Assembly: GCF_014697355.1 (NCBI RefSeq) | Contig: NZ_JACJRQ010000021.1 | Location: forward strand, 62,001-126,000 | DNA length: 64,000 nt | Source: Nostoc calcicola FACHB-3891 | GTDB lineage: Bacteria > Cyanobacteriota > Cyanobacteriia > Cyanobacteriales > Nostocaceae | Reading direction: 5' to 3' | Shown here: piece by piece, positions 1 to 64,000 of the stretch | How positions within the stretch are numbered: the first letter of the stretch is position 1 | Layout: each line of letters starts with the position of its first letter | The notes under the pieces: generated by a model | Databases searched by the model: none | Told to the model about the DNA's origin: nothing | Seen by the model: the letters and a program-made list of their open reading frames with translations, nothing else | Translations under genes and position numbers: made by a program

Positions 1-724
1 TGTACGACTTAGACAGACTGTGAAATTCGATCGCTACATCTTTCGCACCGGGAATTTGCAGCACACTAGGCGGTTTGTAGCCATCGTATGCCATTTCTGA
101 GTAAGCGTGATCGTGGCACAGTAGAATATCATACTGCTTGCAAAAAGCTACCAATTCTTCAAAAAACTCTAATGTTGCTAATGCCCCAGTAGGATTATTA
201 GGATAATTAATCCACAACAGTTTTGCCTTGTGAGCTACTTCTTCAGGTATATTACTCAAATCAGGCAAAAAACCGTTTTCTGCCTTCAGGGGCATAGGAA
301 AAAACTCGCCACCAGCAAAGATTGTGGAAGTCCGATACACAGGATAACCAGGATCTGGTATTAATGTATAGTCTCCTGCTTCCACAAACGCTAAGAAAGT
401 ATTATGAATTGCTTCTTTAGAACCAATTGAGGAAACAATTTCTGTATCAGGGTTTAACCCCATCACCCCAAACCGATTCTCCATCCACTTAGCTGCTGTC
501 TCCCGGAATTCCTTCGTACCTTGGTAAGGGGGATAATTGTGCATCGAAGCATCCTCAATCGCCTCATGCATTACCTGGAGAATATGATTAGGAGTCGGTT
601 TATCTGGATCGCCAATAGCCATATTGATGATATCAACTCCCTTAGCAACGAGTTCATTCTGTTTGTGGATAATTTCAGCAAACAGATAGGGAGGAATTTT
701 TTCTAGGCGTTTAGCGAACTGCAT
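1..724 (-). CDS. dapL: LL-diaminopimelate aminotransferase, 3' truncated by window edge
   Basis: This PLP-dependent class I/II aminotransferase probably makes LL-diaminopimelate from tetrahydrodipicolinate for lysine and peptidoglycan synthesis. The minus-strand frame starts at the ATG at 722-724 (MQFAKRLEKIPPYLF...) and runs open for 241 residues to the window edge. Visible hallmarks are the N-terminal GDPDKPTP segment, the WINYPNNPTG substrate/PLP loop, and HSLSKSY at the very end, which contains the Schiff-base lysine. The C-terminal 40 percent or so lies outside the window. A more divergent paralogue lies at 47821-49074. The subfamily name is inferred from motif pattern; the fold is certain. 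Confidence 0.85.
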   Translation of the reverse strand, partial: MQFAKRLEKIPPYLFAEIIHKQNELVAKGVDIINMAIGDPDKPTPNHILQVMHEAIEDASMHNYPPYQGTKEFRETAAKWMENRFGVMGLNPDTEIVSSIGSKEAIHNTFLAFVEAGDYTLIPDPGYPVYRTSTIFAGGEFFPMPLKAENGFLPDLSNIPEEVAHKAKLLWINYPNNPTGALATLEFFEELVAFCKQYDILLCHDHAYSEMAYDGYKPPSVLQIPGAKDVAIEFHSLSKSY

Positions 725-1017
725 GGCGATTATGAGGAATGCACAATGTAGATGGTCATTACCACAGTTTACGCCACCTTAGGATTTAAATAATCAATCT
801 CACAGAAAAATAAAAACTAATGATATCCCTCTTTTTACCCACGCTGCCTTTGAATAAGGTATACAGGTAGGGATGCCTCTACAAGGATTATCGTTATCTA
901 TGGTGAATTGTTTTTTCTGTTCCTTACCAAAACGGGAACCGCTATAACTATGATTGCTCCAGCCTTAATTAAATTCACTTAGTATAGCTCTTAACCTCTA
1001 TATCCAAAGAATTAGGA

Positions 1018-1218
1018 TTAATATCCCAGGCTAGAAACCAACTGAATTCGACCAGCATCCATCTCTGCCATTAATAATTCTAAAGCCTCGTAATCCACGT
1101 CAGAAATGTAACCTAGTTGCGTTAGTTCTGAGTTGATTTCATTTTCGATCTCAGGAGTTAGTTTTTTAATATCAAGAGCTTTTTCTACCAATTTACGAAT
1201 AGCGTACCTAGTTCTCAT
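1018..1218 (-). CDS. Small conserved hypothetical protein (66 aa)
   Basis: A 66-residue acidic, probably alpha-helical protein beginning MRTRYAIRKLVEKALD. No catalytic motif, signal peptide or membrane segment is visible. It looks coding: amino-acid use is balanced, and the gene stands alone in a region with no competing frame. It resembles short conserved proteins common in Nostocales, but I cannot name a family. It is divergent from the STAS gene at 1689 across a 470-bp gap that contains a CRP-like palindrome. Confidence 0.6.
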   Translation of the reverse strand: MRTRYAIRKLVEKALDIKKLTPEIENEINSELTQLGYISDVDYEALELLMAEMDAGRIQLVSSLGY

Positions 1219-1688
1219 AACTCATAATCCAACTCTATATTGACATTAATTATTCCAGATAAATCTAAGTATAAAAAGCGATCGAATACTAATTGACTAG
1301 TGATTTAGATCACAATTTAAGTTAGTTAGATAAATAATTTTCTCAGACTTTGCCCAATGTCAACAGTAACCGTAAAGTGTGGGATTTAACTTACCGTTAA
1401 GGCTTGGCTAAATTAGCTTAAGTTATGGACTAGGCAAGTTTCCTCAGGAAAGTTACGGATAATTTCTCTGCTCTACCACTGTCTATGTTGATTGTTTTTG
1501 AACTGAGATAAAAAAAAAGTATATATGAACACACTTTAAACTGGAATTATGACAATCTTTAAACAGACATACTAAAGCAATAAAGATTCAGCAAAGAAAC
1601 CTAAGACATATGGTCGATGCAACAAAAAAAAGTTTATGTTCAAATAATTCTTACCTTGACGCTTCAATAACTCTTATAGGATGTAACC
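1219..1688. other. Gene-free divergent intergenic region
   Basis: A 470-bp AT-rich gap between the divergent 66-aa gene and the STAS gene. Apart from the CRP-like palindrome at 1300-1313 and a weak AGGAT ribosome-binding sequence just before 1689, I see no coding frame, RNA gene or repeat. Confidence 0.5.
1300..1313. promoter_or_regulatory. CRP-like palindrome GTGA-N6-TCAC
   Basis: The sequence GTGATTTAGATCAC is a perfect inverted repeat in its outer five bases (GTGAT/ATCAC) and matches the TGTGA-N6-TCACA consensus of cAMP receptor proteins in nine of ten positions. It lies about 80 bp upstream of the 66-aa gene and about 375 bp upstream of the STAS gene. Cyanobacteria have CRP homologues with this specificity. 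Binding here is an inference from sequence. Confidence 0.35.
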
Positions 1689-2018
1689 ATGCAAGCAGTG
1701 CTTCAGTATCCCAAAATTGCGGTTATTCAACCCCAAAGCTGTTTGAATGCTGCAAACGCCTTGGAATTTGAACGAGATATGACTACAGAGCTAGCAAAAA
1801 ATCATATTTCGATTTTGGTAGTAGATCTAGCAGCAGTAGACTCTTTAGACAGCGCAGGTTTGATGGCATTGTTATCTGCACACAAACTGGCTGTTAGTTT
1901 AGAAAGGAGTTTGCGACTTTGCAATGTTGCTCCCTCAGTTCAAATTATTTTTGAACTGACGCAACTCGATAGAGTTTTTGAAATTTTAGAAAGTCAAACT
2001 GACTTGTCTGCAACATAA
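1689..2018 (+). CDS. STAS-domain protein (anti-sigma factor antagonist type)
   Basis: A 109-residue single STAS domain. The core VVDLAAVDSLDSAGLMALL matches the SpoIIAA phosphorylation loop; the Ser of LDSAG is the residue a partner kinase would phosphorylate in anti-sigma antagonists. Strand-helix periodicity and length fit a standalone SpoIIAA/RsbV-like protein. No cognate RsbW-type kinase or PP2C phosphatase is adjacent, so its partners must be encoded elsewhere. The ATG is preceded by AGGATGTAACC. The role in a partner-switching pathway is inferred from the family. Confidence 0.85.
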   Translation: MQAVLQYPKIAVIQPQSCLNAANALEFERDMTTELAKNHISILVVDLAAVDSLDSAGLMALLSAHKLAVSLERSLRLCNVAPSVQIIFELTQLDRVFEILESQTDLSAT

Positions 2019-2177
2019 ATTTATATAAAAATTATGTAAAACGAGCAAAGTTCAGGTAAGGAGCAGACTTTATGTAAAGGAGTTATAAGCTGCAACGAGA
2101 AACTTTGTTGGAAGAGCTGATTTAATGCTAATGTTAGGTTTGAGTAACTGTAATTAAGGTAGCTCGAAGATAGCATA

Positions 2178-4943
2178 GTGGCTGTTGCAGTTGAAAAATT
2201 AATCACATCGGATATTTTAAAACCAGGGCGTTACTTGGGTAACGAGCGTTTAGCAGTACACAAACCTTGGGAGACGACAACAATACGCTGGGTCTTAACC
2301 TACCCAGAGGTATATGAAGTCGGTGCATCGAATTTAGGGCATATCATTTTATATAACATTTTGAATGCCCAAAAGAGCCAATTGTGCGATCGCGCCTATT
2401 TGCCAGGACAAGATCTATCAGCCAAACTACGGCAAACTAATACGCCGTTGTTTGCAGTAGAGTCAAAGCGATCGCTCACAGAATTCGACATTTTAGGGTT
2501 TAGCCTCAGTTACGAACTGGGTGCAACTAATATCCTAGAAATGTTGGATTTAGCAGGGATTCCCTTGACGTGGCGGGAGAGAAGAGACGCGGGGACAAAG
2601 GGACACGGGGACGCAAAGAATGAAAATATCACCACGTCTCCCCATCCCCCCATCCCCCCATCCCCCTCTTACCCGTTGATTTTTGCTGGGGGACAGACAG
2701 CAACATCAAATCCTGAGCCTTACGCCGACTTCTTCGACTTTTTCGCCCTTGGAGATGGAGAAGAATTACTGCCAGAAATTGGTTTGGTGTTGGAAGAAGG
2801 CAAACAAGCCGGTTTGAGTCGGGAAGATTTGTTACTAGACTTGGCACAGATACCAGGCGTATATGTCCCCCAGTTTTACGACATGGCAGACGATGGCTCA
2901 GTTCATCCCCTACGTCAAGACGTGCCAAAACGCATTCTGCGAAGAGTTGCAACCCCCATACCAGCATATTCCATTGGGCTAGTTCCCTACGTAGAAACCG
3001 TACATGACCGCTTAACCATTGAAATTCGGCGTGGCTGCACTCGTGGTTGTCGCTTCTGTCAACCAGGAATGCTAACCAGGCCAGCACGGGATGTAGAACC
3101 GGATAAAGTGGTAGAAGCGATTGAACAGGGTATGCGGGCAACCGGTTACAACGAGTTTTCCTTGCTTTCCTTAAGTTGTTCTGATTATTTATCCTTACCA
3201 GCGGTGGGGATGGAAATTAAAAATCGCTTAAAAAATGACAATATTTCTCTGACTCTACCCAGTCAACGGGTAGACAGATTTGACGAAAATATTGCTAATA
3301 TCCTTGGAGGTACGCGACAAGGTGGACTGACCTTTGCTCCAGAAGCCGGAACTCAGCGGATGCGAGACATCGTGAATAAAGGTTTGACTAATGAAGAACT
3401 CTTGCGGGGAGTAAAAACCGCTTGGGAGCAAGGCTGGGATAAAATTAAGCTATATTTTATGATTGGCTTGCCAGGTGAGACAGATGCTGATGTCTTGGGT
3501 ATTGCCGAAACAGTAAGTTGGCTACAGCGGGAGTGTCGAGGCAAAGGCAGAAAACCCTTAAACTTTAATTTGACAATTTCTAACTTTACCCCCAAGCCGC
3601 ATACCCCATTTCAGTGGCACTCAGTTTCTACCAGTGAATTTCGGCGCAAACAAAACCTGCTGCGCCAAGAATTCCGCCGGATCAAGGGAGCAAAGGCAAA
3701 TTTTACCGATGTCCGGATTTCGGCAATGGAAGATTTTATTGGACGAGGCGATCGCACTTTGGGGAAAGTAGTACGCCGCGCCTGGGAATTGGGTGCAGGG
3801 ATGGATTCTTGGTATGACAATTTAGATCGAGCTTTTGCTGCTTGGGGAGATGCGATCGCCCAAGCCGGTCTAGACTGGAAATACCGCCAAATCGAAAACG
3901 GCGAATGGAATCTGTTTCAAAAAGAGGACATAAAGGGGGGACACGGGGACACTCTTAAAGAGGATACGGGGAATTTATCACAAACACTCTCCGCCTCAGA
4001 GGAGCTCCCCATATTTGCGTCGTCATCTACTTGCCACTCCCTCGATACTCCTCTACCCTGGGATCATATTGATACCGGGATTGATAAAAAGTGGCTCAAA
4101 GAAGACTTGGAACGCGCTCTAGCATCTGCAATTGTACCCGACTGCTCTTTTGAAGGTTGTTCTCACTGCGGGGTTTGTGGCACCGACTTTGGGCACAACA
4201 TCGTCATTGAACCACCTGCTGTACCAAAATTCGCTGGTGAGTTTGTCCCCAACACTGCTAAGACACAACGAATACGAGTTTGGTTTGGTAAACAAGGTAA
4301 CATGGCTTTAGTGAGCCATCTGGATTTAATCCGTTTGTTTGACCGAGTTGTGCGACGAGCAGGCTTGCCAATTGCTTTCACTGGTGGTTTTCATCCAATG
4401 CCGCGAATTTCTCTAGCTACTGCTTTGGCTTTAGGGGCTACTAGCAGTGGTGAAATTGCGGATTTTGAGTTGACAGCATCCATGTCAGTCGATACTTTTA
4501 AAGAGCAACTATTTCGGGAAATGCCCACAGACATACCTATATATGATGTGGTGGAAATCGATTTAAAAGCGAAAGCAGCTAGCCAACTGTTGGAGTCAGC
4601 AGAATATTTGATAAATGTAGCAGCACCAAAAGAAGTGACGCCTGCACAATGGCAAAACTGGATTGATACCATCAAAGCTAAAGACGAACTTTGGTACGAG
4701 CAAACAACCAAGTCAGGCAAGAGCCAGTTAATAAATCTGCGCGATCGCTTATTTGAATTAGAATTGCTAGAAAGCCACAATAACACAGCAGAATCTATAT
4801 CTGTTATTCGTTATTTAGGTAGTTATCGCCAAGATGGTTGGCTCTTGCGTCCCGAACAAATCGTGTTTATGCTAGAAGCAGTAGCCAATGTACAATTTCA
4901 AATTCTACATATCCACCGCAATCGCCTAGTTTTAGGGGTATAA
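2178..4943 (+). CDS. TIGR03960-type radical SAM protein with C-terminal DUF2344 domain
   Basis: A 921-residue protein with GTG start. The N-terminal part resembles B12-binding-like radical SAM enzymes. The central radical SAM core carries Cys287-x3-Cys291-x2-Cys294 (CTRGCRFC), which binds the 4Fe-4S cluster and S-adenosylmethionine. A second cysteine set, Cys656/661/664/667 (CSFEGCSHCGVC), may bind metal. The C-terminal ~230 residues, with VSHLDLIRLFDR and GGFHPMPRISLA, match the TIGR03936/DUF2344 domain. Substrate is unknown. Two low-complexity stretches, about residues 132-164 and 583-630, look like repeat-derived in-frame insertions rather than family sequence. The gene stands alone, followed by a 1.17-kb gap before rne. 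Confidence 0.85.
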   Translation: MAVAVEKLITSDILKPGRYLGNERLAVHKPWETTTIRWVLTYPEVYEVGASNLGHIILYNILNAQKSQLCDRAYLPGQDLSAKLRQTNTPLFAVESKRSLTEFDILGFSLSYELGATNILEMLDLAGIPLTWRERRDAGTKGHGDAKNENITTSPHPPIPPSPSYPLIFAGGQTATSNPEPYADFFDFFALGDGEELLPEIGLVLEEGKQAGLSREDLLLDLAQIPGVYVPQFYDMADDGSVHPLRQDVPKRILRRVATPIPAYSIGLVPYVETVHDRLTIEIRRGCTRGCRFCQPGMLTRPARDVEPDKVVEAIEQGMRATGYNEFSLLSLSCSDYLSLPAVGMEIKNRLKNDNISLTLPSQRVDRFDENIANILGGTRQGGLTFAPEAGTQRMRDIVNKGLTNEELLRGVKTAWEQGWDKIKLYFMIGLPGETDADVLGIAETVSWLQRECRGKGRKPLNFNLTISNFTPKPHTPFQWHSVSTSEFRRKQNLLRQEFRRIKGAKANFTDVRISAMEDFIGRGDRTLGKVVRRAWELGAGMDSWYDNLDRAFAAWGDAIAQAGLDWKYRQIENGEWNLFQKEDIKGGHGDTLKEDTGNLSQTLSASEELPIFASSSTCHSLDTPLPWDHIDTGIDKKWLKEDLERALASAIVPDCSFEGCSHCGVCGTDFGHNIVIEPPAVPKFAGEFVPNTAKTQRIRVWFGKQGNMALVSHLDLIRLFDRVVRRAGLPIAFTGGFHPMPRISLATALALGATSSGEIADFELTASMSVDTFKEQLFREMPTDIPIYDVVEIDLKAKAASQLLESAEYLINVAAPKEVTPAQWQNWIDTIKAKDELWYEQTTKSGKSQLINLRDRLFELELLESHNNTAESISVIRYLGSYRQDGWLLRPEQIVFMLEAVANVQFQILHIHRNRLVLGV

Positions 4944-6118
4944 TCCCTGTATGACAGCTTGCTAGTAGTTGTCATAAGATAGAACATCATAGGAATTGAT
5001 TTTTAGCAAGGTTGCGTTAGAATGGGATGAAGAGAAATTTTCTGGCGCTGCATTGAATTAGCTGGTTCACTACCCTCGCATTCAGGGGGCGAAAGCAAAG
5101 ATATTAGAGTGCAACTTCTAGGATTTTATCCCAGACAAACTGAGGCAGATTAAAGAACACACACTCTCTCTATAGCTACCTTGTGAATCAGTAACTAACA
5201 GCAAGCTCGGTTAGGTTCTCTAAATCCATGCTTTTTAAACAACTGCTGAATGTCTAATCCAGAGTAGTCCCCAAGAGCTAGTGCGCTACTCTTGTAGAGT
5301 TGTACTCTTTTGGAGAACCCGCTCTTTACCAACTGCCTTATAGACGCCCACAAACGCGCAAAGCCAAAACGCAGCTTGCCGTAGGCTGGGGAAACTTTAG
5401 GCAAGCCAGCAACTGGTGTTGCTGGATATAACCCTAAGGATAAATCTGGGGAATGGAAAATAGAAGTAGTTTATTTTTCTTAACGACTTCAGTAGGTTAC
5501 TATCAAATCAAGCATCCTGAGTTAAAAGCTTACTCAGGATTTAGTACTTTCAACTCAGAACTCTCTTTACTGAGAGTATTGCATCACAAATCAACTACGG
5601 ACGGTTGATTTAATTGCTTAAACAATATGAATATGCAGCAGTTCTGGAATAATCAAACGTGTGAATGCTCTTAAGAGTGCCAACAGATCTTTAACTTAGA
5701 AGCTCAGGTTGACGATTGTTATTACCAGTAGCGTCTTTTAAGACTTACAGGAGAGAAAGGTATAATATCGAACGGAATTAAGACTGACAATGAAGACTGA
5801 TGCAAAGACGAGGCAGATGCTAACAGCGGGTTCCCCGACTTGTACTCCTTCACTAGGGGAGACTGTGCCAACGGAGAACCCGAAGAATAGCAACTGCCGT
5901 GCAAAGAGAACTTTGAGCTAAGGCTAAAGAGCAGGTTCTCCTTTGGGAGTAACAACGATGGCTGTACTATCCCGTTTGCGGAGCGTCTCCCTCAAGAGAA
6001 GGATACAAAACTTAAGGGAGACACCAAAACCAGAAAGTTTTCATTTATAAGTAATTAACCGGACTTGATACAACAAACCTCTAGACCTGTTAGTGCTGCC
6101 AATTTTTGAGGAAATTGA
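4944..6118. other. 1.17-kb gap upstream of rne; long leader and repeat debris
   Basis: No convincing gene was found. The segment at 5195-5410 and the segment 5820-6030 contain fragments typical of dispersed Nostocales repeats, for example GCGGAGCGTCTCCCTCAAGAG near 5979-5998 and related arms GAGGGAGAC/GGGAGACACC. Two minus-strand open frames (5195-5404 and 5722-5955) lack a start context and have shadow-like composition. Cyanobacterial rne genes often have long 5' leaders used for autoregulation, so part of this region is probably rne 5' UTR. The ribosome-binding sequence GAGGAAATTG sits just before 6119. Confidence 0.4.
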
Positions 6119-8224
6119 ATGCCAAAACAAATTATTATCGCGGAGCAGCACCAAATTGCTGCGGTTTTTTCTGAAGATCAGATACAGGAGTTGGTTGTTG
6201 CTACGGGTCATCATCAAATAGGTGATATCTACTTAGGAGTAGTAGAAAACGTATTACCTGGGATAGATGCGGCTTTTGTCAATATTGGCGATCCAGAGCG
6301 CAACGGATTCATTCACGTCACCGACTTGGGGCCATTAAAGCTAAAGCGTACCGCAGCCGCAATTACAGAACTATTAGCACCACAGCAGAAAGTGTTGGTG
6401 CAAGTTATGAAAGAGCCAACGGGGACGAAAGGGCCAAGGCTTACAGGTAATATCACCTTACCTGGACGCTATGTGGTACTGATGCCCTATGGCAGAGGCG
6501 TAAATTTATCTCGACGGATTAAAAGTGAAAGCGAGCGCAATCGCTTGCGGGCACTAGCGATTTTGATCAAACCGGCGGGAATGGGTTTGCTTGTGCGTAC
6601 AGAAGCAGAAGGCAAACCAGAAGAAGCGATTATGGAAGATTTAGAGGTGCTGCAAAAGCAGTGGGAGGCAATCCAGCAGGAAGCTCATTCCACCCGCGCC
6701 CCAGCCCTGCTCAACCGAGACGATGACTTTATTCAGCGCGTATTGCGAGATATGTACGGCGCGGATGTCAATCGGATTGTTGTGGATTCCAGCACTGGTT
6801 TGAAGCGAGTCAAGCAGTACTTGCAGAATTGGAGTGGAGGTCAAACACCCCAAGGATTGTTAATTGACCATCATCGCGATCGCTCACCAATTTTAGAGTA
6901 CTTCCGGATCAATGCCGCCATTCGAGAAGCCCTGAAACCAAGGGTAGACCTACCTTCTGGAGGTTACATCATTATTCAGCCAACCGAGGCATTAACAGTA
7001 ATTGATGTTAACTCAGGTTCGTTTACGCGATCGGCAACAGCCAGAGAAACAGTTTTGTGGACAAACTGCGAAGCTGCAACAGAAATTGCTCGGCAGTTGC
7101 GTCTGCGAAATATCGCCGGGGTGATTGTCGTTGATTTTATTGATATGGAATCACGACGCGACCAACTGCAAGTCCTCGAACACTTTAATAAAGCACTCAA
7201 AGCAGACAAAGCTCGTCCCCAGATTGCTCAACTAACTGAACTGGGTTTGGTAGAACTGACTCGCAAGCGTCAGGGTCAAAATATTTACGAATTGTTTGGT
7301 GAAACTTGTCCCACCTGCGGTGGTTTAGGACATACCGTGCGCCTACCTGGAGAAATCGAAAACCGATTTCCGACACCAACAGAAGCACCAGAACGTGAGC
7401 GTTTTGTATCTCCTCTACCTCACAGAGAACCGCGTCAGCCATCAGCCCGCATCCCAGAACCACGAGAAACCTATGATGGATTTGGAGAAACATTCGATGG
7501 TGACTCGGAATTAAGTAATCTCAATCTGATCAATCATCCTAGTTATCAAGAACTTAACGATAATAAGCGTCGTACCCGCACTCGTCGCAGTCGAATTGGT
7601 GGTATCAATGGATTAAACGGGAAAGATGAAGCCCGGACTAGTGTCAATCCACTGGCTTTTGTCAACGAGCCAGACTTAGACCTCGATGCTGAACCAGAAC
7701 TAGGAGTAACATCAGAGATTCCCTCACCCACACTGGGTAAACCAGGTTGGAGTGAAAGAATTGAACGCACTAAAATTACCAAGGCAGAGCCAGTCAAACC
7801 AGTGGTAGAACCACCGGAAATTAGGACTGTAGAAATGACACTCCAAGAACAGGATATTTTTGCTTTAATGGGAATCTCTCCCTTGGTGAAATTGGAGCAA
7901 GAAGTTAAAAATCCCAAGTCTGTAATTATTAACGTGATTCAGCCGGGTCAGCTGCCAACTACACCAACTGAATCAATCCCAGAATCAGCTACTGTTCAAA
8001 GAGCAACATCTGAACTTACCCCAAGCAGAATACCGATACCAAAAGTTATTGAGCCAGAAAAAAAATCCTCAATCCAAGAGATAATCCAAGAGACGACTGA
8101 ACCATCAGGGTTTACTGACAGCCCTTCGGCATCCTTGACCAACGCAGATGAAAGCGATGCCAATAGCACCGCTACTGCCAACCGTCGCCGCCGCCGTCGT
8201 TCGTCAGCGATCGAGGACAATTAA
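6119..8224 (+). CDS. rne: Ribonuclease E/G
   Basis: A 701-residue endoribonuclease for mRNA decay and RNA processing. It has the compact cyanobacterial layout. The S1 domain covers about residues 35-125 and the catalytic domain follows. Asp296 (VIDVNSGSF) and Asp339 (VVDFIDMESRRDQ) are the metal-binding aspartates. Cys397-x2-Cys400 (CPTCGG) is the Zn-link motif for dimer pairing. After about residue 415 the protein is a long, Pro/Glu-rich disordered tail. It ends in RRRRRRSSA at residues 689-697, the known cyanobacterial nonapeptide that recruits polynucleotide phosphorylase. rnhB follows 8 bp after the stop, so the two are probably co-transcribed. Confidence 0.97.
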   Translation: MPKQIIIAEQHQIAAVFSEDQIQELVVATGHHQIGDIYLGVVENVLPGIDAAFVNIGDPERNGFIHVTDLGPLKLKRTAAAITELLAPQQKVLVQVMKEPTGTKGPRLTGNITLPGRYVVLMPYGRGVNLSRRIKSESERNRLRALAILIKPAGMGLLVRTEAEGKPEEAIMEDLEVLQKQWEAIQQEAHSTRAPALLNRDDDFIQRVLRDMYGADVNRIVVDSSTGLKRVKQYLQNWSGGQTPQGLLIDHHRDRSPILEYFRINAAIREALKPRVDLPSGGYIIIQPTEALTVIDVNSGSFTRSATARETVLWTNCEAATEIARQLRLRNIAGVIVVDFIDMESRRDQLQVLEHFNKALKADKARPQIAQLTELGLVELTRKRQGQNIYELFGETCPTCGGLGHTVRLPGEIENRFPTPTEAPERERFVSPLPHREPRQPSARIPEPRETYDGFGETFDGDSELSNLNLINHPSYQELNDNKRRTRTRRSRIGGINGLNGKDEARTSVNPLAFVNEPDLDLDAEPELGVTSEIPSPTLGKPGWSERIERTKITKAEPVKPVVEPPEIRTVEMTLQEQDIFALMGISPLVKLEQEVKNPKSVIINVIQPGQLPTTPTESIPESATVQRATSELTPSRIPIPKVIEPEKKSSIQEIIQETTEPSGFTDSPSASLTNADESDANSTATANRRRRRRSSAIEDN

Positions 8225-8232
8225 TTCGCCTT

Positions 8233-8907
8233 ATGGCAGAAACACAGCAAACTGCTGCTATTTGTTCGCCAGCACCCCTGGAAAAATCCAGTTGGCTGGA
8301 GTTTTCTACCTTGTCAGGGATTCCAGGGCTAGTTGCAGGTGTGGATGAAGTAGGGCGAGGTGCTTTATTTGGTCCTGTGGTAGCCGCAGCCGCGATCCTG
8401 CCAGATGATGCTTTGCCAAAACTAATGGCAGCTAAAATTAAAGACAGTAAAAAGTTGTCTAGTCAAAGAAGAACTCAGCTAGCAGAGGAAATTTGTCGGC
8501 TGGCTGTAGATTGGAAAATTGGGTTTGCTTCCACTGCGGAAATTGACGAGATAAATATTTTGCAAGCGACGCTGTTAGCAATGAAGCGGGCTGTACTGAA
8601 GTTAAAGGTACAGCCCGCACTCTGCTTAGTTGATGGCAATCAATCAATCAAAGACTTACTAGTGCCCCAACAAACAATAGTCAAAGGAGACGAGCGATCG
8701 CTTGCTATTGCTGCTGCTAGTATTGTCGCCAAGGTTTGGCGTGACGATCTGATAATGCGTTTAGCATTAAAATACCCAGTTTACAACTTGGAGTGTAATA
8801 AGGGTTATGGTAGCCAGCAACATTTGCTGGCTCTGCAACAATATGGACCTTCACCCCTACATCGTAAGTCTTTTCGTCCTTGCAAAATTAAAATACTGGA
8901 TAGTTAG
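8233..8907 (+). CDS. rnhB: Ribonuclease HII
   Basis: A 224-residue RNase HII that cleaves the RNA strand of RNA-DNA hybrids, including single ribonucleotides in DNA. The signature GVDEVGRGALFGPV (Asp38, Glu39) supplies the first two metal ligands; the third motif LVDG follows near residue 134, and KGDERSLAIAAASIVAKV is the conserved basic/helix region. The N-terminal ~35 residues are a short extension common in cyanobacteria. It starts 8 bp after rne and likely belongs to the same transcript. Confidence 0.95.
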   Translation: MAETQQTAAICSPAPLEKSSWLEFSTLSGIPGLVAGVDEVGRGALFGPVVAAAAILPDDALPKLMAAKIKDSKKLSSQRRTQLAEEICRLAVDWKIGFASTAEIDEINILQATLLAMKRAVLKLKVQPALCLVDGNQSIKDLLVPQQTIVKGDERSLAIAAASIVAKVWRDDLIMRLALKYPVYNLECNKGYGSQQHLLALQQYGPSPLHRKSFRPCKIKILDS

Positions 8908-8918
8908 TGATGGAATAA

Positions 8919-9506
8919 TTACTCAGGATTCAATATTGGCAATTTACCACTGTCACCGTCAATTCCTTTATTTTTCGTTTGTGATATCACCCAGTAGCGA
9001 TAATCTGCTAAAAGTTGATGTAATAAACGTTGCTTGACCGTCAACAACACGCTTTTAAGCAAACCATTACCAGTAGCTTCTAGAATTGGCTTGGGAGTGA
9101 GGGAAAATGGCGGTGGCAGATCTACTTGGACTTCTAAATCAGCTTTTCCTTGCAGGCGAGTACCAGTACTTAGTTCTTTCGGAGATAAATACCCTTTTAA
9201 ATTGAGAGCAAATCGCTGGTTAATATACTCGAAACCCAGAATTTCACAGCCTAGCGATCGCAAATAAATTATGCCATTTGATTCTGCCCAAACTCTCATG
9301 TCTACAGTCGGTTGAATGCTCAATGACATAAAGGTTAGCGGACGCATTTTTAAGCGAAATACCTCTTCAGAAACCTGCTGAATTCGACTATTGTCAACCA
9401 AAGCTTTAACCAGACGTTGGGGTTGACGTAAGTAGTGCTGAATGGGAATAGGCTCCTCTGGAACAGCGATTTCAAGCGATTGGGAGGCAGTAAACCGGGT
9501 AGCCAT
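8919..9506 (-). CDS. DUF1997 family protein
   Basis: A 195-residue conserved protein of cyanobacteria and plastids (DUF1997). It begins MATRFTASQSLEIAVPEEP. It has the family's alternating beta-strand pattern resembling a START/SRPBCC-like fold, and a C-terminal helix around LKSVLLTVKQRLLHQLLADY. No catalytic residues are known to me. It converges on rnhB with only 11 bp between the stops, so transcripts may overlap at their 3' ends. Function unknown. Confidence 0.8.
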   Translation of the reverse strand: MATRFTASQSLEIAVPEEPIPIQHYLRQPQRLVKALVDNSRIQQVSEEVFRLKMRPLTFMSLSIQPTVDMRVWAESNGIIYLRSLGCEILGFEYINQRFALNLKGYLSPKELSTGTRLQGKADLEVQVDLPPPFSLTPKPILEATGNGLLKSVLLTVKQRLLHQLLADYRYWVISQTKNKGIDGDSGKLPILNPE

Positions 9507-10080
<574 letters not shown>

Positions 10081-10956
10081 ATGACTATATCGATCGCACA
10101 TTTAGGACCTCCCGGCACTTATTCAGAACAAGCAGCTGTTTTTTATGTCAACTGGCTGGGCAAAAATACAGGAGTTGAAGCTATATTATGTCCCTATCCC
10201 AGCATCTCCCAATCACTGCACGCAGTTGCCGATGATCAAGCCCACTTGGCTGTTGTGCCAGTGGAAAATTCTATCGAAGGGAGTGTCACCATGACACTAG
10301 ATACACTATGGCAGTTGGACAATTTGCAAATTCAGCTAGCCTTAGTATTACCTATTGTCCATACGCTAATTTCATGTGCAACTAGCTTAGATAAAATTAA
10401 AACTGTTTACTCTCATCCCCAAGCTTTGGCACAATGCCAGGGATGGTTGGAGCGATTTCTCCCAACTATACAGATTATTGCAAATAATTCTACAACTGAA
10501 GCACTACAGCAGTTGGAACAAGATCCGACAACAGCAGCGATCGCTTCTAGTAGGGCAGCTCAACTCTACAATCTGCCCATACTTGCCAGTGGTATTAACG
10601 ACTATCCAGAAAACTTTACTCGCTTTTGGGTGGTAAGTCAGGGCGAAGCCAACGCTGGGTCTCAGAAATCAAAACCAGATGCTAGTCACACATCCTTAGC
10701 TTTTAGTGTACCTGCCAACGTCCCAGGAGCGTTGGTCAAACCTTTGCAAATCTTTGCTCAACTAGGAATTAACCTCAGCCGCATTGAATCCCGTCCTACG
10801 AAGCGATCGCTAGGAGAATATTTGTTTTTTATTGATGTAGAAGCAGATGCTAAGGAAACACAAATGCAATCTGCTTTGGCAGAATTAAGTATCTACACAG
10901 AGATTCTCAGAATTTTGGGCACTTACAATGTTTTACCAGTAAGCATACTTGAATAG
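10081..10956 (+). CDS. pheA: Prephenate dehydratase
   Basis: A 291-residue monofunctional enzyme that converts prephenate to phenylpyruvate for phenylalanine synthesis. The N-terminal catalytic domain starts HLGPPGTYSEQAA and includes VPVENSIEGSV and the conserved NFTRFWVVS motif. A C-terminal ACT domain with the IESRP motif (about residues 235-240) is the phenylalanine-binding feedback site. There is no chorismate mutase domain, as is usual in cyanobacteria. The gene converges on the Lon-domain gene across a pair of inverted heptamer repeats. Confidence 0.95.
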   Translation: MTISIAHLGPPGTYSEQAAVFYVNWLGKNTGVEAILCPYPSISQSLHAVADDQAHLAVVPVENSIEGSVTMTLDTLWQLDNLQIQLALVLPIVHTLISCATSLDKIKTVYSHPQALAQCQGWLERFLPTIQIIANNSTTEALQQLEQDPTTAAIASSRAAQLYNLPILASGINDYPENFTRFWVVSQGEANAGSQKSKPDASHTSLAFSVPANVPGALVKPLQIFAQLGINLSRIESRPTKRSLGEYLFFIDVEADAKETQMQSALAELSIYTEILRILGTYNVLPVSILE

Positions 10957-10959
10957 AAA

Positions 10960-11068
10960 GTTAGGAGTTAGGAGTGAGGAGTGATGAATTATAAATTAGG
11001 AGTTATCAATTTTTGTTTTTTGTTATTTTTATTTACTCCTAACTCCTAACTCCCAACTCCTAATTCAT
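10960..11068. repeat. Inverted pair of TTAGGAG heptamer arrays between convergent genes
   Basis: The left arm (10960-11004) carries TTAGGAG-type repeats and the right arm (11035-11068) carries their complement CTCCTAA, separated by a T-rich stretch. RNA from either direction could fold into a hairpin followed by U-rich sequence. The location between the stops of pheA and the Lon-domain gene suggests a bidirectional terminator. Confidence 0.6.
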
Positions 11069-11715
11069 GATTTCTCATTAAATGTGTCTTTAAGAACGGC
11101 ACGAGCTGCCAAGTGATTACGAGTAGAAGTTAAAATTTCTGCTTCCCGCTCTAGGCGAGTTGCAGTATCTTGCATTTCTAGCAATAACTGCTGTTCTGCT
11201 GCCACACCATAGAGGTTACTTGCTACCCAATAAGATAGCTCTATTGGAAGATCGGGCAAATCTTCTGGCAACTCAATATTTTGTTCGGTTAATTTGGCTG
11301 ACAGACGCACAACATCTCGCAGTAGTTGTTCTACTTCTGAAGACAAAGGTCGCAAATCTTTAGTTGGTGGGTGGTCTTCAATCCACTCCACTAAGCCAAC
11401 GCGGTATGGCTTTTCACGAACGTATTCTAATACACGAAATCTTTGTTGCCCCAAAGTCAACATTTTCATCCGATCGTCTGGCAGCCGCTGATGATGAATG
11501 ATTTCGGCACAGCATCCTGTGTTTGCAATTGTGCCTTTAACTGGATCGAACATCAAAACACCGAACCTGCGATCGCTCTCCAAAATCGTGTTCATCATGA
11601 TTCGGTAGCGAAATTCAAAGATGTGCAGAGGCAATGGTCTGGTAGGAAACAGAACTACTTCGGGTAACGGGAACAGAGGTAGTTCGCGGACTGCAATTTT
11701 AGAAGATGATGTCAT
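11065..11715 (-). CDS. LON substrate-binding domain protein
   Basis: A 216-residue protein consisting of the N-terminal substrate-recognition domain of Lon protease (LPLFPLPEVVLFP..., FEFRYRIMM) without the AAA+ or peptidase parts. Standalone proteins of this type are conserved in cyanobacteria and plants, and their role is unknown. It lies just downstream of the str operon, separated by a strong terminator hairpin at 11814-11838, so it is probably transcribed separately. Confidence 0.88.
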   Translation of the reverse strand: MTSSSKIAVRELPLFPLPEVVLFPTRPLPLHIFEFRYRIMMNTILESDRRFGVLMFDPVKGTIANTGCCAEIIHHQRLPDDRMKMLTLGQQRFRVLEYVREKPYRVGLVEWIEDHPPTKDLRPLSSEVEQLLRDVVRLSAKLTEQNIELPEDLPDLPIELSYWVASNLYGVAAEQQLLLEMQDTATRLEREAEILTSTRNHLAARAVLKDTFNEKS

Positions 11716-11813
11716 TGTTACCTTGGTATAAACTTAATCTTTAAAATTTATTTTTCTCTGCTTTTCCCGTACTTTGTCTACATTCTATCATTTGTTTTGT
11801 GGCTAAATAAAAA

Positions 11814-11838
11814 GCCCTGAGATATATTTCTTCAGGGC
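11814..11838 (-). terminator. Rho-independent terminator of the str operon
   Basis: On the minus strand GCCCTGA and TCAGGGC form a 7-bp stem with an AT-rich loop, followed directly by TTTTTATTT. It lies about 140 bp beyond the rpsJ stop, which fits the end of the ribosomal protein/elongation factor transcript. Confidence 0.75.
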
Positions 11839-11929
11839 AAGGTAAATATTCATACTAATGTCATTTGTCCACTCTTACAAAGTTCTGAGCGTCAGCTTCC
11901 GACAATCAGACTTTGTACTTTGTCAGTTG

Positions 11930-11976
11930 TCCTTTATTTATTGACAAATGACCAATGACTAATGACTAATAACTAA
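11930..11976. repeat. AATGACC/AATGACT heptamer repeat (STRR type)
   Basis: Degenerate 7-bp tandem units (AATGACC, AATGACT, AATAACT) lie directly after the rpsJ stop. Similar arrays occur next to the stop of the IscA gene at 17410-17466 and around 49300. Confidence 0.65.
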
Positions 11977-12294
11977 TTAAAGTTTGACTTCGATATCAAC
12001 ACCCGATGGTAAATCCAATTTCATCAGGGCATCAATAGTTTTAGAAGATGGCTGGTAGATGTCAATAATCCGGCGATGAGTACGGGTTTCAAAGTGTTCA
12101 CGTGAATCTTTATCTACGTGAGGCGATCGCAGCACACAGTAGATTCGACGTTTTGTTGGTAAAGGAATGGGGCCGATTGCTGTAGCATTGGTGCGGTTAG
12201 CTGTGTCTACAATCTTCTCGCAAGATGTATCTAATAAGCGTCGGTCAAAAGCTTGTAAGCGAATTCTAATTTTCTGCTGCTGTAGAGTTGCCAT
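11977..12294 (-). CDS. rpsJ: 30S ribosomal protein S10
   Basis: A 105-residue S10 protein ([19 protein letters not shown]..., [32 protein letters not shown]). It binds 16S rRNA in the 30S head and also serves as the NusE antitermination factor. It is the last gene of rpsL-rpsG-fusA-tuf-rpsJ, the usual cyanobacterial arrangement, with rpsJ attached to the str rather than the S10 operon. It is separated from tuf by 193 bp containing a hairpin and a heptamer array. Confidence 0.98.
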
Positions 12295-12321
12295 CTTTAA
12301 TTGTCCAGGTTCTGCGTAATA

Positions 12322-12361
12322 GGGGAGTGGGGAGTGGGGAGTGGGGAGTGGGGAGTGGGGG
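12322..12361 (+). repeat. GGGGAGT heptamer array, five copies, between tuf and rpsJ
   Basis: Five perfect tandem 7-bp units plus a partial unit. This STRR-type repeat lies inside a highly expressed operon, between the tuf hairpin and the rpsJ start. Confidence 0.9.
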
Positions 12362-12431
12362 AAACAAAATTGCTTGGCTTTTTCTTACTCCCTACTGCCT
12401 ATTCCCTACTCCCTTCAATAAAAAGGAAGAG

Positions 12432-12469
12432 AAAGGAGCAGAGAGGCATCATACCATCTCTGCTCCTTT
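12432..12469 (-). terminator. Intra-operon hairpin after tuf
   Basis: AAAGGAGCAGAGA and TCTCTGCTCCTTT form a perfect 13-bp stem with a 12-nt loop. It lies about 18 bp beyond the tuf stop. On the minus strand it is followed by CTCTTCCTTTTT, a moderately U-rich run. It may partially terminate transcription or protect the 3' end of tuf mRNA. Confidence 0.6.
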
Positions 12470-12487
12470 GTTATGAGCAAAAAGGTG

Positions 12488-13717
12488 CTATTTGAGAATT
12501 TTGGAGACGACACCAGCACCAATGGTGCGACCACCTTCACGAATAGCGAAGCGCATTCCTTGTTCAATAGCGATCGCGTTGATCAATTCTACTGTCATTT
12601 TGATGCGATCGCCTGGCATCACCATTTCTGCCTCGCTGCCATCATCAGAGGTGAAAGTTTTGATGGTACCAGTTACATCGGTTGTCCGCACGTAGAACTG
12701 GGGGCGGTAGCCAGCAAAGAATGGAGTCTTACGACCACCTTCTTTTTCTGTTAAAACGTATACTTCACCTTCAAATTGAGTGTGAGGTGTAATCGAACCA
12801 GGTTTAGCAATTACCATACCCCGTTCAATATCACCCTTTTGGATACCTCTGAGTAGTACGCCAGCGTTATCCCCAGCCATACCTTGGTCGAGACTCTTCT
12901 TGAACATCTCAATACCAGTTACAGTGGTGGCGCGAGTATCTCTGATACCCACTAGTTCAACGTTATCGCCAACTTTAACCACACCCCGCTCAATCCGGCC
13001 TGTAGCAACAGTACCACGACCTGTGATGGAGAATACGTCTTCTACAGCCATCAGGAAGGGCTTATCAACATCCCGCTCAGGGGTGGGGATGTAAGAATCT
13101 ACAGCATCCATCAGTTCATAGATTTTGTCTACCCAGGGATTTTCTCCTCGTTGGGTCTTGGGGTTCTTGGTCATTGCTTCTAGGGCTTGCAGACCAGAGC
13201 CTTTGATAATGGGGATATCATCGCCGGGGAAGTCGTAGCTAGAAAGCAGCTCCCGCAGTTCTAGTTCCACTAGTTCCAGCAGTTCTGGGTCATCCATCAA
13301 GTCTTCTTTGTTTAAGAAGACAACCAGACTGGGAACCCCAACCTGTTTTGCCAGCAGAATGTGTTCGCGGGTTTGGGGCATGGGTCCATCGGTAGCAGCA
13401 ACTACGAGAATGCCGCCATCCATCTGGGCTGCGCCGGTGATCATATTCTTCACATAGTCAGCGTGTCCGGGACAGTCCACGTGAGCATAGTGCCGACTTG
13501 CGGTTTCATACTCAACGTGAGCGGTATTGATGGTAATACCCCGTGCCTTTTCTTCTGGTGCGTTATCGATTTGGTCGTAGCCCTTAGCTACAGCCTGACC
13601 CATAGCAGCCAAGGTCATGGTGATGGCTGCTGTCAAGGTAGTTTTACCGTGGTCAACGTGGCCAACTGTACCGATATTAATGTGGGGTTTATTCCTTTCA
13701 AACTTTGCGCGTGCCAT
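12488..13717 (-). CDS. tuf: Translation elongation factor Tu
   Basis: A 409-residue GTPase that delivers aminoacyl-tRNA to the ribosome. G1 is GHVDHGKT, G2 lies in RGITINT, G3 is [10 protein letters not shown] and G4 is NKED; domains 2 and 3 follow, ending [15 protein letters not shown]. Length is normal for cyanobacteria, which have a short insertion relative to E. coli. The start codon lies 22 bp downstream of the fusA stop, so the two are translated from one transcript. No second tuf copy is in this window. Confidence 0.99.
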
Positions 13718-13739
13718 GAATCCTCGTTTCCTTTTTTAA

Positions 13740-15818
13740 TTAAGCGTTCCCTTTGCTTTTTGCAATGATAGTTTCAGCTACGCTGCGAGGCACCTCTTCG
13801 TAGTGGCTGAACTCCATCGTGAAGATACCCCGACCTTGGGTCTTCGACCGGATATCAGTGGCGTAGCCGAACATAGTCGCTAGTGGAACTTTGGATGCCA
13901 CCTTAGCGAGTCCCTGTTCAGTGCTTTGGCTTTCAATCTGCCCCCGACGGGAGATCAGGTCGCCAATGACGTTCCCGATAAAGTCTTCAGGAACTTCCAC
14001 TTCAACTTTCATCATAGGCTCTAATAGTACTGGTGAAGCTTTAAGCACAGCTTCTTTCATTGCCATTGAGCCAGCGATTTTGAAAGCCATTTCCGAAGAG
14101 TCTACATCGTGGTATGACCCATCAATTAGCGTCGCTTTGACATCAATCAATGGATAGCCAGCCAGAACACCGGATTCGCAGCTTTCTTTCATTCCTTGTT
14201 CTGCTGGGCCGATGTATTCTTTGGGCACACTACCACCAACAATTTTGGAAACAAATTCAAAACCAGTACCAGGTTCTCCAGGCTCCAAATCGATCACAAC
14301 ATGACCGTATTGACCTTTACCACCACTTTGGCGGATGAATTTGCCCTCGATTTTGTTCACAGCTTTCCGAATTGTTTCTCGGTAGGCTACTTGTGGTGCG
14401 CCAACATTTGCTTCCACCTTGAATTCTCGTAACATCCGGTCTACTAGAATTTCGAGGTGTAGTTCTCCCATCCCTGCGATCACAGTTTGGTTTGTTTCCG
14501 GATCGACGTTGACACGGAAGGTAGGGTCTTCTTCCGAGAGAGATTGCAGAGCCTTGGATAATTTATCCATGTCATTCTTGGTTTTGGGTTCAACCGCTAC
14601 CGAGATCACAGGCTCAGGAATGAATAGGGATTCCAGAATTACTGGGGAACCATCATCACAGATGGTGTCACCTGTCAAGGTATCTTTCAATCCCAGGGCT
14701 GCTCCCAAATCACCCGCTCGCAGTTCATCGACATCTTGGCGATCGTCTGCCTTCATCAGAACTAAGCGGGAAATCCGTTCTTTTTTATTCTTAGTCGCGT
14801 TGAGGACGTAGCTACCCTTTTTCAGCACACCAGAATAAACGCGAACAAATGTTAGGCGACCATAAGGGTCAGCCATAATCTTGAACGCCAAAGCCGCTAG
14901 GGGTTCGTTGTCATCAGCCCGCCGCTCAACAGTATCACCATTGGGCAGTATGCCTTGAATTGGCGGTACTTCACTTGGTGCTGGCAGGTAATCGACAACG
15001 GCATCCAGCATTAACTGTACACCTTTGTTTTTAAATGCCGAGCCACAAAGTACTGGTACGATTGTGCCAGCAATTGTGCCTTTACGCAGAGCAGCAGCAA
15101 TTTCGTCTGCTGTAAGTTCTTCGCCATCGAAGTACTTAGCCATCAGAGTATCATCGGTTTCTGCCACTGCTTCTACTAGCTTGGTGCGGTATTCTTCTAC
15201 CTGCGCTTGCATCTCGGCTGGGATATCGGTTTCTTGGATATCAGTTCCTTGATCGTTTGCGTAAATATACGCACACTGCTTTACGAGGTCAACAATCCCT
15301 TGGAAGTCGTTTTCGCTACCAATTGGTAGTTGAATGGCGATCGCATTTGCCCGCAGGCGATCGCGCATTTGTTCGTGAACTTTATAAAAGTTCGCTCCTG
15401 TGCGATCCATCTTATTGATGAAGGCGATCCGAGGCACTTTGTAGCGGTCTGCTTGTCGCCATACTGTCTCAGACTGAGGTTGCACACCACCCACAGAACA
15501 AAATACCGCGATTACACCATCTAACACGCGCATAGAACGCTCAACTTCAATTGTGAAGTCTACGTGACCTGGAGTATCGATAATGTTAATTTGATGATCT
15601 TTCCAGCTGGTACTAATAGCAGCAGCAGTAATGGTAATTCCCCGCTCCCGCTCCTGCTCCATCCAGTCTGTGACGGCAGTTCCTTCATGAACTTCGCCAA
15701 TCTTATGAATTATCCCAGAGTAAAACAATATTCTCTCTGTTGTTGTTGTTTTGCCCGCATCTATATGCGCCGCAATACCGATGTTGCGTACTTTCTCTAG
15801 CGGGATCGTGCGTACCAC
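13740..15818 (-). CDS. fusA: Translation elongation factor G
   Basis: A 692-residue translocase GTPase. G1 is [12 protein letters not shown]3 is DTPGHVDFT and G4 is NKMDR. The later region holds the domain IV sequence GGKGQYGHV and the domain V fold, ending near [15 protein letters not shown]. It catalyses ribosome translocation and, with RRF, recycling. It sits between rpsG and tuf in the str operon. An AGGAGG-like ribosome-binding sequence precedes the ATG. Confidence 0.99.
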
Positions 15819-15954
15819 AATTACCTCCTATAGTTTTTGCCTCATGATATCTTGTATATTACTCTTTGTTAAGATTCTATACTTTTACGGAAAACCGTCT
15901 TTTTTGTAAATCCACGATATACCGCTTCAGGAATACGATATATCGCTTTTCTAC

Positions 15955-16425
15955 CTAGTAACGATAATGTGCAAATGCTTTATTCGCTTCCGCCATCCGG
16001 TGCGTTTCTTCGCGTTTGCGAATGGCATTTCCTGTTTCATTGGCTGCGTCCATCAACTCATTTGCAAGTTTGCTGGCCATTGTCCGCCCTGGTCTGGATC
16101 TAGAAAATTGCACCAGCCAACGCAGTGCTAGGGTAGTACCCCGCTCAGAACGCACTTCCATCGGCACTTGGTAGGTTGCTCCACCGACTCGGCGAGCCTT
16201 GACTTCTACTAGAGGTGTAGCATTCCGCACTGCTCTTTCAAAAGTTTCTAAGGCATTATTGCCAGTGCGTTCCTCAATGGTTTTTAATGCATCATAGACA
16301 ATTCTGGCGGCAAGCGATTTCTTGCCATGACGCATGATCCGCCTGATAATCATGCTCACAAGGCGACTGTTATATACGGAGTCAGACGGAACTGGGCGCC
16401 TTTGAATAACACCACGACGAGACAT
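15955..16425 (-). CDS. rpsG: 30S ribosomal protein S7
   Basis: A 156-residue S7 protein ([15 protein letters not shown]..., [29 protein letters not shown]). It nucleates assembly of the 30S head and contacts E-site tRNA. It is separated from rpsL by 530 bp, much more than the short spacer usual in str operons. Confidence 0.98.
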
Positions 16426-16955
16426 ACTTCACCTTTAATTCGGATTTGGCAACGAAATTATATGCTATCAGACACCGGAAACTAAAAGCGGTGGAACCCA
16501 ACCCTCAGACTTCCTCAATTAATTTTTTCGAGCGTTGCAGGTGCCAATTTGGGATTTGGGATTTGAGATTCTGGATTAAAAGTTTTTGTTAATATGCTTC
16601 TAACCTTGTGGTCGTAACAAGCCAAAAATCAAGAGTCTGTAACTCTCATCCCTTTGGGGGTTCGATAAATCCAAAATCGCAAATCTAAAATCGTTTTGCT
16701 ACGTGCAACTAGATACCCAAGGCGACAAGACTATAAACCTTAATGTCCAGATGAGAATTCTGTTGTTGTTACAGGATTCTCCTCAGAAATTCTACACTTG
16801 CTCGCTGAGTGTAGGGTGTAGATTGCTTGATTGCTTCAAACAAAGACAACAGTTTTCATAACTGCTGTTAGAACACAGGTACTGAGCGATTTTTTGTCCC
16901 TGAGCTTTTTTAGGCTGGACGATTAATCGTGTTTAATGCGATTAATCGCCTAATC
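16426..16955. other. Expanded rpsL-rpsG spacer with repeats
   Basis: A 530-bp spacer inside the str operon. It contains degenerate ATTTGGG/GATTTGAG repeats (about 16552-16575), a complementary block near 16670-16692 (CCAAAATCGCAAATC), and two copies of the palindrome CGATTAATCG at 16920-16929 and 16939-16948 just downstream of rpsL. It may hold a secondary promoter for rpsG-fusA-tuf. No gene is visible. Confidence 0.5.
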
Positions 16956-17339
16956 CTATTTTTTCGCTTCTTTCGGACGCTTCGTTCCATACTTGGAACG
17001 ACCTTGCTTGCGGTCTTTGACTCCGGCTGTGTCTAAGGTGCCACGGATGATGTGGTATCTCACGCCTGGCAAGTCCTTAACCCGACCGCCACGAATCATG
17101 ACAACTGAGTGTTCTTGTAAGTTGTGACCAATCCCTGGAATGTAAGCGGTAACTTCAAACCCAGAGGTGAGTCTTACCCTTGCTACTTTGCGTAGAGCTG
17201 AGTTAGGCTTTTTTGGTGTAGTCGTGTATACTCTGGTACAAACTCCCCGGCGTTGGGGGCATTGTTTCAGAGCTGGGGACTTGGTTTTCTGACGCGCTTG
17301 TTCGCGTTCGTTACGTATTAGCTGCTGTATTGTTGGCAT
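16956..17339 (-). CDS. rpsL: 30S ribosomal protein S12
   Basis: A 127-residue S12 protein, first gene of the str operon. The decoding-site loops [17 protein letters not shown] and [11 protein letters not shown] are intact; these are the positions where streptomycin-resistance changes arise in other bacteria. The protein ends in a basic tail. Promoter elements should lie in the 117 bp between it and the IscA gene stop. Confidence 0.98.
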
Positions 17340-17409
17340 GAGTTACAGCGCGTAAAGCTGCTTATGGTCTAAGTTTTAACAAATCCTGATTATATCGTTT
17401 TTTAGGGGT

Positions 17410-17466
17410 TTATGTCAATTGTCAATTGTCAATTGTGAGAACCAATGACCAATGACTAATGACTAA
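17410..17466. repeat. GTCAATT and AATGACC/AATGACT heptamer arrays
   Basis: Three tandem GTCAATT units are followed by degenerate AATGACC/AATGACT units, running to the stop codon of the IscA-type gene. STRR-type repeat. Confidence 0.8.
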
Positions 17467-17782
17467 TGGAGAAGGAATTGCCACAGGTACAGGTAGCGAT
17501 CGCCTGGGGGTTATGGAAGCGAAAACCACCACCCATTAAGTCTTCTGAATAATCTACTGTCAAGCCGTTGAGTTGATTTAAACTTTCGGTGTCTATGATT
17601 AGTTGAAGCTCATCGAAGTCAAAAACCCGATCGCCAACTTTTATTGCTTCATCGAAGGACATATCATAAAATAACCCGGAACAGCCACCTGGTTTTACTC
17701 CTAATCGAAACAAGACATTTGGCTGTTGCTTGGACTTGATTCGGACAATTTCACTTGCGGCTGCTTGACTCAGATGAATCAT
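17456..17782 (-). CDS. IscA/SufA/HesB-type iron-sulfur carrier
   Basis: A 108-residue A-type carrier of Fe-S cluster assembly. The three conserved cysteines are present: Cys in PGGCSG near residue 34 and the C-terminal Cys pair in CTCGNSFS. It probably receives clusters from Suf or Nif scaffolds and hands them to target enzymes. It is not next to nif or suf genes here, so it is likely a housekeeping carrier rather than the nitrogen-fixation HesB. Confidence 0.92.
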   Translation of the reverse strand: MIHLSQAAASEIVRIKSKQQPNVLFRLGVKPGGCSGLFYDMSFDEAIKVGDRVFDFDELQLIIDTESLNQLNGLTVDYSEDLMGGGFRFHNPQAIATCTCGNSFSISH

Positions 17783-18372
17783 GAAATTCGTTTTTGGAAT
17801 TGAATAACCTATCTTAATTTTACAGTTCTGTTGACCAGTGCTTCTCTATTCAGAGACTGCGTTTATTTTGCTTCTATGTATAAATAGCTGAATTTGCAAT
17901 TCTTAAAGACTCAATTTATACAGCAAAGTTGAAAATTCCAAAGAAAAATAAATATTTTTGTTGAGTTTTTAGTTTTTGATAAATATTTTTGTCTCCACTT
18001 AACAATTAATTTTGTTTTACAGGGTTAGGAGGGTCTGGGTGTTTGGTTTATCTAGAATGGAGAACGCCAATTGTAGCTACCCGAAAGAGCGATCGCTCTT
18101 AACTACATACTACTACATTTAATATGACTAAGATGGTTTAGTCCCCACCTCAACTAGGTAGGGACTCAATACGGTTCGGATAAGCAGTATGAACTTCCCT
18201 TGTGGTCTGGGAAATGGTTTTGGGGTAAGGGGATTTGGATGTATTTGAAACCTTTCCCCTTTCCCCGAACCGTGTTGGGTAGGGACTTCTGGTGTGCAGT
18301 AGCTACTAAAGACAGTTTGCACAAAAGCCTATTCAATTTTCGGGTTAGAGCTTTTATGTGGTTCTTTTGGTT
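17783..18372. other. Intergenic region containing a small mobile element
   Basis: A 590-bp gap. The left 340 bp are AT-rich with no recognisable signal apart from one HIP1 site. The right part holds the miniature inverted-repeat element at 18167-18277. A 64-codon open frame across that element is judged non-coding. Confidence 0.5.
18157..18287. mobile_element. MITE with 10-bp target duplication
   Basis: Terminal inverted repeats CAATACGGTTCGG (18167-18179) and CCGAACCGTGTTG (18265-18277) match at 12 of 13 positions. They are flanked directly by perfect 10-bp direct repeats GGTAGGGACT (18157-18166 and 18278-18287). The element is 111 bp and has no transposase. A 10-bp duplication is typical of IS4-group transposases, so mobilisation in trans by such an enzyme is inferred. 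Confidence 0.75.
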
Positions 18373-18792
18373 TTAATCCTTGGTACGAGCATAATCGTCT
18401 TGGTAGCGAATAATATCATCTTCACCCAAGTATTCGCCATTTTGCACCTCAATCAACACCAAAGGAATCACACCAGGATTCTCTAAACGATGAGCTGTAC
18501 ATTGAGGTACATAGGTTGACTCATTATTGCTCAGTAAGACTTCTTGCTCACCGCAAACTACCCTAGCTGTACCAGAAACGACAATCCAGTGTTCGCTGCG
18601 GTGATGATGCATTTGTAAACTCAGGCGGTGTCCAGGCTTAACTTCGATACGCTTGATTTTGTATCCGCGTCCTTCTTCCAATACTGTAAAAGCACCCCAA
18701 GGACGTAACTCAGTTGCAGCAACACCTTTGGAACTAATAGCTGGAGGTAGATGTAGAGTGTCAGTCTGTACAGTTTCTTGATATCGAGCCAT
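18373..18792 (-). CDS. Cupin protein, mannose-6-phosphate isomerase type II C-terminal family
   Basis: A 139-residue single-domain cupin. The metal motif is visible as QMHHHRSEHWIVVSG (His-x-His-x5-Glu type) and a second half VPQCTAHRLENPG. It resembles the C-terminal isomerase part of bifunctional GDP-mannose pyrophosphorylase/phosphomannose isomerase, but stands alone. The start at 18792 (MARYQETVQ) is chosen because GAGGTAACT lies directly before it; an upstream in-frame ATG at 18813 would add seven residues covering that ribosome-binding site. Substrate is not certain. Confidence 0.85.
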   Translation of the reverse strand: MARYQETVQTDTLHLPPAISSKGVAATELRPWGAFTVLEEGRGYKIKRIEVKPGHRLSLQMHHHRSEHWIVVSGTARVVCGEQEVLLSNNESTYVPQCTAHRLENPGVIPLVLIEVQNGEYLGEDDIIRYQDDYARTKD

Positions 18793-19010
18793 AGTTACCT
18801 CATTTGGAGACATAAAAAACCGTGGGTACTTTTAAACTATTGATGAAAAAATTTGGCGCTATCTTGCAAACTTGAAAATCAGGAATTTTGTTGCACCTTG
18901 CTAAAGATAACAAAACCAAACCTTATGGTGTAAAGCATTACTATTAAAATTTTTAGGTCTACATTAAGTCTTCATCAAGCAAAAGGGCAGCTTGTTCTAA
19001 ACTTTAAAAA

Positions 19011-19034
19011 GGGCATTGGGCATTGGGCATTGGG
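19011..19034 (+). repeat. GGGCATT heptamer array
   Basis: Three tandem GGGCATT units plus a partial one. They lie in a 314-bp spacer between the phosphodiester glycosidase stop and the cupin start. A complementary CCCAATCCCCAGTC block follows at about 19085-19103. Confidence 0.8.
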
Positions 19035-19106
19035 AACATGGGGAAATAAGGAATGCCTAATGTACAGTCCTTAGTTCCTAGTCCCTAATCCCCAATCCCC
19101 AGTCGC

Positions 19107-21158
19107 TTATTTTTGCAGAAAAATACCAATGCCATTGTGGACACGAGCAGCGGTACTGGGGAAACGGTCAAGTAGTTGTCCTCCTAAGTAAAGGCTGGTA
19201 GAACTACCACCATCCAAATTTAGAGCGTCCACACACCCCATCTGTTGCATTAGTTGGGCGTGTTCTGCCAATGTAGGGCCATAACCGCCGACACGATTAT
19301 GGGTGGCAGTAATCATCAGTGTGCCTGTTGGTGTTGTGCAAATACCGCTACGAATTGCTTTTTCTGCAATAAAGGCGTTGCTGAATTTTTCGGCTTTGGC
19401 ATCAAGGACAATTTGACGATTTTGGATTAATAGCGGTCCTGCTCCGATAATGTGGGGATAACGACTAAAATCAGCGGGAGCAGTAGTGCTGGAAATACTG
19501 AGTGTGGTACCAATAGGTAATTGTGAGGCACTAGCAGTAGCACTGGCGCGTAAAGTTAGCAGGTAGCCATCCTGGGGAATAGGAATCGTCTGCTCACCAA
19601 CTTTCCCGCCTGGTAATTGATTAGTAATTTGGTCTTTCTGTACCACCAGGATAATTTCGTTGTCGGTTAGAGGTGTGTAAGTTGCTCCCCAAGCACGGGT
19701 ATAACGAGCAATACCACTCTGGACGTACCCACTATTGAGAAAGAGAATTGGTAAGCGCTGGTTATTTGCAGTGATTAAAGTTTCTTCTAAGGTGAGGCGA
19801 CCGAAGTAAAATTGACCAGAATTATTCCAGGCGATCGCCCCTCGGTTGAGAATAGGCCCTGATAACCACTGGCCATCTCGGCGAATTGCACCCAAGGGCA
19901 ATCTATTATTGCGGTTAAAATAACCACCATTAATTCCAGCTACTGCTAAGTAGCGTTGTGCTGTTTGGATTAAGGGAGCAGTACCTGTAAGTGTATCAGG
20001 GCTAACCCACATAGGTTGTAATGTTAGCCCAACTTGGCGGGGATTAACTTCTAACCAAACTACCGGAAAGCGTTCTGTACCTAAATTCATATAATGCTGT
20101 CGCCAGCGCAATCCCGGTGCCCAAGTAATATCTCGTTCTTCTAGAGGATCGGATCGAATATCGATAATTAAGCGATGGGGGTCTGCTACAGTACTAACTT
20201 GAGGTGATAAGCCAAAGGGAACACTCAAACGAATAATAGTTTGGTTTTTCACCACTTCCACTTTTTGAATTAGTGGTTGTGGGGCTGGGACTACTGGTGG
20301 TGTCGCTGGCGATAATTGTTTGAGTATATCTGGTAATGATGTTGGTGGTGCTGCTGGTGGTAGCTGGGGAGTATAGCGTTCTATTAAAACGGGATCGGCT
20401 ATTGCATCCAGGGTAACTGTCCACTCTCGATTCGGCGGTGTGGTGGGTTTAAGTGGTGGTGTGTCTGGATCGGGGGATGAAGTTGGAATTGTTTTAATAG
20501 TCGATCCTTGTGCAACTTGCCAGGGAGTTGGACGATCTAAATCCACAAGAATTCGAGTTGGTTGCAAGGAAGTAACACCTGCGTCTGAAGGTTGCTGGTT
20601 TTGAACGATGTTTGTTATTTGTGCTTTCGGGGTGGCGATCGCTAAGGTGTTACCATTGGCTTGGATCTGCCATCCGGCTGTTTGAGCAAAATTAGTAATA
20701 TCCAGATAGCGATATCCCTTTAGCAAAGTAGTGCTTAAAATTAATGGGTTGCTCACCGAAGAAAACCACTGTATCGGTTGCCTAGTCCAGTTGCTACTGT
20801 TTAAAAAATTTACTCCAAATAATTGCCGGAATGCGCCGTCACTGAGATGAGTCGTGATTTGACCAGATTTTCCAGTCCGCTGCAACCAAGTTCCTGGTAA
20901 GGTTCGCCCATTGAGGGATATTTGATTACCAACAGAAGGCGATCGCACCGCGGGTATTGGAGATGTTGGTGATTGTGAAATTAACCTGGGTATTGGTTTA
21001 CTATTTTTAGGGGACTCCTGGGCGTTACCATAGGTAGTAGCTAAGCACACTGCTGTCAAAAGTATTGATGACACACTAGCTCGGATAAACCTACTATTCC
21101 CAATCAGCGAAATAACACTGGAGTATTGTTGTTGGCAACAATTCGGCATTTTTACCAT
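19107..21158 (-). CDS. Phosphodiester glycosidase (NAGPA-domain) family protein, exported
   Basis: A 683-residue protein. An N-terminal hydrophobic segment (about residues 28-42, SSILLTAVCLATTYG) suggests a signal peptide or anchor. The middle is Pro/Thr-rich. The C-terminal ~320 residues form the phosphodiester glycosidase domain (formerly DUF2233), with GGYFNRNN, a GICTTPTGTLMI strand, and the hallmark ALNLDGGSSTSLYL near the end. The related enzyme uncovers GlcNAc-1-phosphodiesters; a cell-wall or exopolysaccharide substrate is inferred here. A second in-frame ATG lies three codons downstream. It has its own 750-bp divergent region with glsF. Confidence 0.85.
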   Translation of the reverse strand: MVKMPNCCQQQYSSVISLIGNSRFIRASVSSILLTAVCLATTYGNAQESPKNSKPIPRLISQSPTSPIPAVRSPSVGNQISLNGRTLPGTWLQRTGKSGQITTHLSDGAFRQLFGVNFLNSSNWTRQPIQWFSSVSNPLILSTTLLKGYRYLDITNFAQTAGWQIQANGNTLAIATPKAQITNIVQNQQPSDAGVTSLQPTRILVDLDRPTPWQVAQGSTIKTIPTSSPDPDTPPLKPTTPPNREWTVTLDAIADPVLIERYTPQLPPAAPPTSLPDILKQLSPATPPVVPAPQPLIQKVEVVKNQTIIRLSVPFGLSPQVSTVADPHRLIIDIRSDPLEERDITWAPGLRWRQHYMNLGTERFPVVWLEVNPRQVGLTLQPMWVSPDTLTGTAPLIQTAQRYLAVAGINGGYFNRNNRLPLGAIRRDGQWLSGPILNRGAIAWNNSGQFYFGRLTLEETLITANNQRLPILFLNSGYVQSGIARYTRAWGATYTPLTDNEIILVVQKDQITNQLPGGKVGEQTIPIPQDGYLLTLRASATASASQLPIGTTLSISSTTAPADFSRYPHIIGAGPLLIQNRQIVLDAKAEKFSNAFIAEKAIRSGICTTPTGTLMITATHNRVGGYGPTLAEHAQLMQQMGCVDALNLDGGSSTSLYLGGQLLDRFPSTAARVHNGIGIFLQK

Positions 21159-21909
21159 AATTTACTAGGTATTTTTCAAAACTATCACCCAAGGTATAAA
21201 CTAACTAATTATTTGCAAATATCAAAAACATCAGTTGTTTGGCGAAAAAACATGATAATCTATATATTGGATTGTTATCTCTTTAAAAAAAACAGCAATT
21301 TAGCCGCCTAAGCGACTGTAACCAAGTGTTCTAAGTGGCACTGATACCAATCACACCATACACGGTAGTCTTAGTTATCAAAACTGGATTAAGATATTTA
21401 ATCCTCGCTGCTAGTTGCAACTCTTCCTACTTCAGTGGAGTGTAATTGCTAGTGAGATAGGTGGCAACTGGATCGAGAGGAATTTTTGGGAATTGTCAAA
21501 TGGGTATATATTGTAATACGCTGATTTTATTGCCGTATCGGGATAATTTTGATTTTAAAACCTAGTGCAGCTTTCAGTTTTAATTATGTTTTAGGTAAGC
21601 CAAGACAGGCTCTATGAATAACTAGTGTGCATCTGGAACAAGGGAATTGAGAAAATACTTAGCTTCACAATATACAAAAGAAAATGTCAGGGCAATAACA
21701 ATGTCTTGGCTAAATTAGCTTGTCTAACAACTGCATAAATACATAAAAAATACGTAATTATTTTAACACAGGTTAACTAAAAAGTAAAACCGAAGTTAAA
21801 ATTTTTTTTCCCTAAAATTCAGTGCTGATGTGTTTCTGCATCGCTGAATTGAAAAACTTTTCTCATAAGTAGTGGCAAAATTGGTAACTCAATAGTTCAG
21901 GTACAGGGT
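21159..21909. other. Divergent regulatory region between phosphodiester glycosidase and glsF
   Basis: A 751-bp AT-rich region with no coding frame. It must contain the glsF promoter. I looked for NtcA sites (GTA-N8-TAC): the closest is GTA-N10-TAC near 21501-21516, which does not fit. No riboswitch was recognised. Confidence 0.45.
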
Positions 21910-24900
21910 ATGAATAATCAATCGATGAATCAAGACCAGAAAATCACAGCGGATATTGACTCAGTAAATACCTGTCAGGGGCAAAGGTGGTTAGTAGAGG
22001 AACGAGATGCCTGTGGTGTAGGTTTTATTGCTCATTGTCAAAATCATGCCAGCCACGAAATTGTCGAAAAAGCTTTAGCTGCTTTGACCTGCTTAGAACA
22101 CCGGGGGGGTTGTAGCGCTGACCAAGACTCTGGCGATGGTGCAGGACTATTGACAGCAATTCCTTGGGAGTTGTTTCAAGAAGAATTTGCCCAAAGAAAA
22201 AAGGAATTTTCATCTACCAACAATACAGCTGTGGGGATGATATTCTTACCACAAGACCAACAAGCAGCACAAAAAGCTAGGGCAGCAGTTGAGGAAATCG
22301 CTGCACAAGAAAAATTCATTGTACTGGGATGGCGAGTAGTACCAGTCCAAACTAATTTACTGGGGGTACAAGCAAGAGAAAATCAACCCCAGATTGAGCA
22401 AGTTTTTTTAGCGTCCGTTGACAAAAGCGGCGATGAACTAGAACGAGAACTATATATTACCCGCCGCCGAATTAGTAAACTTGCAAATAATATTTCAGAA
22501 GAATTTTATATCTGCTCCTTATCAAGCCGGACAATTGTCTACAAAGGCATGGTGCGTTCTGCTGTATTGGGAGAATTTTATCAAGATTTAAAAAATCCAC
22601 TTTACAAAAGTGCCTTTGCTGTCTATCATCGCCGCTTCAGCACCAACACGATGCCCAAATGGCCGCTAGCCCAACCAATGCGGCTTTTGGGTCACAATGG
22701 CGAAATCAATACCTTATTGGGTAACATCAATTGGATGATGGCACGAGAAGCTACCTTAAATCATCCAGTATGGGCTATGGGTGCAGATTCTTTGGAAGAG
22801 ACTCGCATCAACGAACTCAAGCCATTAGTTCACATTGACAACAGCGATTCAGCTACTTTAGATAATGTGCTGGAATTGCTGGTACGTTCTGGACGCAGCC
22901 CCTTGGAAGCCTTAATGATTATGGTTCCAGAGGCTTACAAAAATCAGCCTTCTTTAAATGACTATCCAGAAATTGTTGATTTCTACGAATATTACAGCGG
23001 TTTGCAAGAAGCATGGGACGGCCCAGCACTTTTAGTATTCAGTGATGGTCAAAAAGTTGGGGCGACACTAGATCGCAATGGGTTAAGACCAGCTCGTTAC
23101 TTGATTACCGAAGATGACTACATTGTTGTAGCTTCCGAAGCAGGAGTAGTGGACTTCCCAGAAGCCAAGATTATAGAGAAAGGTAGACTAGGACCAGGGC
23201 AAATGATTGCCGTGGATTTAGAAAATCATGAGGTGCTGAAAAATTGGGATATAAAACAGCGCATCGCCAAGCAGCATCCCTATGGAGAATGGCTGCAACA
23301 GTACCGTCAAGAATTAAAGTCATTGGCCATTAGTCACACATCAAATGGAAATGGCAATGGCAAAGGACAATCGACAAATGACCAAAGTCTATTGACGATT
23401 GACAAACAAACCTTACTTCAGCGTCAAACTGCCTTTGGTTACACCACAGAAGATGTGGATATGGTGATTGAACAAATGGCGATCGCAGGTTCAGAACCGA
23501 CTTTCTGTATGGGAGATGATATTCCTTTGGCAGTATTGTCAGAAAAACCCCACCTGCTTTATGACTATTTCAAACAGCGTTTTGCTCAGGTAACCAACCC
23601 GGCGATCGATCCCCTACGGGAAAAGCTCGTCATGTCTTTGAAAGTCGAACTGGGTGAACGGGGTAACTTATTAGATCCAAAGCCAGAATATGCCCGGAGA
23701 CTGAAACTTGAATCCCCAGTGTTGAACGAGGCAGAATTAGAAGCGATTAAGCTGTCAGGATTTGCCACAGCCGAGTTATCAACTTTATTTGCGATCGCCA
23801 CTGGCCCAGAAGGATTAAAAGCTGCCGTCGAGTCTTTACAAGCACAAGCTGCTGAATCAGTACGGGCAGGTGCAAAGATTTTAATATTAAGCGACCGCCC
23901 AAGTGATAGCAGTATTAGCACAGAATACACTTACATTCCTCCCCTACTAGCAGTGGGTGCCGTACACCACCACCTGATTCGGGAAGGGTTGCGAATGAAA
24001 ACATCCCTGGTTGTCAATACTGCCCAATGCTGGAGTACTCATCACTTTGCTTGTCTCATTGGCTATGGCGCTGGTGCAGTTTGTCCGTATATGGCTTTGG
24101 ACACAGTGCGTGATTGGTGGTCCGATCCCAGAACTCAAAAATTAATGGAGGGGAAAAAAATTACCACCCTCATCCTAGAGCAAGCTTTAGGAAATTATCG
24201 CAAAGCAGTAGAGTCTGGTTTGCTGAAAATCCTCTCCAAGATGGGAATTTCTTTACTCTCCAGCTATCAAGCAGCCCAAATTTTTGAAGCGATCGGCATT
24301 GGTAGAGATTTAATCGAACTGGGATTTCGTGGTACCACTTCCCGCATCGGCGGTTTGAGTGTGAGCGAACTCGCCCTGGAGGTGCTTTCTTTCCACAGTA
24401 AAGCTTTCCCAGAACTGACAAACAACAAATTAGAAAACTTGGGCTTTGTGCAGTACCGTGCCAAAGGCGAGTACCACATGAATAGCCCAGAAATGGTCAA
24501 GGCGCTGCATAAAGCTTTAGATGGCAACAACTACGACCACTACGAAGTTTACAAAAAACACCTCCAAGGCAGACCAGTAACTGCTTTGCGTGACTTGCTC
24601 GACTTCCAAGGCGATCGCCCGTCCATATCTATAGAAGAAGTAGAATCGGTATCTGAAATTGTCCACCGCTTCTGTACTGGTGGCATGTCTTTAGGCGCTT
24701 TGTCAAGAGAAGCACATGAAACTTTAGCGATCGCCATGAACCGCATCGGCGGCAAATCTAACTCTGGGGAAGGCGGCGAAGACCCAGTGCGCTATACAGT
24801 CTTAGATGATGTAGACGAATCAGGGCATTCGCCAACCCTACCTCATTTAAAAGGATTGCGAAATGGCGATCGCGCTTATAGTGCCATTAAGCAAGTTGCA

Positions 24901-26625
24901 TCGGGACGCTTTGGTGTCACCCCAGAGTATTTAGTCAACGCCAAGCAAATTGAAATTAAAATTGCCCAAGGTGCCAAGCCTGGGGAAGGTGGACAACTTC
25001 CAGGGCCGAAGGTGAGCGAATACATTGCCATGTTAAGGCGATCGAAGCCAGGTGTGACGCTGATTTCGCCACCACCGCACCACGATATTTATTCCATTGA
25101 AGACTTAGCACAGCTGATTTTTGACCTACACCAAATTAACCCGAAAGCAAAAGTGTCGGTGAAGCTAGTTGCAGAAGTCGGCATTGGGACGATCGCTGCG
25201 GGTGTAGCCAAGGCAAATGCTGATATTATCCAAATTTCTGGTCATGATGGTGGTACGGGTGCATCGCCACTCAGTTCCATTAAACACGCAGGTTCACCTT
25301 GGGAACTTGGTTTAAGTGAAGTCCATCGCGTTTTGATGGAAAATAGTTTGCGCGATCGCGTGATTTTACGGGTCGATGGCGGACTGAAGAGTGGCTGGGA
25401 TGTGGTCATCGGGGCATTAATGGGCGCTGAAGAATTCGGTTTCGGCTCCATTGCGATGATTGCTGAAGGCTGTATCATGGCGCGAGTTTGCCATATGAAC
25501 ACCTGCCCTGTGGGTGTTGCTACTCAGAAAGAAGAACTCCGCAGGCGGTTTACAGGAATACCGGAACAAGTCGTCAATTTCTTCTACTTTATTGCTGAAG
25601 AAGTGCGGAGTTTGTTAGCACGACTCGGCTACCGTTCTTTGTCAGAAATTATTGGACGTGCAGATTTATTGAAAGTGCGCCCAGAGGTAAAACTTACCAA
25701 AACGCGATCGCTAAATCTCAACTGTTTAGTTCAGCTACCAGATAGCAAAGAAAATCGTAACTGGTTAGTCCATGAACAAGTTCACAGCAACGGTGTGGTT
25801 TTAGATGACAAATTCCTTGCCGATCCCGACATTCAAGCTGCCATTAATAATCAATCTGCTGTTACCAAGACCTTCCCCATAGTCAATACTGATAGAACAG
25901 TAGGAACTAGATTAGCAGGAGCGATCGCTTCCCAATACGGTGACAGTGGTTTTGAAGGACAAATTCATCTCAAATTCACAGGTAGTGTTGGGCAAAGCTT
26001 TGGGGCTTTCAATCTCCCCGGCATTATTCTCACCTTGGAAGGAGAGGCAAACGACTACGTAGGCAAAGGAATGCACGGTGGCGAAATCATCATCAAACCC
26101 CCATCGGATGCCACTTATAATTCATCACAAAACGTCATAGTTGGCAATACCTGTCTTTATGGCGCTACCGGTGGCACATTATTTGCCAACGGCTTAGCAG
26201 GAGAACGCTTTGCGGTGAGAAACTCCAAAGGCATCGCAGTGATTGAAGGTGCTGGGGATCACTGCTGTGAGTACATGACTGGTGGCGTAATTGTTGTTCT
26301 TGGTAAAGTAGGACGTAACGTAGCTGCTGGAATGACTGGTGGACTGGCATACTTTTTAGATGAAGAGGGTTCATTCCCTGAGTTCGTCAACCCAGAAATT
26401 GTCAAAATGCAGCGAGTGATTACCGAAGCGGGTGCAAAGCAATTGCAAGAGTTAATCAAAACTCATGCAGAACGAACTGGTTCACCAAAAGCGAACAAAA
26501 TTCTGCAAAACTGGCAAGAATTTTTGCCGAAATTCTGGCAATTGGTTCCGCCTTCTGAAGCTAATAGTCCCCAAGCCGATCCTGAAAAAACAACTGAGTT
26601 CAGTTTAGTAACTACTAGTCATTAA
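21910..26625 (+). CDS. glsF: Ferredoxin-dependent glutamate synthase
   Basis: A 1571-residue enzyme that makes two glutamates from glutamine and 2-oxoglutarate using reduced ferredoxin, the main ammonium-assimilation step with glutamine synthetase. The N-terminal glutaminase domain has its nucleophile at Cys35 (RDACGVGF), so the first 34 residues are a propeptide to be removed. The central and FMN domains follow; Cys1188, Cys1194 and Cys1199 ligate the 3Fe-4S cluster. The C-terminal beta-helix GXGXG domain includes [11 protein letters not shown]. No small GltD subunit is adjacent, which supports the ferredoxin type. A Gly/Asn-rich stretch near residues 477-497 looks like a repeat-derived insertion. 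Confidence 0.97.
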
Positions 26626-26660
26626 GCTTCTAGCATCAATCAAAAATATTGACAAATAAT

Positions 26661-26697
26661 AAAGATCCCCGACTTGTTATAGAAGTCGGGGATCTTT
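26661..26697. terminator. Bidirectional terminator between glsF and polysaccharide deacetylase
   Basis: AAAGATCCCCGACTT and AAGTCGGGGATCTTT form a perfect 15-bp stem with a 7-nt loop, with A/T runs at both ends. It lies about 35 bp after the glsF stop and between convergent genes. Confidence 0.9.
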
Positions 26698-26808
26698 GTT
26701 ATAACTTCAACGAAATCAATTAGGATTGCCATCTAGCATTTTGGACAAAAAATATAATTTTAGTTGTTAGCCAATTAGTATTAGCCAATAACTTATAGTT
26801 AATAACTA

Positions 26809-27720
26809 TTATTTTTTGTTAGCAAGCAACTTTATTTCTGTATCTTCAATTTCTAAAAGTTCTGGAACAGTAACAAAGCGATAGCCTTGATTTCTAAAGT
26901 TACTAATAATTTCTGGCAAAGCTTGCACAGTTCTGGAACGGTTACCACCACCATCATGCATTAACACAATGCCACCAGGCTTTGAATCTTTAATTACATT
27001 ATTAATTAACTTTGGGACAGCTGGCAGTTTGTAGTCTGTGGAGTCAGCTGACCACATCACCACAGTATATTTTTGGCCTTTGGCATAAGCAACTAGGCCG
27101 TTGTGCATCATACCCCCAGGCGGCCGGAAAAGAGTTGTTTTAACGCCTGTAACTTGATAAATTAAGTCTGCTGTGCGGTCAATTTCAAAGGCAGCCGCTT
27201 GTTGATTAAAGAAGTGATACCAGTGATGCCAAGTATGGTTGGCAATTACATGACCTTGAGATACAATTTCCTTTCCTAATTCTGGATAATTTTTCAGGTT
27301 TTGCCCAACAACAAAAAATGTCCCTTTAATGTTATTTGATTTTAAGATATCTAGTACTTGCTTTGTAGTTTGAGGCCAAGGACCATCATCAAAAGTAAGA
27401 GCAATGACTTTCTCTGCTTGAGTCAGTTTTGCCGCTTTAACTATCGCCCCTTGAAAACGTGATGGTACGGGGTATGAGACGCCTTTTACTTGTGCTTGTT
27501 GCTGCCAACTCATCAGCATCGCTCCCTTGAATTTCTCGATCCGCTGCTGAGTTCCTGTGTTTGCAGATACATTATTTACATTAATATTTGGTCTACTCTG
27601 AGCTTCGGAAGTATTTGGTCTTAGAAGCATCATCAAACCAATACTAAAAACACCGCCTAAAGCAAGCAGTCCAATTAAGATTCCTTCTGGCCATAAAAAC
27701 GACTTATTATTTTCCACCAT
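26809..27720 (-). CDS. Polysaccharide deacetylase (NodB family), membrane-anchored
   Basis: A 303-residue carbohydrate esterase family 4 protein. Residues about 10-33 form a single N-terminal membrane segment (GILIGLLALGGVFSIGLMML). The NodB domain has motif 1 ALTFDDGP (catalytic base and metal Asp), motif 2 HVIANHTWHH (metal histidines) and motif 3 FRPPGG, and ends near LMHDGGGNRSRT. Likely substrates are peptidoglycan or exopolysaccharide N-acetyl groups. A strong AAGGAG sequence precedes the ATG. It converges on glsF across the terminator. Confidence 0.93.
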   Translation of the reverse strand: MVENNKSFLWPEGILIGLLALGGVFSIGLMMLLRPNTSEAQSRPNINVNNVSANTGTQQRIEKFKGAMLMSWQQQAQVKGVSYPVPSRFQGAIVKAAKLTQAEKVIALTFDDGPWPQTTKQVLDILKSNNIKGTFFVVGQNLKNYPELGKEIVSQGHVIANHTWHHWYHFFNQQAAAFEIDRTADLIYQVTGVKTTLFRPPGGMMHNGLVAYAKGQKYTVVMWSADSTDYKLPAVPKLINNVIKDSKPGGIVLMHDGGGNRSRTVQALPEIISNFRNQGYRFVTVPELLEIEDTEIKLLANKK

Positions 27721-29134
27721 ATAGCTCCTTCAACGATCAAACCATCAGCCACGTATATGACAGTACGTTTTAGCACATAATTTTTTAGATATTTAAAAAC
27801 CAATTGCTTTGTATATTTTTGAAAATTAGAATCGAGAAGACAGATTCCACAGCTTTGACGCTCAATTTAGATATTTAATCTCAACACACTCATAAACAGC
27901 AAAATCTGCACTTTTAGGTTATAACCACTAACTCTATAAAGGAGCATAACTTAGATAATTAACCGCACCTCCAAATCTTCTTAATAAGAGTTTTCAATTT
28001 ACTGTTTCTCTTACCTAACTACTAGCTACAGTAGCACTGCGCTGTCAAGTCTTTACTTTCCCAAAGCATTCTCGATATATCAAGGGTTACAGTCTCTAAA
28101 AACTGCAACTTGTAGGCGCGACAGCTTACCTTTATAAATAAATAAGCTGAAGTTTTGCTGTCAAGTCTACAACTTGCATTTTTTGCAGGCTAGACTTTCG
28201 ATCGGAAAGTTCTGTATCCACAGCTTAGTGAATTATTTAATTAACGTAGAAAACTACTCACAAAGGGCAAGGTGTTTTGAGAACAAAAGAGTCTAATAAA
28301 CTATTAGTTATAGAATTGATAAAATATATTCTACTGCCTAACGCCATTCGTTCCCTTTTAAGAAAAAATTAAATTTTGAATTGAGAGAATCTTGCTTTGC
28401 AATTTCTATGAAATAAATGGACGGAAATTAATTCAATATAGTTTCTTATTGCCAAAGGGCAGTTAGTCGTTAATCTAGATACTTTTTACTCCTTTCGCAA
28501 AAATAATTGTATTGTTGAGATTAACTCTATTTTTGATGGTGAGATTTTAGTCAAAATTGCTACTGGCTTTTTATCTGCTATCGTTCTTTTAGAGAATTCA
28601 AGAAGTTCATACATTATTAATATTACAATTTAATATAGCTTGTTACCGTATAATCACTTAACTTAATCGCATTTCGAGCAAAAATTTGTTAAAATCTTAA
28701 TAGTTTGTCATAGAACTATTAAAACATTAAACATTGCATTTTAATCAAATGTTTTTTGACTAGTTACACTTCACTAAGTTGAATTTTTTGCCGATCGCAG
28801 AAAAAACCGACTGACTAACTAGCTTTACAGTCGGAAACTAATTTTTTTTAACGTCAAGAAGAAAAACTGACAATTATCTAGCAGCTTGCCTTATAATTGC
28901 AGCAATTAGAATTAGGATTTCTAATTATTTAGGAATCTTAATTCTTATCTCAGTGTTACTTTAAAGGAGCCATAGTTTATGTTCAGGACTTTTGTATGGC
29001 GTTGGTAGATGCAATAACTGTATTATTTAATCTATGTATTAATTGGTGAAAATTTCAGCTTGCTTATTAGTATACCTTTGAGGCCAAAATAATCAAGGTA
29101 TTTGTTCCATTTATTTAACTGGCTAAAAATTTCT
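27721..29134. other. 1.4-kb gene-free region with RNA-like hairpins
   Basis: An AT-rich gap between divergent genes. It contains an imperfect 21-bp inverted repeat with arms at 28105-28125 and 28157-28177, a direct repeat GCTGTCAAGTCT (about 28041 and 28157), and a terminator-like hairpin at 28807-28850. No open frame of convincing composition is present. It may carry a small RNA gene in addition to the lepB promoter. Confidence 0.4.
28807..28850 (+). terminator. Terminator-like hairpin with T-run, orphan
   Basis: CCGACTG (28807-28813) and CAGTCGG (28828-28834) form a 7-bp stem with a 14-nt loop, followed by AAACTAATTTTTTTT on the plus strand. No plus-strand gene ends upstream, so it would terminate an unannotated transcript or be an attenuator far upstream of lepB. 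Confidence 0.5.
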
Positions 29135-29707
29135 ATGACCCCTCACGAAAGTGATGCAAAGCAAGAGCGTGCGTCGTTAAAAGTATGGCGTAGTTGGCAG
29201 GAAAATCTGATTTTAGTGGCGATCGCTTTATGTTTGGCACTCCTAATTCGGACTTTTATCGCCGAACCCCGTTACATACCTTCTGACTCGATGTTACCCA
29301 CCTTACATACAGGCGATCGCTTGGTGGTGGAAAAAGTCTCCTATCATTTTCATCCCCCCATAACTGGAGATATTATTGTCTTTGGGCCACCCGCAGAACT
29401 ACAACGTCGGGGGTATCCCCAAGATCAAGCCTTCATCAAGCGAGTCATTGGCCAGCCTGGTGAGGTAATTAGTGTTATTCAAGGCAAAGTCTATCTCAAC
29501 GGTCAACCGTTAGCAGAAGATTACATCGCCGAACCAGCAAATCAGCCGTTTCAACCAGTGAAAGTTCCAGAAGACCACTTTTTTGTCATGGGAGATAACC
29601 GCAACGACAGTAACGACTCTCGTTATTGGGGCTTTTTACCCAGAAAAAATATCATTGGTCGGGCAGCATTTCGCTTTTGGCCTCTCGATCGCATCGGGTT
29701 TATTTAA
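29135..29707 (+). CDS. lepB: Signal peptidase I
   Basis: A 190-residue type I signal peptidase that cleaves exported preproteins at the outer face of the membrane. One N-terminal membrane segment (ILVAIALCLALLIRTF) is followed by box B YIPSDSMLPTL with the catalytic Ser, box D AFIKRVIG with the general-base Lys, and box E MGDNRNDSNDSRYWG. The start ATG at 29135 is preferred over an in-frame TTG at 29102, which would add 11 unlikely residues. It stands alone. Confidence 0.95.
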   Translation: MTPHESDAKQERASLKVWRSWQENLILVAIALCLALLIRTFIAEPRYIPSDSMLPTLHTGDRLVVEKVSYHFHPPITGDIIVFGPPAELQRRGYPQDQAFIKRVIGQPGEVISVIQGKVYLNGQPLAEDYIAEPANQPFQPVKVPEDHFFVMGDNRNDSNDSRYWGFLPRKNIIGRAAFRFWPLDRIGFI

Positions 29708-29769
29708 TTAGTTAAAACAAGAAGGTAGAATTTCCTTGCAAGACATCTACCTTCTACAGAAGCCGGAAG

Positions 29770-30303
29770 TTAAAAACGAAGAAAATACATTAGTTGAGCG
29801 ATCGCATCACCAGTTAGCTCTAATCGCCGTTGAAAATCAGCTAAGTTATGAAAAGGCCCCGCAGATTGGCGATTTTCCACTACTGCTTGTGCTAAAGACA
29901 AATCGATAAAGGGAATTTGTGCTAGTTTTTCAACTGTTGCGGTGTTGGGATTAACTAAATTTGTCGGATAATCTAAAGATTCTTGGTCATAATAACTAAA
30001 ATTTAATAGCGGTTTTAATGGCTCGAGTCGCCCTGCTGGTATGCCTAAAGCGGCAGCGACATCTTCAACACAGTAAAATTTCACACCTGAACGTGAAAGA
30101 TCTACAAGCGATCGCGCTTGATGAATTGACAAACCTGGTAAGCGTAACCAATCATCCACAGTAGCTTGATTAGCATCAATGCGGATACCTAATTTGGCCG
30201 CAATCTGGATTTCTTCCCCAGATTGCAAGCGATAGTAGGGATCGTTGAGCAGCTTGGCGCGGAGTTTTTGCAACTTTAAGTTGAAAGGTAGCCAATTGTT
30301 CAT
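29770..30303 (-). CDS. Helix-hairpin-helix (ComEA-like) protein
   Basis: A 177-residue protein with two helix-hairpin-helix units: one around VDDWLRLPGLSIHQARSLVD and a second around NTATVEKLAQIPFIDLSLAQ. A third partial unit, FHNLADFQRR, ends the protein. Such repeats bind DNA backbone non-specifically. No signal peptide or membrane segment is visible, unlike true ComEA. It lies 14 bp downstream of the TM2 gene and is probably co-transcribed with it. Confidence 0.82.
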   Translation of the reverse strand: MNNWLPFNLKLQKLRAKLLNDPYYRLQSGEEIQIAAKLGIRIDANQATVDDWLRLPGLSIHQARSLVDLSRSGVKFYCVEDVAAALGIPAGRLEPLKPLLNFSYYDQESLDYPTNLVNPNTATVEKLAQIPFIDLSLAQAVVENRQSAGPFHNLADFQRRLELTGDAIAQLMYFLRF

Positions 30304-30317
30304 GATTGTCGCTAATA

Positions 30318-30692
30318 TCAGGAAATTTGGTCTAGCAGTTGGCGGCGTTTTTGCTCAAATTCATATTCTGAAATTAGTCCATCTTGGCGTAGAGCATCTA
30401 ATTCTCGCATTGCATCTGCAACTGCTCCTACTTGATTACTCACTCGCTGCGAATTCCTGACAGCTGACTTGCCGAGATTAAAATTGCGATCGAAAGCTTC
30501 TTCATCTTGAGCCAAATACCAAACTCCCTCAATGGCACTAGCCACCTTGGGGATAGGCGTCCAGGAAAGCAACACGTACAAAATACCCCATAGGTGCTGT
30601 CCCAGATAAAATTTATGTAATCCGGAAATTGTCAGCGTGCCAGAAAAAGCTAGAACGGCAGCAACACTTCGGCTTTTGCGCTTAGTCAACAT
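30318..30692 (-). CDS. TM2-domain protein with C-terminal SHOCT motif
   Basis: A 124-residue protein. The first 70 residues form a TM2 domain with two hydrophobic helices around the conserved SGLHKFYLGQHLWG turn. A short helical linker follows, and the last 30 residues (LDALRQDGLISEYEFEQKR) are a SHOCT oligomerisation motif. It is an inner-membrane protein of unknown role. The HhH gene follows 14 bp downstream. Confidence 0.85.
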   Translation of the reverse strand: MLTKRKSRSVAAVLAFSGTLTISGLHKFYLGQHLWGILYVLLSWTPIPKVASAIEGVWYLAQDEEAFDRNFNLGKSAVRNSQRVSNQVGAVADAMRELDALRQDGLISEYEFEQKRRQLLDQIS

Positions 30693-30985
30693 ATTCCTAA
30701 TAAATATACCAGTACCACAATTCCTACAGTCAGACAGCCATCAGTAATTCCAAATTTCAAATCAAGAAATACAATGGTGGCAACCATCCTGACTATATTG
30801 CTAAATTTTTACTTAAATAGCGGTCATATAATTTTATTTTAGTCAACTACCCTACCTTACTTTTGTGACTTTTGGGTGCAAAGTTCCAGGATTTAGCGTT
30901 TGAGAATAAATTTGAGTAAGTGTCACATGACTGTGCATTAGGCTTTGATGCTAATTTTAAGTTTTTAAGCGATCGGATTACTACG

Positions 30986-31915
30986 ATGTCACAGATTTTC
31001 CTACCGCCGAAATGGCTTGAACAGCTTTGCGATCCTTATGCTGTGCTAGGAATTTCTGTGACTGCTGATGATCGCCAGATTCTCAAACGCTATCACACTT
31101 TAGCAAAACTGCTACATCCCGATCGCCAGACCAAAAGCAGCAAAAAAGACCAAGAATTAGCAACGGCAATATTTAGCCATTTAATCAACCCAGCTTATGA
31201 ACAGTTGAAAAATCAACACAAGCGCTTTAGCGTCATAACTATGCTATTGTCACAAGCAAGAGTCTTAAAGCAGCAAGCTTTGTCTTCTGAAAGTGCCATA
31301 GTCCAGGAAATTCGGCAAATGTCTGCACCCCAAGCAGAGTTATTTTACGAAGAAGCGATCGCTTGCTATGCAGAAGCTCAATACAAATCCATACATGAGT
31401 TTTATCAAGTAACGCGACAAATTAATACACTTAATTTAGCTTACTTACAGTTGCATAAACCTCATTTATTGCTACCTCAAGAACCTTTCCCCATCATTCC
31501 TAAGGTAGAAGTCAAGCCAGTCGAATTGACATTTGAAAAAACTAATGTTAAACCAGTTTTGAAAAACTACGCTCAACGTCACTACGAGCGAGCTATTGAG
31601 TATAGTAAATCAACCAAATGGACGCTGGCTGTACAAGAACTCCGGGATGCCATCAAGTTAGAGCCGAATAACAGTGATTATCACGCCTTATTAGGTTTTG
31701 TACATCTCCAACAGAAATTACTAGGGATGGCCAGAGTTTACATCCGTCAAGCATTAAAACTTAACCCCCAACATTCACTAGCTTTGAAATGCGCTACTAG
31801 ATTGAAAATTCAACCCGGTGAAAACGCCAATCCGAAATCTATTGCCAAAGCTTTGAGTATTGCGGCTTTATTAAGTGGGTTTAAAGACGGGAAACGTTCT
31901 CAAGTCAAGTGTTGA
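30986..31915 (+). CDS. J-domain protein with C-terminal TPR repeats
   Basis: A 309-residue protein. The N-terminal J domain (about residues 15-75, DPYAVLGISVTADDRQI) contains the HPD tripeptide in LLHPDRQ that stimulates DnaK ATPase. A helical middle follows, then TPR repeats around AVQELRDAIKLEPNNSDYHA and ARVYIRQALKLNPQH. It is a DnaK co-chaperone with a protein-binding tail. The ATG at 30986 is preferred to an upstream in-frame GTG at 30920. The membrane is not obviously involved. Confidence 0.87.
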   Translation: MSQIFLPPKWLEQLCDPYAVLGISVTADDRQILKRYHTLAKLLHPDRQTKSSKKDQELATAIFSHLINPAYEQLKNQHKRFSVITMLLSQARVLKQQALSSESAIVQEIRQMSAPQAELFYEEAIACYAEAQYKSIHEFYQVTRQINTLNLAYLQLHKPHLLLPQEPFPIIPKVEVKPVELTFEKTNVKPVLKNYAQRHYERAIEYSKSTKWTLAVQELRDAIKLEPNNSDYHALLGFVHLQQKLLGMARVYIRQALKLNPQHSLALKCATRLKIQPGENANPKSIAKALSIAALLSGFKDGKRSQVKC

Positions 31916-32040
31916 AATTTCGCTAAGAAACCGTACTCAAACCGAAGCTTGTCCATTAGATTACTCTCCTAGACTAGAATAAAAATAGAAGTAAAACTAT
32001 TAAGCTACTGAGTCTGGGCGCTCAGTTTTATATAGGGAAC

Positions 32041-32364
32041 ATGGGATTCTTCGATTCTGAGATAGTTCAGCAAGAAGCAAAGCAGTTGTTTGATGATTAT
32101 CAAGCACTTATCAAGCTTGGCAACGGCTACGGTAAATTTGACCGCGAGGGGAAAAAGCTGTTTATTGAGCAAATGGAAGCCATGATGGATCGGTATCGCA
32201 TCTTTATGAAGCGCTTCGAGCTATCAGAAGATTTCATGGCACAAATGACAGTAGAGCAACTGAAAACCCAGTTAGGTCAGTTTGGTGTCACCCCCCAACA
32301 AATGTTTGACCAAATGCACCTCACTTTAGAACGGATGAAAGCCGAGCTAGAGAAACAGCCCTAA
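32041..32364 (+). CDS. DUF1825 family protein
   Basis: A 107-residue cyanobacterial conserved protein beginning MGFFDSEIVQQEAKQLFDDY. It is all-helical and rich in Met, Gln and Glu, with conserved GKFDREGKKLFIEQMEAMM. DUF1825 proteins are near-universal in cyanobacteria and have no established function that I know. It converges on the penicillin-binding protein gene across inverted heptamer repeats. Confidence 0.88.
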   Translation: MGFFDSEIVQQEAKQLFDDYQALIKLGNGYGKFDREGKKLFIEQMEAMMDRYRIFMKRFELSEDFMAQMTVEQLKTQLGQFGVTPQQMFDQMHLTLERMKAELEKQP

Positions 32365-32370
32365 CATCAA

Positions 32371-32578
32371 GTTACGAGTTAAGAGTTAGGAGTTGGGAGT
32401 TAGGAGTTGGGAGTTAAAATTTTATGTGAATCAAGTCTTGAAAACCTTGTTACTTCCTTAATTTATCCAAAATTATCATTTTGCTTAATTTTGGAAAATT
32501 CATCTAACTAGAGGTAAACCAATATGAGGTGGGAGTTACTTAATAACTCCTAACTCCTAACTCCTAACTCCTAACTCT
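32371..32578. repeat. Inverted TTAGGAG heptamer arrays between convergent genes
   Basis: The left arm (32371-32416) has degenerate GAGTTAG/GAGTTGG units; the right arm (32545-32578) has four complementary CTAACTC units. The arrangement mirrors that at 10960-11068 and also separates two convergent genes (DUF1825 and the PBP). Confidence 0.65.
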
Positions 32579-34502
32579 AATTAGACTTGGGACGAGGAAA
32601 CTGGGAAGGTGACTTGAAGTTTTCTACTGGTACGTTTTTGAGCGCCTTTTCCATAAAATCTTTCCAAATAGGAGCAACCATACCGCCACCTGTAGCACGG
32701 CTAGCTAATTGTCTGTTGTCGTCTCTCCCCACCCAGACAGCAGTAGTTAATTGTGGCACAGTGCCAACAAACCAAATATCCTTTTCTGATGAAGTTGTAC
32801 CTGTCTTCCCAGCGCTGGGGCGATTTATGGCAGCACCTTTACCTGTACCGCTAGTAACTACCGTTCGCATCACATCAATAATGGCTGCTGAAGCCCAAGG
32901 GTCTAGAACTAGCTGAGGTTTAGGGGTATTATCTAGTAATACATTACCACTACTATCGCTGACACGCGCAATTACGGTGGGTGGAGACTGCCAACCATAA
33001 TTGGCAAAGGTAGCATAGGCACTGGCCATTTCCAGGGGAGTGACACCAATTGCACCCAGAGGTAGTGAAGTCACAGGTTCCATTGGACTCATAATGCCCA
33101 AGGTACGACAGGTTTCGATGACTCTATTCATCCCCACAGCCTTACCAATCTTAATCACAGGAATGTTACGTGACTGAGCTAAAGCTGTACGAATTGGCAT
33201 AGGACCGCTAAAACCTCCATCGTAGTTTCTCGGATAGTACCAACCGTTACCATCTCGATAGCTGACTGGAGAATCTACCACCGTTGTGTCTGGGCCATAT
33301 TTCCCGGTAGCAAAAGCAGTATAGTAGACAAAGGGTTTAAAAGAAGATCCAGGCTGTCGCTGAGCTTGAGTTGCCCGATTGAATTCACTGATTTTAGGAT
33401 CTACACCACCCACCAGTGCTTTAATAAAATGCGTGCGCGGATCGATTGCTACCAAAGCGATTTGATTCTTAGACAATCCCTGCCCCAGCAGTGATTTATG
33501 CCATTTAACAACAGTGTCTTCTGCCATAACCTGGAAATTGGCGTCAACAGTAGTTTGCACGCGCATTCCGCCCTTGAGTAGTGCTTCACGCCCAAACTTC
33601 TTAGCCAACTCCTGCGCTACAGTATTGGTTATATAAGGTAGGGCACTACCTTGAAAGGATTTGATTTTACCAAGTTTAATTTCTTGCTTGAGGGCATCGT
33701 CGTACTCTTGCTGGTCGATCCAATTCAATTCCAGCATCCGTCCTAATACTTCTTTTTGTTTCTGTTTTGCCAGCTTCATACTGGCAAACGGACTGAATTC
33801 TTCTGGTGCTTGAATCAAACCCGCCATCATTGCTGACTCACCCAAGCTTAAATATTCTGCTGACTTATTAAAGTAACTGCGTGCCGCAGTTTGTACACCA
33901 TAATTATTATGACCCCAATAAACTTGATTGAGGTACATTTCTAAAATTTGGTCTTTGGTGAGAATTTGCTCTAACCGAATTGCCAGCACCCCTTCTGCTA
34001 ACTTTCGGGTAAAGGCACGCTTGCGAGTCAAAAATAGGTTTTTTACCAACTGCATGGTAACAGTAGAGCCACCCTCTTTGACTCCACCTGCTACGGCGTT
34101 AACTACTACAGCACGTCCAACACCAGTGGGGTTAATCCCGTGGTGATCGAAAAAGTGGCTATCTTCACTTGCCAATACTGCCCGTTTGAGATTCGGGGAA
34201 ATCCGATCTAGGGGAACTACTTCGCGGTTGGCTTCTCCGTGGACACTGGCTAAGAGTTTACCTTTAATGTCATAAATGTAAGTCGTTTCCGAGGGAAAGA
34301 AGTTGCGTAGCTGTCTGACATCTGGCAAATTACGGAAACTGATGGCTAAACCAACTAGTCCTCCGGCTACAATGGAACTTGCCAGCATGGTGATTGAAAG
34401 AAGAGTGCCGCCAGTTACCTGGCCGACTCCTTTCAAAAACTCAAAACCTGATGAAGCCCGACGCTGTGGCTGTTTATCTTCAAAAGTCCTAGACGACGAC
34501 AC
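32577..34502 (-). CDS. Class A penicillin-binding protein (PBP1A type)
   Basis: A 641-residue bifunctional peptidoglycan synthase. Residues about 32-55 are the membrane anchor. The glycosyltransferase domain has its catalytic Glu in ASEDSHFFDHHG and GGSTVTMQLVKNLFL. The transpeptidase domain has SxxK in PGSSFKPFVYY, SRN in AQSRNIPVI and KTG in SAGKTGTTSS. It polymerises and crosslinks glycan in the periplasm. It is one of several class A PBPs expected in a heterocystous cyanobacterium; which paralogue cannot be decided here. It is divergent from tyrS. Confidence 0.95.
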   Translation of the reverse strand: MSSSRTFEDKQPQRRASSGFEFLKGVGQVTGGTLLSITMLASSIVAGGLVGLAISFRNLPDVRQLRNFFPSETTYIYDIKGKLLASVHGEANREVVPLDRISPNLKRAVLASEDSHFFDHHGINPTGVGRAVVVNAVAGGVKEGGSTVTMQLVKNLFLTRKRAFTRKLAEGVLAIRLEQILTKDQILEMYLNQVYWGHNNYGVQTAARSYFNKSAEYLSLGESAMMAGLIQAPEEFSPFASMKLAKQKQKEVLGRMLELNWIDQQEYDDALKQEIKLGKIKSFQGSALPYITNTVAQELAKKFGREALLKGGMRVQTTVDANFQVMAEDTVVKWHKSLLGQGLSKNQIALVAIDPRTHFIKALVGGVDPKISEFNRATQAQRQPGSSFKPFVYYTAFATGKYGPDTTVVDSPVSYRDGNGWYYPRNYDGGFSGPMPIRTALAQSRNIPVIKIGKAVGMNRVIETCRTLGIMSPMEPVTSLPLGAIGVTPLEMASAYATFANYGWQSPPTVIARVSDSSGNVLLDNTPKPQLVLDPWASAAIIDVMRTVVTSGTGKGAAINRPSAGKTGTTSSEKDIWFVGTVPQLTTAVWVGRDDNRQLASRATGGGMVAPIWKDFMEKALKNVPVENFKSPSQFPRPKSN

Positions 34503-34675
34503 GGCGATTTCACTTCCTCACTTGTAAATTTAACTGTAATTAATTGGGCGAAGCAAGGCGGTTAATTTTTTGCAATTATAGTAGTTTGGCAGATGAGAAA
34601 GTGGATAAATTGCAAGTGTTTATAACCAACTTAACTTCTAGTGTACAAAGCATAGCTAACAGTGGATTTTCTAGT

Positions 34676-35866
34676 ATGACGCCAGATATGAATTGGCTGC
34701 ATCGTGGTGTAGTAGAAGTTTTCCCACAACCAGTTGATGTTAACAGTGAAAGTCTAGAAAAGCGCTTATTAACTACAAACCAACCTTTGAGGGTCAAATT
34801 GGGCATTGACCCTACTGGTACTGATATTCATCTAGGTCATAGCATACCAGTACGAAAACTGCGAGCTTTTCAAGATGCTGGTCATATAGCAGTTCTAATT
34901 ATTGGCGATTTTACAGCACGCATTGGCGATCCGACTGGTAAATCTGAGGTGCGTCGTCAGCTTACAGAAGCAGATGTAGCCCAAAATGCCCAGACTTATC
35001 TTGACCAAGTACGTCCTATCTTGGATTTTGACACACCAGGAAGGTTAGAGGTGCGCTATAACTCCGAATGGCTTTCCCAGCTCAACTTAGAGAAAATTTT
35101 GGAGTTACTTTCCACGATGACGGTCGGGCAAATGTTGGCTAAAGAGGGATTTGCCGATCGCTATAAAAAAGAGAATCCGATTTTTATCCATGAGTTCCTG
35201 TACCCGTTGATGCAAGGTTTTGATTCGGTTGCTGTTGAGGCAGATGTGGAATTAGGAGGAACCGATCAGAAATTTAACATTGCTGTGGGCAGAGATTTAC
35301 AGCGCCATTTTGGTCAAAAGCCCCAATTTGGGATGCTGCTGCCAATTTTGATTGGCACAGATGGCGTGCAAAAAATGTCCAAGTCCTTAGGTAATTATAT
35401 TGGGTTATCAGAACACCCAGGACAAAAGTATCAGAAGTTACAAGGAGTACCAGACAATCTACTGGAGCAGTATTTTGAACTGTTGACAGATTTACCTTTA
35501 GATCGACTGCCAGAAAATCCCCGCGATCGCCAAACACTTTTAGCATGGGAAGTTGTCAAACAGTACCACGGCGAAACGTCAGCCCAAGAAGCGAAAGAAG
35601 CTGCCGAAAGCGGCGGTAAGGAAGGAGCAGTTCCAGAATTTTCTCTGGCTGGGGTGTCCCAATTTCCCGTAAAGTTAGCCTATCTTCTCAATGTCACTAG
35701 CTTGTGTAAAAGTACAGGAGAAGGCAAGCGGAAAATTCAAGAAGGTGGAGTGCGTTTGAATGGCGATCGCATTTCTGATATCGATACCACTTTCGCTACT
35801 GCTACTGATTTACAAGGTAAAGTTTTACAAGTCGGCAAAAACAAGTTTGTCCGTTTAGTGCTTTAG
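34676..35866 (+). CDS. tyrS: Tyrosyl-tRNA synthetase (KMSKS/TyrZ subtype)
   Basis: A 396-residue class Ic synthetase that charges tRNA-Tyr. The HIGH-equivalent is HLGHS, and the signature loop is KMSKS in [11 protein letters not shown], which places it in the TyrZ-like subgroup rather than the E. coli TyrS type (KFGKT). A C-terminal S4 RNA-binding domain (about residues 335-396, [19 protein letters not shown]) follows. The start [11 protein letters not shown] at 34676 is chosen because upstream in-frame codons from 34544 encode no family sequence. pyrF follows 14 bp downstream. Confidence 0.95.
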
Positions 35867-35880
35867 ATGGGGAGTAGGGA

Positions 35881-36612
35881 ATGGGGAGTGGGAAATCGGC
35901 CGAACAACGTGTGATAGTGGCTTTGGATGTGCCAGATGCAAAAAGTGCGATCGCCCTTGTGGATCGGCTTGAAGATGTTACTTTCTTCAAAGTAGGCTTG
36001 GAGTTGTTTACCAGCACTGGGCCGAAGATTCTGGAAATCCTCAAGTCCAAGCAAAAGCGCATTTTCCTGGATTTAAAGTTTGACGATATCCCCAACACCG
36101 TTGCTGGTGCTTGCCGTAGTGCAGCTCGTTATGGGGTGGATTTATTGACAATTCATGCTACATGTGGCAGAGAAGCTTTAAAAGCAGGAACCGAAGCGGC
36201 ACAAATAGGAGCTGCACAAGCAGGTGTAAAACCACCGAAGTTGATTGCTATTACTTTGTTGACAAGCATTTCTTCGAGGCAGTTGGCATTTGATTTGAAA
36301 ATTCCCTTAGAATTGCCAGAATACGCCCTACAAATGGCACTGATGGCGCAAGAGTCGGGGTTGGATGGGGTAGTTTGTTCGCCCGAAGAAGTGGCACAGC
36401 TACGACAAACTTGTGGAGATGACTTTTTGCTAGTTTGTCCCGGAGTCAGACCAACTTGGGCAGACAAAGCGGATCAAAAGCGATCGCTCACTCCTTTCCA
36501 AGCTATCAGTGCTGGGGCAGATTATCTAGTGATTGGGCGTCCCATCACTACTGCTGCTGACCCTGAGTTAGCTTGGAAGAGAATTTGTGAGGAATTGAGT
36601 GCGATCGCATGA
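35881..36612 (+). CDS. pyrF: Orotidine 5'-phosphate decarboxylase
   Basis: A 243-residue TIM-barrel enzyme that converts OMP to UMP, the last step of de novo pyrimidine synthesis. The catalytic motif is [12 protein letters not shown] (Lys-Asp...Asp network); the phosphate-binding end is GVRPTW and [11 protein letters not shown]. The initiation codon lies inside a GGGGAGTAGGGAATGGGGAG repeat, so the first five residues (MGSGK) come from repeat DNA. It lies 14 bp after tyrS and overlaps the next gene by four bases (ATGA), indicating a tyrS-pyrF-hypothetical operon. Confidence 0.96.
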
Positions 36613-37238
36613 AGGTAGAAATCAGAAATCAAATTTATGGCTTGTGGCTCCTAGTTTGTGGTTTCTGGTTTTTAACACCGAATATCTTGAATAACTCAGC
36701 ATTGGCAAAAAATTTTACCCCTAGCCCCTCTTTTTTAGCACAGAGGGAAAACGGTAACAGTGGGGCAAAATTTTTATGTTCTGACCAAGATTTAGAAACA
36801 TTGACTACACAGTTATTGCAAGATTTACCTAGTTACACCAACCGCGCTATCCAACGCGCCCGCCGTCGCAGCCGCAGCGCTGACCTATACAGCTACATGC
36901 TGGTAGCAGGAAGACCTGAGTTTACTCCCTTGCCCCTTAACCTTGAAGAATATAGTACAAGCGCCCCTGAAAGTTCTGCATCAGGAGTTGAGCAAGTTTT
37001 TTTTACTACCTTAGAGCGGCAGTACATAGGTAAGAAAGCAATAGAATTACAAGAATTTCACTGGCTGTTGTTGACTAAAACTAAAAGTGGTCGGCGTGTA
37101 GTGATGATGTTTACTCAAACTGGTTCCTATTCAGAAAAGCAAGCACTATCCCCACCACGGGATAGTAGTAATGGTGCGATCGCTCAAGGGGTCAAAGCTT
37201 GGTTACGCGATTGTCAAGCGGGAAGTGTGCGTAAATAA
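36609..37238 (+). CDS. Exported conserved hypothetical protein
   Basis: A 209-residue protein. Residues about 10-34 are a signal peptide ([18 protein letters not shown]... cleaved after SALA). The mature part contains an arginine cluster ([16 protein letters not shown]) and a beta-rich C-terminal region with [13 protein letters not shown] and [16 protein letters not shown] do not recognise a named family. It overlaps the pyrF stop by ATGA, so translation is coupled. The last ~150 bp are duplicated as a fragment at 37912-38063. Confidence 0.75.
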
Positions 37239-37261
37239 ATAAATTAGGAGAACATTAAATA

Positions 37262-37714
37262 ATGTCAAAAATACCCATTCAAATTCTCTACGAACAGGAT
37301 TATCAATTGTGGTTAGAAACTACATTGAAACAATTACAAGAACGAGATTTAGATCGTCTTGATTGGGAGCATTTGATTGAGGAGATTGCAGCATTGGGTA
37401 ACGAACAGAAACACAAGCTCGAAAGTTATCTACTGCAACTTCTCAAACATCTGCTTTTGTATCAACATTGGAGTCTTCCTGACTGTAAAAATCATTGGGA
37501 AGTAGAAATTGATAATTTTCGCGTGGAACTTAGGAAATTAACCAAATCTAAAAACCTCTACAATTATCTGCTCACAGTCCTTGAAGAAGTCTACATTGAT
37601 GCATTACGACAAGCAAAAAAGAAAAGTGGGTTAAATTGTTTCCCACAAAGTTGTCCTTATACTATTGAGCAAATTTTAGATGTGGATTATTTGCCACCAT
37701 TTACATATTTATAA
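37262..37714 (+). CDS. DUF29 family protein
   Basis: A 150-residue DUF29 protein. It has the family's YEQDYQLWLETTLKQLQERD start, the LDWEHLIEEIAALGN segment, the LLKHLLLYQHW helix, and a C-terminal DVDYLPP. DUF29 genes are abundant in filamentous cyanobacteria, often near mobile DNA; function is unknown. It lies between the hypothetical gene at 36609 and a duplicated piece of that same gene, suggesting insertion or local duplication here. Confidence 0.9.
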   Translation: MSKIPIQILYEQDYQLWLETTLKQLQERDLDRLDWEHLIEEIAALGNEQKHKLESYLLQLLKHLLLYQHWSLPDCKNHWEVEIDNFRVELRKLTKSKNLYNYLLTVLEEVYIDALRQAKKKSGLNCFPQSCPYTIEQILDVDYLPPFTYL

Positions 37715-37739
37715 GTAGGGCATTGCCTATCTTTGTATC

Positions 37740-37909
37740 TTAGAGGATGTTTGAAAAGTCCAATTGTTGGTAGCAAAACGTTTTAGATCCCCCCAAATCC
37801 CCCGATAAATTGGGGGACTTTAACTCCGGTTCCCCCCTTTTTAAGGGGGGTTAGGGGGGATCAACAAGTACCTAAAATCACAGTTAACTACTTTTCAAAC
37901 AACCTCTTA
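37740..37909. mobile_element. MITE with TTA target duplication
   Basis: Terminal inverted repeats GAGGATGTTTGAAAAGT (from 37743) and ACTTTTCAAACAACCTC (ending 37906) differ at one position. They are flanked by TTA on both sides (37740-37742, 37907-37909). The interior contains complementary C-rich and G-rich blocks (CCCCCCAAATCCCCC and GGGGGGTTAGGGGGG). The element is 164 bp, with no coding capacity. A TNA duplication fits the IS1031/IS427 groups of the IS5 family (inference). Confidence 0.85.
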
Positions 37910-37911
37910 GA

Positions 37912-38063
37912 AAAAGTGCTTGGCATAGTGATGATATTTTCTCAAACTGGTTCGTATTCTACGATAGCAGCCACTATCCCGTGGCAGGGATAGTAGTAAT
38001 AATGCGATCGCTCAAGGAGTTAAAGCTTGGTTACGAGACTGTCAGGCGGGAAGTGTGCGTAAC
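37912..38063 (+). pseudogene. Duplicated 3' fragment of the 36609 hypothetical gene
   Basis: This stretch closely matches 37083-37232 of the upstream gene: AGTGATGAT, TCTCAAACTGGTTC, GGGATAGTAGTAAT, GCGATCGCTCAAGG, TTAAAGCTTGGTTACG and GGGAAGTGTGCGTAA are all shared in order. It lacks any start and contains frame-disrupting differences, so it is a dead copy. Its left edge coincides with the MITE's right TTA duplication. Confidence 0.85.
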
Positions 38064-38104
38064 CGAACAATGAAGCCTGGGGTTTAATTTTACCAATTTT
38101 CAGT

Positions 38105-38503
38105 TTAGTCAAAGCTACTGCTGCCAGAGTCACAGCTACTACTGCCGGAATCATAGCTACTACTGCCAGAGTCGCAGCTACTACTGCCTGAATCATAACT
38201 ACTATTGCCGGAATCATAGCTACTGCTGCCGGAATCATAGCTACTGCTGCCAGAGTCGCAGCTACTACTGCCGGAATCATAGCTACTATTGGAGTTGTAG
38301 TTACTGCTATTAAAGTTATAGTCACTACTAGGGTTATATATCTGAGCATCACCAACAGATGAACTACTGGTGCTATTACTAGAAGAATTACCAAAGTAGC
38401 CTCTACTGCTTTTATGGGAATTCTTTTTAGTGGGTGAAGCAGCATCTTTGATGAGAGCTATAAAGCCCAGGACAATCAGTGAAAATACGATCAAGCTCCA
38501 CAT
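38105..38503 (-). CDS. Small membrane protein with Ser/Tyr/Cys-Asp-Ser-Gly repeats
   Basis: A 132-residue protein. The N-terminus MWSLIVFSLIVLGFIALIKD is a single membrane segment or uncleaved signal. A Lys/Ser linker follows, then about ten tandem copies of a (Y/C)DSGSSS unit, encoded by an imperfect 21-bp tandem DNA repeat (38110-38290). Cys and Tyr alternate at the variable position. Extreme composition means coding status rests on the intact frame, the hydrophobic start and the AGGAGAGG-like sequence before the ATG. Function unknown; surface or scaffold role is a guess. Confidence 0.65.
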   Translation of the reverse strand: MWSLIVFSLIVLGFIALIKDAASPTKKNSHKSSRGYFGNSSSNSTSSSSVGDAQIYNPSSDYNFNSSNYNSNSSYDSGSSSCDSGSSSYDSGSSSYDSGNSSYDSGSSSCDSGSSSYDSGSSSCDSGSSSFD

Positions 38504-38697
38504 AGTTCCTCTCCTGTGCTAATCTTCTCAAGACTAATAGGCTGACGAAAATCCGAGTATAACTTCAGTCGTGTCAACCATTTTTCCGGATTTCATGAAG
38601 CTTGAAAGGTACTATTTAATTGTCACGCAAAATATACGCAATAAATGTATAATCTTTAACTTAGAATGAATCTATAAATTTTCAGGAACTTTGTAAT

Positions 38698-38846
38698 TTA
38701 ACGTGAGTTCGATGAGTACTGTTTTGACCTCACCCCCAACCCCTCTCCTCGTAGGAGAGGGGAGCAAAACCTTGATTTTTCTTGCTCCTCCCTCGCCTTT
38801 TAGGAGAGGGAGGTTGGGAGGGTGAGGTTTGTCGAACTCACGTTAA
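38698..38846. mobile_element. MITE-like element with 15-bp inverted termini
   Basis: TTAACGTGAGTTCGA (38698-38712) and TCGAACTCACGTTAA (38832-38846) are perfect inverted repeats. Nested inside are complementary blocks CCTCACCCCCAACCCCTC and GGTTGGGAGGGTGAGG, so the whole 149 bp can fold on itself. A target duplication is not clear because the flanks are AT-rich. No coding capacity. Confidence 0.75.
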
Positions 38847-38924
38847 TTTATTGGTCTTGCTGTGACTGGAAAAGGCAACAACAGGATTCTCTCCTGAAAA
38901 AAGTCTGGTATAAATCCAGTTTCA

Positions 38925-40679
38925 TCAGGTGTCTTTTCTGATTTCGTCTAACTTGGCACGCACTGCTTGGATATCCTGCCACATCAACCATTTAGGCGCA
39001 CCTCTTTCTTTAGAAGGGTTACGCAACAAATAAGAAGGATGAAAAATTGGCATACACAAACGTCCTTCCCACTCTAGCCACTGTCCACGAATTTTCGTAA
39101 TCGCCCGTTTATCGCCAGTCAAACCTTTGAGCGCTGTTGCACCTGTTAGGAGAATGATTTTGGGGTCAACTAGACGAATTTGTTCTAGTAAGTAGGGTTT
39201 GCAAGCCGTCATTTCTTGTGTAGTAGGTACACGATTCTCAGGTGGGCGGCAATTATGTACAACACCTGCGGGTGTCACAAAATTGGCTGTGTCTTCAACA
39301 TCAATGCAGTAAACTACGTCAAAATCTGGCTTTGGTGGTAATAGTTTTTTAATAACTGGTTTCCAGTAGGTGACAACTGCTTCTTCTTGATAAGCTTCTA
39401 TGTTAAATGGAATACTATGCAGTTCCTCTGGTAATTTATATCGCATAGAGGCAGGAATGTATTCAGCAATATTTTCTAAAAAGCGAATGCCTTCACCATA
39501 TCTAAAAAATAGTCTCCAAGTAGACTTAAAAACTGCGTATGTTCTGTAGCCTTGAGTCTCAAAATATTTAACAACTTTTTGAGCCGTTTCTGGTGTGATG
39601 TCTCCTAAAGCAATTTCAACATCAATACTTTTTCTTATTTGCCCATCTTTGGTCTTTCTTCGCCAATAGCCATCATCCATGTACCAAATAGCTAACCCAA
39701 AGTTGTCTAGTTTTTCTAGTGCTGTTATGGGAAAATCTTTTTTATTATTGGGATACCATTCCTCGTGTAGGTCGTGCAAATAATAGGTTTTTGCCAGTCC
39801 CATGCTCAGAGATTGATAAGTTTTGCCATTTTGTGACTTGGCTAGATATTCTTTTACCTGTGGTCGAAAACCATTTAATACTCTCGCTTTGAGTTTTAAA
39901 TAAGCTGCTTGTTGAATACTATGATTTTCCAAAAACTGACCACTGGAACTAATACAAGCATCACCTAGTAAAGACCCTAGTAATACTTGCAACCCTCTGC
40001 TTCCAGGAGCAGGTGTACCAGTCGCAACTAAGTCATCGTCTTGTAATTCTTCAACGGGAATCCAGCCTCTACGGGTAAGTACTGGATGATCTGCTGTGGC
40101 AATATAGCCAACTTCACCTTTGTTGTTACATTTACCATCTGGAAAAAAGACTTTGTAAAGCTGCCTTCCTGCGAGCTTAGACCGATACCAACCAGTCACT
40201 TGTTTCCAAACCAAGCTGCCATTAGGATCGACACTCAACACTTTACCTGACCACTGATTTTTGACAATCCAGTTAAGTCGTTTAGAACCTTCTTCTGTGA
40301 TGATTTTCGTATAACCATCGAGACATTTATTGATATTGGCAATGTATACATCTTGCTCAGTACTCAAATTCACAGATGCGAGAATTTTCTCTAGCAATTG
40401 TCCTGATTTGCCCACAAATGGTAAACCCGTTTCGTCTTCATTTTGACCAGGGGCTTCTCCTACAACCATTATTAGTGCTTTGAGGTTACCGCGTCCGACA
40501 ACAGCATGGGTACGAGTGTCTCCCAGTACACATCGGTGGCAGCGATCGCAATGCTGCGCTAACTCTGTCATCGCCGAATAGGTTCCTGGAGGGATAGGAA
40601 TTTTAGCGTCTGTGGGAATAAGTTCTTGTTGGTTAAAGCTTGAGTCGTCGAAGAGGCTGAGTTGGTTTTCGCTGCTCAT
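38925..40679 (-). CDS. Family 4 (4Fe-4S) uracil-DNA glycosylase interrupted by an intein
   Basis: A 584-codon frame. Residues 1-118 and 477-584 together form a 226-residue type 4 uracil-DNA glycosylase, which removes uracil from DNA at the start of base-excision repair. The uracil-binding motif GEAPGQNED lies at residues 74-82, and the second motif HPSYLLR near the end. Fe-S ligand candidates are Cys44/Cys47/Cys50, Cys477 and Cys493. Between them, residues 119-476 are a complete intein. The frame is unbroken, so the precursor should be made whole and spliced. The insertion divides the KCRPPENR motif precisely between Lys118 and Cys477. Divergent from the phosphoribosyltransferase gene. Confidence 0.95.
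   Translation of the reverse strand: MSSENQLSLFDDSSFNQQELIPTDAKIPIPPGTYSAMTELAQHCDRCHRCVLGDTRTHAVVGRGNLKALIMVVGEAPGQNEDETGLPFVGKSGQLLEKILASVNLSTEQDVYIANINKCLDGYTKIITEEGSKRLNWIVKNQWSGKVLSVDPNGSLVWKQVTGWYRSKLAGRQLYKVFFPDGKCNNKGEVGYIATADHPVLTRRGWIPVEELQDDDLVATGTPAPGSRGLQVLLGSLLGDACISSSGQFLENHSIQQAAYLKLKARVLNGFRPQVKEYLAKSQNGKTYQSLSMGLAKTYYLHDLHEEWYPNNKKDFPITALEKLDNFGLAIWYMDDGYWRRKTKDGQIRKSIDVEIALGDITPETAQKVVKYFETQGYRTYAVFKSTWRLFFRYGEGIRFLENIAEYIPASMRYKLPEELHSIPFNIEAYQEEAVVTYWKPVIKKLLPPKPDFDVVYCIDVEDTANFVTPAGVVHNCRPPENRVPTTQEMTACKPYLLEQIRLVDPKIILLTGATALKGLTGDKRAITKIRGQWLEWEGRLCMPIFHPSYLLRNPSKERGAPKWLMWQDIQAVRAKLDEIRKDT
39252..40325 (-). other. Intein with LAGLIDADG homing endonuclease (358 aa)
   Basis: A self-splicing protein element. 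Block A starts at the invariant Cys1 (CLDGYTKIITEEG); block B is IATADHPV with TxxH (His80); block F is VYCIDVEDTANFV; block G is VVHN followed by Cys+1, with penultimate His and terminal Asn present. Between them lies a dodecapeptide endonuclease: P1 LLGSLLGDAC (115-124) and P2 LAIWYMDDGY (211-220), each keeping its acidic residue. Both splicing and homing therefore look potentially active. Coordinates verified at codon level: Cys1 codon TGT at 40323-40325, Asn358 codon AAT at 39252-39254. Confidence 0.95.
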
Positions 40680-40881
40680 GAAAATTACAATTTTGGTATC
40701 AGCACCAGCAGTCTTATCTGATTCAAGTTATGTCTTTGGTTGGACAGCGATCAGAAATAGACTTCCCAAATAGAGTTTTACTGAATACTTATTATTTATA
40801 CAAATCTTATTTTATCAGTTAATTTGAGACAAAATTCAGTCATGATAAAAGCAGTGCCGTCCTGAGATGCTGGGGGAAGCC

Positions 40882-41580
40882 ATGTCATATACCCCACTTT
40901 TTGCCGATCGCATCCATGCGGGTGAGGAGTTGGCGCAAGTAATTCACGAGCTTTTGACTCAGCAAACCATTGATTCTGGGGTAAAGCCTGTACCAATTGT
41001 CTATGCTTTGCCAAGAGGTGGCGTACCAGTGGCAGCACCAATAGCACGTCTTTTGGGTTGTCCGTTAACGATAGTTGTAGCCAAAAAAATTAGCCATCCA
41101 GAAAACCCAGAGTTAGCCATTGGTGCAGTTACTAGTTCTGGAAATGTTCTTTGGACTGAGCAAAAGTTATTTCGCCCCAAACATGATGCGCGGTGGCGAG
41201 AACTAGCTTTAAATAAAGCTATTGGACAAGCTAAGTCTTTAGAGGAGCAATTAATTTCTGGTTGTCCCCAGGTGAATGTAGAGAATGCTACAGCGATTTT
41301 AGTTGATGATGGCATTGCCACAGGTATGACTATGGCGGTTGCTGCTACTGCCATCAAAGCCCTTTCACCGGCAGCAATTTGGCTATGTACCCCAGTGGCG
41401 CCACAAAAATTGCTGCCCTGGTTGAATCAATGGGGCGATCGCATTGTTGTCTTGAAGACACCGGAACCTTTCTGGAGTGTGAGTAATTTTTACGCACAAT
41501 TTCCCCAAGTGGACACGTTACAAGCTCTCGGATATCTCCAGCAACAAAAAACAATCGGCAACACTGATTCGTGCGACTAA
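40882..41580 (+). CDS. Phosphoribosyltransferase family protein
   Basis: A 232-residue type I PRTase fold protein. The PRPP loop is AILVDDGIATGMTMA; an earlier flexible loop segment is VYALPRGGVPVAAPIA. The protein belongs to the group often annotated as a putative phosphoribosyl transferase of unknown base. The start at 40882 (MSYTPLFADRI) is chosen because GGGGAA lies directly before it; an upstream ATG at 40867 adds only five residues across that site. Divergent from the glycosylase, it probably has its own promoter. Confidence 0.87.
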   Translation: MSYTPLFADRIHAGEELAQVIHELLTQQTIDSGVKPVPIVYALPRGGVPVAAPIARLLGCPLTIVVAKKISHPENPELAIGAVTSSGNVLWTEQKLFRPKHDARWRELALNKAIGQAKSLEEQLISGCPQVNVENATAILVDDGIATGMTMAVAATAIKALSPAAIWLCTPVAPQKLLPWLNQWGDRIVVLKTPEPFWSVSNFYAQFPQVDTLQALGYLQQQKTIGNTDSCD

Positions 41581-41589
41581 TTTTTATTT

Positions 41590-41769
41590 TTATCTTCTTG
41601 CAAGAATTCCTGGGGCATAAGCCTCAATGACTTTGCCAGTGCGAGTGCAACTAATCATCAAGTAATCACAACTTGGGCATTGTGTCCGAGTTAATTGACT
41701 ATCAGTAATATAATAACGCTCAGCTTGACTACCACAATTTGGGCAGTAAATTTTTTGTACTGTCTGCAT
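41590..41769 (-). CDS. 59-aa zinc-ribbon protein
   Basis: A short gene starting MQTVQKIYCPNCGSQAERYY and ending GILARR. Two CxxC pairs, CPNCG near residue 9 and CPSCD near residue 31, form a zinc ribbon. Similar small proteins occur in many Nostocales and are sometimes labelled as PriA-like from the ribbon alone; that label is not supported here. It converges on the phosphoribosyltransferase with 9 bp between stops. AGGGG lies upstream of the ATG. Probable nucleic-acid or protein binding is inferred. Confidence 0.75.
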   Translation of the reverse strand: MQTVQKIYCPNCGSQAERYYITDSQLTRTQCPSCDYLMISCTRTGKVIEAYAPGILARR

Positions 41770-42354
41770 TGGAAAACCCCTGGTTCTAATTATTTTGTAT
41801 TTGGTAAAATTGTTAGTTAAACCAGGAAAAATTCTGGTTCGACCTAACTTAACAAACTGCCGTGAAATTGGCTGATTATTTTAAACAAAATTTCAGGTTT
41901 GAACAATTTTGGATATCTTTAATCTATTATCCTCAAATTTACGTGATTTTACCCTCCTACTTTAGATACATAAATTAATTTTTTAATAAATTTTGCTTAG
42001 AGATTTAGTGATCCCTATTGCTAATGCGTTGAGAGAGCCTTATTTATAGTCATTTTAGACGAATACAAAAAAAGCCGTTCTTGTATTCAAAAATTAAAAC
42101 TCAGAAATTACTGTATCTTTGGTTACAAAATCTCTGTCTTAAGATTTAGTTAATATTTACCGATAAGATTTATTACTCAGTTTCAATTGATGGAGAGCGA
42201 TCGCTTTAGCATCCCCAACCTCCACCAGTTCGCCATCGTTGTTGGCAATTTCGTCAGCAGTGCCGCTTTGACCAAGTCCTCACTACTGCTGGTGTTCTGA
42301 AATTTCCCGCCAGTAGCAGAAATCCTTTTCAAAGTGCGTTTTACTACAAATAGA
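41770..42354. other. Intergenic region with a gene relic
   Basis: A 585-bp AT-rich gap. It holds the upstream region of the zinc-ribbon gene on the left and, at 42157-42279, a short protein-like frame without a start that looks like a gene remnant. Nothing else recognisable. Confidence 0.4.
42157..42279 (-). pseudogene. Possible gene remnant (40 codons, no start)
   Basis: A minus-strand frame with protein-like composition (SGTADEIANNDGELVEVG ... AIALHQL), ending at TAA 42157-42159. Stop codons lie directly upstream and no ATG, GTG or TTG start is available, so it may be the tail of a decayed gene. Parent family unknown. Confidence 0.3.
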
Positions 42355-42951
42355 ATGATACACCGTACCTCTCTTTTACCTGTTTTCGTTTTCATCGGAA
42401 TACCATTAACTGTTTTATTCGCATACTTTGGTTTGAATTATTCAGGGTTTTGCTTTGCTAAAATGCGTTATCTCACCAATGAAGAGAAGATCCGATCGGT
42501 TTTCGATTTTCAAAATAATTATCAAAATGATCCAGAAGCATTAGTTGTACAAGTTGGAGAATCAAAAATAGAAAAGCATATTAAGTATGAAAGTTTTGAT
42601 AAATATATCCAAGAAAATCCAGACTGCTGTGCGATTAATCCTGGTGGGGCTTATGACATTAGACCTCTTGCAAAAGTCTTTCTTTGCGTTCTCTTCTCTG
42701 CGCCTCTGCGCCTCTGCGTGTTAGCGAACGCGAGTGCGTCTCGTAGAGAAGCGGGGCGTAGCCCGACAAAAAAATATTTATGCAAGAGGTCTATTGCAAT
42801 ACCCTCATTTTTAGATCGTATATTTGGATTTTCTTCTGGCGATATCGTAGTTATTAATTTTAAGGCGCGTTATTTAGAAAAAAACGGCAAGCAAATATTA
42901 AAGGAAATTCGTTTTGAAAATAGGTTACAAAACTGTGGAAAGCCCCAGTGA
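42355..42951 (+). CDS. Membrane-anchored hypothetical protein carrying a MITE in frame
   Basis: A 198-residue protein from the ATG at 42355. A membrane segment LLPVFVFIGIPLTVLFAYFG opens the protein, followed by a soluble region (FCFAKMRYLTNEEKIRSVFDF...). Residues about 103-146, from RPLAKVFLCVLFSAPL to YLCKRS, are encoded by a 132-bp mobile element plus its 3-bp duplication; 135 bp is divisible by three, so the frame survives. Without it the protein would be about 153 residues and join GGAYD to IAIPSFLDRIFG. No family recognised. Confidence 0.65.
   Translation: MIHRTSLLPVFVFIGIPLTVLFAYFGLNYSGFCFAKMRYLTNEEKIRSVFDFQNNYQNDPEALVVQVGESKIEKHIKYESFDKYIQENPDCCAINPGGAYDIRPLAKVFLCVLFSAPLRLCVLANASASRREAGRSPTKKYLCKRSIAIPSFLDRIFGFSSGDIVVINFKARYLEKNGKQILKEIRFENRLQNCGKPQ
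42658..42795. mobile_element. MITE inserted in frame inside a coding sequence, ATT duplication
   Basis: Inverted termini AGACCTCTTGCA (42661-42672) and TGCAAGAGGTCT (42781-42792) are perfect and are flanked by ATT on each side (42658-42660 and 42793-42795). The 132-bp interior has the repetitive CTGCGCCTCTGCG and GTAGCCCGAC sequences common in dispersed Nostocales repeats. It is open in the frame of the host gene. Confidence 0.85.
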
Positions 42952-43068
42952 TAATTTCCTCTATCAAATAACTCAAAAATATTGGAGAGTAATAATGGCA
43001 ACCATAACAAAAAGGTATGGGGTTAATCTAAAATCCAAAATTTAAAATCCAAAATTGTTTGACTCATA

Positions 43069-44946
43069 TCAAGACGGATGAAAATAATCGTAAATTTCTT
43101 GAGCCAAACGCGGTCCGATTCCGGGAACCTCAGCGAGTTGGGCGGTTGTTGCTTGTCGAATATAATCAACTGAGCGAAAATGCCCTAGTAGTTGCTTTTG
43201 TCGATGATGTCCTAAACCAGGAATTTCATCTAAACGCGATCGCTTTAATTTATCACTGCGTTGCTGACGATGGAAAGTCACTGCAAACCGATGCGCTTCA
43301 TCCCGCAGTCGTCGCAATAGCTGTACCCCTGGCTGTTCTGCGTCAGTAGTTAATGGTTGAGATTCTCCCGGTAAAAAAATCTCTTCTCGCTGTTTCGCTA
43401 AACTCACAACTCGCAAGTCTTCTAACAAATTCATTTCTTGTAAAACAGCAACAACTGAAGATAATTGACCTTTACCACCATCGATCATAATTAGATCGGG
43501 CCAATCAGGATTACCCAAACGTGTTAATTGTTGATCTTCGGCATACTTGCGAAACCGACGCTGGATAACTTCAGCAAGACTTGCAAAATCATCCGAATGT
43601 CCAGCTGTGACTGTGGGATTTTTGATTTTGTAGTGGCGATAGTTCTGCTTGGCGGGTAACCCGTCGATAAACACGACTTGGGAAGCTACAGCATTTGAGC
43701 CTTGAATGTGGGAAATATCATAACCTTCGATGCGGTGAGGTACATCTGGTAAATCCAGAATAGCGGCTAAATCTTGCATTGCTTGGTGATTGCGATCGCC
43801 TAATTTTTGCATTCTTTGCAATTCATACTGGGCATTTCGCTCTACCATCTCGATTAATTCTGCCTTAGTTTGCCGCAAAGGAGTCAAAATCGTCACTTTT
43901 CTACCTTTACGTTCAGTTAAGACATCTGCCAATATTTCTGCATCTGGTAACTCATGCTGTACTAAAATTTCTGTGGGTATTTCCACTGAATCAGCAGTTT
44001 GGTAATGTTCTTCTAGAGCTCGTTGTAAAATTGCTCCTGGTTCTGCGTGAGCATCTGCCACAAACGCCAAGCGTCCCACCAATTGTCCAGCGCGAATCTG
44101 AAATAGTTGAATGCAGGCGTGTTGTGCATCGGCTGCTAGGGCGATGGCATCCCGCGAAACTGTATCATCTGGTAAGGATACTTTTTGGTCGGCTGTCAGT
44201 GACTTTAACCCAGAAATTTGATCGCGAATTCGCGCGGCTGACTCAAAATTCAAGTCCTCAGCAGCAGCGTTCATCTGTTGGGTCAAAATATCAATTAGTT
44301 CTTGAGTCCGACCTTGGAAGACCATCGCTATTTTTTGCACAATTTTGCGATATTCTTCTGGTGAAATCAACTTTTGACATACACCTGGACAACGCCCTAA
44401 ATCATAATTCAGACAAGGACGGTCTTTGAAAAGCGGTTGAGGTCGTTGTCGCTGGGGAAAGATGCGCTTACACAAACGTAAAATTTCTCGCAACAGCCCA
44501 GCATCAGTATAAGGCCCATAAAATTTATCCTTTTCTTTACCTAATTGGCGTTTTCGGGTGATAAAAATCCGTGGATAATTTTCCGACCATGTGATGCAGA
44601 GATACGGATATTTTTTATCATCCTTGAGCAGCACGTTAAAATATGGCTGGTGCTGCTTGATTAAGTTGGCTTCCAGCGCCAAGGCTTCCGCTTCAGTATC
44701 AGTGACGATAAATTCAATTTCTGTCACCAATTTTACCATCGTGGCGATGCGTTCACTTTTGTTGTACCCGTCTCGGAAATAGGAACGTACGCGCGATCGC
44801 AACTTACGTGATTTACCTATATATATAATGCGATCGCTCTTGTCCCGCATGAAATAAACTCCCGGTTCCGGTGGAATTTCCGCTAACCGGTTTTCCAGTC
44901 GTTCTGGATCTTTAAGCAGTGGTAATATTTGAGTCGATATTGTCAC
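43069..44946 (-). CDS. uvrC: Excinuclease ABC subunit C
   Basis: A 625-residue nucleotide-excision repair nuclease that makes both incisions with UvrB. The GIY-YIG domain is at about residues 22-100 ([19 protein letters not shown]). The cysteine cluster [19 protein letters not shown] follows, then a UVR UvrB-binding motif ([13 protein letters not shown]) near residue 215. The RNase H-like 5' incision domain contains [12 protein letters not shown] and [13 protein letters not shown]-terminal HhH pair ([25 protein letters not shown]) ends the protein. The GTG at 44946 is preferred to the ATG at 45009 because the extra residues are not family-like. Confidence 0.95.
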
Positions 44947-45009
44947 AACTAAAATTAAGTAATCTTTCTCTATTTTAAGAAAAATAATTTTTTCTTGCCG
45001 ATTTAACAA

Positions 45010-45391
45010 AGTATTATCAAGTAAATATACGGTAGCTAAGCTTTTAGTCCGAACATAGAGCAGTCCCTTGGCTAGTTTCCCCCACCCAGAACTTAGACTT
45101 AAACTGAGTTTGCGTAGCTGGAACTTTAATCGTCACCAGTTGTCAGAATATAAAGTTTACTTTTTGTGTTTTTACTTAATATTTTAAACTTATGATGTTT
45201 TATTATTTGAAATTATATTTTTTTCGAGAAAAAATATTTTAATTTGTTGACAGTATTAACTTTACATATTTATTATTAAATTCACTAATTTATTGAATTT
45301 TTCATATTAAGTGAATTAACAGATTTAGTCAGTTAATTTTATTGTTATTATTGAAAATATAACTATTTTAATAATTACAAAAAATTCAATT
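45010..45391. other. AT-rich gap between uvrC and the 59-aa coiled-coil gene
   Basis: About 380 bp, very AT-rich from 45170 onward. It should contain both divergent promoters. I see no repeat, RNA or coding feature. Confidence 0.5.
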
Positions 45392-45571
45392 ATGAATCTG
45401 CAAGATTTTGAAGCCCAGTACCGTGAGGCTATGGCAGAAACGCTCAATGAGCTGCAAGCAACAGTTTTATTGTTAGCAGAGGTACAAAGTAAAATTTCAA
45501 AAATTGGCAATTCTGTGCAAAATCTCAGTCAGCGTGTTGAAGAGTTCATTGCTGAGCAAAAAGCAGAATAA
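45392..45571 (+). CDS. 59-aa coiled-coil protein
   Basis: A short frame starting MNLQDFEAQYREAMAETLNE and ending VEEFIAEQKAE. It is acidic, contains no Cys, Trp or Pro, and shows heptad-like spacing of Leu/Ile/Val, consistent with a single coiled coil. It converges on the response-regulator gene with 21 bp between stops. The clean codon pattern in an otherwise very AT-rich area supports coding. Function unknown. Confidence 0.65.
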   Translation: MNLQDFEAQYREAMAETLNELQATVLLLAEVQSKISKIGNSVQNLSQRVEEFIAEQKAE

Positions 45572-45592
45572 ATATATCTATAATAGAAAACT

Positions 45593-46021
45593 CTATCTGT
45601 GGCAATAACTAAACTCTTGTTCAATTGTCAGGATAAGATCCTTGAGTTTTAGAGGTTTAACAAAATAGTGACGTGCCCCCAAGCTTAGGGCTAGTTCTCG
45701 ATCGGCTTTAAAAGCAAAAGCTGAAACTACGATAATAGGTATTTTTGACAAATCAGGTTTTTGTTGGACTTGTTTTAAGAGCGAGTAACCGTCAATATCT
45801 GGCAATTTCAAGTCAAGTAACATTAAATCTGGCTGGAATTTCTCGATAGTTGAGAAAAAACTAGAACCTTCCGATAAACTTTGGACATCGTACCCACAAT
45901 AATTCAGGTAGTCACTGAGCAACATCCTATTGAGATCGTGGTCTTCGATTAATAAAATTCGTCTAGCTTGATTTGACCCAAACTGTTGATTTATATTCAG
46001 TAATTGTGCTGTCATTGCCAT
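45593..46021 (-). CDS. CheY-like single-domain response regulator
   Basis: A 142-residue receiver domain without an output domain. The acidic pair is Glu26-Asp27 (LLIEDHD), the phosphoacceptor is Asp70 (LMLLDLKLPDIDG), Ser100 takes the conserved Thr/Ser position (VVSAFAF), and Lys122 is in FVKP. The first 20 residues are a short extension. No histidine kinase is adjacent; cyanobacteria often have such orphan regulators. Confidence 0.93.
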   Translation of the reverse strand: MAMTAQLLNINQQFGSNQARRILLIEDHDLNRMLLSDYLNYCGYDVQSLSEGSSFFSTIEKFQPDLMLLDLKLPDIDGYSLLKQVQQKPDLSKIPIIVVSAFAFKADRELALSLGARHYFVKPLKLKDLILTIEQEFSYCHR

Positions 46022-46336
46022 CCATCATTATCTTAAGGTACAAGTCAATTGTTGCCAGATGAATTGTGAGATGAATAGAAAGTTGAGTTATATAATAATG
46101 CTGTCAAAAATTATAATATACTAATTTTAGCTATACTGGTATAATCAAATCATATTATAAGAATATAAAAAAATAATAAAAAATTAATTTTTTCTTCACA
46201 AAAATTTTATTATCGATCCGATTTAACTATTTGCTGCTAGGGTAAATGCCCTCCCAGAGCAGTTTTCATCTAGCTCTTATGCAAAATAACAATGGGGAAT
46301 ATAGCGCCTGATAGTTGGAAAAATATTCACAAAAAA
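46022..46336. other. AT-rich spacer between response regulator and PEP-CTERM gene
   Basis: About 315 bp of very AT-rich DNA, with no open frame or repeat that I can support. It includes the promoter side of the response-regulator gene. Confidence 0.45.
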
Positions 46337-46353
46337 GGGAGCCAATAGCTCCC
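46337..46353 (-). terminator. Terminator of the PEP-CTERM gene
   Basis: GGGAGC and GCTCCC form a 6-bp stem with a 5-nt loop. On the minus strand it is followed by TTTTTTGTG. It lies about 30 bp after the PEP-CTERM stop. Confidence 0.75.
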
Positions 46354-46383
46354 TAATCAGTTTCTGGAGTTATACCCACCATC

Positions 46384-47427
46384 TCAAATAGATGCTTTTT
46401 TTACTTGGCGTCGGGTAGTAAAGACACCAGCAACACCCAGCAAACCAAGTATTACCGATGGTTCTGGGACTGGAGTTGAAGGAGGGGGGGGAGCAATGTA
46501 TCCAGGTGTCTTCCAGGTGTAATATGCACTGTAGGATACACCATCATCTGAGGCTGTAATTCCGGATGCAGTGGGGTTAAAGCTATAGGCGTAGTAAGTT
46601 TGACCACCAGTAACTACCTTGGCAATTTCACTAGCTCCGATTTCACCTTGGTAGGTGGTTAATGTCCCTTTCAGGCTGAGTACTTCTTTAAATGATGTCA
46701 GTTGAGTTATTTGAGCTTGTAGCGTTACTTTGGTAGCAGCAGGAGTTAGAGGTGAGTTCACCAGTAGTTGAAGTGCAGAAATCTTAGTTTGAACTTCTAA
46801 AGCGGTTGGTAGACTTGTTAGAGTTGGGAATAATGATTTCACTCCTCCATTCCATGCGTCATTAAGCTTAGTAGTAAGTGTATCTGAGAGTTTAGTCTTC
46901 ACATCCAAGTGACCAACCAATGTCAGTTCCACACCGCCATTTTGACCGAATTGGAAGCTACCAACGTTCGGATCTCCCATTCCCAATAAAGGGAAATAAC
47001 TGGTTACTAATGATTTGGTATTTGCTGAAAACCCATTCCACACTGACTGGAATGGAGTATAAGTACTCAACAAATCACCCAGCCACTGGGAACCAAAACT
47101 ATTCCAGTCATTAGCAGTGACACTGCTAACGGTAGCAGCGTAATTTCCTTGTGTGGCAGTGAAACCAACGTTAGAAGTGGGATTTTCGGTACTATACCAA
47201 AGTTCGACGTTAGACGAAGCATTACCATCACTCAAGGCTTGGGAAGCAGCTACAGTATTATTTGCGATAAAACTACCATTTGATCCACCAGTATAGGTTT
47301 TAATTTCATTAGGATTGTTGAAACTAAAAGATGTAGCGTGTGCTGGAGCAGTTGCAAGAGCGCTCACACCAATAGCCATTGATGCACCAATCACAAGTTT
47401 CTGAAAAGTCATTTTCATTTTTTTCAA
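46384..47427 (-). CDS. PEP-CTERM sorting-domain exported protein
   Basis: A 347-residue secreted protein. The signal peptide is MKKMKMTFQKLVIGASMAIG with cleavage near APAHA. The mature part is Ser/Thr/Gly/Asn-rich and of low hydrophobicity. The C-terminus is a textbook PEP-CTERM: VPEPSVILGLLG (Pro-Glu-Pro then a membrane helix) and the basic tail RRQVKKASI. Such proteins are processed by exosortase and attached to the cell surface or extracellular matrix. A Pro-rich spacer PPPPSTP precedes the motif. Its individual function is unknown. It is monocistronic with its own terminator. Confidence 0.9.
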   Translation of the reverse strand: MKKMKMTFQKLVIGASMAIGVSALATAPAHATSFSFNNPNEIKTYTGGSNGSFIANNTVAASQALSDGNASSNVELWYSTENPTSNVGFTATQGNYAATVSSVTANDWNSFGSQWLGDLLSTYTPFQSVWNGFSANTKSLVTSYFPLLGMGDPNVGSFQFGQNGGVELTLVGHLDVKTKLSDTLTTKLNDAWNGGVKSLFPTLTSLPTALEVQTKISALQLLVNSPLTPAATKVTLQAQITQLTSFKEVLSLKGTLTTYQGEIGASEIAKVVTGGQTYYAYSFNPTASGITASDDGVSYSAYYTWKTPGYIAPPPPSTPVPEPSVILGLLGVAGVFTTRRQVKKASI

Positions 47428-47820
47428 GTCTCCGTCGGTTTGAAAGTTAAGGTTTAAAGTACTGCTGTTTCTAGGCTTGGACTGTCTTGGCTACAGGCTT
47501 TTTAGCAACACTGCTGCTTACAAAAGCGACCTGTATTGTTAGCCATGTTTGGTAGCTGAGCGTACAAACCCAGTTTAAGAAATGGGGAGACTTGATTGGG
47601 TAAAGTTCCTTGTGATTATCAATGAAATGATGACGAATATTTTCCAATTTTTATAAGTGAAATCACATATTTAATTAAAATAGATTAGTAATTTAAAACA
47701 CGTAAGTTTATTTAGGATAATATAAGTATTTATCGGTAGGCACAGCTGTGCTACCCTACCGCATATTCCAGCCATAGATTTTGGCGCAAAAAATCCTTAG
47801 CGTCGAGTTTGAGAAGAAAT
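47428..47820. other. Spacer between PEP-CTERM gene and aminotransferase
   Basis: About 390 bp. It contains the promoter side of the PEP-CTERM gene and a small imperfect palindrome at 47735-47755 (GGTAG...CACAGCTGTG...CTACC), which may end the aminotransferase transcript. No gene. Confidence 0.45.
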
Positions 47821-49074
47821 TCAATTGAGGAATTTAGCAATTCTTTCCACAGCAGTTTCTAACAAAGCTGGCTCATGCACTAAAGCAAAGCGGACATAAC
47901 CTTCTCCAGATTTGCCAAAACCTGCACCTGGGGAAGCGGCTACACCAGTTTGTTTGACTAGCTGGGTACAAAATTCAATGGAGTTTTGACTCCAAGGTGA
48001 AGGCAACTTTGCCCAGATGTACATTGTGGCGTGGGGGGTGGGAACGTTCCAGCCAATGCGGTGTAAAGCACTAATGAAAGCATCACGGCGCTGCTGGAAG
48101 GTAGCGACAGCAGTTTTGACTCCAATTTGAGGTCCAGTCAAAGCAGCGATCGCTCCATTCAAAATTCCCCGATATTGGTTAAAATCAACAGCGGCTTTTA
48201 CCTGGCGTAAAGCGTTAATTAACTGGGCATTGCCGATGGCGTAGCCAATGCGGAAGCCGCCCATATTGTAGGATTTGGAAAGGGTGAAAAATTCAATGGA
48301 GATGTTTTTCTCGCGATCGGCTTGCAAAATGGAAGGGATTTTGGATTTTGGATTTTGGATTTTGGATTTTGGATTGGGGAGATTTTTCTCCCAATCTCTA
48401 CTCTCTACTCCCCAATCGCCATTCCCTTCAAATACCAAATCTACGTAGGGGAAATCGTGAACCAAAGCGAGATTGTGTTGCTGACAGAAGGCGACAGCTT
48501 CTTGGAAGAAAGATAAAGGAGCGATCGCGGCTGTGGGGTTGTGGGGATAACTTAACACCATCATCCGCGACTGGGCCAAGACTGGAGCGGGAATATCGGC
48601 AAACACTGGTAAAAAACCGTTTTCTGCCCGTAGTGGCATTGGGTAGATTTGCCCGCTAGCGAGGTAGACTCCTCCAGCATGGGAGGGGTAACCGGGATCG
48701 AGCAACAAAGCAAAATCTCCAGGATTGAGCAATGCTAGGGGTAAATGGGCGGTACCTTCTTGAGAACCAATCAGAGGTAATACCTCAGTTTGGGGATCGA
48801 CTGCGATGCCAAATTTTTGTTCGTACCAGTTAGCTGCGGCTTCCCGGAAGCCTTGAGTACCGTTAAATAAAAGATAGCCGTGGGTGCTGCGATCGTGAAG
48901 AGATTGGGCGATCGCGTCAATCACATGTGCCTCGGCTGGTAAATCAGAAGACCCCAAGGACAAATCAATTAGCTGTTGTCCAGCAGCCAAGGCAATTGCT
49001 TTGGCTTTATCCATATCAGCAAATACATTAGATTGTAGGGGCTGTAAACGTTTTGCAAACTGTATTTTATTCAT
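47821..49074 (-). CDS. Class I/II aminotransferase, divergent paralogue of LL-DAP aminotransferase
   Basis: A 417-residue PLP enzyme starting MNKIQFAKRLQPLQSNVFAD. Conserved features are LLDPGYPSHAGG, LSYPHNPTAA and the Schiff-base lysine in FTLSKSYNMGGFR. It shares the start motif QFAKRL and overall layout with the enzyme at 1-724, but the substrate is not certain; automatic annotations often call it LL-diaminopimelate aminotransferase. About 30 residues (GDWGVESRDWEKNLPNPKSK...) are encoded by tandem ATTTTGG-type heptamers and neighbouring repeat DNA at 48330-48420, an in-frame insertion between VFEGN and SILQADREKN. The ATG itself lies at the edge of an ATTTGTC array, so no ribosome-binding site is visible. 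Confidence 0.88.
   Translation of the reverse strand: MNKIQFAKRLQPLQSNVFADMDKAKAIALAAGQQLIDLSLGSSDLPAEAHVIDAIAQSLHDRSTHGYLLFNGTQGFREAAANWYEQKFGIAVDPQTEVLPLIGSQEGTAHLPLALLNPGDFALLLDPGYPSHAGGVYLASGQIYPMPLRAENGFLPVFADIPAPVLAQSRMMVLSYPHNPTAAIAPLSFFQEAVAFCQQHNLALVHDFPYVDLVFEGNGDWGVESRDWEKNLPNPKSKIQNPKSKIPSILQADREKNISIEFFTLSKSYNMGGFRIGYAIGNAQLINALRQVKAAVDFNQYRGILNGAIAALTGPQIGVKTAVATFQQRRDAFISALHRIGWNVPTPHATMYIWAKLPSPWSQNSIEFCTQLVKQTGVAASPGAGFGKSGEGYVRFALVHEPALLETAVERIAKFLN
48338..48376 (+). repeat. GGATTTT heptamer array inside the aminotransferase gene
   Basis: Five tandem units of the 7-bp repeat GGATTTT. On the minus strand they are translated as part of PNPKSKIQNPKSKI. STRR-type repeat in coding DNA, in frame. 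Confidence 0.85.
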
Positions 49075-49076
49075 TG

Positions 49077-49115
49077 TCATTTGTCATTTATCATTTGTCA
49101 TTTGTCATTTGTCCT
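49077..49115. repeat. ATTTGTC heptamer array
   Basis: Four to five tandem ATTTGTC/ATTTATC units immediately upstream of the aminotransferase start. The start codon overlaps the edge of the array. Confidence 0.85.
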
Positions 49116-49298
49116 CTGTTACAAAGTTCTGTAGCCTTCTCCTGATGGAGACACTCTTGTTAGGTTGCTTCACCGTAGGAGTATGATATGGCGTTTGCGG
49201 AGCGTCTCCAAAAGTTGCCAGACGCTCAAAGACACGGCCAACTGCTACTCTATCGGAAGAAATATTGTAAGAGATTTTGTGCTTAGTCATTTGTCCAA

Positions 49299-49373
49299 AG
49301 CCGAATGACCAATGACCAATGACCAATGACCAACGACCAATGACCAATAACCAATGACCAATGACTAATTACT
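49299..49373. repeat. AATGACC heptamer array
   Basis: About ten degenerate tandem units (AATGACC, AACGACC, AATAACC, AATGACT) between the thioredoxin-like gene stop and the aminotransferase. The last units reach the stop codon of the thioredoxin-like gene. Confidence 0.88.
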
Positions 49374-49700
49374 ATCTAAATGCTTGGCTAAAAGGCTGAG
49401 TAATTTTTCTTTGCCTATGACTCCCTCAGTGGATTCTAGTAGTTTGTCTCCTTGAATTAGCCTGAGGGCGGGGACACCTTCCACTTGGTACTGTTTAACC
49501 GTGAGTGGGTTGGGGTCAATTTCCATTTTAACGACTTTGAGGCGATCGCTATAAGCACTGGCAGCTGAGTTAATCATGGGCGACATCAATTGACAAGGGC
49601 CGCACCAGGAAGCCCAAAAGTAAACTAATACAGGCTGCTCGGCTTTTAACACTTCGGTTTCAAAATCAGCATCAGTTATGGTGGTTACAGCCTTACTCAT
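49365..49700 (-). CDS. Thioredoxin-like protein
   Basis: A 111-residue thioredoxin-fold protein with the redox motif WCGPC in YFWASWCGPCQLM and cis-Pro in VEGVPALRL. It is a cytoplasmic dithiol-disulfide reductase of the m-type or a close variant. The start at 49700 (MSKAVTTITD) is chosen because GGAG lies 6 bp upstream; the frame could extend to 49739, but the extra residues are not family-like. The gene is followed by a heptamer array, not a clear terminator. Confidence 0.92.
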   Translation of the reverse strand: MSKAVTTITDADFETEVLKAEQPVLVYFWASWCGPCQLMSPMINSAASAYSDRLKVVKMEIDPNPLTVKQYQVEGVPALRLIQGDKLLESTEGVIGKEKLLSLLAKHLDSN

Positions 49701-50031
49701 TGCAGTCTCCATCAGGTGGCGATCGAAGTTGGCACACACAATACTCTATCCCAAACTGAGTCCTGAGTCACCGAACTTCTAATCTAACTAAGTCTGAAAT
49801 GCTAAAGTTCTTGCTGAGTGCTGAGAAAATAGGACAGACCATCACAGGGGGACAACATTAGTCATTAGCGTCCCCATACCCACATACCTCATTCAAATGA
49901 GAATTATTATAGATGCAAGTTAAGACAGCCAATAACAGCGCCTGAATATTAATCTATTTAATAATTGCGCGATTCTCTTGCCAAAAGGCTGCGCCGATGC
50001 GTGCAAAATATTTACAGTGTTGCCTAAAATT

Positions 50032-51243
50032 ATGGATAATTTCCCAGTGGTCGCTCAAGCGGATGCATCCCTACCTAATTACCCTCAGGAAAATACACCT
50101 TTAATGCGGCTTAATACCGATTCGGATTCACCACCTAAGGAAAAAGTCGGAAGTGACTTTGACTCTCGGATGATGCAGCGGTGTTTGGAACTTGCTCGCC
50201 GCGCTTTGGGGCGTACTTCACCAAATCCGCTAGTGGGAGCGGTGATTGTCAAGGATGGGGAGATTGTCGGCGAAGGGTTTCATCCTCGTGCAGGTGAGCC
50301 TCATGCAGAAGTGTTTGCCTTGAAAGCAGCAGGAGTTCGGGCTGAGGGCGCAACAATTTATGTCAGCCTTGAACCTTGCAATCACCACGGACGCACTCCC
50401 CCTTGTTCGGAAGCTTTGATTAAAGCAGGATTGGCAAAGGTGATAGTGGGTATGGTCGATCCCAATCCACTCGTAGCTGGAGGGGGTATTGCCCGTTTAC
50501 GTGCGGCGGGGATCGAAGTAGTGGTAGGAGTAGAAGAGGAAGCTTGTCGTCAGATCAATGAAGGCTTTGTTCATCGCATTCTCTACAAACGACCTCTGGG
50601 AATTTTAAAATATGCCATGACTTTAGATGGCAAAATTGCTACTACCTCTGGTCACAGCGCTTGGGTAACAAGCCAAGATTCCCGGACTGAAGTACATCAA
50701 CTGCGGGCGGCTTGTGATGCTGTAATTGTCGGGGGTAATACAGTACGACTGGATAATCCTTACTTAACTAGCCATCAGGTGGGGGCACATAATCCCCTGC
50801 GGGTGGTAATGAGTCGCCATCTTAACTTACCGGAGAATGCCCGCCTGTGGCAAACTGCGGATGCTCCAACTTTGGTGTTGACAGAGGAAGGCGCTAACCC
50901 CGATTTTCAAGAACTGTTGCGAAAACTTGGGGTGGAGGTAGTGCAATTCACGTCACTTACACCAGATAAAGCAATGGCGTATTTATATGAGCGGGGTTTT
51001 TGTAGTGTGTTGTGGGAGTGTGGTAGTACTTTAGCTGCTAGTGCGATCGCTCAAGGAGCAGTGCAAAAAGTCTTAGCATTCATTGCCCCAAAAATCATTG
51101 GCGGTAGCATTGCTCCCACACCTGTGGGCGATTTAGGTTTTACTACCATGACTCAGGCACTGTCTTTAGAACGTGTTCGTTGGCGTGTAGTAGGCTCTGA
51201 CTGTTTAGTGGAAGGTTATTTCCCCCAAACAAGTCAATCATGA
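50032..51243 (+). CDS. ribD: Bifunctional riboflavin biosynthesis deaminase/reductase
   Basis: A 403-residue enzyme for two steps of riboflavin synthesis. The N-terminal deaminase domain has zinc ligands in HAEVFAL and PCNHHGRTPPC. The C-terminal reductase domain begins about residue 190 (KRPLGILKYAMTLDGKIAT) and includes VIVGGNTVRLDNP. The ATG at 50032 is chosen; an in-frame TTG at 49978 would add 18 unlikely residues. The first ~50 residues are a poorly conserved extension. Monocistronic. Confidence 0.95.
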   Translation: MDNFPVVAQADASLPNYPQENTPLMRLNTDSDSPPKEKVGSDFDSRMMQRCLELARRALGRTSPNPLVGAVIVKDGEIVGEGFHPRAGEPHAEVFALKAAGVRAEGATIYVSLEPCNHHGRTPPCSEALIKAGLAKVIVGMVDPNPLVAGGGIARLRAAGIEVVVGVEEEACRQINEGFVHRILYKRPLGILKYAMTLDGKIATTSGHSAWVTSQDSRTEVHQLRAACDAVIVGGNTVRLDNPYLTSHQVGAHNPLRVVMSRHLNLPENARLWQTADAPTLVLTEEGANPDFQELLRKLGVEVVQFTSLTPDKAMAYLYERGFCSVLWECGSTLAASAIAQGAVQKVLAFIAPKIIGGSIAPTPVGDLGFTTMTQALSLERVRWRVVGSDCLVEGYFPQTSQS

Positions 51244-51246
51244 GAA

Positions 51247-51275
51247 GGAATCAGAATTCAGAATTCAGAATTTAG
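51247..51275 (+). repeat. AATTCAG heptamer array
   Basis: Three tandem AATTCAG-type units (containing EcoRI-like GAATTC) right after the ribD stop. The same unit recurs at 59257-59306, 60211-60230, 63009-63036 and, inverted, at 63409-63437. Confidence 0.8.
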
Positions 51276-51289
51276 CGATCTTGCTGTTA

Positions 51290-51505
51290 TCAACACTGAC
51301 GTTCATGAGCAATATCACGTATGAGTGCTAGCCGAGATTGAATGTAGTGGCACAGAAAATCAGTTTCGTTAGAATTTAACAAAATTTGTGTTTCAGTTTG
51401 TTTCACCAACCACTGCACCAAGCTAGCATCATCAAGTTGTAAGAGGAGCTTAGCTTGGGCGGTTTCAACCACAGACCAAAGCTGACGCATAATTGTAGGA
51501 GTCAT
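51290..51505 (-). CDS. Small conserved hypothetical protein (71 aa)
   Basis: A 71-residue mostly helical protein starting MTPTIMRQLWSVVETAQAKLL and ending RDIAHERQC. It has a plausible hydrophobic/charged helix pattern and converges on ribD with a heptamer array between the stops. It resembles short conserved cyanobacterial proteins, but I cannot assign a family or function. Confidence 0.6.
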   Translation of the reverse strand: MTPTIMRQLWSVVETAQAKLLLQLDDASLVQWLVKQTETQILLNSNETDFLCHYIQSRLALIRDIAHERQC

Positions 51506-52013
51506 CAGACCTCAATAGAATCATTAGCTTAGCTGTTTTCAGATTACACAATTTCGATCGCACTTTACGACAATAATGTGGAAGCTGAGACAAGTATTAT
51601 TAAAAACTTAATAATGGTATTTATAACTTTATGAAGATTCAGAATTGAAAATGGGTATTGGGCATTGGACGCGGGAAAGATAGAATTTTATGAGTTTATT
51701 CCCAAAATCTAGAACAAAAATGCACTAATCTTAAAAACCTAGTTTTTGTGCTTGGGAAGACTGAAATTGTGTTGATTTTGGCTCACGAAGCAGAATTTTT
51801 TCAGTTCTTTGTTGAAGAGTTTATCTGTGTTGTAGGATACAAAAATCTTAATGATTTAGAATCTAGAATCCAGAATTACTGAATTAGGAAGACTTTGATA
51901 ACCAAACTTAATAATCAACAAGAAAATCCAGAAATCCTACCAAGGCTGATTTTGAAAATATTCTGGCTTATGGCTACTGATTTTAATGTTTTAAGTTAAT
52001 TTCTGCCAAAATA
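51506..52013. other. Intergenic region, no feature seen
   Basis: About 510 bp of AT-rich DNA between the 71-aa gene start and the kinase stop. Short GGGCATT-like and TAGAATCC-like repeats occur at 51655-51670 and near 51860, with nothing else recognisable. Confidence 0.4.
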
Positions 52014-53834
52014 TTAACATTTTCTACCTGTAGATGGACTCACAAAATCATGTAAATCCGCATCCCAAATGCTAATGTAAATAAAATCACATTCTTGGCG
52101 GATAATCTGACCCTTAACTGAGCCATTCTGGAAGCTAAAATTATCAGACTGGCGGTCTTGTACCTGTTTCAATCCCCGCTTAATATCTTCAGTAGCTTGT
52201 CCATTCAAGAGTCCATTTAAGGTAGCTTCCATTACTTGTGGGTCTACTGTTTCGGCAAAAGATACCTCCGTTTGACGCAGCATTTGGGAATTGCGATCGA
52301 ATAAGTAGCCAAGGTCTATTTTGTTTGGTACAAGTTTGTAAACAACAGCACGGGTATTACCCCAAGCACCTCTTAAGTCTTTCCTTGGTTTGCCAAGGGT
52401 CGCTTCTACAACATTTCTGGGTGTGCCTGTGGGAAATGCGGGAACGCTTTGTCTACTGGCAGTAGCAGCTAATTTACTACGCGGCTTCTTCTGTGGTGTG
52501 GAAGGTGCTTCTGGTGTAGGAACCGCGACTTGATTCTCTGGTTCTGGCTGTGGCGTTGGTTTTATTACTGATGTTGGAGTCTCTAAAGGCACAGGCTCAT
52601 TTTCTGGCTGTGGTGTGGATGCAACTGGGGGATTAAAGGTTGGCAGAGGTTCGGGAGTTACTTGTGACTGTGGTGGTGAGGTGGGTACAACTGGGACTAG
52701 AGGAGGTTGGGAAGAAATAGGTGGATTGGTAAGTGCAGGAGTGGGAAGAGATTCTGGGGATGGAGTGGGAGTTGTGGCAATGTTTGTCTGTAGTTGTTCC
52801 TGACGATTCATGCCAGAAATGGCAAATGCAGCAATCAACCCACCTAGTAGCAAACTACCAACAATTACAGCAGGTTTTTGCCAGTTTCCAGGAGTGGAAA
52901 TTGGAGTTTTTTGGGAGGAATACAATGGCTGGGTTTGTCGAGTTGATGTGGCAATGGGAGACAAGCTGACTGTGTTGGCAGTTGTAGGTGATTCTGGGAC
53001 AATATAACTAGGAGATTGCAATGCATGTAGCATTTTACTTGCAGTACTGTAGCGATCGCCAGCATGAGGTTTAATTGCCTGATTCAGTACCTGTGCCAAT
53101 TCAGCAGACACATTAGGGACGTGCTGTTGCCAAAGGATTTCGCCACTTTGCAAATCGGTTTGTAGTTCTTGCGGGTGTTTGCCAGTCAGCAAATAAATCG
53201 CCGTCAAGCCTAAACTGTAGATATCAGTGGCGTAAACTGGACGGCCAACGGCTTGTTCGCTAGGCATATACCCAGGCGTACCAATGACGAGCGATCGCGT
53301 GGGGTATCCTGGAGAAGTCACCACCGAACGAATTGTTTCTTTGACTGCACCAAAATCAATCAAAACTGGCTTGCCATCCACAGAACGGATAATGATGTTC
53401 TCAGGCTTGATATCTCGGTGAATGATGCCTTTGCTGTGGACATAATCCAAGACTGATAGCAGACTCAACAGGATTTCCCGAACAGCAGTTTCACTTTCAA
53501 ATCCTTTAGCTTCGACAATTTTTGTCAGGGTTTGTCCGTGAATCCATTCTTGGACGAGGTAAAATTGCCCGTTCTCAGAAAAATAAGCGTAGAGTTTGGG
53601 AATTTGGTTACAGCTTTCACCCAAATACTCCAAGGTTGCTGCTTCTCTCTTAAACCGTTCTTGGATTATTTGGTAAGTTTGTGGGTCATTATTGGTTATG
53701 GGTTTGAGTTGCTTGATTACACATCGGCGCCCAGAAGGCATGTGGGTGTCTTCTGCGAGGAAGGTTTCGCCAAACCCACCAGCACCGATTACCTGGATAA
53801 CTTGATAGCGATTGTTCAGCAACGTTGTTGTCAT
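52014..53834 (-). CDS. Membrane-anchored Ser/Thr protein kinase 1
   Basis: A 606-residue Hanks-type kinase. The kinase domain is at about residues 8-275: glycine loop GAGGFGETFLAED, Lys41 (VIKQL), catalytic IIHRDIKPENI and metal-binding LIDFGAVKE. A single membrane segment (VIVGSLLLGGLIAAFAISG) follows near residue 330. The outer part is a long Pro/Thr/Ser-rich stalk (about 350-455) and a C-terminal globular domain of ~150 residues ending FVSPSTGRKC, of unknown type. It is a sensor-type kinase with an extracytoplasmic domain. The adjacent gene upstream encodes a paralogue with the same kinase part but a different outer domain. Confidence 0.93.
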   Translation of the reverse strand: MTTTLLNNRYQVIQVIGAGGFGETFLAEDTHMPSGRRCVIKQLKPITNNDPQTYQIIQERFKREAATLEYLGESCNQIPKLYAYFSENGQFYLVQEWIHGQTLTKIVEAKGFESETAVREILLSLLSVLDYVHSKGIIHRDIKPENIIIRSVDGKPVLIDFGAVKETIRSVVTSPGYPTRSLVIGTPGYMPSEQAVGRPVYATDIYSLGLTAIYLLTGKHPQELQTDLQSGEILWQQHVPNVSAELAQVLNQAIKPHAGDRYSTASKMLHALQSPSYIVPESPTTANTVSLSPIATSTRQTQPLYSSQKTPISTPGNWQKPAVIVGSLLLGGLIAAFAISGMNRQEQLQTNIATTPTPSPESLPTPALTNPPISSQPPLVPVVPTSPPQSQVTPEPLPTFNPPVASTPQPENEPVPLETPTSVIKPTPQPEPENQVAVPTPEAPSTPQKKPRSKLAATASRQSVPAFPTGTPRNVVEATLGKPRKDLRGAWGNTRAVVYKLVPNKIDLGYLFDRNSQMLRQTEVSFAETVDPQVMEATLNGLLNGQATEDIKRGLKQVQDRQSDNFSFQNGSVKGQIIRQECDFIYISIWDADLHDFVSPSTGRKC

Positions 53835-54083
53835 GAAAGATTACAACCAAAGACAAGCTGAGGCTTGTCGTCAGACATCGCCCTTTCTAAATGTACATCA
53901 GATACTTTGACGAGATGGAGATAGGCAATCTCATGTCCGGTGAAAGACTGATAGTAGTTGCTAATTACGTGAGATGCAGCGATTTGTACGCAAAATTCAT
54001 GAATTGCCCTGGCCAGAAAAACAGGGTTTACCCTATCGTTTGCCTAAGTTTTGACCCGCTTTTTGAAACTACTGCTGAAGCAT

Positions 54084-55733
54084 TTACTTAGCACCAGTTA
54101 CAACCCATCTACTATTTCCCTCATCCCATAAAAGTGAGAAACGCACAGAACTAGGTGATTGTTTGCCATTTTTAAGAAAATATCTCAATTGAGCATCAAC
54201 TGTAGCTGTTTCTGAATTAGTTTCTACTAAACTCACTTGTTCAACATCTACACTTCCTACTTGTCCTCCCCACCAATCAACATAGGAAAGATAACCATTG
54301 GGGTGAAGACGTTTATTATTTTGATAGCTAGGAGATAACAGATTCCATGCGTCTTGATATTCGCCATTATTAATAGTTTTATAATAATCTTCCACTGCTT
54401 GTTCTGGTGAGGGTCGATTAATTTGTTGTTGTGTCGAAGTAGTTTGTTGAGGGGATTGTTGTGGAGTTTGCTGCACAACTTCAGAATCAACAGGTTGTTG
54501 AACAGGTGGTGTAGTTTGCTGCACAATTTGAGAATCAACAGGCTGTTGAGAACTTACTGATGGTACGACGTTTTTTGTTTCATTACTGTTTGTCGAAAGT
54601 TCACTTGATGAGGCTGTAGACTGCGTTGCTGGTTGATTTGATTTATTGAGAGCAAAACCAATCACTATAGAACTACCAATTAAACCACCAGCAATTAAAC
54701 TACCGAGAAGTATTCCCTTCTGTCCGCTATTTTGATTGCTAGGTTGACTAGAAGAACCAGGACTAACAGCAACTGTATTTTGTAGTGTTGCAGGAGGCTG
54801 TACGTTGACTACTGGCGGTTGGTTGTAAGGTATTGTTGGATGAACTGGCGGTTGGTTGTAAGGTATTGTTGGTGCTACTGGTGGTTGATTGTAAGGTACT
54901 GTTGGAGGAACTGACCCAAATTGTAAGGCGTCTAACATTTCTCTGGCTGTGGCAAAGCGATCGCGTGGATGATAAGCGATCGCTCGATCTATCACTCCTG
55001 CTAATGTCGGACTAATACTCAAAGCATGTCTGTGCCAAATAATTTCTCCGCTACGTGAATCTGTCTCCAATTCTTGTGGCTGTTTTCCCGTGAGAAGATA
55101 AATTGCTGTGATTCCTAAACTATATAAATCACTAGAATAAACTGGTCTACCTGCGGCTTGTTCGCTTGGCATAAATCCCGGCGTACCAATCACAATGGAA
55201 CTCGTAGGTAAGCCTTGGGAATTCACCACTGTTCCCATTGATTCCCGAACAGCACCGAAATCAATCAGCACCGCCTTACGATCTCGATGACGCAAAATGA
55301 TGTTATCTGGCTTAATGTCTCGATGGACAATCCGCTGATTGTGTACTTGTTCGAGTACTGGTAATAAATTTATTAATATCTCTCTGACGGCGCTTTCAGT
55401 TAATAAGCCTTGTTCGTGGACTTTCGCTGTTAAGGTGTCACCTTCTATCCACTCTTGAACCAAGTAGAATTGTCCATCTGACTGAAAGTAAGCATACAAG
55501 GTGGGAATTTGGTTACTTGTGCCGCCTAAGTCTTCTAAAATTGCCGCTTCCCGTTGGAATCTTTCTTGCACCAACTGATAAATTTGCGGGTTGTTTTGAA
55601 TTGGTCTTAGCTGTTTAATTACACAGCGGCGATTAGAAGGCATTTGGGTATCTTCGGCTAAGAAAGTCTCACCAAACCCACCGCTTCCTAAAGTCTGAAT
55701 AACTCGATAGCGGTTGTTTAGCAGTGTTTGCAT
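54084..55733 (-). CDS. Membrane-anchored Ser/Thr protein kinase 2
   Basis: A 549-residue Hanks-type kinase closely similar to its neighbour in the kinase domain (GSGGFGETFLAED, VIKQLRP, IVHRDIKPDNI, LIDFGAVRE). A short run of three (V/I)PYNQPPV units, encoded by an imperfect ~48-bp tandem repeat at 54790-54905, precedes the membrane helix (GILLGSLIAGGLIGSSIVIG). The stalk is Gln/Pro/Ser-rich. The outer domain (about residues 440-549, PEQAVEDYYKTINNGEYQDAW) looks like an NTF2/SnoaL-like fold. The 250 bp between the two kinases holds no gene. The pair probably arose by tandem duplication with domain exchange. Confidence 0.93.
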   Translation of the reverse strand: MQTLLNNRYRVIQTLGSGGFGETFLAEDTQMPSNRRCVIKQLRPIQNNPQIYQLVQERFQREAAILEDLGGTSNQIPTLYAYFQSDGQFYLVQEWIEGDTLTAKVHEQGLLTESAVREILINLLPVLEQVHNQRIVHRDIKPDNIILRHRDRKAVLIDFGAVRESMGTVVNSQGLPTSSIVIGTPGFMPSEQAAGRPVYSSDLYSLGITAIYLLTGKQPQELETDSRSGEIIWHRHALSISPTLAGVIDRAIAYHPRDRFATAREMLDALQFGSVPPTVPYNQPPVAPTIPYNQPPVHPTIPYNQPPVVNVQPPATLQNTVAVSPGSSSQPSNQNSGQKGILLGSLIAGGLIGSSIVIGFALNKSNQPATQSTASSSELSTNSNETKNVVPSVSSQQPVDSQIVQQTTPPVQQPVDSEVVQQTPQQSPQQTTSTQQQINRPSPEQAVEDYYKTINNGEYQDAWNLLSPSYQNNKRLHPNGYLSYVDWWGGQVGSVDVEQVSLVETNSETATVDAQLRYFLKNGKQSPSSVRFSLLWDEGNSRWVVTGAK

Positions 55734-56131
55734 AAGTTAGCACTGGTACTTATAAGGGTGTTTTGTGGTGTTGTTCTATCTACTTTAGTTTGTATCTGAT
55801 TTTTTTTATTAGCAGGAATATAAACATTACTGAATATAATATCCGTGAGAGAGTAAGGATGAGAAAATAGCGCTACCCACACAGTAATTGCGAAGCGCTA
55901 TGCTTTTAGTGACGCAAATATTTCTGTTTTGACCGTTTGCAGGTGCGATCGCCACACTTATCTGTGGTCACAAATATTTCATACAGATACAGATGTAGGG
56001 GCGTACAGCTGTACGCCCCTACAGCGGGCATATATGTTGTAAAGATTTTAGTCAATGGTATTAGTGGTTACTGTAATAGTATTAACAGTTACCAGTGTTT
56101 ACTGGTTTGAATTTCCCAGCCAAACATTTTT
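55734..56131. other. Spacer with a perfect 30-bp palindrome
   Basis: About 400 bp upstream of kinase 2 and downstream of the 55-aa gene. The main feature is the palindrome at 55994-56023. The remainder has no coding frame or RNA gene that I can support. Confidence 0.5.
55994..56023. repeat. Perfect 30-bp palindrome
   Basis: TGTAGGGGCGTACAG is followed directly by its reverse complement. It resembles the GTAGGGGC...GCCCCTAC hairpin inside the MITE at 63155-63248, so it may be a solo core of a related dispersed repeat. It lies 109 bp after the 55-aa gene stop and could also act as a terminator. Confidence 0.85.
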
Positions 56132-56299
56132 CTACTGACGGTCTTCTTGATCCTTAGGCTTGGATCTTTGTCGATGTTGTTCAACCTGTTGATCGACGGT
56201 TTCTTTGATTTTTCGCTCAGTAGCGTCCATTGCAGAATATTTAAAGCGGTTGAGTATGCTACTGAATAAGTTACCAAAGAATCTCTCAATTTCTTGCAT
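56132..56299 (-). CDS. Small hypothetical protein (55 aa)
   Basis: A 55-residue protein starting MQEIERFFGNLFSSILNRFKY and ending in a charged tail (QHRQRSKPKDQEDRQ). The first 20 residues form an amphipathic helix and the rest is highly charged. The ATG at 56299 is preferred over an upstream TTG because GAGGT lies 8 bp before it. Similar short proteins occur in Nostocales, but function is unknown. Confidence 0.6.
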   Translation of the reverse strand: MQEIERFFGNLFSSILNRFKYSAMDATERKIKETVDQQVEQHRQRSKPKDQEDRQ

Positions 56300-56681
56300 G
56301 ATTTTATACCTCAATATTTAAAGGTAAATTATTGACTCTATATAGTAATCCGCTTTGATTTTTGAACTTATTTGTGTGGCCAGGGAGTAGGGAGTAGGGA
56401 ATGGGGAATCAGCTTTTGAGTTGAAGGCAAGTTTTTTCAAAAATCAAACAAGATTCCTATATTTGGTTTTGCACTTTCTGGTGGAAGTTGGAAGTAGAAT
56501 GCTAACCTGTCTTTTTTGAAGTATCTGTTAGTCGCTTAGCCTCTCTGAGTGATAGATTACAACCCGTTAGACTCCACCTATTGTAATATGTCTAAAGTAA
56601 TAAATTTGACTTGATAATAATTCGTAATTCGTAATGGGCTACGCCCCGCTGCGCTAACGTAATTATAAGGTACAAAAAAAT
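56300..56681. other. Intergenic region with short repeats
   Basis: About 380 bp. It contains GGGAGTA units at 56384-56398 and a CGTAATTCGTAATGGGCTACGCC-type dispersed repeat near 56624. No gene seen. Confidence 0.45.
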
Positions 56682-57401
56682 TTACTCAATGGTATCAGGG
56701 TCTATGTTGAGCGATCGCAACTTTGCCTTTAGTTTTTCTATTTCCAATTGCGCTTGTTCTGCACGTTGACGTTCCTGTTCTGCGCGTTCTTCTGCCTGTT
56801 GCCTTGCTAAAACTTCCTGCCGTAAAGCTTCTATCAATTCATCGGCAATTAATAATTTTTCCCCTGTGTCCTCTCGATAAAACGCAATTAGCTTTCCTTC
56901 GATCGCTAAACGCAGTTGTAACGGTTCACTGCGTCCATCCTCTATAGGTTCGTAGATTTCTCCCCGCAGCCGATAGCCGCGTAACTGTTGTTCTACCCAC
57001 TCAGCTTTCGGGTCAAATAGCCAGTATTCTTTAACACCCAGCTGCTCATACAGGGTCTTTTTGAAAATTTCGTCCTGTCCTTTAGTACCAAAGGATGTCA
57101 TTTCAAAAATTACTGTTGGTACTTGACCCTCTTCCCAAATTTTATAGTTGTCCCGACCACCTGGTGCAACATCAAAAATCACCATCACATCTGGGGCTAC
57201 CCGTAACTTAGGAAAACCCTGTGCATAGTAAAGAAATTGATTGGCCAATACTGTTGCCTGACGGTCTGCCAAATACTGTTTGAGTACTTCTAAGGTAGTT
57301 AATAAAACATAAAGGTGGTCGTAGGTTTCTGCCACTGGTTGGCCATCAGCACTGGGGTAGAAGATTTCTGATTCGACATTAACAGGTAGAGTCGCCGTCA
57401 T
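56682..57401 (-). CDS. Uma2 family (DUF820) putative restriction-like endonuclease
   Basis: A 239-residue PD-(D/E)xK-fold protein. Characteristic stretches are RVAPDVMVIFD, VPTVIFEMTS (active-site Asp and Glu) and KKTLYEQLGVKEYWLFDP. The C-terminal ~60 residues are a coiled coil rich in Gln/Glu/Arg (ARQQAEERAEQERQRAEQ). Uma2 genes are present in dozens of copies in filamentous cyanobacteria and are often mobile; their targets are unknown. Monocistronic. Confidence 0.92.
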   Translation of the reverse strand: MTATLPVNVESEIFYPSADGQPVAETYDHLYVLLTTLEVLKQYLADRQATVLANQFLYYAQGFPKLRVAPDVMVIFDVAPGGRDNYKIWEEGQVPTVIFEMTSFGTKGQDEIFKKTLYEQLGVKEYWLFDPKAEWVEQQLRGYRLRGEIYEPIEDGRSEPLQLRLAIEGKLIAFYREDTGEKLLIADELIEALRQEVLARQQAEERAEQERQRAEQAQLEIEKLKAKLRSLNIDPDTIE

Positions 57402-57451
57402 GGTTGTAAAATCAGTGCTACAAGATTATTGTAGAGCAAGCCTGATTCTCC

Positions 57452-58225
57452 CTAATTTTGGATCTGGAAGCTTTGTAAAATGTAACTAGATAATTCACAA
57501 AATCCTTCGCCTTCGGCAGCAGTGGTAATGTAAACAGGCTGATGTTGTAATTTATCTGCATATTCGAGGACATTTGCCACGCCTACAGAAACAGGAAAAT
57601 AACGGCGATCGAATAAACTTTCATCATTGGGACTATCGCCTACGGTGACAATTTCTTCTGGTGAGTAATCAGGTAAGTATTCGCGCAATACCTGCAACAA
57701 TCCCACGGCTTTATCTTGCCCTTGGGGTTTAATGTGACACTGGACGTTACTGTAGGTAAATCCCCAACCCATTTGTTGACAGAGATGATCTAGGGTTTGT
57801 AGTTCATCTTGACTTAAAGTAGCCACGTCAAAAGTCCAATCGGTGATGCGAAAGCGATTATCAACAGATTCCTGAATTTGGGGAAATTTAGTTTGTAACT
57901 TTTCAAAAGTTGTAGCCAAGTGCTGGCGATGCTTAGCTAAATCGGGAATGGGTGTTAAGACTACTGGTTTCTGGTTTCCAGGCGGAAAATACAAACCGCC
58001 GTTTTCTGCCATAGCACCTGCCACAGGCATCAAGCTACTCAATCCACTCACCCACCCAGCAGAACGTCCTGTGACAATCAGTACCTTAATGTTAGCTGCT
58101 GCTAAATCCTCTAAAGCTTGCAGCAGTGCGGGAGTAAATTTTCCTCGTCTAGTCAGGGTGCCATCCATATCTGTGGCGATGAGACGAATATTGCTCAAGG
58201 CAGTAAGGCTTAAATGTTTTGGCAT
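57452..58225 (-). CDS. HAD-superfamily IIB (Cof-type) phosphatase
   Basis: A 257-residue HAD phosphatase. Motif I is ATDMDGTLT (nucleophile Asp), motif II VTGRSAG, and motif IV GDSPNDESLF; the IIB cap lies between. The group includes sucrose-6-phosphate and mannosyl-3-phosphoglycerate phosphatases and general sugar phosphatases, and the substrate cannot be fixed from sequence. Divergent from the gene at 58433, with a repeat-filled spacer. Confidence 0.9.
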   Translation of the reverse strand: MPKHLSLTALSNIRLIATDMDGTLTRRGKFTPALLQALEDLAAANIKVLIVTGRSAGWVSGLSSLMPVAGAMAENGGLYFPPGNQKPVVLTPIPDLAKHRQHLATTFEKLQTKFPQIQESVDNRFRITDWTFDVATLSQDELQTLDHLCQQMGWGFTYSNVQCHIKPQGQDKAVGLLQVLREYLPDYSPEEIVTVGDSPNDESLFDRRYFPVSVGVANVLEYADKLQHQPVYITTAAEGEGFCELSSYILQSFQIQN

Positions 58226-58332
58226 ATAGGGACTGGGGATTGGGGACTAGGGATGGGGGATTGGGGATTGGGTATGGGTGGGAAGCTTTTTTATAATCTC
58301 CCCACACTCCCTCATCCCCCTCATCCCCCCAG
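58208..58332. repeat. GGGGATT/GGGGACT heptamer arrays with inverted C-rich block
   Basis: Tandem G-rich units (GGGGATT, GGGGACT, GGGATGG) overlap the 5' end of the HAD gene and face a complementary C-rich block (CCCTCATCCCCC, CATCCCCCCAGTC). The pair can fold into a hairpin in a divergent promoter region. Confidence 0.65.
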
Positions 58333-58432
58333 TCACCAACCACTTAGTAAAAAGTATTAATCGTACAGCAAGATGGCGTTGAAAATTTGGGCATCCTAAA
58401 GTTCAGGAGTCAAGTTTTTCAGTTTCACAACC

Positions 58433-59251
58433 ATGCGTACTTCGATGTTTCTTGCCCAATCCTCCGGGACAAAGACTAAAAAGGCATCCCAGGAAGTGCC
58501 AGCAAGTAATCCTCAAATGCCACCATTCTTGGTGATAACGTCTGGAGGACTGGCTTTAGTGGTGATTGCTTTGATTGTCTATGGTAAACTCCAGATGAAT
58601 CAACTGGAGAAAAAACTTAAGTTTGAACAATTCCGCACGCGAGAAATAGAAAAAAAATTTAAGCTAGCCCTGGAAACAATTCGCAAAATGGAAACTAATC
58701 CCGATTTGGTGAACTCACGGGATTTTAACCTAGATTATCTGCGAATGCGGATGTCAGAGGAGGTGTTTCACTTTGCGATTCTTAATCAAGTAAAGATTAA
58801 GGTCAAAGATAAAATTTCTCAAGCACTGCGCCCAAATCAAGCCCAACAAGGAGCAGTGGGAATTGCTAACAGTGCCGGTCGGCAGGTGGATGAAACTTTT
58901 GATGTAGAGTATGAAACTGGTACTCCGCCAAACTCTGCTAAGCGTGTACTGTTTCGTATCCAAGTCCGGTTAATGAAGTTACCGACGCAAGCAACTTCCG
59001 CAACTATTAGCCAAATTATTGATTGTATAGAAACTTATTTAAGTCCGATAGATGATGAAGATAGTTGGCAACCAACAATTCAAGGTCGGATTGCGACTAT
59101 GCATTGGGATCAAAAGGCTAAGCCTACGCCTTTACTGGTGCTGGAGCAATCAAATGAAGGCGTGAATGTGACTTTTCGCACTAGTCGCCAACCAAATGCC
59201 CCAACTCCACCAAACCAACCTGGAATGAAAAAATCAGGTTCGGCTAAATAA
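58433..59251 (+). CDS. Membrane-anchored conserved cyanobacterial protein
   Basis: A 272-residue protein. A single membrane helix (FLVITSGGLALVVIALIVYG, about residues 32-51) is followed by a charged coiled coil (MNQLEKKLKFEQFRTREIEKK) and a globular domain of about 150 residues (DETFDVEYETGTPPNSAKRV...). The C-terminal tail is Pro/Lys-rich. No enzyme motif is visible. The domain looks conserved in type, but I cannot name its family. It converges on devA. Confidence 0.75.
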   Translation: MRTSMFLAQSSGTKTKKASQEVPASNPQMPPFLVITSGGLALVVIALIVYGKLQMNQLEKKLKFEQFRTREIEKKFKLALETIRKMETNPDLVNSRDFNLDYLRMRMSEEVFHFAILNQVKIKVKDKISQALRPNQAQQGAVGIANSAGRQVDETFDVEYETGTPPNSAKRVLFRIQVRLMKLPTQATSATISQIIDCIETYLSPIDDEDSWQPTIQGRIATMHWDQKAKPTPLLVLEQSNEGVNVTFRTSRQPNAPTPPNQPGMKKSGSAK

Positions 59252-59256
59252 TACAG

Positions 59257-59306
59257 CAGAATTCAGAATTCAGAAGTCAGAATTCAGGAGTCAGAATTCA
59301 GAATAG
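59257..59306 (+). repeat. AATTCAG heptamer array between convergent genes
   Basis: About five degenerate units (AATTCAG, AAGTCAG, AATTCAGGAGTCAG) directly after the stop of the gene at 58433, towards devA. Confidence 0.8.
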
Positions 59307-59419
59307 GCTCTGGGCTTAGCTAACAGATCTAAATGGTATACTTCACTTACCTTGAAATCTGCTGTAATTGTGGTTGTCATTGGTCATTTGCAAACGACAA
59401 AAGACAAATAACATCAAAA

Positions 59420-60130
59420 TTATGACTGAATAACTGTATTTGACGAATTACGGGTTAACAGACCATCTTCCATTTCTACGATGCGATCGGCGATGTCTAA
59501 AATGCGGTTGTCGTGTGTAACTAACAAGATAGTAGTTCCCTGATTTTTAGCTAGGCTCTGCATTATTTCTACGACATCGCGTCCTGATTGTTTGTCTAAT
59601 GCGGCTGTTGGCTCGTCTGCTAGCACTAGGGGAGGACGATTCACTAAGGCGCGGGCGATCGCAATTCTTTGTTTTTGACCTCCAGAAAGATTGTCTGGGT
59701 AATAATTAACTCTTTCTTCTAAACCAACAGCCCGCAGCATCATTTCTGATTTAGCTACTGCTTCTGCTTGAGAAATGCGATCGTTTAATTCTACCGCCAT
59801 TTGGACGTTTTGCTTGGCAGTCAAGAACCCCAGCAAATTGTGTGCTTGGAAAATATAGCCAATGCTACGTCGCATCTGCACCAGTTTGTTTTGACTGACA
59901 CCAAACAGTTCTTCACCCAAAAATTTCAAACTTCCCTCTTGTACAGACCGCAAACCACCAATCAAGCTCAGTAATGTTGTTTTCCCTGAACCCGATGGAC
60001 CGGTCATAATTACAATTTCACCAGAATAAATTTCTAGGTTGATGTCAAATAAAATTTGTTTTTTCAGTGTGCCTTTGCCATAGTAATGATTGAGATTTTT
60101 AATGGCAATTACAGGTTCTTTTTTGTTCAT
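59420..60130 (-). CDS. devA: DevA-type ABC transporter ATPase
   Basis: A 236-residue ATPase of the LolD/MacB-like group. Walker A is GPSGSGKTT, the signature is LSGGQKQRIAIARAL, Walker B is LVLADEPTAALD, and the switch His is in LLVTHDNRILD. It powers the DevB-DevC exporter. It is the last gene of the devB-devC-devA operon and starts 96 bp after devC. In heterocyst formers this exporter, with the TolC-like HgdD (not in this window), exports glycolipids for the envelope. Confidence 0.92.
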   Translation of the reverse strand: MNKKEPVIAIKNLNHYYGKGTLKKQILFDINLEIYSGEIVIMTGPSGSGKTTLLSLIGGLRSVQEGSLKFLGEELFGVSQNKLVQMRRSIGYIFQAHNLLGFLTAKQNVQMAVELNDRISQAEAVAKSEMMLRAVGLEERVNYYPDNLSGGQKQRIAIARALVNRPPLVLADEPTAALDKQSGRDVVEIMQSLAKNQGTTILLVTHDNRILDIADRIVEMEDGLLTRNSSNTVIQS

Positions 60131-60210
60131 AAATTTGTTAGTTAGGATTTAGCAGTTCCGAGACGGAACTGTTTGTAAGAGAGTGTGGGATTGAGAGCCG
60201 CCACTAATTG

Positions 60211-60230
60211 ATTCAGAATTCAGAATTCAA
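60211..60230 (+). repeat. AATTCAG heptamer units in the devC-devA spacer
   Basis: Two to three AATTCAG units lie within the 96-bp spacer just after the devC stop. Confidence 0.7.
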
Positions 60231-61381
60231 AATATATCTGCTGGATCGGCAGAGCGTAATTTTCGGACTGCGATCGCGCCGGACGCAAAGCACATGATTA
60301 TGGTCAAAAATAACACGTTTGTGGCGCGATCGAAACTCATGAATACTGGTAAAAGTGTTGCAGTTCTCGCGCTTTGATACATAAATAAAGCAAAAGTTAT
60401 TCCAGGTAAATATCCTAAAATTGCCAGGAGAAAAGCCTCTTGCAAAATGACTTTCAATAAATAGTTATGTGTATAGCCTATGGCTTTGAGGGTAGCATAT
60501 TCAGCTAAGTGATCTGAAACTTCTGTATAAAGGATTTGATAAACAATTACAGTCCCGACAATAAAACCCATGATAGTTCCCAGTGTAAAAATAAACCCGA
60601 TAGCTGTACTACTTGCCCAGTAATTTCGCTCAAAGTCAATAAATTGTTGTTTAGTTAAAACATTTATCTCTTTAGGTATATACTTCTTTAAATCCTCGGC
60701 AACAGCATTAGCATTGGCTCCGGGTTTCAATCTAATTAACCCAATATCAATTAATCCTTTCTGACGAGTATTGAATATCCGCAGAAAGTTAACATCGCTG
60801 GTAACTAAGTTACCGTCTGCGCCAAATGATGCACCTAATGTAAATAGTCCTACTACTTTAATTCGCCGCCTTCTTACTTCTGCTGTAACGGTTTTTCCTT
60901 GGTCATAATCAGCAGCAATTGGTCCATATTCAACTCTAGAAGAACGGTCAAATAAAACTACATCTGGTAGTTTAAGTTTTTCTAAATTTTCCGGAACTCC
61001 AGGCAAGTTTACCAGGTTAGTTTCTGGGTTCATGCCAAATACCAAGATACTACGAGGGCGGCCGGTTACAGGATTTTTCCAGGTTGTATAATCTAAATAT
61101 ATAGGATGTACTGATTGTACTGTTGGCAACTCTAAAGCTTTATATAATCGTCGCTGAGAAAAGCTCCGCATTGCCAAAACAGCGCTAGATTGACTGTTAA
61201 TTAAAACAATATCACCCTGCAAGCTGTTATGAAATCGCACGTTACTATAATACAAAGCATCCCGAAATCCGAGTTGCATAAACATCAAAATATCAGCAAA
61301 AGCAATCCCTGCCAAAGCCACAGCTAGGCGAGTTTTTTCTCTTGTTAGTTGTAGCCACGACAGAGGTATTTTTTTACTCAT
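60227..61381 (-). CDS. devC: DevC-type ABC transporter permease
   Basis: A 384-residue FtsX/MacB-type permease. There is one N-terminal membrane segment (LAVALAGIAFADILMFMQLG), a large periplasmic domain (about residues 40-255), and three C-terminal segments (AIGFIFTLGTIMGFIVGTVI, LLKVILQEAFLLAILGYLPG, VLFLTIIMCFASGAIAV). It pairs with DevA ATPase and DevB adaptor. It starts 25 bp after devB. Confidence 0.92.
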   Translation of the reverse strand: MSKKIPLSWLQLTREKTRLAVALAGIAFADILMFMQLGFRDALYYSNVRFHNSLQGDIVLINSQSSAVLAMRSFSQRRLYKALELPTVQSVHPIYLDYTTWKNPVTGRPRSILVFGMNPETNLVNLPGVPENLEKLKLPDVVLFDRSSRVEYGPIAADYDQGKTVTAEVRRRRIKVVGLFTLGASFGADGNLVTSDVNFLRIFNTRQKGLIDIGLIRLKPGANANAVAEDLKKYIPKEINVLTKQQFIDFERNYWASSTAIGFIFTLGTIMGFIVGTVIVYQILYTEVSDHLAEYATLKAIGYTHNYLLKVILQEAFLLAILGYLPGITFALFMYQSARTATLLPVFMSFDRATNVLFLTIIMCFASGAIAVRKLRSADPADIF

Positions 61382-61405
61382 TATTAACTATGATTTTCTC
61401 AAGAA

Positions 61406-62830
61406 TTACTTATTAATTTCCACAAGAACTTTCGCATAAGTTAAACCAGAAACTTTCAGACTATCTTCTGGAGACAGAGCAATTTTCACTTCTATGACTC
61501 TGGCATCTACATCTGCTGCTGGATCTGTATTCAATACATCTTTTTTGCCAATTTTTCTGCCAATTTCAGTGACAGTTCCTTTGAATTCTTCACTAAATGC
61601 TCCATTATCGCTAGTGATAGTAGCGTTTTGACCGAGACGCACTTTACTAATACTATCTTCGGCGACTTCAGCAACTACAAACATTTGACTAGTTTGCCCA
61701 AGTTCAGCAATGCCATTTGCACCTATGGCTTCACCTGATTTGGTGTAAATCTTTAAAATTTCTCCAGCGATTGGCGCTTGAACATAGCTTAATTTTAGTT
61801 CTGCTTCGGCTTTTCTAACATTGGCGATCGCATTACTAACTTGGGCTAGGGCTACTTGCACATCAGTAGGACTAACGTCCAAAAGTCTGCTGAGTTTGGC
61901 TTTTTCTTCTTCAATTTGTCTTTGTAAAGTTGCTACAGTTTTGTCACGGTTAACTTTGGCTTCAATTAGCTGCTGTTGCAAAGTTGCTAAATTTTGTATT
62001 TGATTAGCTCTCGCTTCAGCAAGTTGCTGTCGTAGAGTTGCTAATGTCTGCTTGAGGGTAGCTTGACTTTCAGCAACCTGCTGATTGGCTGTAACCGCAC
62101 TCAGGCGTCTTCTATCCCGTTCCTGCTGAGAAATCGCACCTTCTCGGTATAAAAAATCATAGCGTCCCGCATCTACTTGGGCATTGCGCTGTTCGGCTTG
62201 GATACGTGTAACTGTTGCTCTGAGAGCCTCTCTTTGTCCGCTAAGTTCAGCTTCTAGGCGATTTACAGTTGCTTGTTGGACGAGTTTTTCTCCACTCAAC
62301 TGAGCTGCAATTCGAGTGATGCTTGCTTGCTGAGCATCTCTTTCTCCAAGTAACTGCGCTTGTAGGCGAGCAATAACCGCTCTTTGGGCTTGAATATCTC
62401 TTGGAGATCCGGCTCTGACTTGGGCTAAATTAGCACGGGCTTCTTGGACTTTGGCTTTTGCTTCTTCTAGTGCGGCTATTTGGGTATCGCGGTTGTCCAA
62501 AATTGCCACAATTTGGCCTTGTCTGACTTTTTCACCTTCTCTGACTAGCAGTTGCTGAATTCGTGACGATGGTGCTAATCCTGAGGATGGCGCAGACAAT
62601 TTAACAACTTCGCCTCGCGGTTCCAAACGCCCCACAGCACTAACGCTATTGCTAGATGGCATTACGGGTGCAGATACAGTGAGTTTTTTTAGCTGCTCGA
62701 TTTTAGCTGTACCTAGTACCCCAGCAGCAATTACTATTGGCACCGCTACAGCGATACCCCACCAAATTTTAGGTTGTTCAGGATTAAATGTCTGTTCAGT
62801 TGGCTTTGGCTTCTCAGTCACCCTTAACAT
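61406..62830 (-). CDS. devB: DevB-type membrane fusion protein
   Basis: A 474-residue HlyD-family adaptor. An N-terminal membrane anchor (IWWGIAVAVPIVIAAGVLG) is followed by a half lipoyl domain (VGRLEPRGEVVKLSAPSSG), a very long Ala/Gln/Arg-rich coiled coil (about residues 115-330), the second lipoyl half (KLSYVQAPIAGEI) and a beta-barrel. It links DevC to an outer-membrane TolC-like channel. The length and order devB-devC-devA match the heterocyst glycolipid exporter group. Nostocales have several DevBCA paralogues, so identity with the canonical operon is not certain. No exact NtcA site (GTA-N8-TAC) was found in the 250 bp upstream. Confidence 0.92.
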   Translation of the reverse strand: MLRVTEKPKPTEQTFNPEQPKIWWGIAVAVPIVIAAGVLGTAKIEQLKKLTVSAPVMPSSNSVSAVGRLEPRGEVVKLSAPSSGLAPSSRIQQLLVREGEKVRQGQIVAILDNRDTQIAALEEAKAKVQEARANLAQVRAGSPRDIQAQRAVIARLQAQLLGERDAQQASITRIAAQLSGEKLVQQATVNRLEAELSGQREALRATVTRIQAEQRNAQVDAGRYDFLYREGAISQQERDRRRLSAVTANQQVAESQATLKQTLATLRQQLAEARANQIQNLATLQQQLIEAKVNRDKTVATLQRQIEEEKAKLSRLLDVSPTDVQVALAQVSNAIANVRKAEAELKLSYVQAPIAGEILKIYTKSGEAIGANGIAELGQTSQMFVVAEVAEDSISKVRLGQNATITSDNGAFSEEFKGTVTEIGRKIGKKDVLNTDPAADVDARVIEVKIALSPEDSLKVSGLTYAKVLVEINK

Positions 62831-63008
62831 AGTATGTTGCCCGTTTATCTGAATTGTGCTGATGTAAGTAAAAAAGGGTTTTTAATCAATAGCCAACTGC
62901 TTAGGATAAACAATGGCTATGGCTTAAAATCCATTGCGCGATCGACACTCAACACTCACACTAAAGCTTTGCAAAACGATGCCTTTTTGTAGCTGGGTAT
63001 TTGAAGAA

Positions 63009-63036
63009 GAATTCAGAATTCAGAATTCAGAATTCA
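63009..63036 (+). repeat. AATTCAG heptamer array
   Basis: Four tandem AATTCAG/AATTCAA units. A complementary array of four CTGAATT units lies at 63409-63437, so the 430 bp between could be looped out as a large inverted repeat. Confidence 0.85.
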
Positions 63037-63149
63037 AAATAAAATAATGGGGCATTCAAATATAGAAATGCGAGATATCGGCTCTCTATTGAAAATCCAA
63101 AACTGCTATGATGCGGTACTGTAATGCTACATTCACGACCGCGAATATC

Positions 63150-63253
63150 AAGTTTAGGACTTACGCAAAAATGACGTAAAAGCCTTGATTTACTGTAGGG
63201 GCAATTGATGAATTGCCCCTACATTTCGTACTGGATGCATAAGTCCTAAAGTT
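63150..63253. mobile_element. 94-bp MITE with 5-bp target duplication
   Basis: Termini TAGGACTTACGC (from 63155) and GCATAAGTCCTA (ending 63248) are inverted repeats with one mismatch. They are flanked by AAGTT on both sides (63150-63154 and 63249-63253). The centre holds the hairpin GTAGGGGCAATT...AATTGCCCCTAC. No coding capacity. Confidence 0.85.
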
Positions 63254-63408
63254 ATTAACATCAACTAATCAGTGAACACTAGTAACTGTTTACTGATATG
63301 AGAATTCTCCAACTCAGCAGCCAGAATAGTTGGAAAATCAATCGTTGTATACCTGCTTGATTTTGTACAACAAATTATCAAGCTTGGGCATCCAAGCATT
63401 ATTGATTA

Positions 63409-63437
63409 TGAATTCTGAATTCTGAATTCTGAATTCT
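63409..63437 (+). repeat. GAATTCT heptamer array (inverted AATTCAG)
   Basis: Four tandem GAATTCT units, the complement of the array at 63009-63036. Confidence 0.85.
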
Positions 63438-63738
63438 TACACTTAATGAGCGGAGGCTACAGTTATTCACAAAATTGAAAAACAAGATCAAAAATCATTT
63501 GTTTCAAAGACCTGATACCAATTCTCAAAAATTTTGCTACACATTATTCTTTGCGTCACTGTGTCACTGTGTCCCCGCGTCATTATCTGTAACTTAGTTA
63601 AAGTTAATTGGTTTTACTAATCTCCCTGCTGCTATTTTGGGACTCCATCAAACTCTCGTTGAATGAATTCTACATTTATCAGTTACGGGAAAACGTAACA
63701 GAACCTACAGATGGGGGAATCGGGGCATTGGGAGTGAG

Positions 63739-63801
63739 GAGTTAGGAGTTAGGAGTTAGGAGTTAGGAGTTAGGAGTTAGGAGTTAGGAGTTAGGAGTTA
63801 G
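63739..63801 (+). repeat. GAGTTAG heptamer array, nine perfect copies
   Basis: Nine uninterrupted copies of the 7-bp unit. This is the longest perfect STRR-type array in the window. Confidence 0.95.
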
Positions 63802-64000
63802 GAATTTCCCCCTTTGCCCCTCTGCTCCCCTGCGTCTTTGGGCGATGGGAGATTGTTTATTTGGAAATCTCGGAGTTAGGAGTTAGAAGTTAGGAGTTAG
63901 GAATTTCCCCCTCTGCCCCTCTGCTCCTCTGCTCCCCTGCGTCTTTGGGCGATCGGAGATTTTTTATTTGGAAATCTCGGAGTTAGGAGTTAGGAGTTAG
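63802..64000 (+). repeat. Tandem ~99-bp duplication ending in GAGTTAG units
   Basis: Copy 1 (63802-63900) and copy 2 (63901-64000) share GAATTTCCCCCT, CCCCTGCGTCTTTGGGCGAT and TATTTGGAAATCTCGGAG. They differ by a small C/T-rich expansion in copy 2 and a few substitutions. Each ends in GAGTTAG heptamers. The array probably continues past the window. Confidence 0.9.

Follow-up and report, generated by a model that had tools for sequence, protein, structure and literature searches.

The cluster of family 4 and family 5 uracil-DNA glycosylases (UDGs) is coordinated by four cysteines, according to an excerpt of PMC5295032. In the window, which is the whole 64,000-nucleotide stretch of Nostoc calcicola FACHB-3891 DNA that was analysed, one gene predicted to encode such an enzyme is interrupted in frame just before the codon for a cysteine that aligns with one of these. 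This raises the question of whether the insert is a functional and mobile intein, and whether the use of a single cysteine for both splicing and cluster binding would be a means of regulating DNA repair or an incidental result of where the intein settled.

The interrupted glycosylase gene

An earlier note on this locus placed the gene at 38925-40679, which is exact; the gene lies on the minus strand, a detail that the note lacked (Table 1). The lengths that it gave, 358 aa for the intein and 226 aa for the joined exteins, also agree with our boundaries. The calculated masses are 66.2 kDa for the precursor, 25.3 kDa for the spliced UDG, and 40.9 kDa for the intein, matching the spliced product of ~25 kDa and the intein of ~41 kDa that had been predicted. 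A predicted structure of the precursor, built from five sequences, had a mean pLDDT of 35 and was set aside.

Table 1. Features of the intein-interrupted udg gene, in window coordinates.
Feature	Position	Strand	Profile
Reading frame, intein-interrupted family 4 UDG precursor, 584 aa	38925..40679 (stop codon 38925-38927)	minus	
N-extein, residues 1-118, with CxxCxxC and motif A GEAPG	40326..40679	minus	
C44-x2-C47-x2-C50; C47 and C50 align with C13 and C16 of Thermus thermophilus UDG (TthUDG)	40530..40550	minus	
Intein, residues 119-476, 358 aa	39252..40325	minus	
Intein Cys1 (residue 119), predicted first splicing nucleophile; Cys in 20/20 distinct inteins here	40323..40325	minus	
Block B TADH (TxxH), residues 195-198; TxDH in 20/20	40086..40097	minus	
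LAGLIDADG_2 domain, residues 231-376	39552..39989	minus	PF03161
First LAGLIDADG motif LLGSLLGDA, Asp240	39957..39983	minus	
Second LAGLIDADG motif AIWYMDDG, Asp336	39669..39692	minus	
Block F Cys458 in VYCIDV, intein position -19; 20/20 inteins at the UDG site	39306..39308	minus	
VVHN, intein C-terminus, residues 473-476	39252..39263	minus	
Cys+1 (Cys477), predicted splicing nucleophile and, once spliced, predicted cluster cysteine; pairs with C84 of TthUDG, numbered on the printed chain	39249..39251	minus	
C-extein, residues 477-584, with motif B HPSYLLRN	38928..39251	minus	
Cys493, paired with C100 of TthUDG (numbered on the printed chain); predicted fourth cluster cysteine	39201..39203	minus	

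The assignment of the host protein to family 4 in the earlier note holds. The precursor scored 163.8 bits with TIGR00758 against a cut-off of 125.3, and two further UDG models, NF040953 and TIGR03914, matched it below their cut-offs. Both exteins align with UDGs of solved structure, namely the family 4 enzyme of T. thermophilus (1ui0) and TM0511 of Thermotoga maritima (1l9g, 1vk2). These proteins match both extein halves and all four cluster cysteines and, unlike the Nostoc UDG, contain no intein. The motif A sequence GEAPG agrees with the GE(A/G)PG given in an excerpt of PMC10359453; the motif B sequence HPSYLL is unlike the HPAAVL given there but fits the HPAYLL of TthUDG.

The region of 1ui0 that aligns with the exteins (residues 8-188) contains exactly four cysteines, and these pair with C47, C50, Cys+1 (residue 477), and C493. 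All six extein cysteines are present in each of the 62 distinct UDG proteins compared. The junction had been placed before the cysteine of KCRPP, described as a 4Fe-4S ligand; the position is exact, and the alignment with 1ui0 makes this residue one of the cluster cysteines. Thus, by alignment and elimination, Cys+1 is predicted to be a cluster ligand, and the Nostoc UDG is predicted to bind a cluster.

Class 1 inteins begin with Cys1 or Ser1, carry a TxxH motif in block B, end in His-Asn, and are followed by a nucleophile at position +1. The Cys1, TxxH, VVHN, and Cys+1 named in the earlier note are all found at the residues listed in Table 1, and Cys1, TxDH, VVHN, and Cys+1 are kept in all 20 distinct UDG inteins that we collected. 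Scores with curated intein profiles were mixed. In a scan of the precursor protein TIGR01443 scored 19.3, above its cut-off of 15.6, and TIGR01445 scored 21.4, below its cut-off of 24.5; in a DNA scan the latter reached 26.1 and was over the cut-off together with neighbouring matches. PF14890 scored 25.7 on the precursor against a cut-off of 35.8 and was likewise below it in all eight inteins scanned. Curated profiles score weakly on the UDG-intein lineage, and the case for an intein rests on the comparison of occupied and empty sites. The insert is in frame and has the same start and end codon in 20 distinct proteins, and the site is empty at this same codon in 42 distinct homologues, which excludes chance. 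This comparison of sequences confirms that the insert is a genuine intein of class 1 type.

We infer from these motifs that the precursor splices. Cys1 would turn the N-terminal peptide bond into a thioester for Cys+1 to attack, and Asn476 would then cyclise, so that the 66-kDa precursor would yield a UDG of 25 kDa and an intein of 41 kDa. Only once spliced would Cys+1 adjoin the N-extein directly and be able to bind the cluster in the normal fold. The further suggestion that the precursor would be unable to hold a cluster before splicing goes beyond the alignment, given that the side chain of Cys+1 is free in the precursor.

The nested endonuclease and the distribution of the intein

Within the intein we found a LAGLIDADG_2 homing endonuclease domain that had escaped the earlier note (PF03161, 73.7 bits against a cut-off of 25, E 2.2e-20). 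The domain is above the cut-off and contains two LAGLIDADG motifs with acidic residues (LGD and MDDG), as is characteristic of this class of endonuclease. We take Asp240 and Asp336 to be catalytic, as in LAGLIDADG enzymes, and the domain is predicted to cut DNA. Its target would be the conserved KC-RPP codons of an empty allele, and repair of the cut would then copy the intein in. Together, these features make it very probable that the insert is a bifunctional intein of class 1 type, that it contains a two-motif LAGLIDADG endonuclease, and that it sits before the third cluster cysteine of the cell's family 4 UDG. As such it is probably a mobile intein, and it adds a host protein and an insertion site to those known for inteins, in a repair enzyme.

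The 20 distinct intein-bearing proteins comprise seven with a full-length intein, all from Nostocaceae, one in which both catalytic Asp residues are replaced, one with a partly deleted endonuclease, and 11 mini-inteins. At a match of E 1e-70 or better, the full form was found in 7 of 217 genomes of Nostocaceae, belonging to 3 of 56 genera. All but one of the mini-inteins (10/11) come from a single family, where they are carried by 10 of its 13 genomes; for one member (G199) a TGA was counted inside the match, and from the length of the match this is its terminal stop. Among 388 sampled genomes of the order Cyanobacteriales, 272 gave UDG matches and at least 15 were carriers, namely three of full length (one of them endonuclease-dead), one partly deleted, and 11 with mini-inteins. 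A class-level sample of 388 genomes contained three carriers at E 1e-75 or better. In a phylum-level sample of 386 genomes, 339 had a UDG match and four carriers were present among the matches listed. The carriers in both samples all belong to Cyanobacteriales. Two genomes outside the order (G407 and G432) had long frames that proved on reading to be intein-free.

Precursors 97% identical to that of the window were found in Nostoc linckia z4, Desmonostoc geniculatum HA4340-LM1, and Nostoc sp. FACHB-973, and one 80% identical in Tolypothrix campylonemoides VB511288. Within the window's own genome (9.03 Mb, 98 contigs) the UDG precursor used as query matched only its own gene. The search for the intein covered genomes of Cyanobacteriota, one contig scan, and plasmid, phage, and viral collections. 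No record in the phage or plasmid collections reached 80% coverage of the precursor among the best 20 of 38 and the best 20 of 436 records, respectively, and a viral scan with the intein as query gave zero matches; a UDG copy with a mini-intein could escape these searches.

Decay states, probable loss, and signs of recent movement

At one site in one cyanobacterial order, the UDG gene thus occurs empty, with a full intein, with an endonuclease-dead intein, with a partly deleted one, with a mini-intein and, judging from the gene tree, probably in a state from which the intein has been lost. The presence of so many decay states at one site within one order makes the homing cycle directly testable. 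Both motif Asp residues are kept in all seven full-length inteins of Nostocaceae. A further full-length UDG intein (L007:1876-2949) has Glu and Arg in place of these residues, and its sequence identifies it as an endonuclease-dead intermediate. In another carrier (L008:1093-1857) the intein is 255 residues long, with the endonuclease partly deleted and the PF03161 match absent. None of the four mini-inteins scanned, of the 11 known, matched PF03161.

We compared dN/dS in the middle segment of the intein. For the window's gene (L001), L004, and L093, the three pairwise values were 0.09-0.12; the three pairs that include the endonuclease-dead L007 gave 0.21-0.26. This points to constraint on the endonuclease, although the contrast is modest, because five close Nostoc pairs gave values of 0.10-0.27 that overlap those of L007 on few changes and because dS in the wider pairs, at 1.0-1.7, is near saturation. 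In three close pairs of mini-inteins, dS was 0.22, 0.56, and 0.76 for the intein and 0.32, 0.54, and 0.65 for the extein. The splicing domains of mini-inteins thus change at about the pace of the extein at synonymous sites, which fits inheritance rather than movement.

A host-gene tree of the 62 proteins needs six changes of label, four of which are forced by well-supported branches. In the mini-intein family, one gene without an intein (L080) lies nested among the carriers with support of 98/86 and 100/93, and two more such genes fall in a node with support of 83/88. These empty genes lie on long branches and the tree traces the gene rather than the species; the simplest reading of it is that the intein was lost inside the mini-intein family. 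A tree of the inteins separates the same main groups as the host-gene tree.

Evidence of recent movement comes from comparing L001 with N. linckia z4 (L002). Synonymous differences between them were 14/233 for the intein, 37/153 for the extein, and 48/165 for a neighbouring phosphoribosyltransferase gene. This is 4-5-fold fewer in the intein than in the host gene or its neighbour (Fisher p 2.1e-7 for extein against intein). Sequence identity falls from 0.97 in the stretch adjoining the insert to 0.88-0.93 over the outer extein, with 0.77-0.94 for segments upstream. Recent homing would give an intein divergence as low as that between these two loci. The intein is also less diverged than the extein when L001 is compared with L003, L005, and L092 (p 0.04, 0.00024, and 0.00025), with 11-18 of 233 synonymous differences in the intein. 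However, these pairs do not on their own demonstrate movement, since the neighbouring gene is also close (9-19 of ~170 differences, 0.05-0.11) and in the pair with L003 is closer than the intein. The seven pairs are not independent of one another. In the window the phosphoribosyltransferase-domain gene occupies 40867-41580, is divergent from udg, and is found near udg in 10 of the 12 loci examined.

Related inteins and the role of the shared cysteine

By TIGR01445, the window's genome contains seven inteins, in GyrB, split DnaE, RtcB, DnaB, a SNF2-type helicase, PEP synthase, and the UDG. The six other than the UDG intein sit on other contigs (L035-L040), and the split DnaE is the DnaE-N part. 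The helicase host belongs to the sll1366 family, which NCBIfam terms intein-prone. The RtcB intein directly precedes the cysteine that aligns with Cys98 of Pyrococcus horikoshii RtcB, which we take to be metal-binding, and the PEP synthase intein precedes a Cys-His pair whose His is presumably catalytic. If Cys98 of RtcB binds metal, this suggests a precedent in the same genome for a metal-site cysteine as the +1 residue. Like the UDG intein, the RtcB intein (NCBIfam RtcB_rel_intein2, NF052663) lies before a conserved host cysteine and has a block F Cys; it differs in its host and in its internal segment.

Among the matches listed, LAGLIDADG inteins of the DNA polymerase of T5-like phages (such as Escherichia phage SelmaRatti) and of a RecA from an Acinetobacter plasmid match over the whole UDG intein (query 119 to 478-484), both in hosts other than UDG and with 25-27% identity. 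The phage polymerase intein, when translated, starts with Cys1, ends in VVHN-C, and contains TPDH, two LAGLIDADG-like motifs, and a block F Cys. The intein of Mycobacterium tuberculosis SufB resembles that of the UDG in having an iron-sulfur host with Cys1 and Cys+1, and it is reported to be redox-sensitive in excerpts of PMC8529194 and PMC8891592. SufB, however, is a scaffold for cluster assembly and not a repair enzyme, and the redox response was measured on SufB, whereas the UDG intein is known from its sequence. The earlier note knew of no intein described in this glycosylase. This stands for the titles and abstract openings of the papers listed, in which none is described, with InBase and the 2016 intein survey outside the scope of that search. 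Nor is a UDG intein described in excerpts of papers on crAss-like phages, phage PaBG, and PolIII and of one on Thermosynechococcus, and an NCBIfam scan of the precursor returned no model for an intein-containing UDG.

We consider it likely that the intein is a plain genetic parasite and that the predicted role of Cys+1 as a ligand is incidental. Inteins would come to lie where the codons of conserved genes vary least and an imprecise loss would be costly, and this reading gives the bifunctional intein described above no further role. It is consistent with the patchy distribution and the full homing cycle, and with the presence of six other inteins in the genome, of which those in RtcB and PEP synthase also precede a host cysteine. 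According to an excerpt of a review, PMC7765530, inteins insert at the catalytic and ligand-binding sites of their hosts. What parasitism by itself leaves unexplained, unless precise loss is rare, is why 10 of the 13 genomes of one family still keep copies that lack the endonuclease.

That persistence would fit a regulatory intein, an alternative that we regard as unlikely. Here the redox, metal, or cluster state would gate splicing and so restrict UDG activity to suitable conditions: while it holds iron, Cys+1 could not attack the thioester, and a disulfide could involve Cys1, the block F Cys, or Cys+1. The alignment of Cys+1 with a cluster cysteine points in this direction, and of the intein cysteines only two, Cys1 and that of block F, are common to all 20 inteins. 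Disulfide-gated splicing has been reported for SufB (Cys1-Cys+1) and for a mycobacterial DnaB intein (excerpt of PMC8529194), and in one family 4 UDG the cluster has been reported to be redox-active on DNA (excerpt of PMC9266487). Against this, a block F Cys also occurs in the T5-like phage polymerase intein and in the RtcB intein of the Nostoc genome; it is therefore not special to the UDG host and looks like a trait of the lineage, which weakens the idea of a special redox role for it. Two family 4 UDGs lost only ~40% of their activity on Cys-to-Ser substitution, and catalysis is possible without the cluster cysteines, according to an excerpt of PMC5295032. Moreover, the element has its own endonuclease and is patchy, with 210 of 217 Nostocaceae genomes lacking an intein-bearing match at E 1e-70, and the host-gene tree is best read as showing losses inside the mini-intein family.

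Dependence on splicing also bears on this question. The intein-bearing udg is the sole PF03167 gene in 12 of the 18 carriers tested (20 known), that is, in the window's genome and 11 of 17 others. The accompanying control search was positive in 13 of 14 genomes, and two carriers, G199 and G218, are outside this count. At least one further PF03167 match accompanies the intein-bearing UDG in G990, G991, G242, G043, G052, and G188. If PF03167 covers all UDG families, as we assume, UDG-based uracil excision in the 12 genomes hangs on splicing, as a regulatory role would favour. In a more specific version of regulation, which we hold to be quite improbable, the shared thiol would form a maturation checkpoint: it would have to splice before holding iron, and oxidation or early iron loading would stall the 66-kDa precursor, tuning the sole enzyme for uracil excision. 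Mini-inteins would then be a parasite kept for the checkpoint after loss of the endonuclease. Whichever reading is preferred, the shared cysteine offers a clean system in which to ask whether cofactor insertion and splicing compete for one thiol. That the intein is instead a dead insertion past splicing, in what is now a pseudogene, is very hard to credit: the PF14890 splicing-domain score below cut-off is in its favour, but all splicing residues are kept, the frame is open, extein dN/dS is 0.08-0.11 in five close Nostoc pairs, and the interrupted udg is the only PF03167 gene of the genome.

Several repeats were seen elsewhere in the window. Downstream of udg, a minus-strand frame at 38105-38503 contains a 21-bp tandem repeat (38109-38288) and is predicted to encode a repeat protein rich in Ser, Tyr, Asp, and Gly, with zero Pfam matches at E 1e-5. 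Short arrays of 7-base repeats lie at 12322, 32370, 48336, 49304, 63731, and other positions, and a 107-base repeat occupies 63766-64000.
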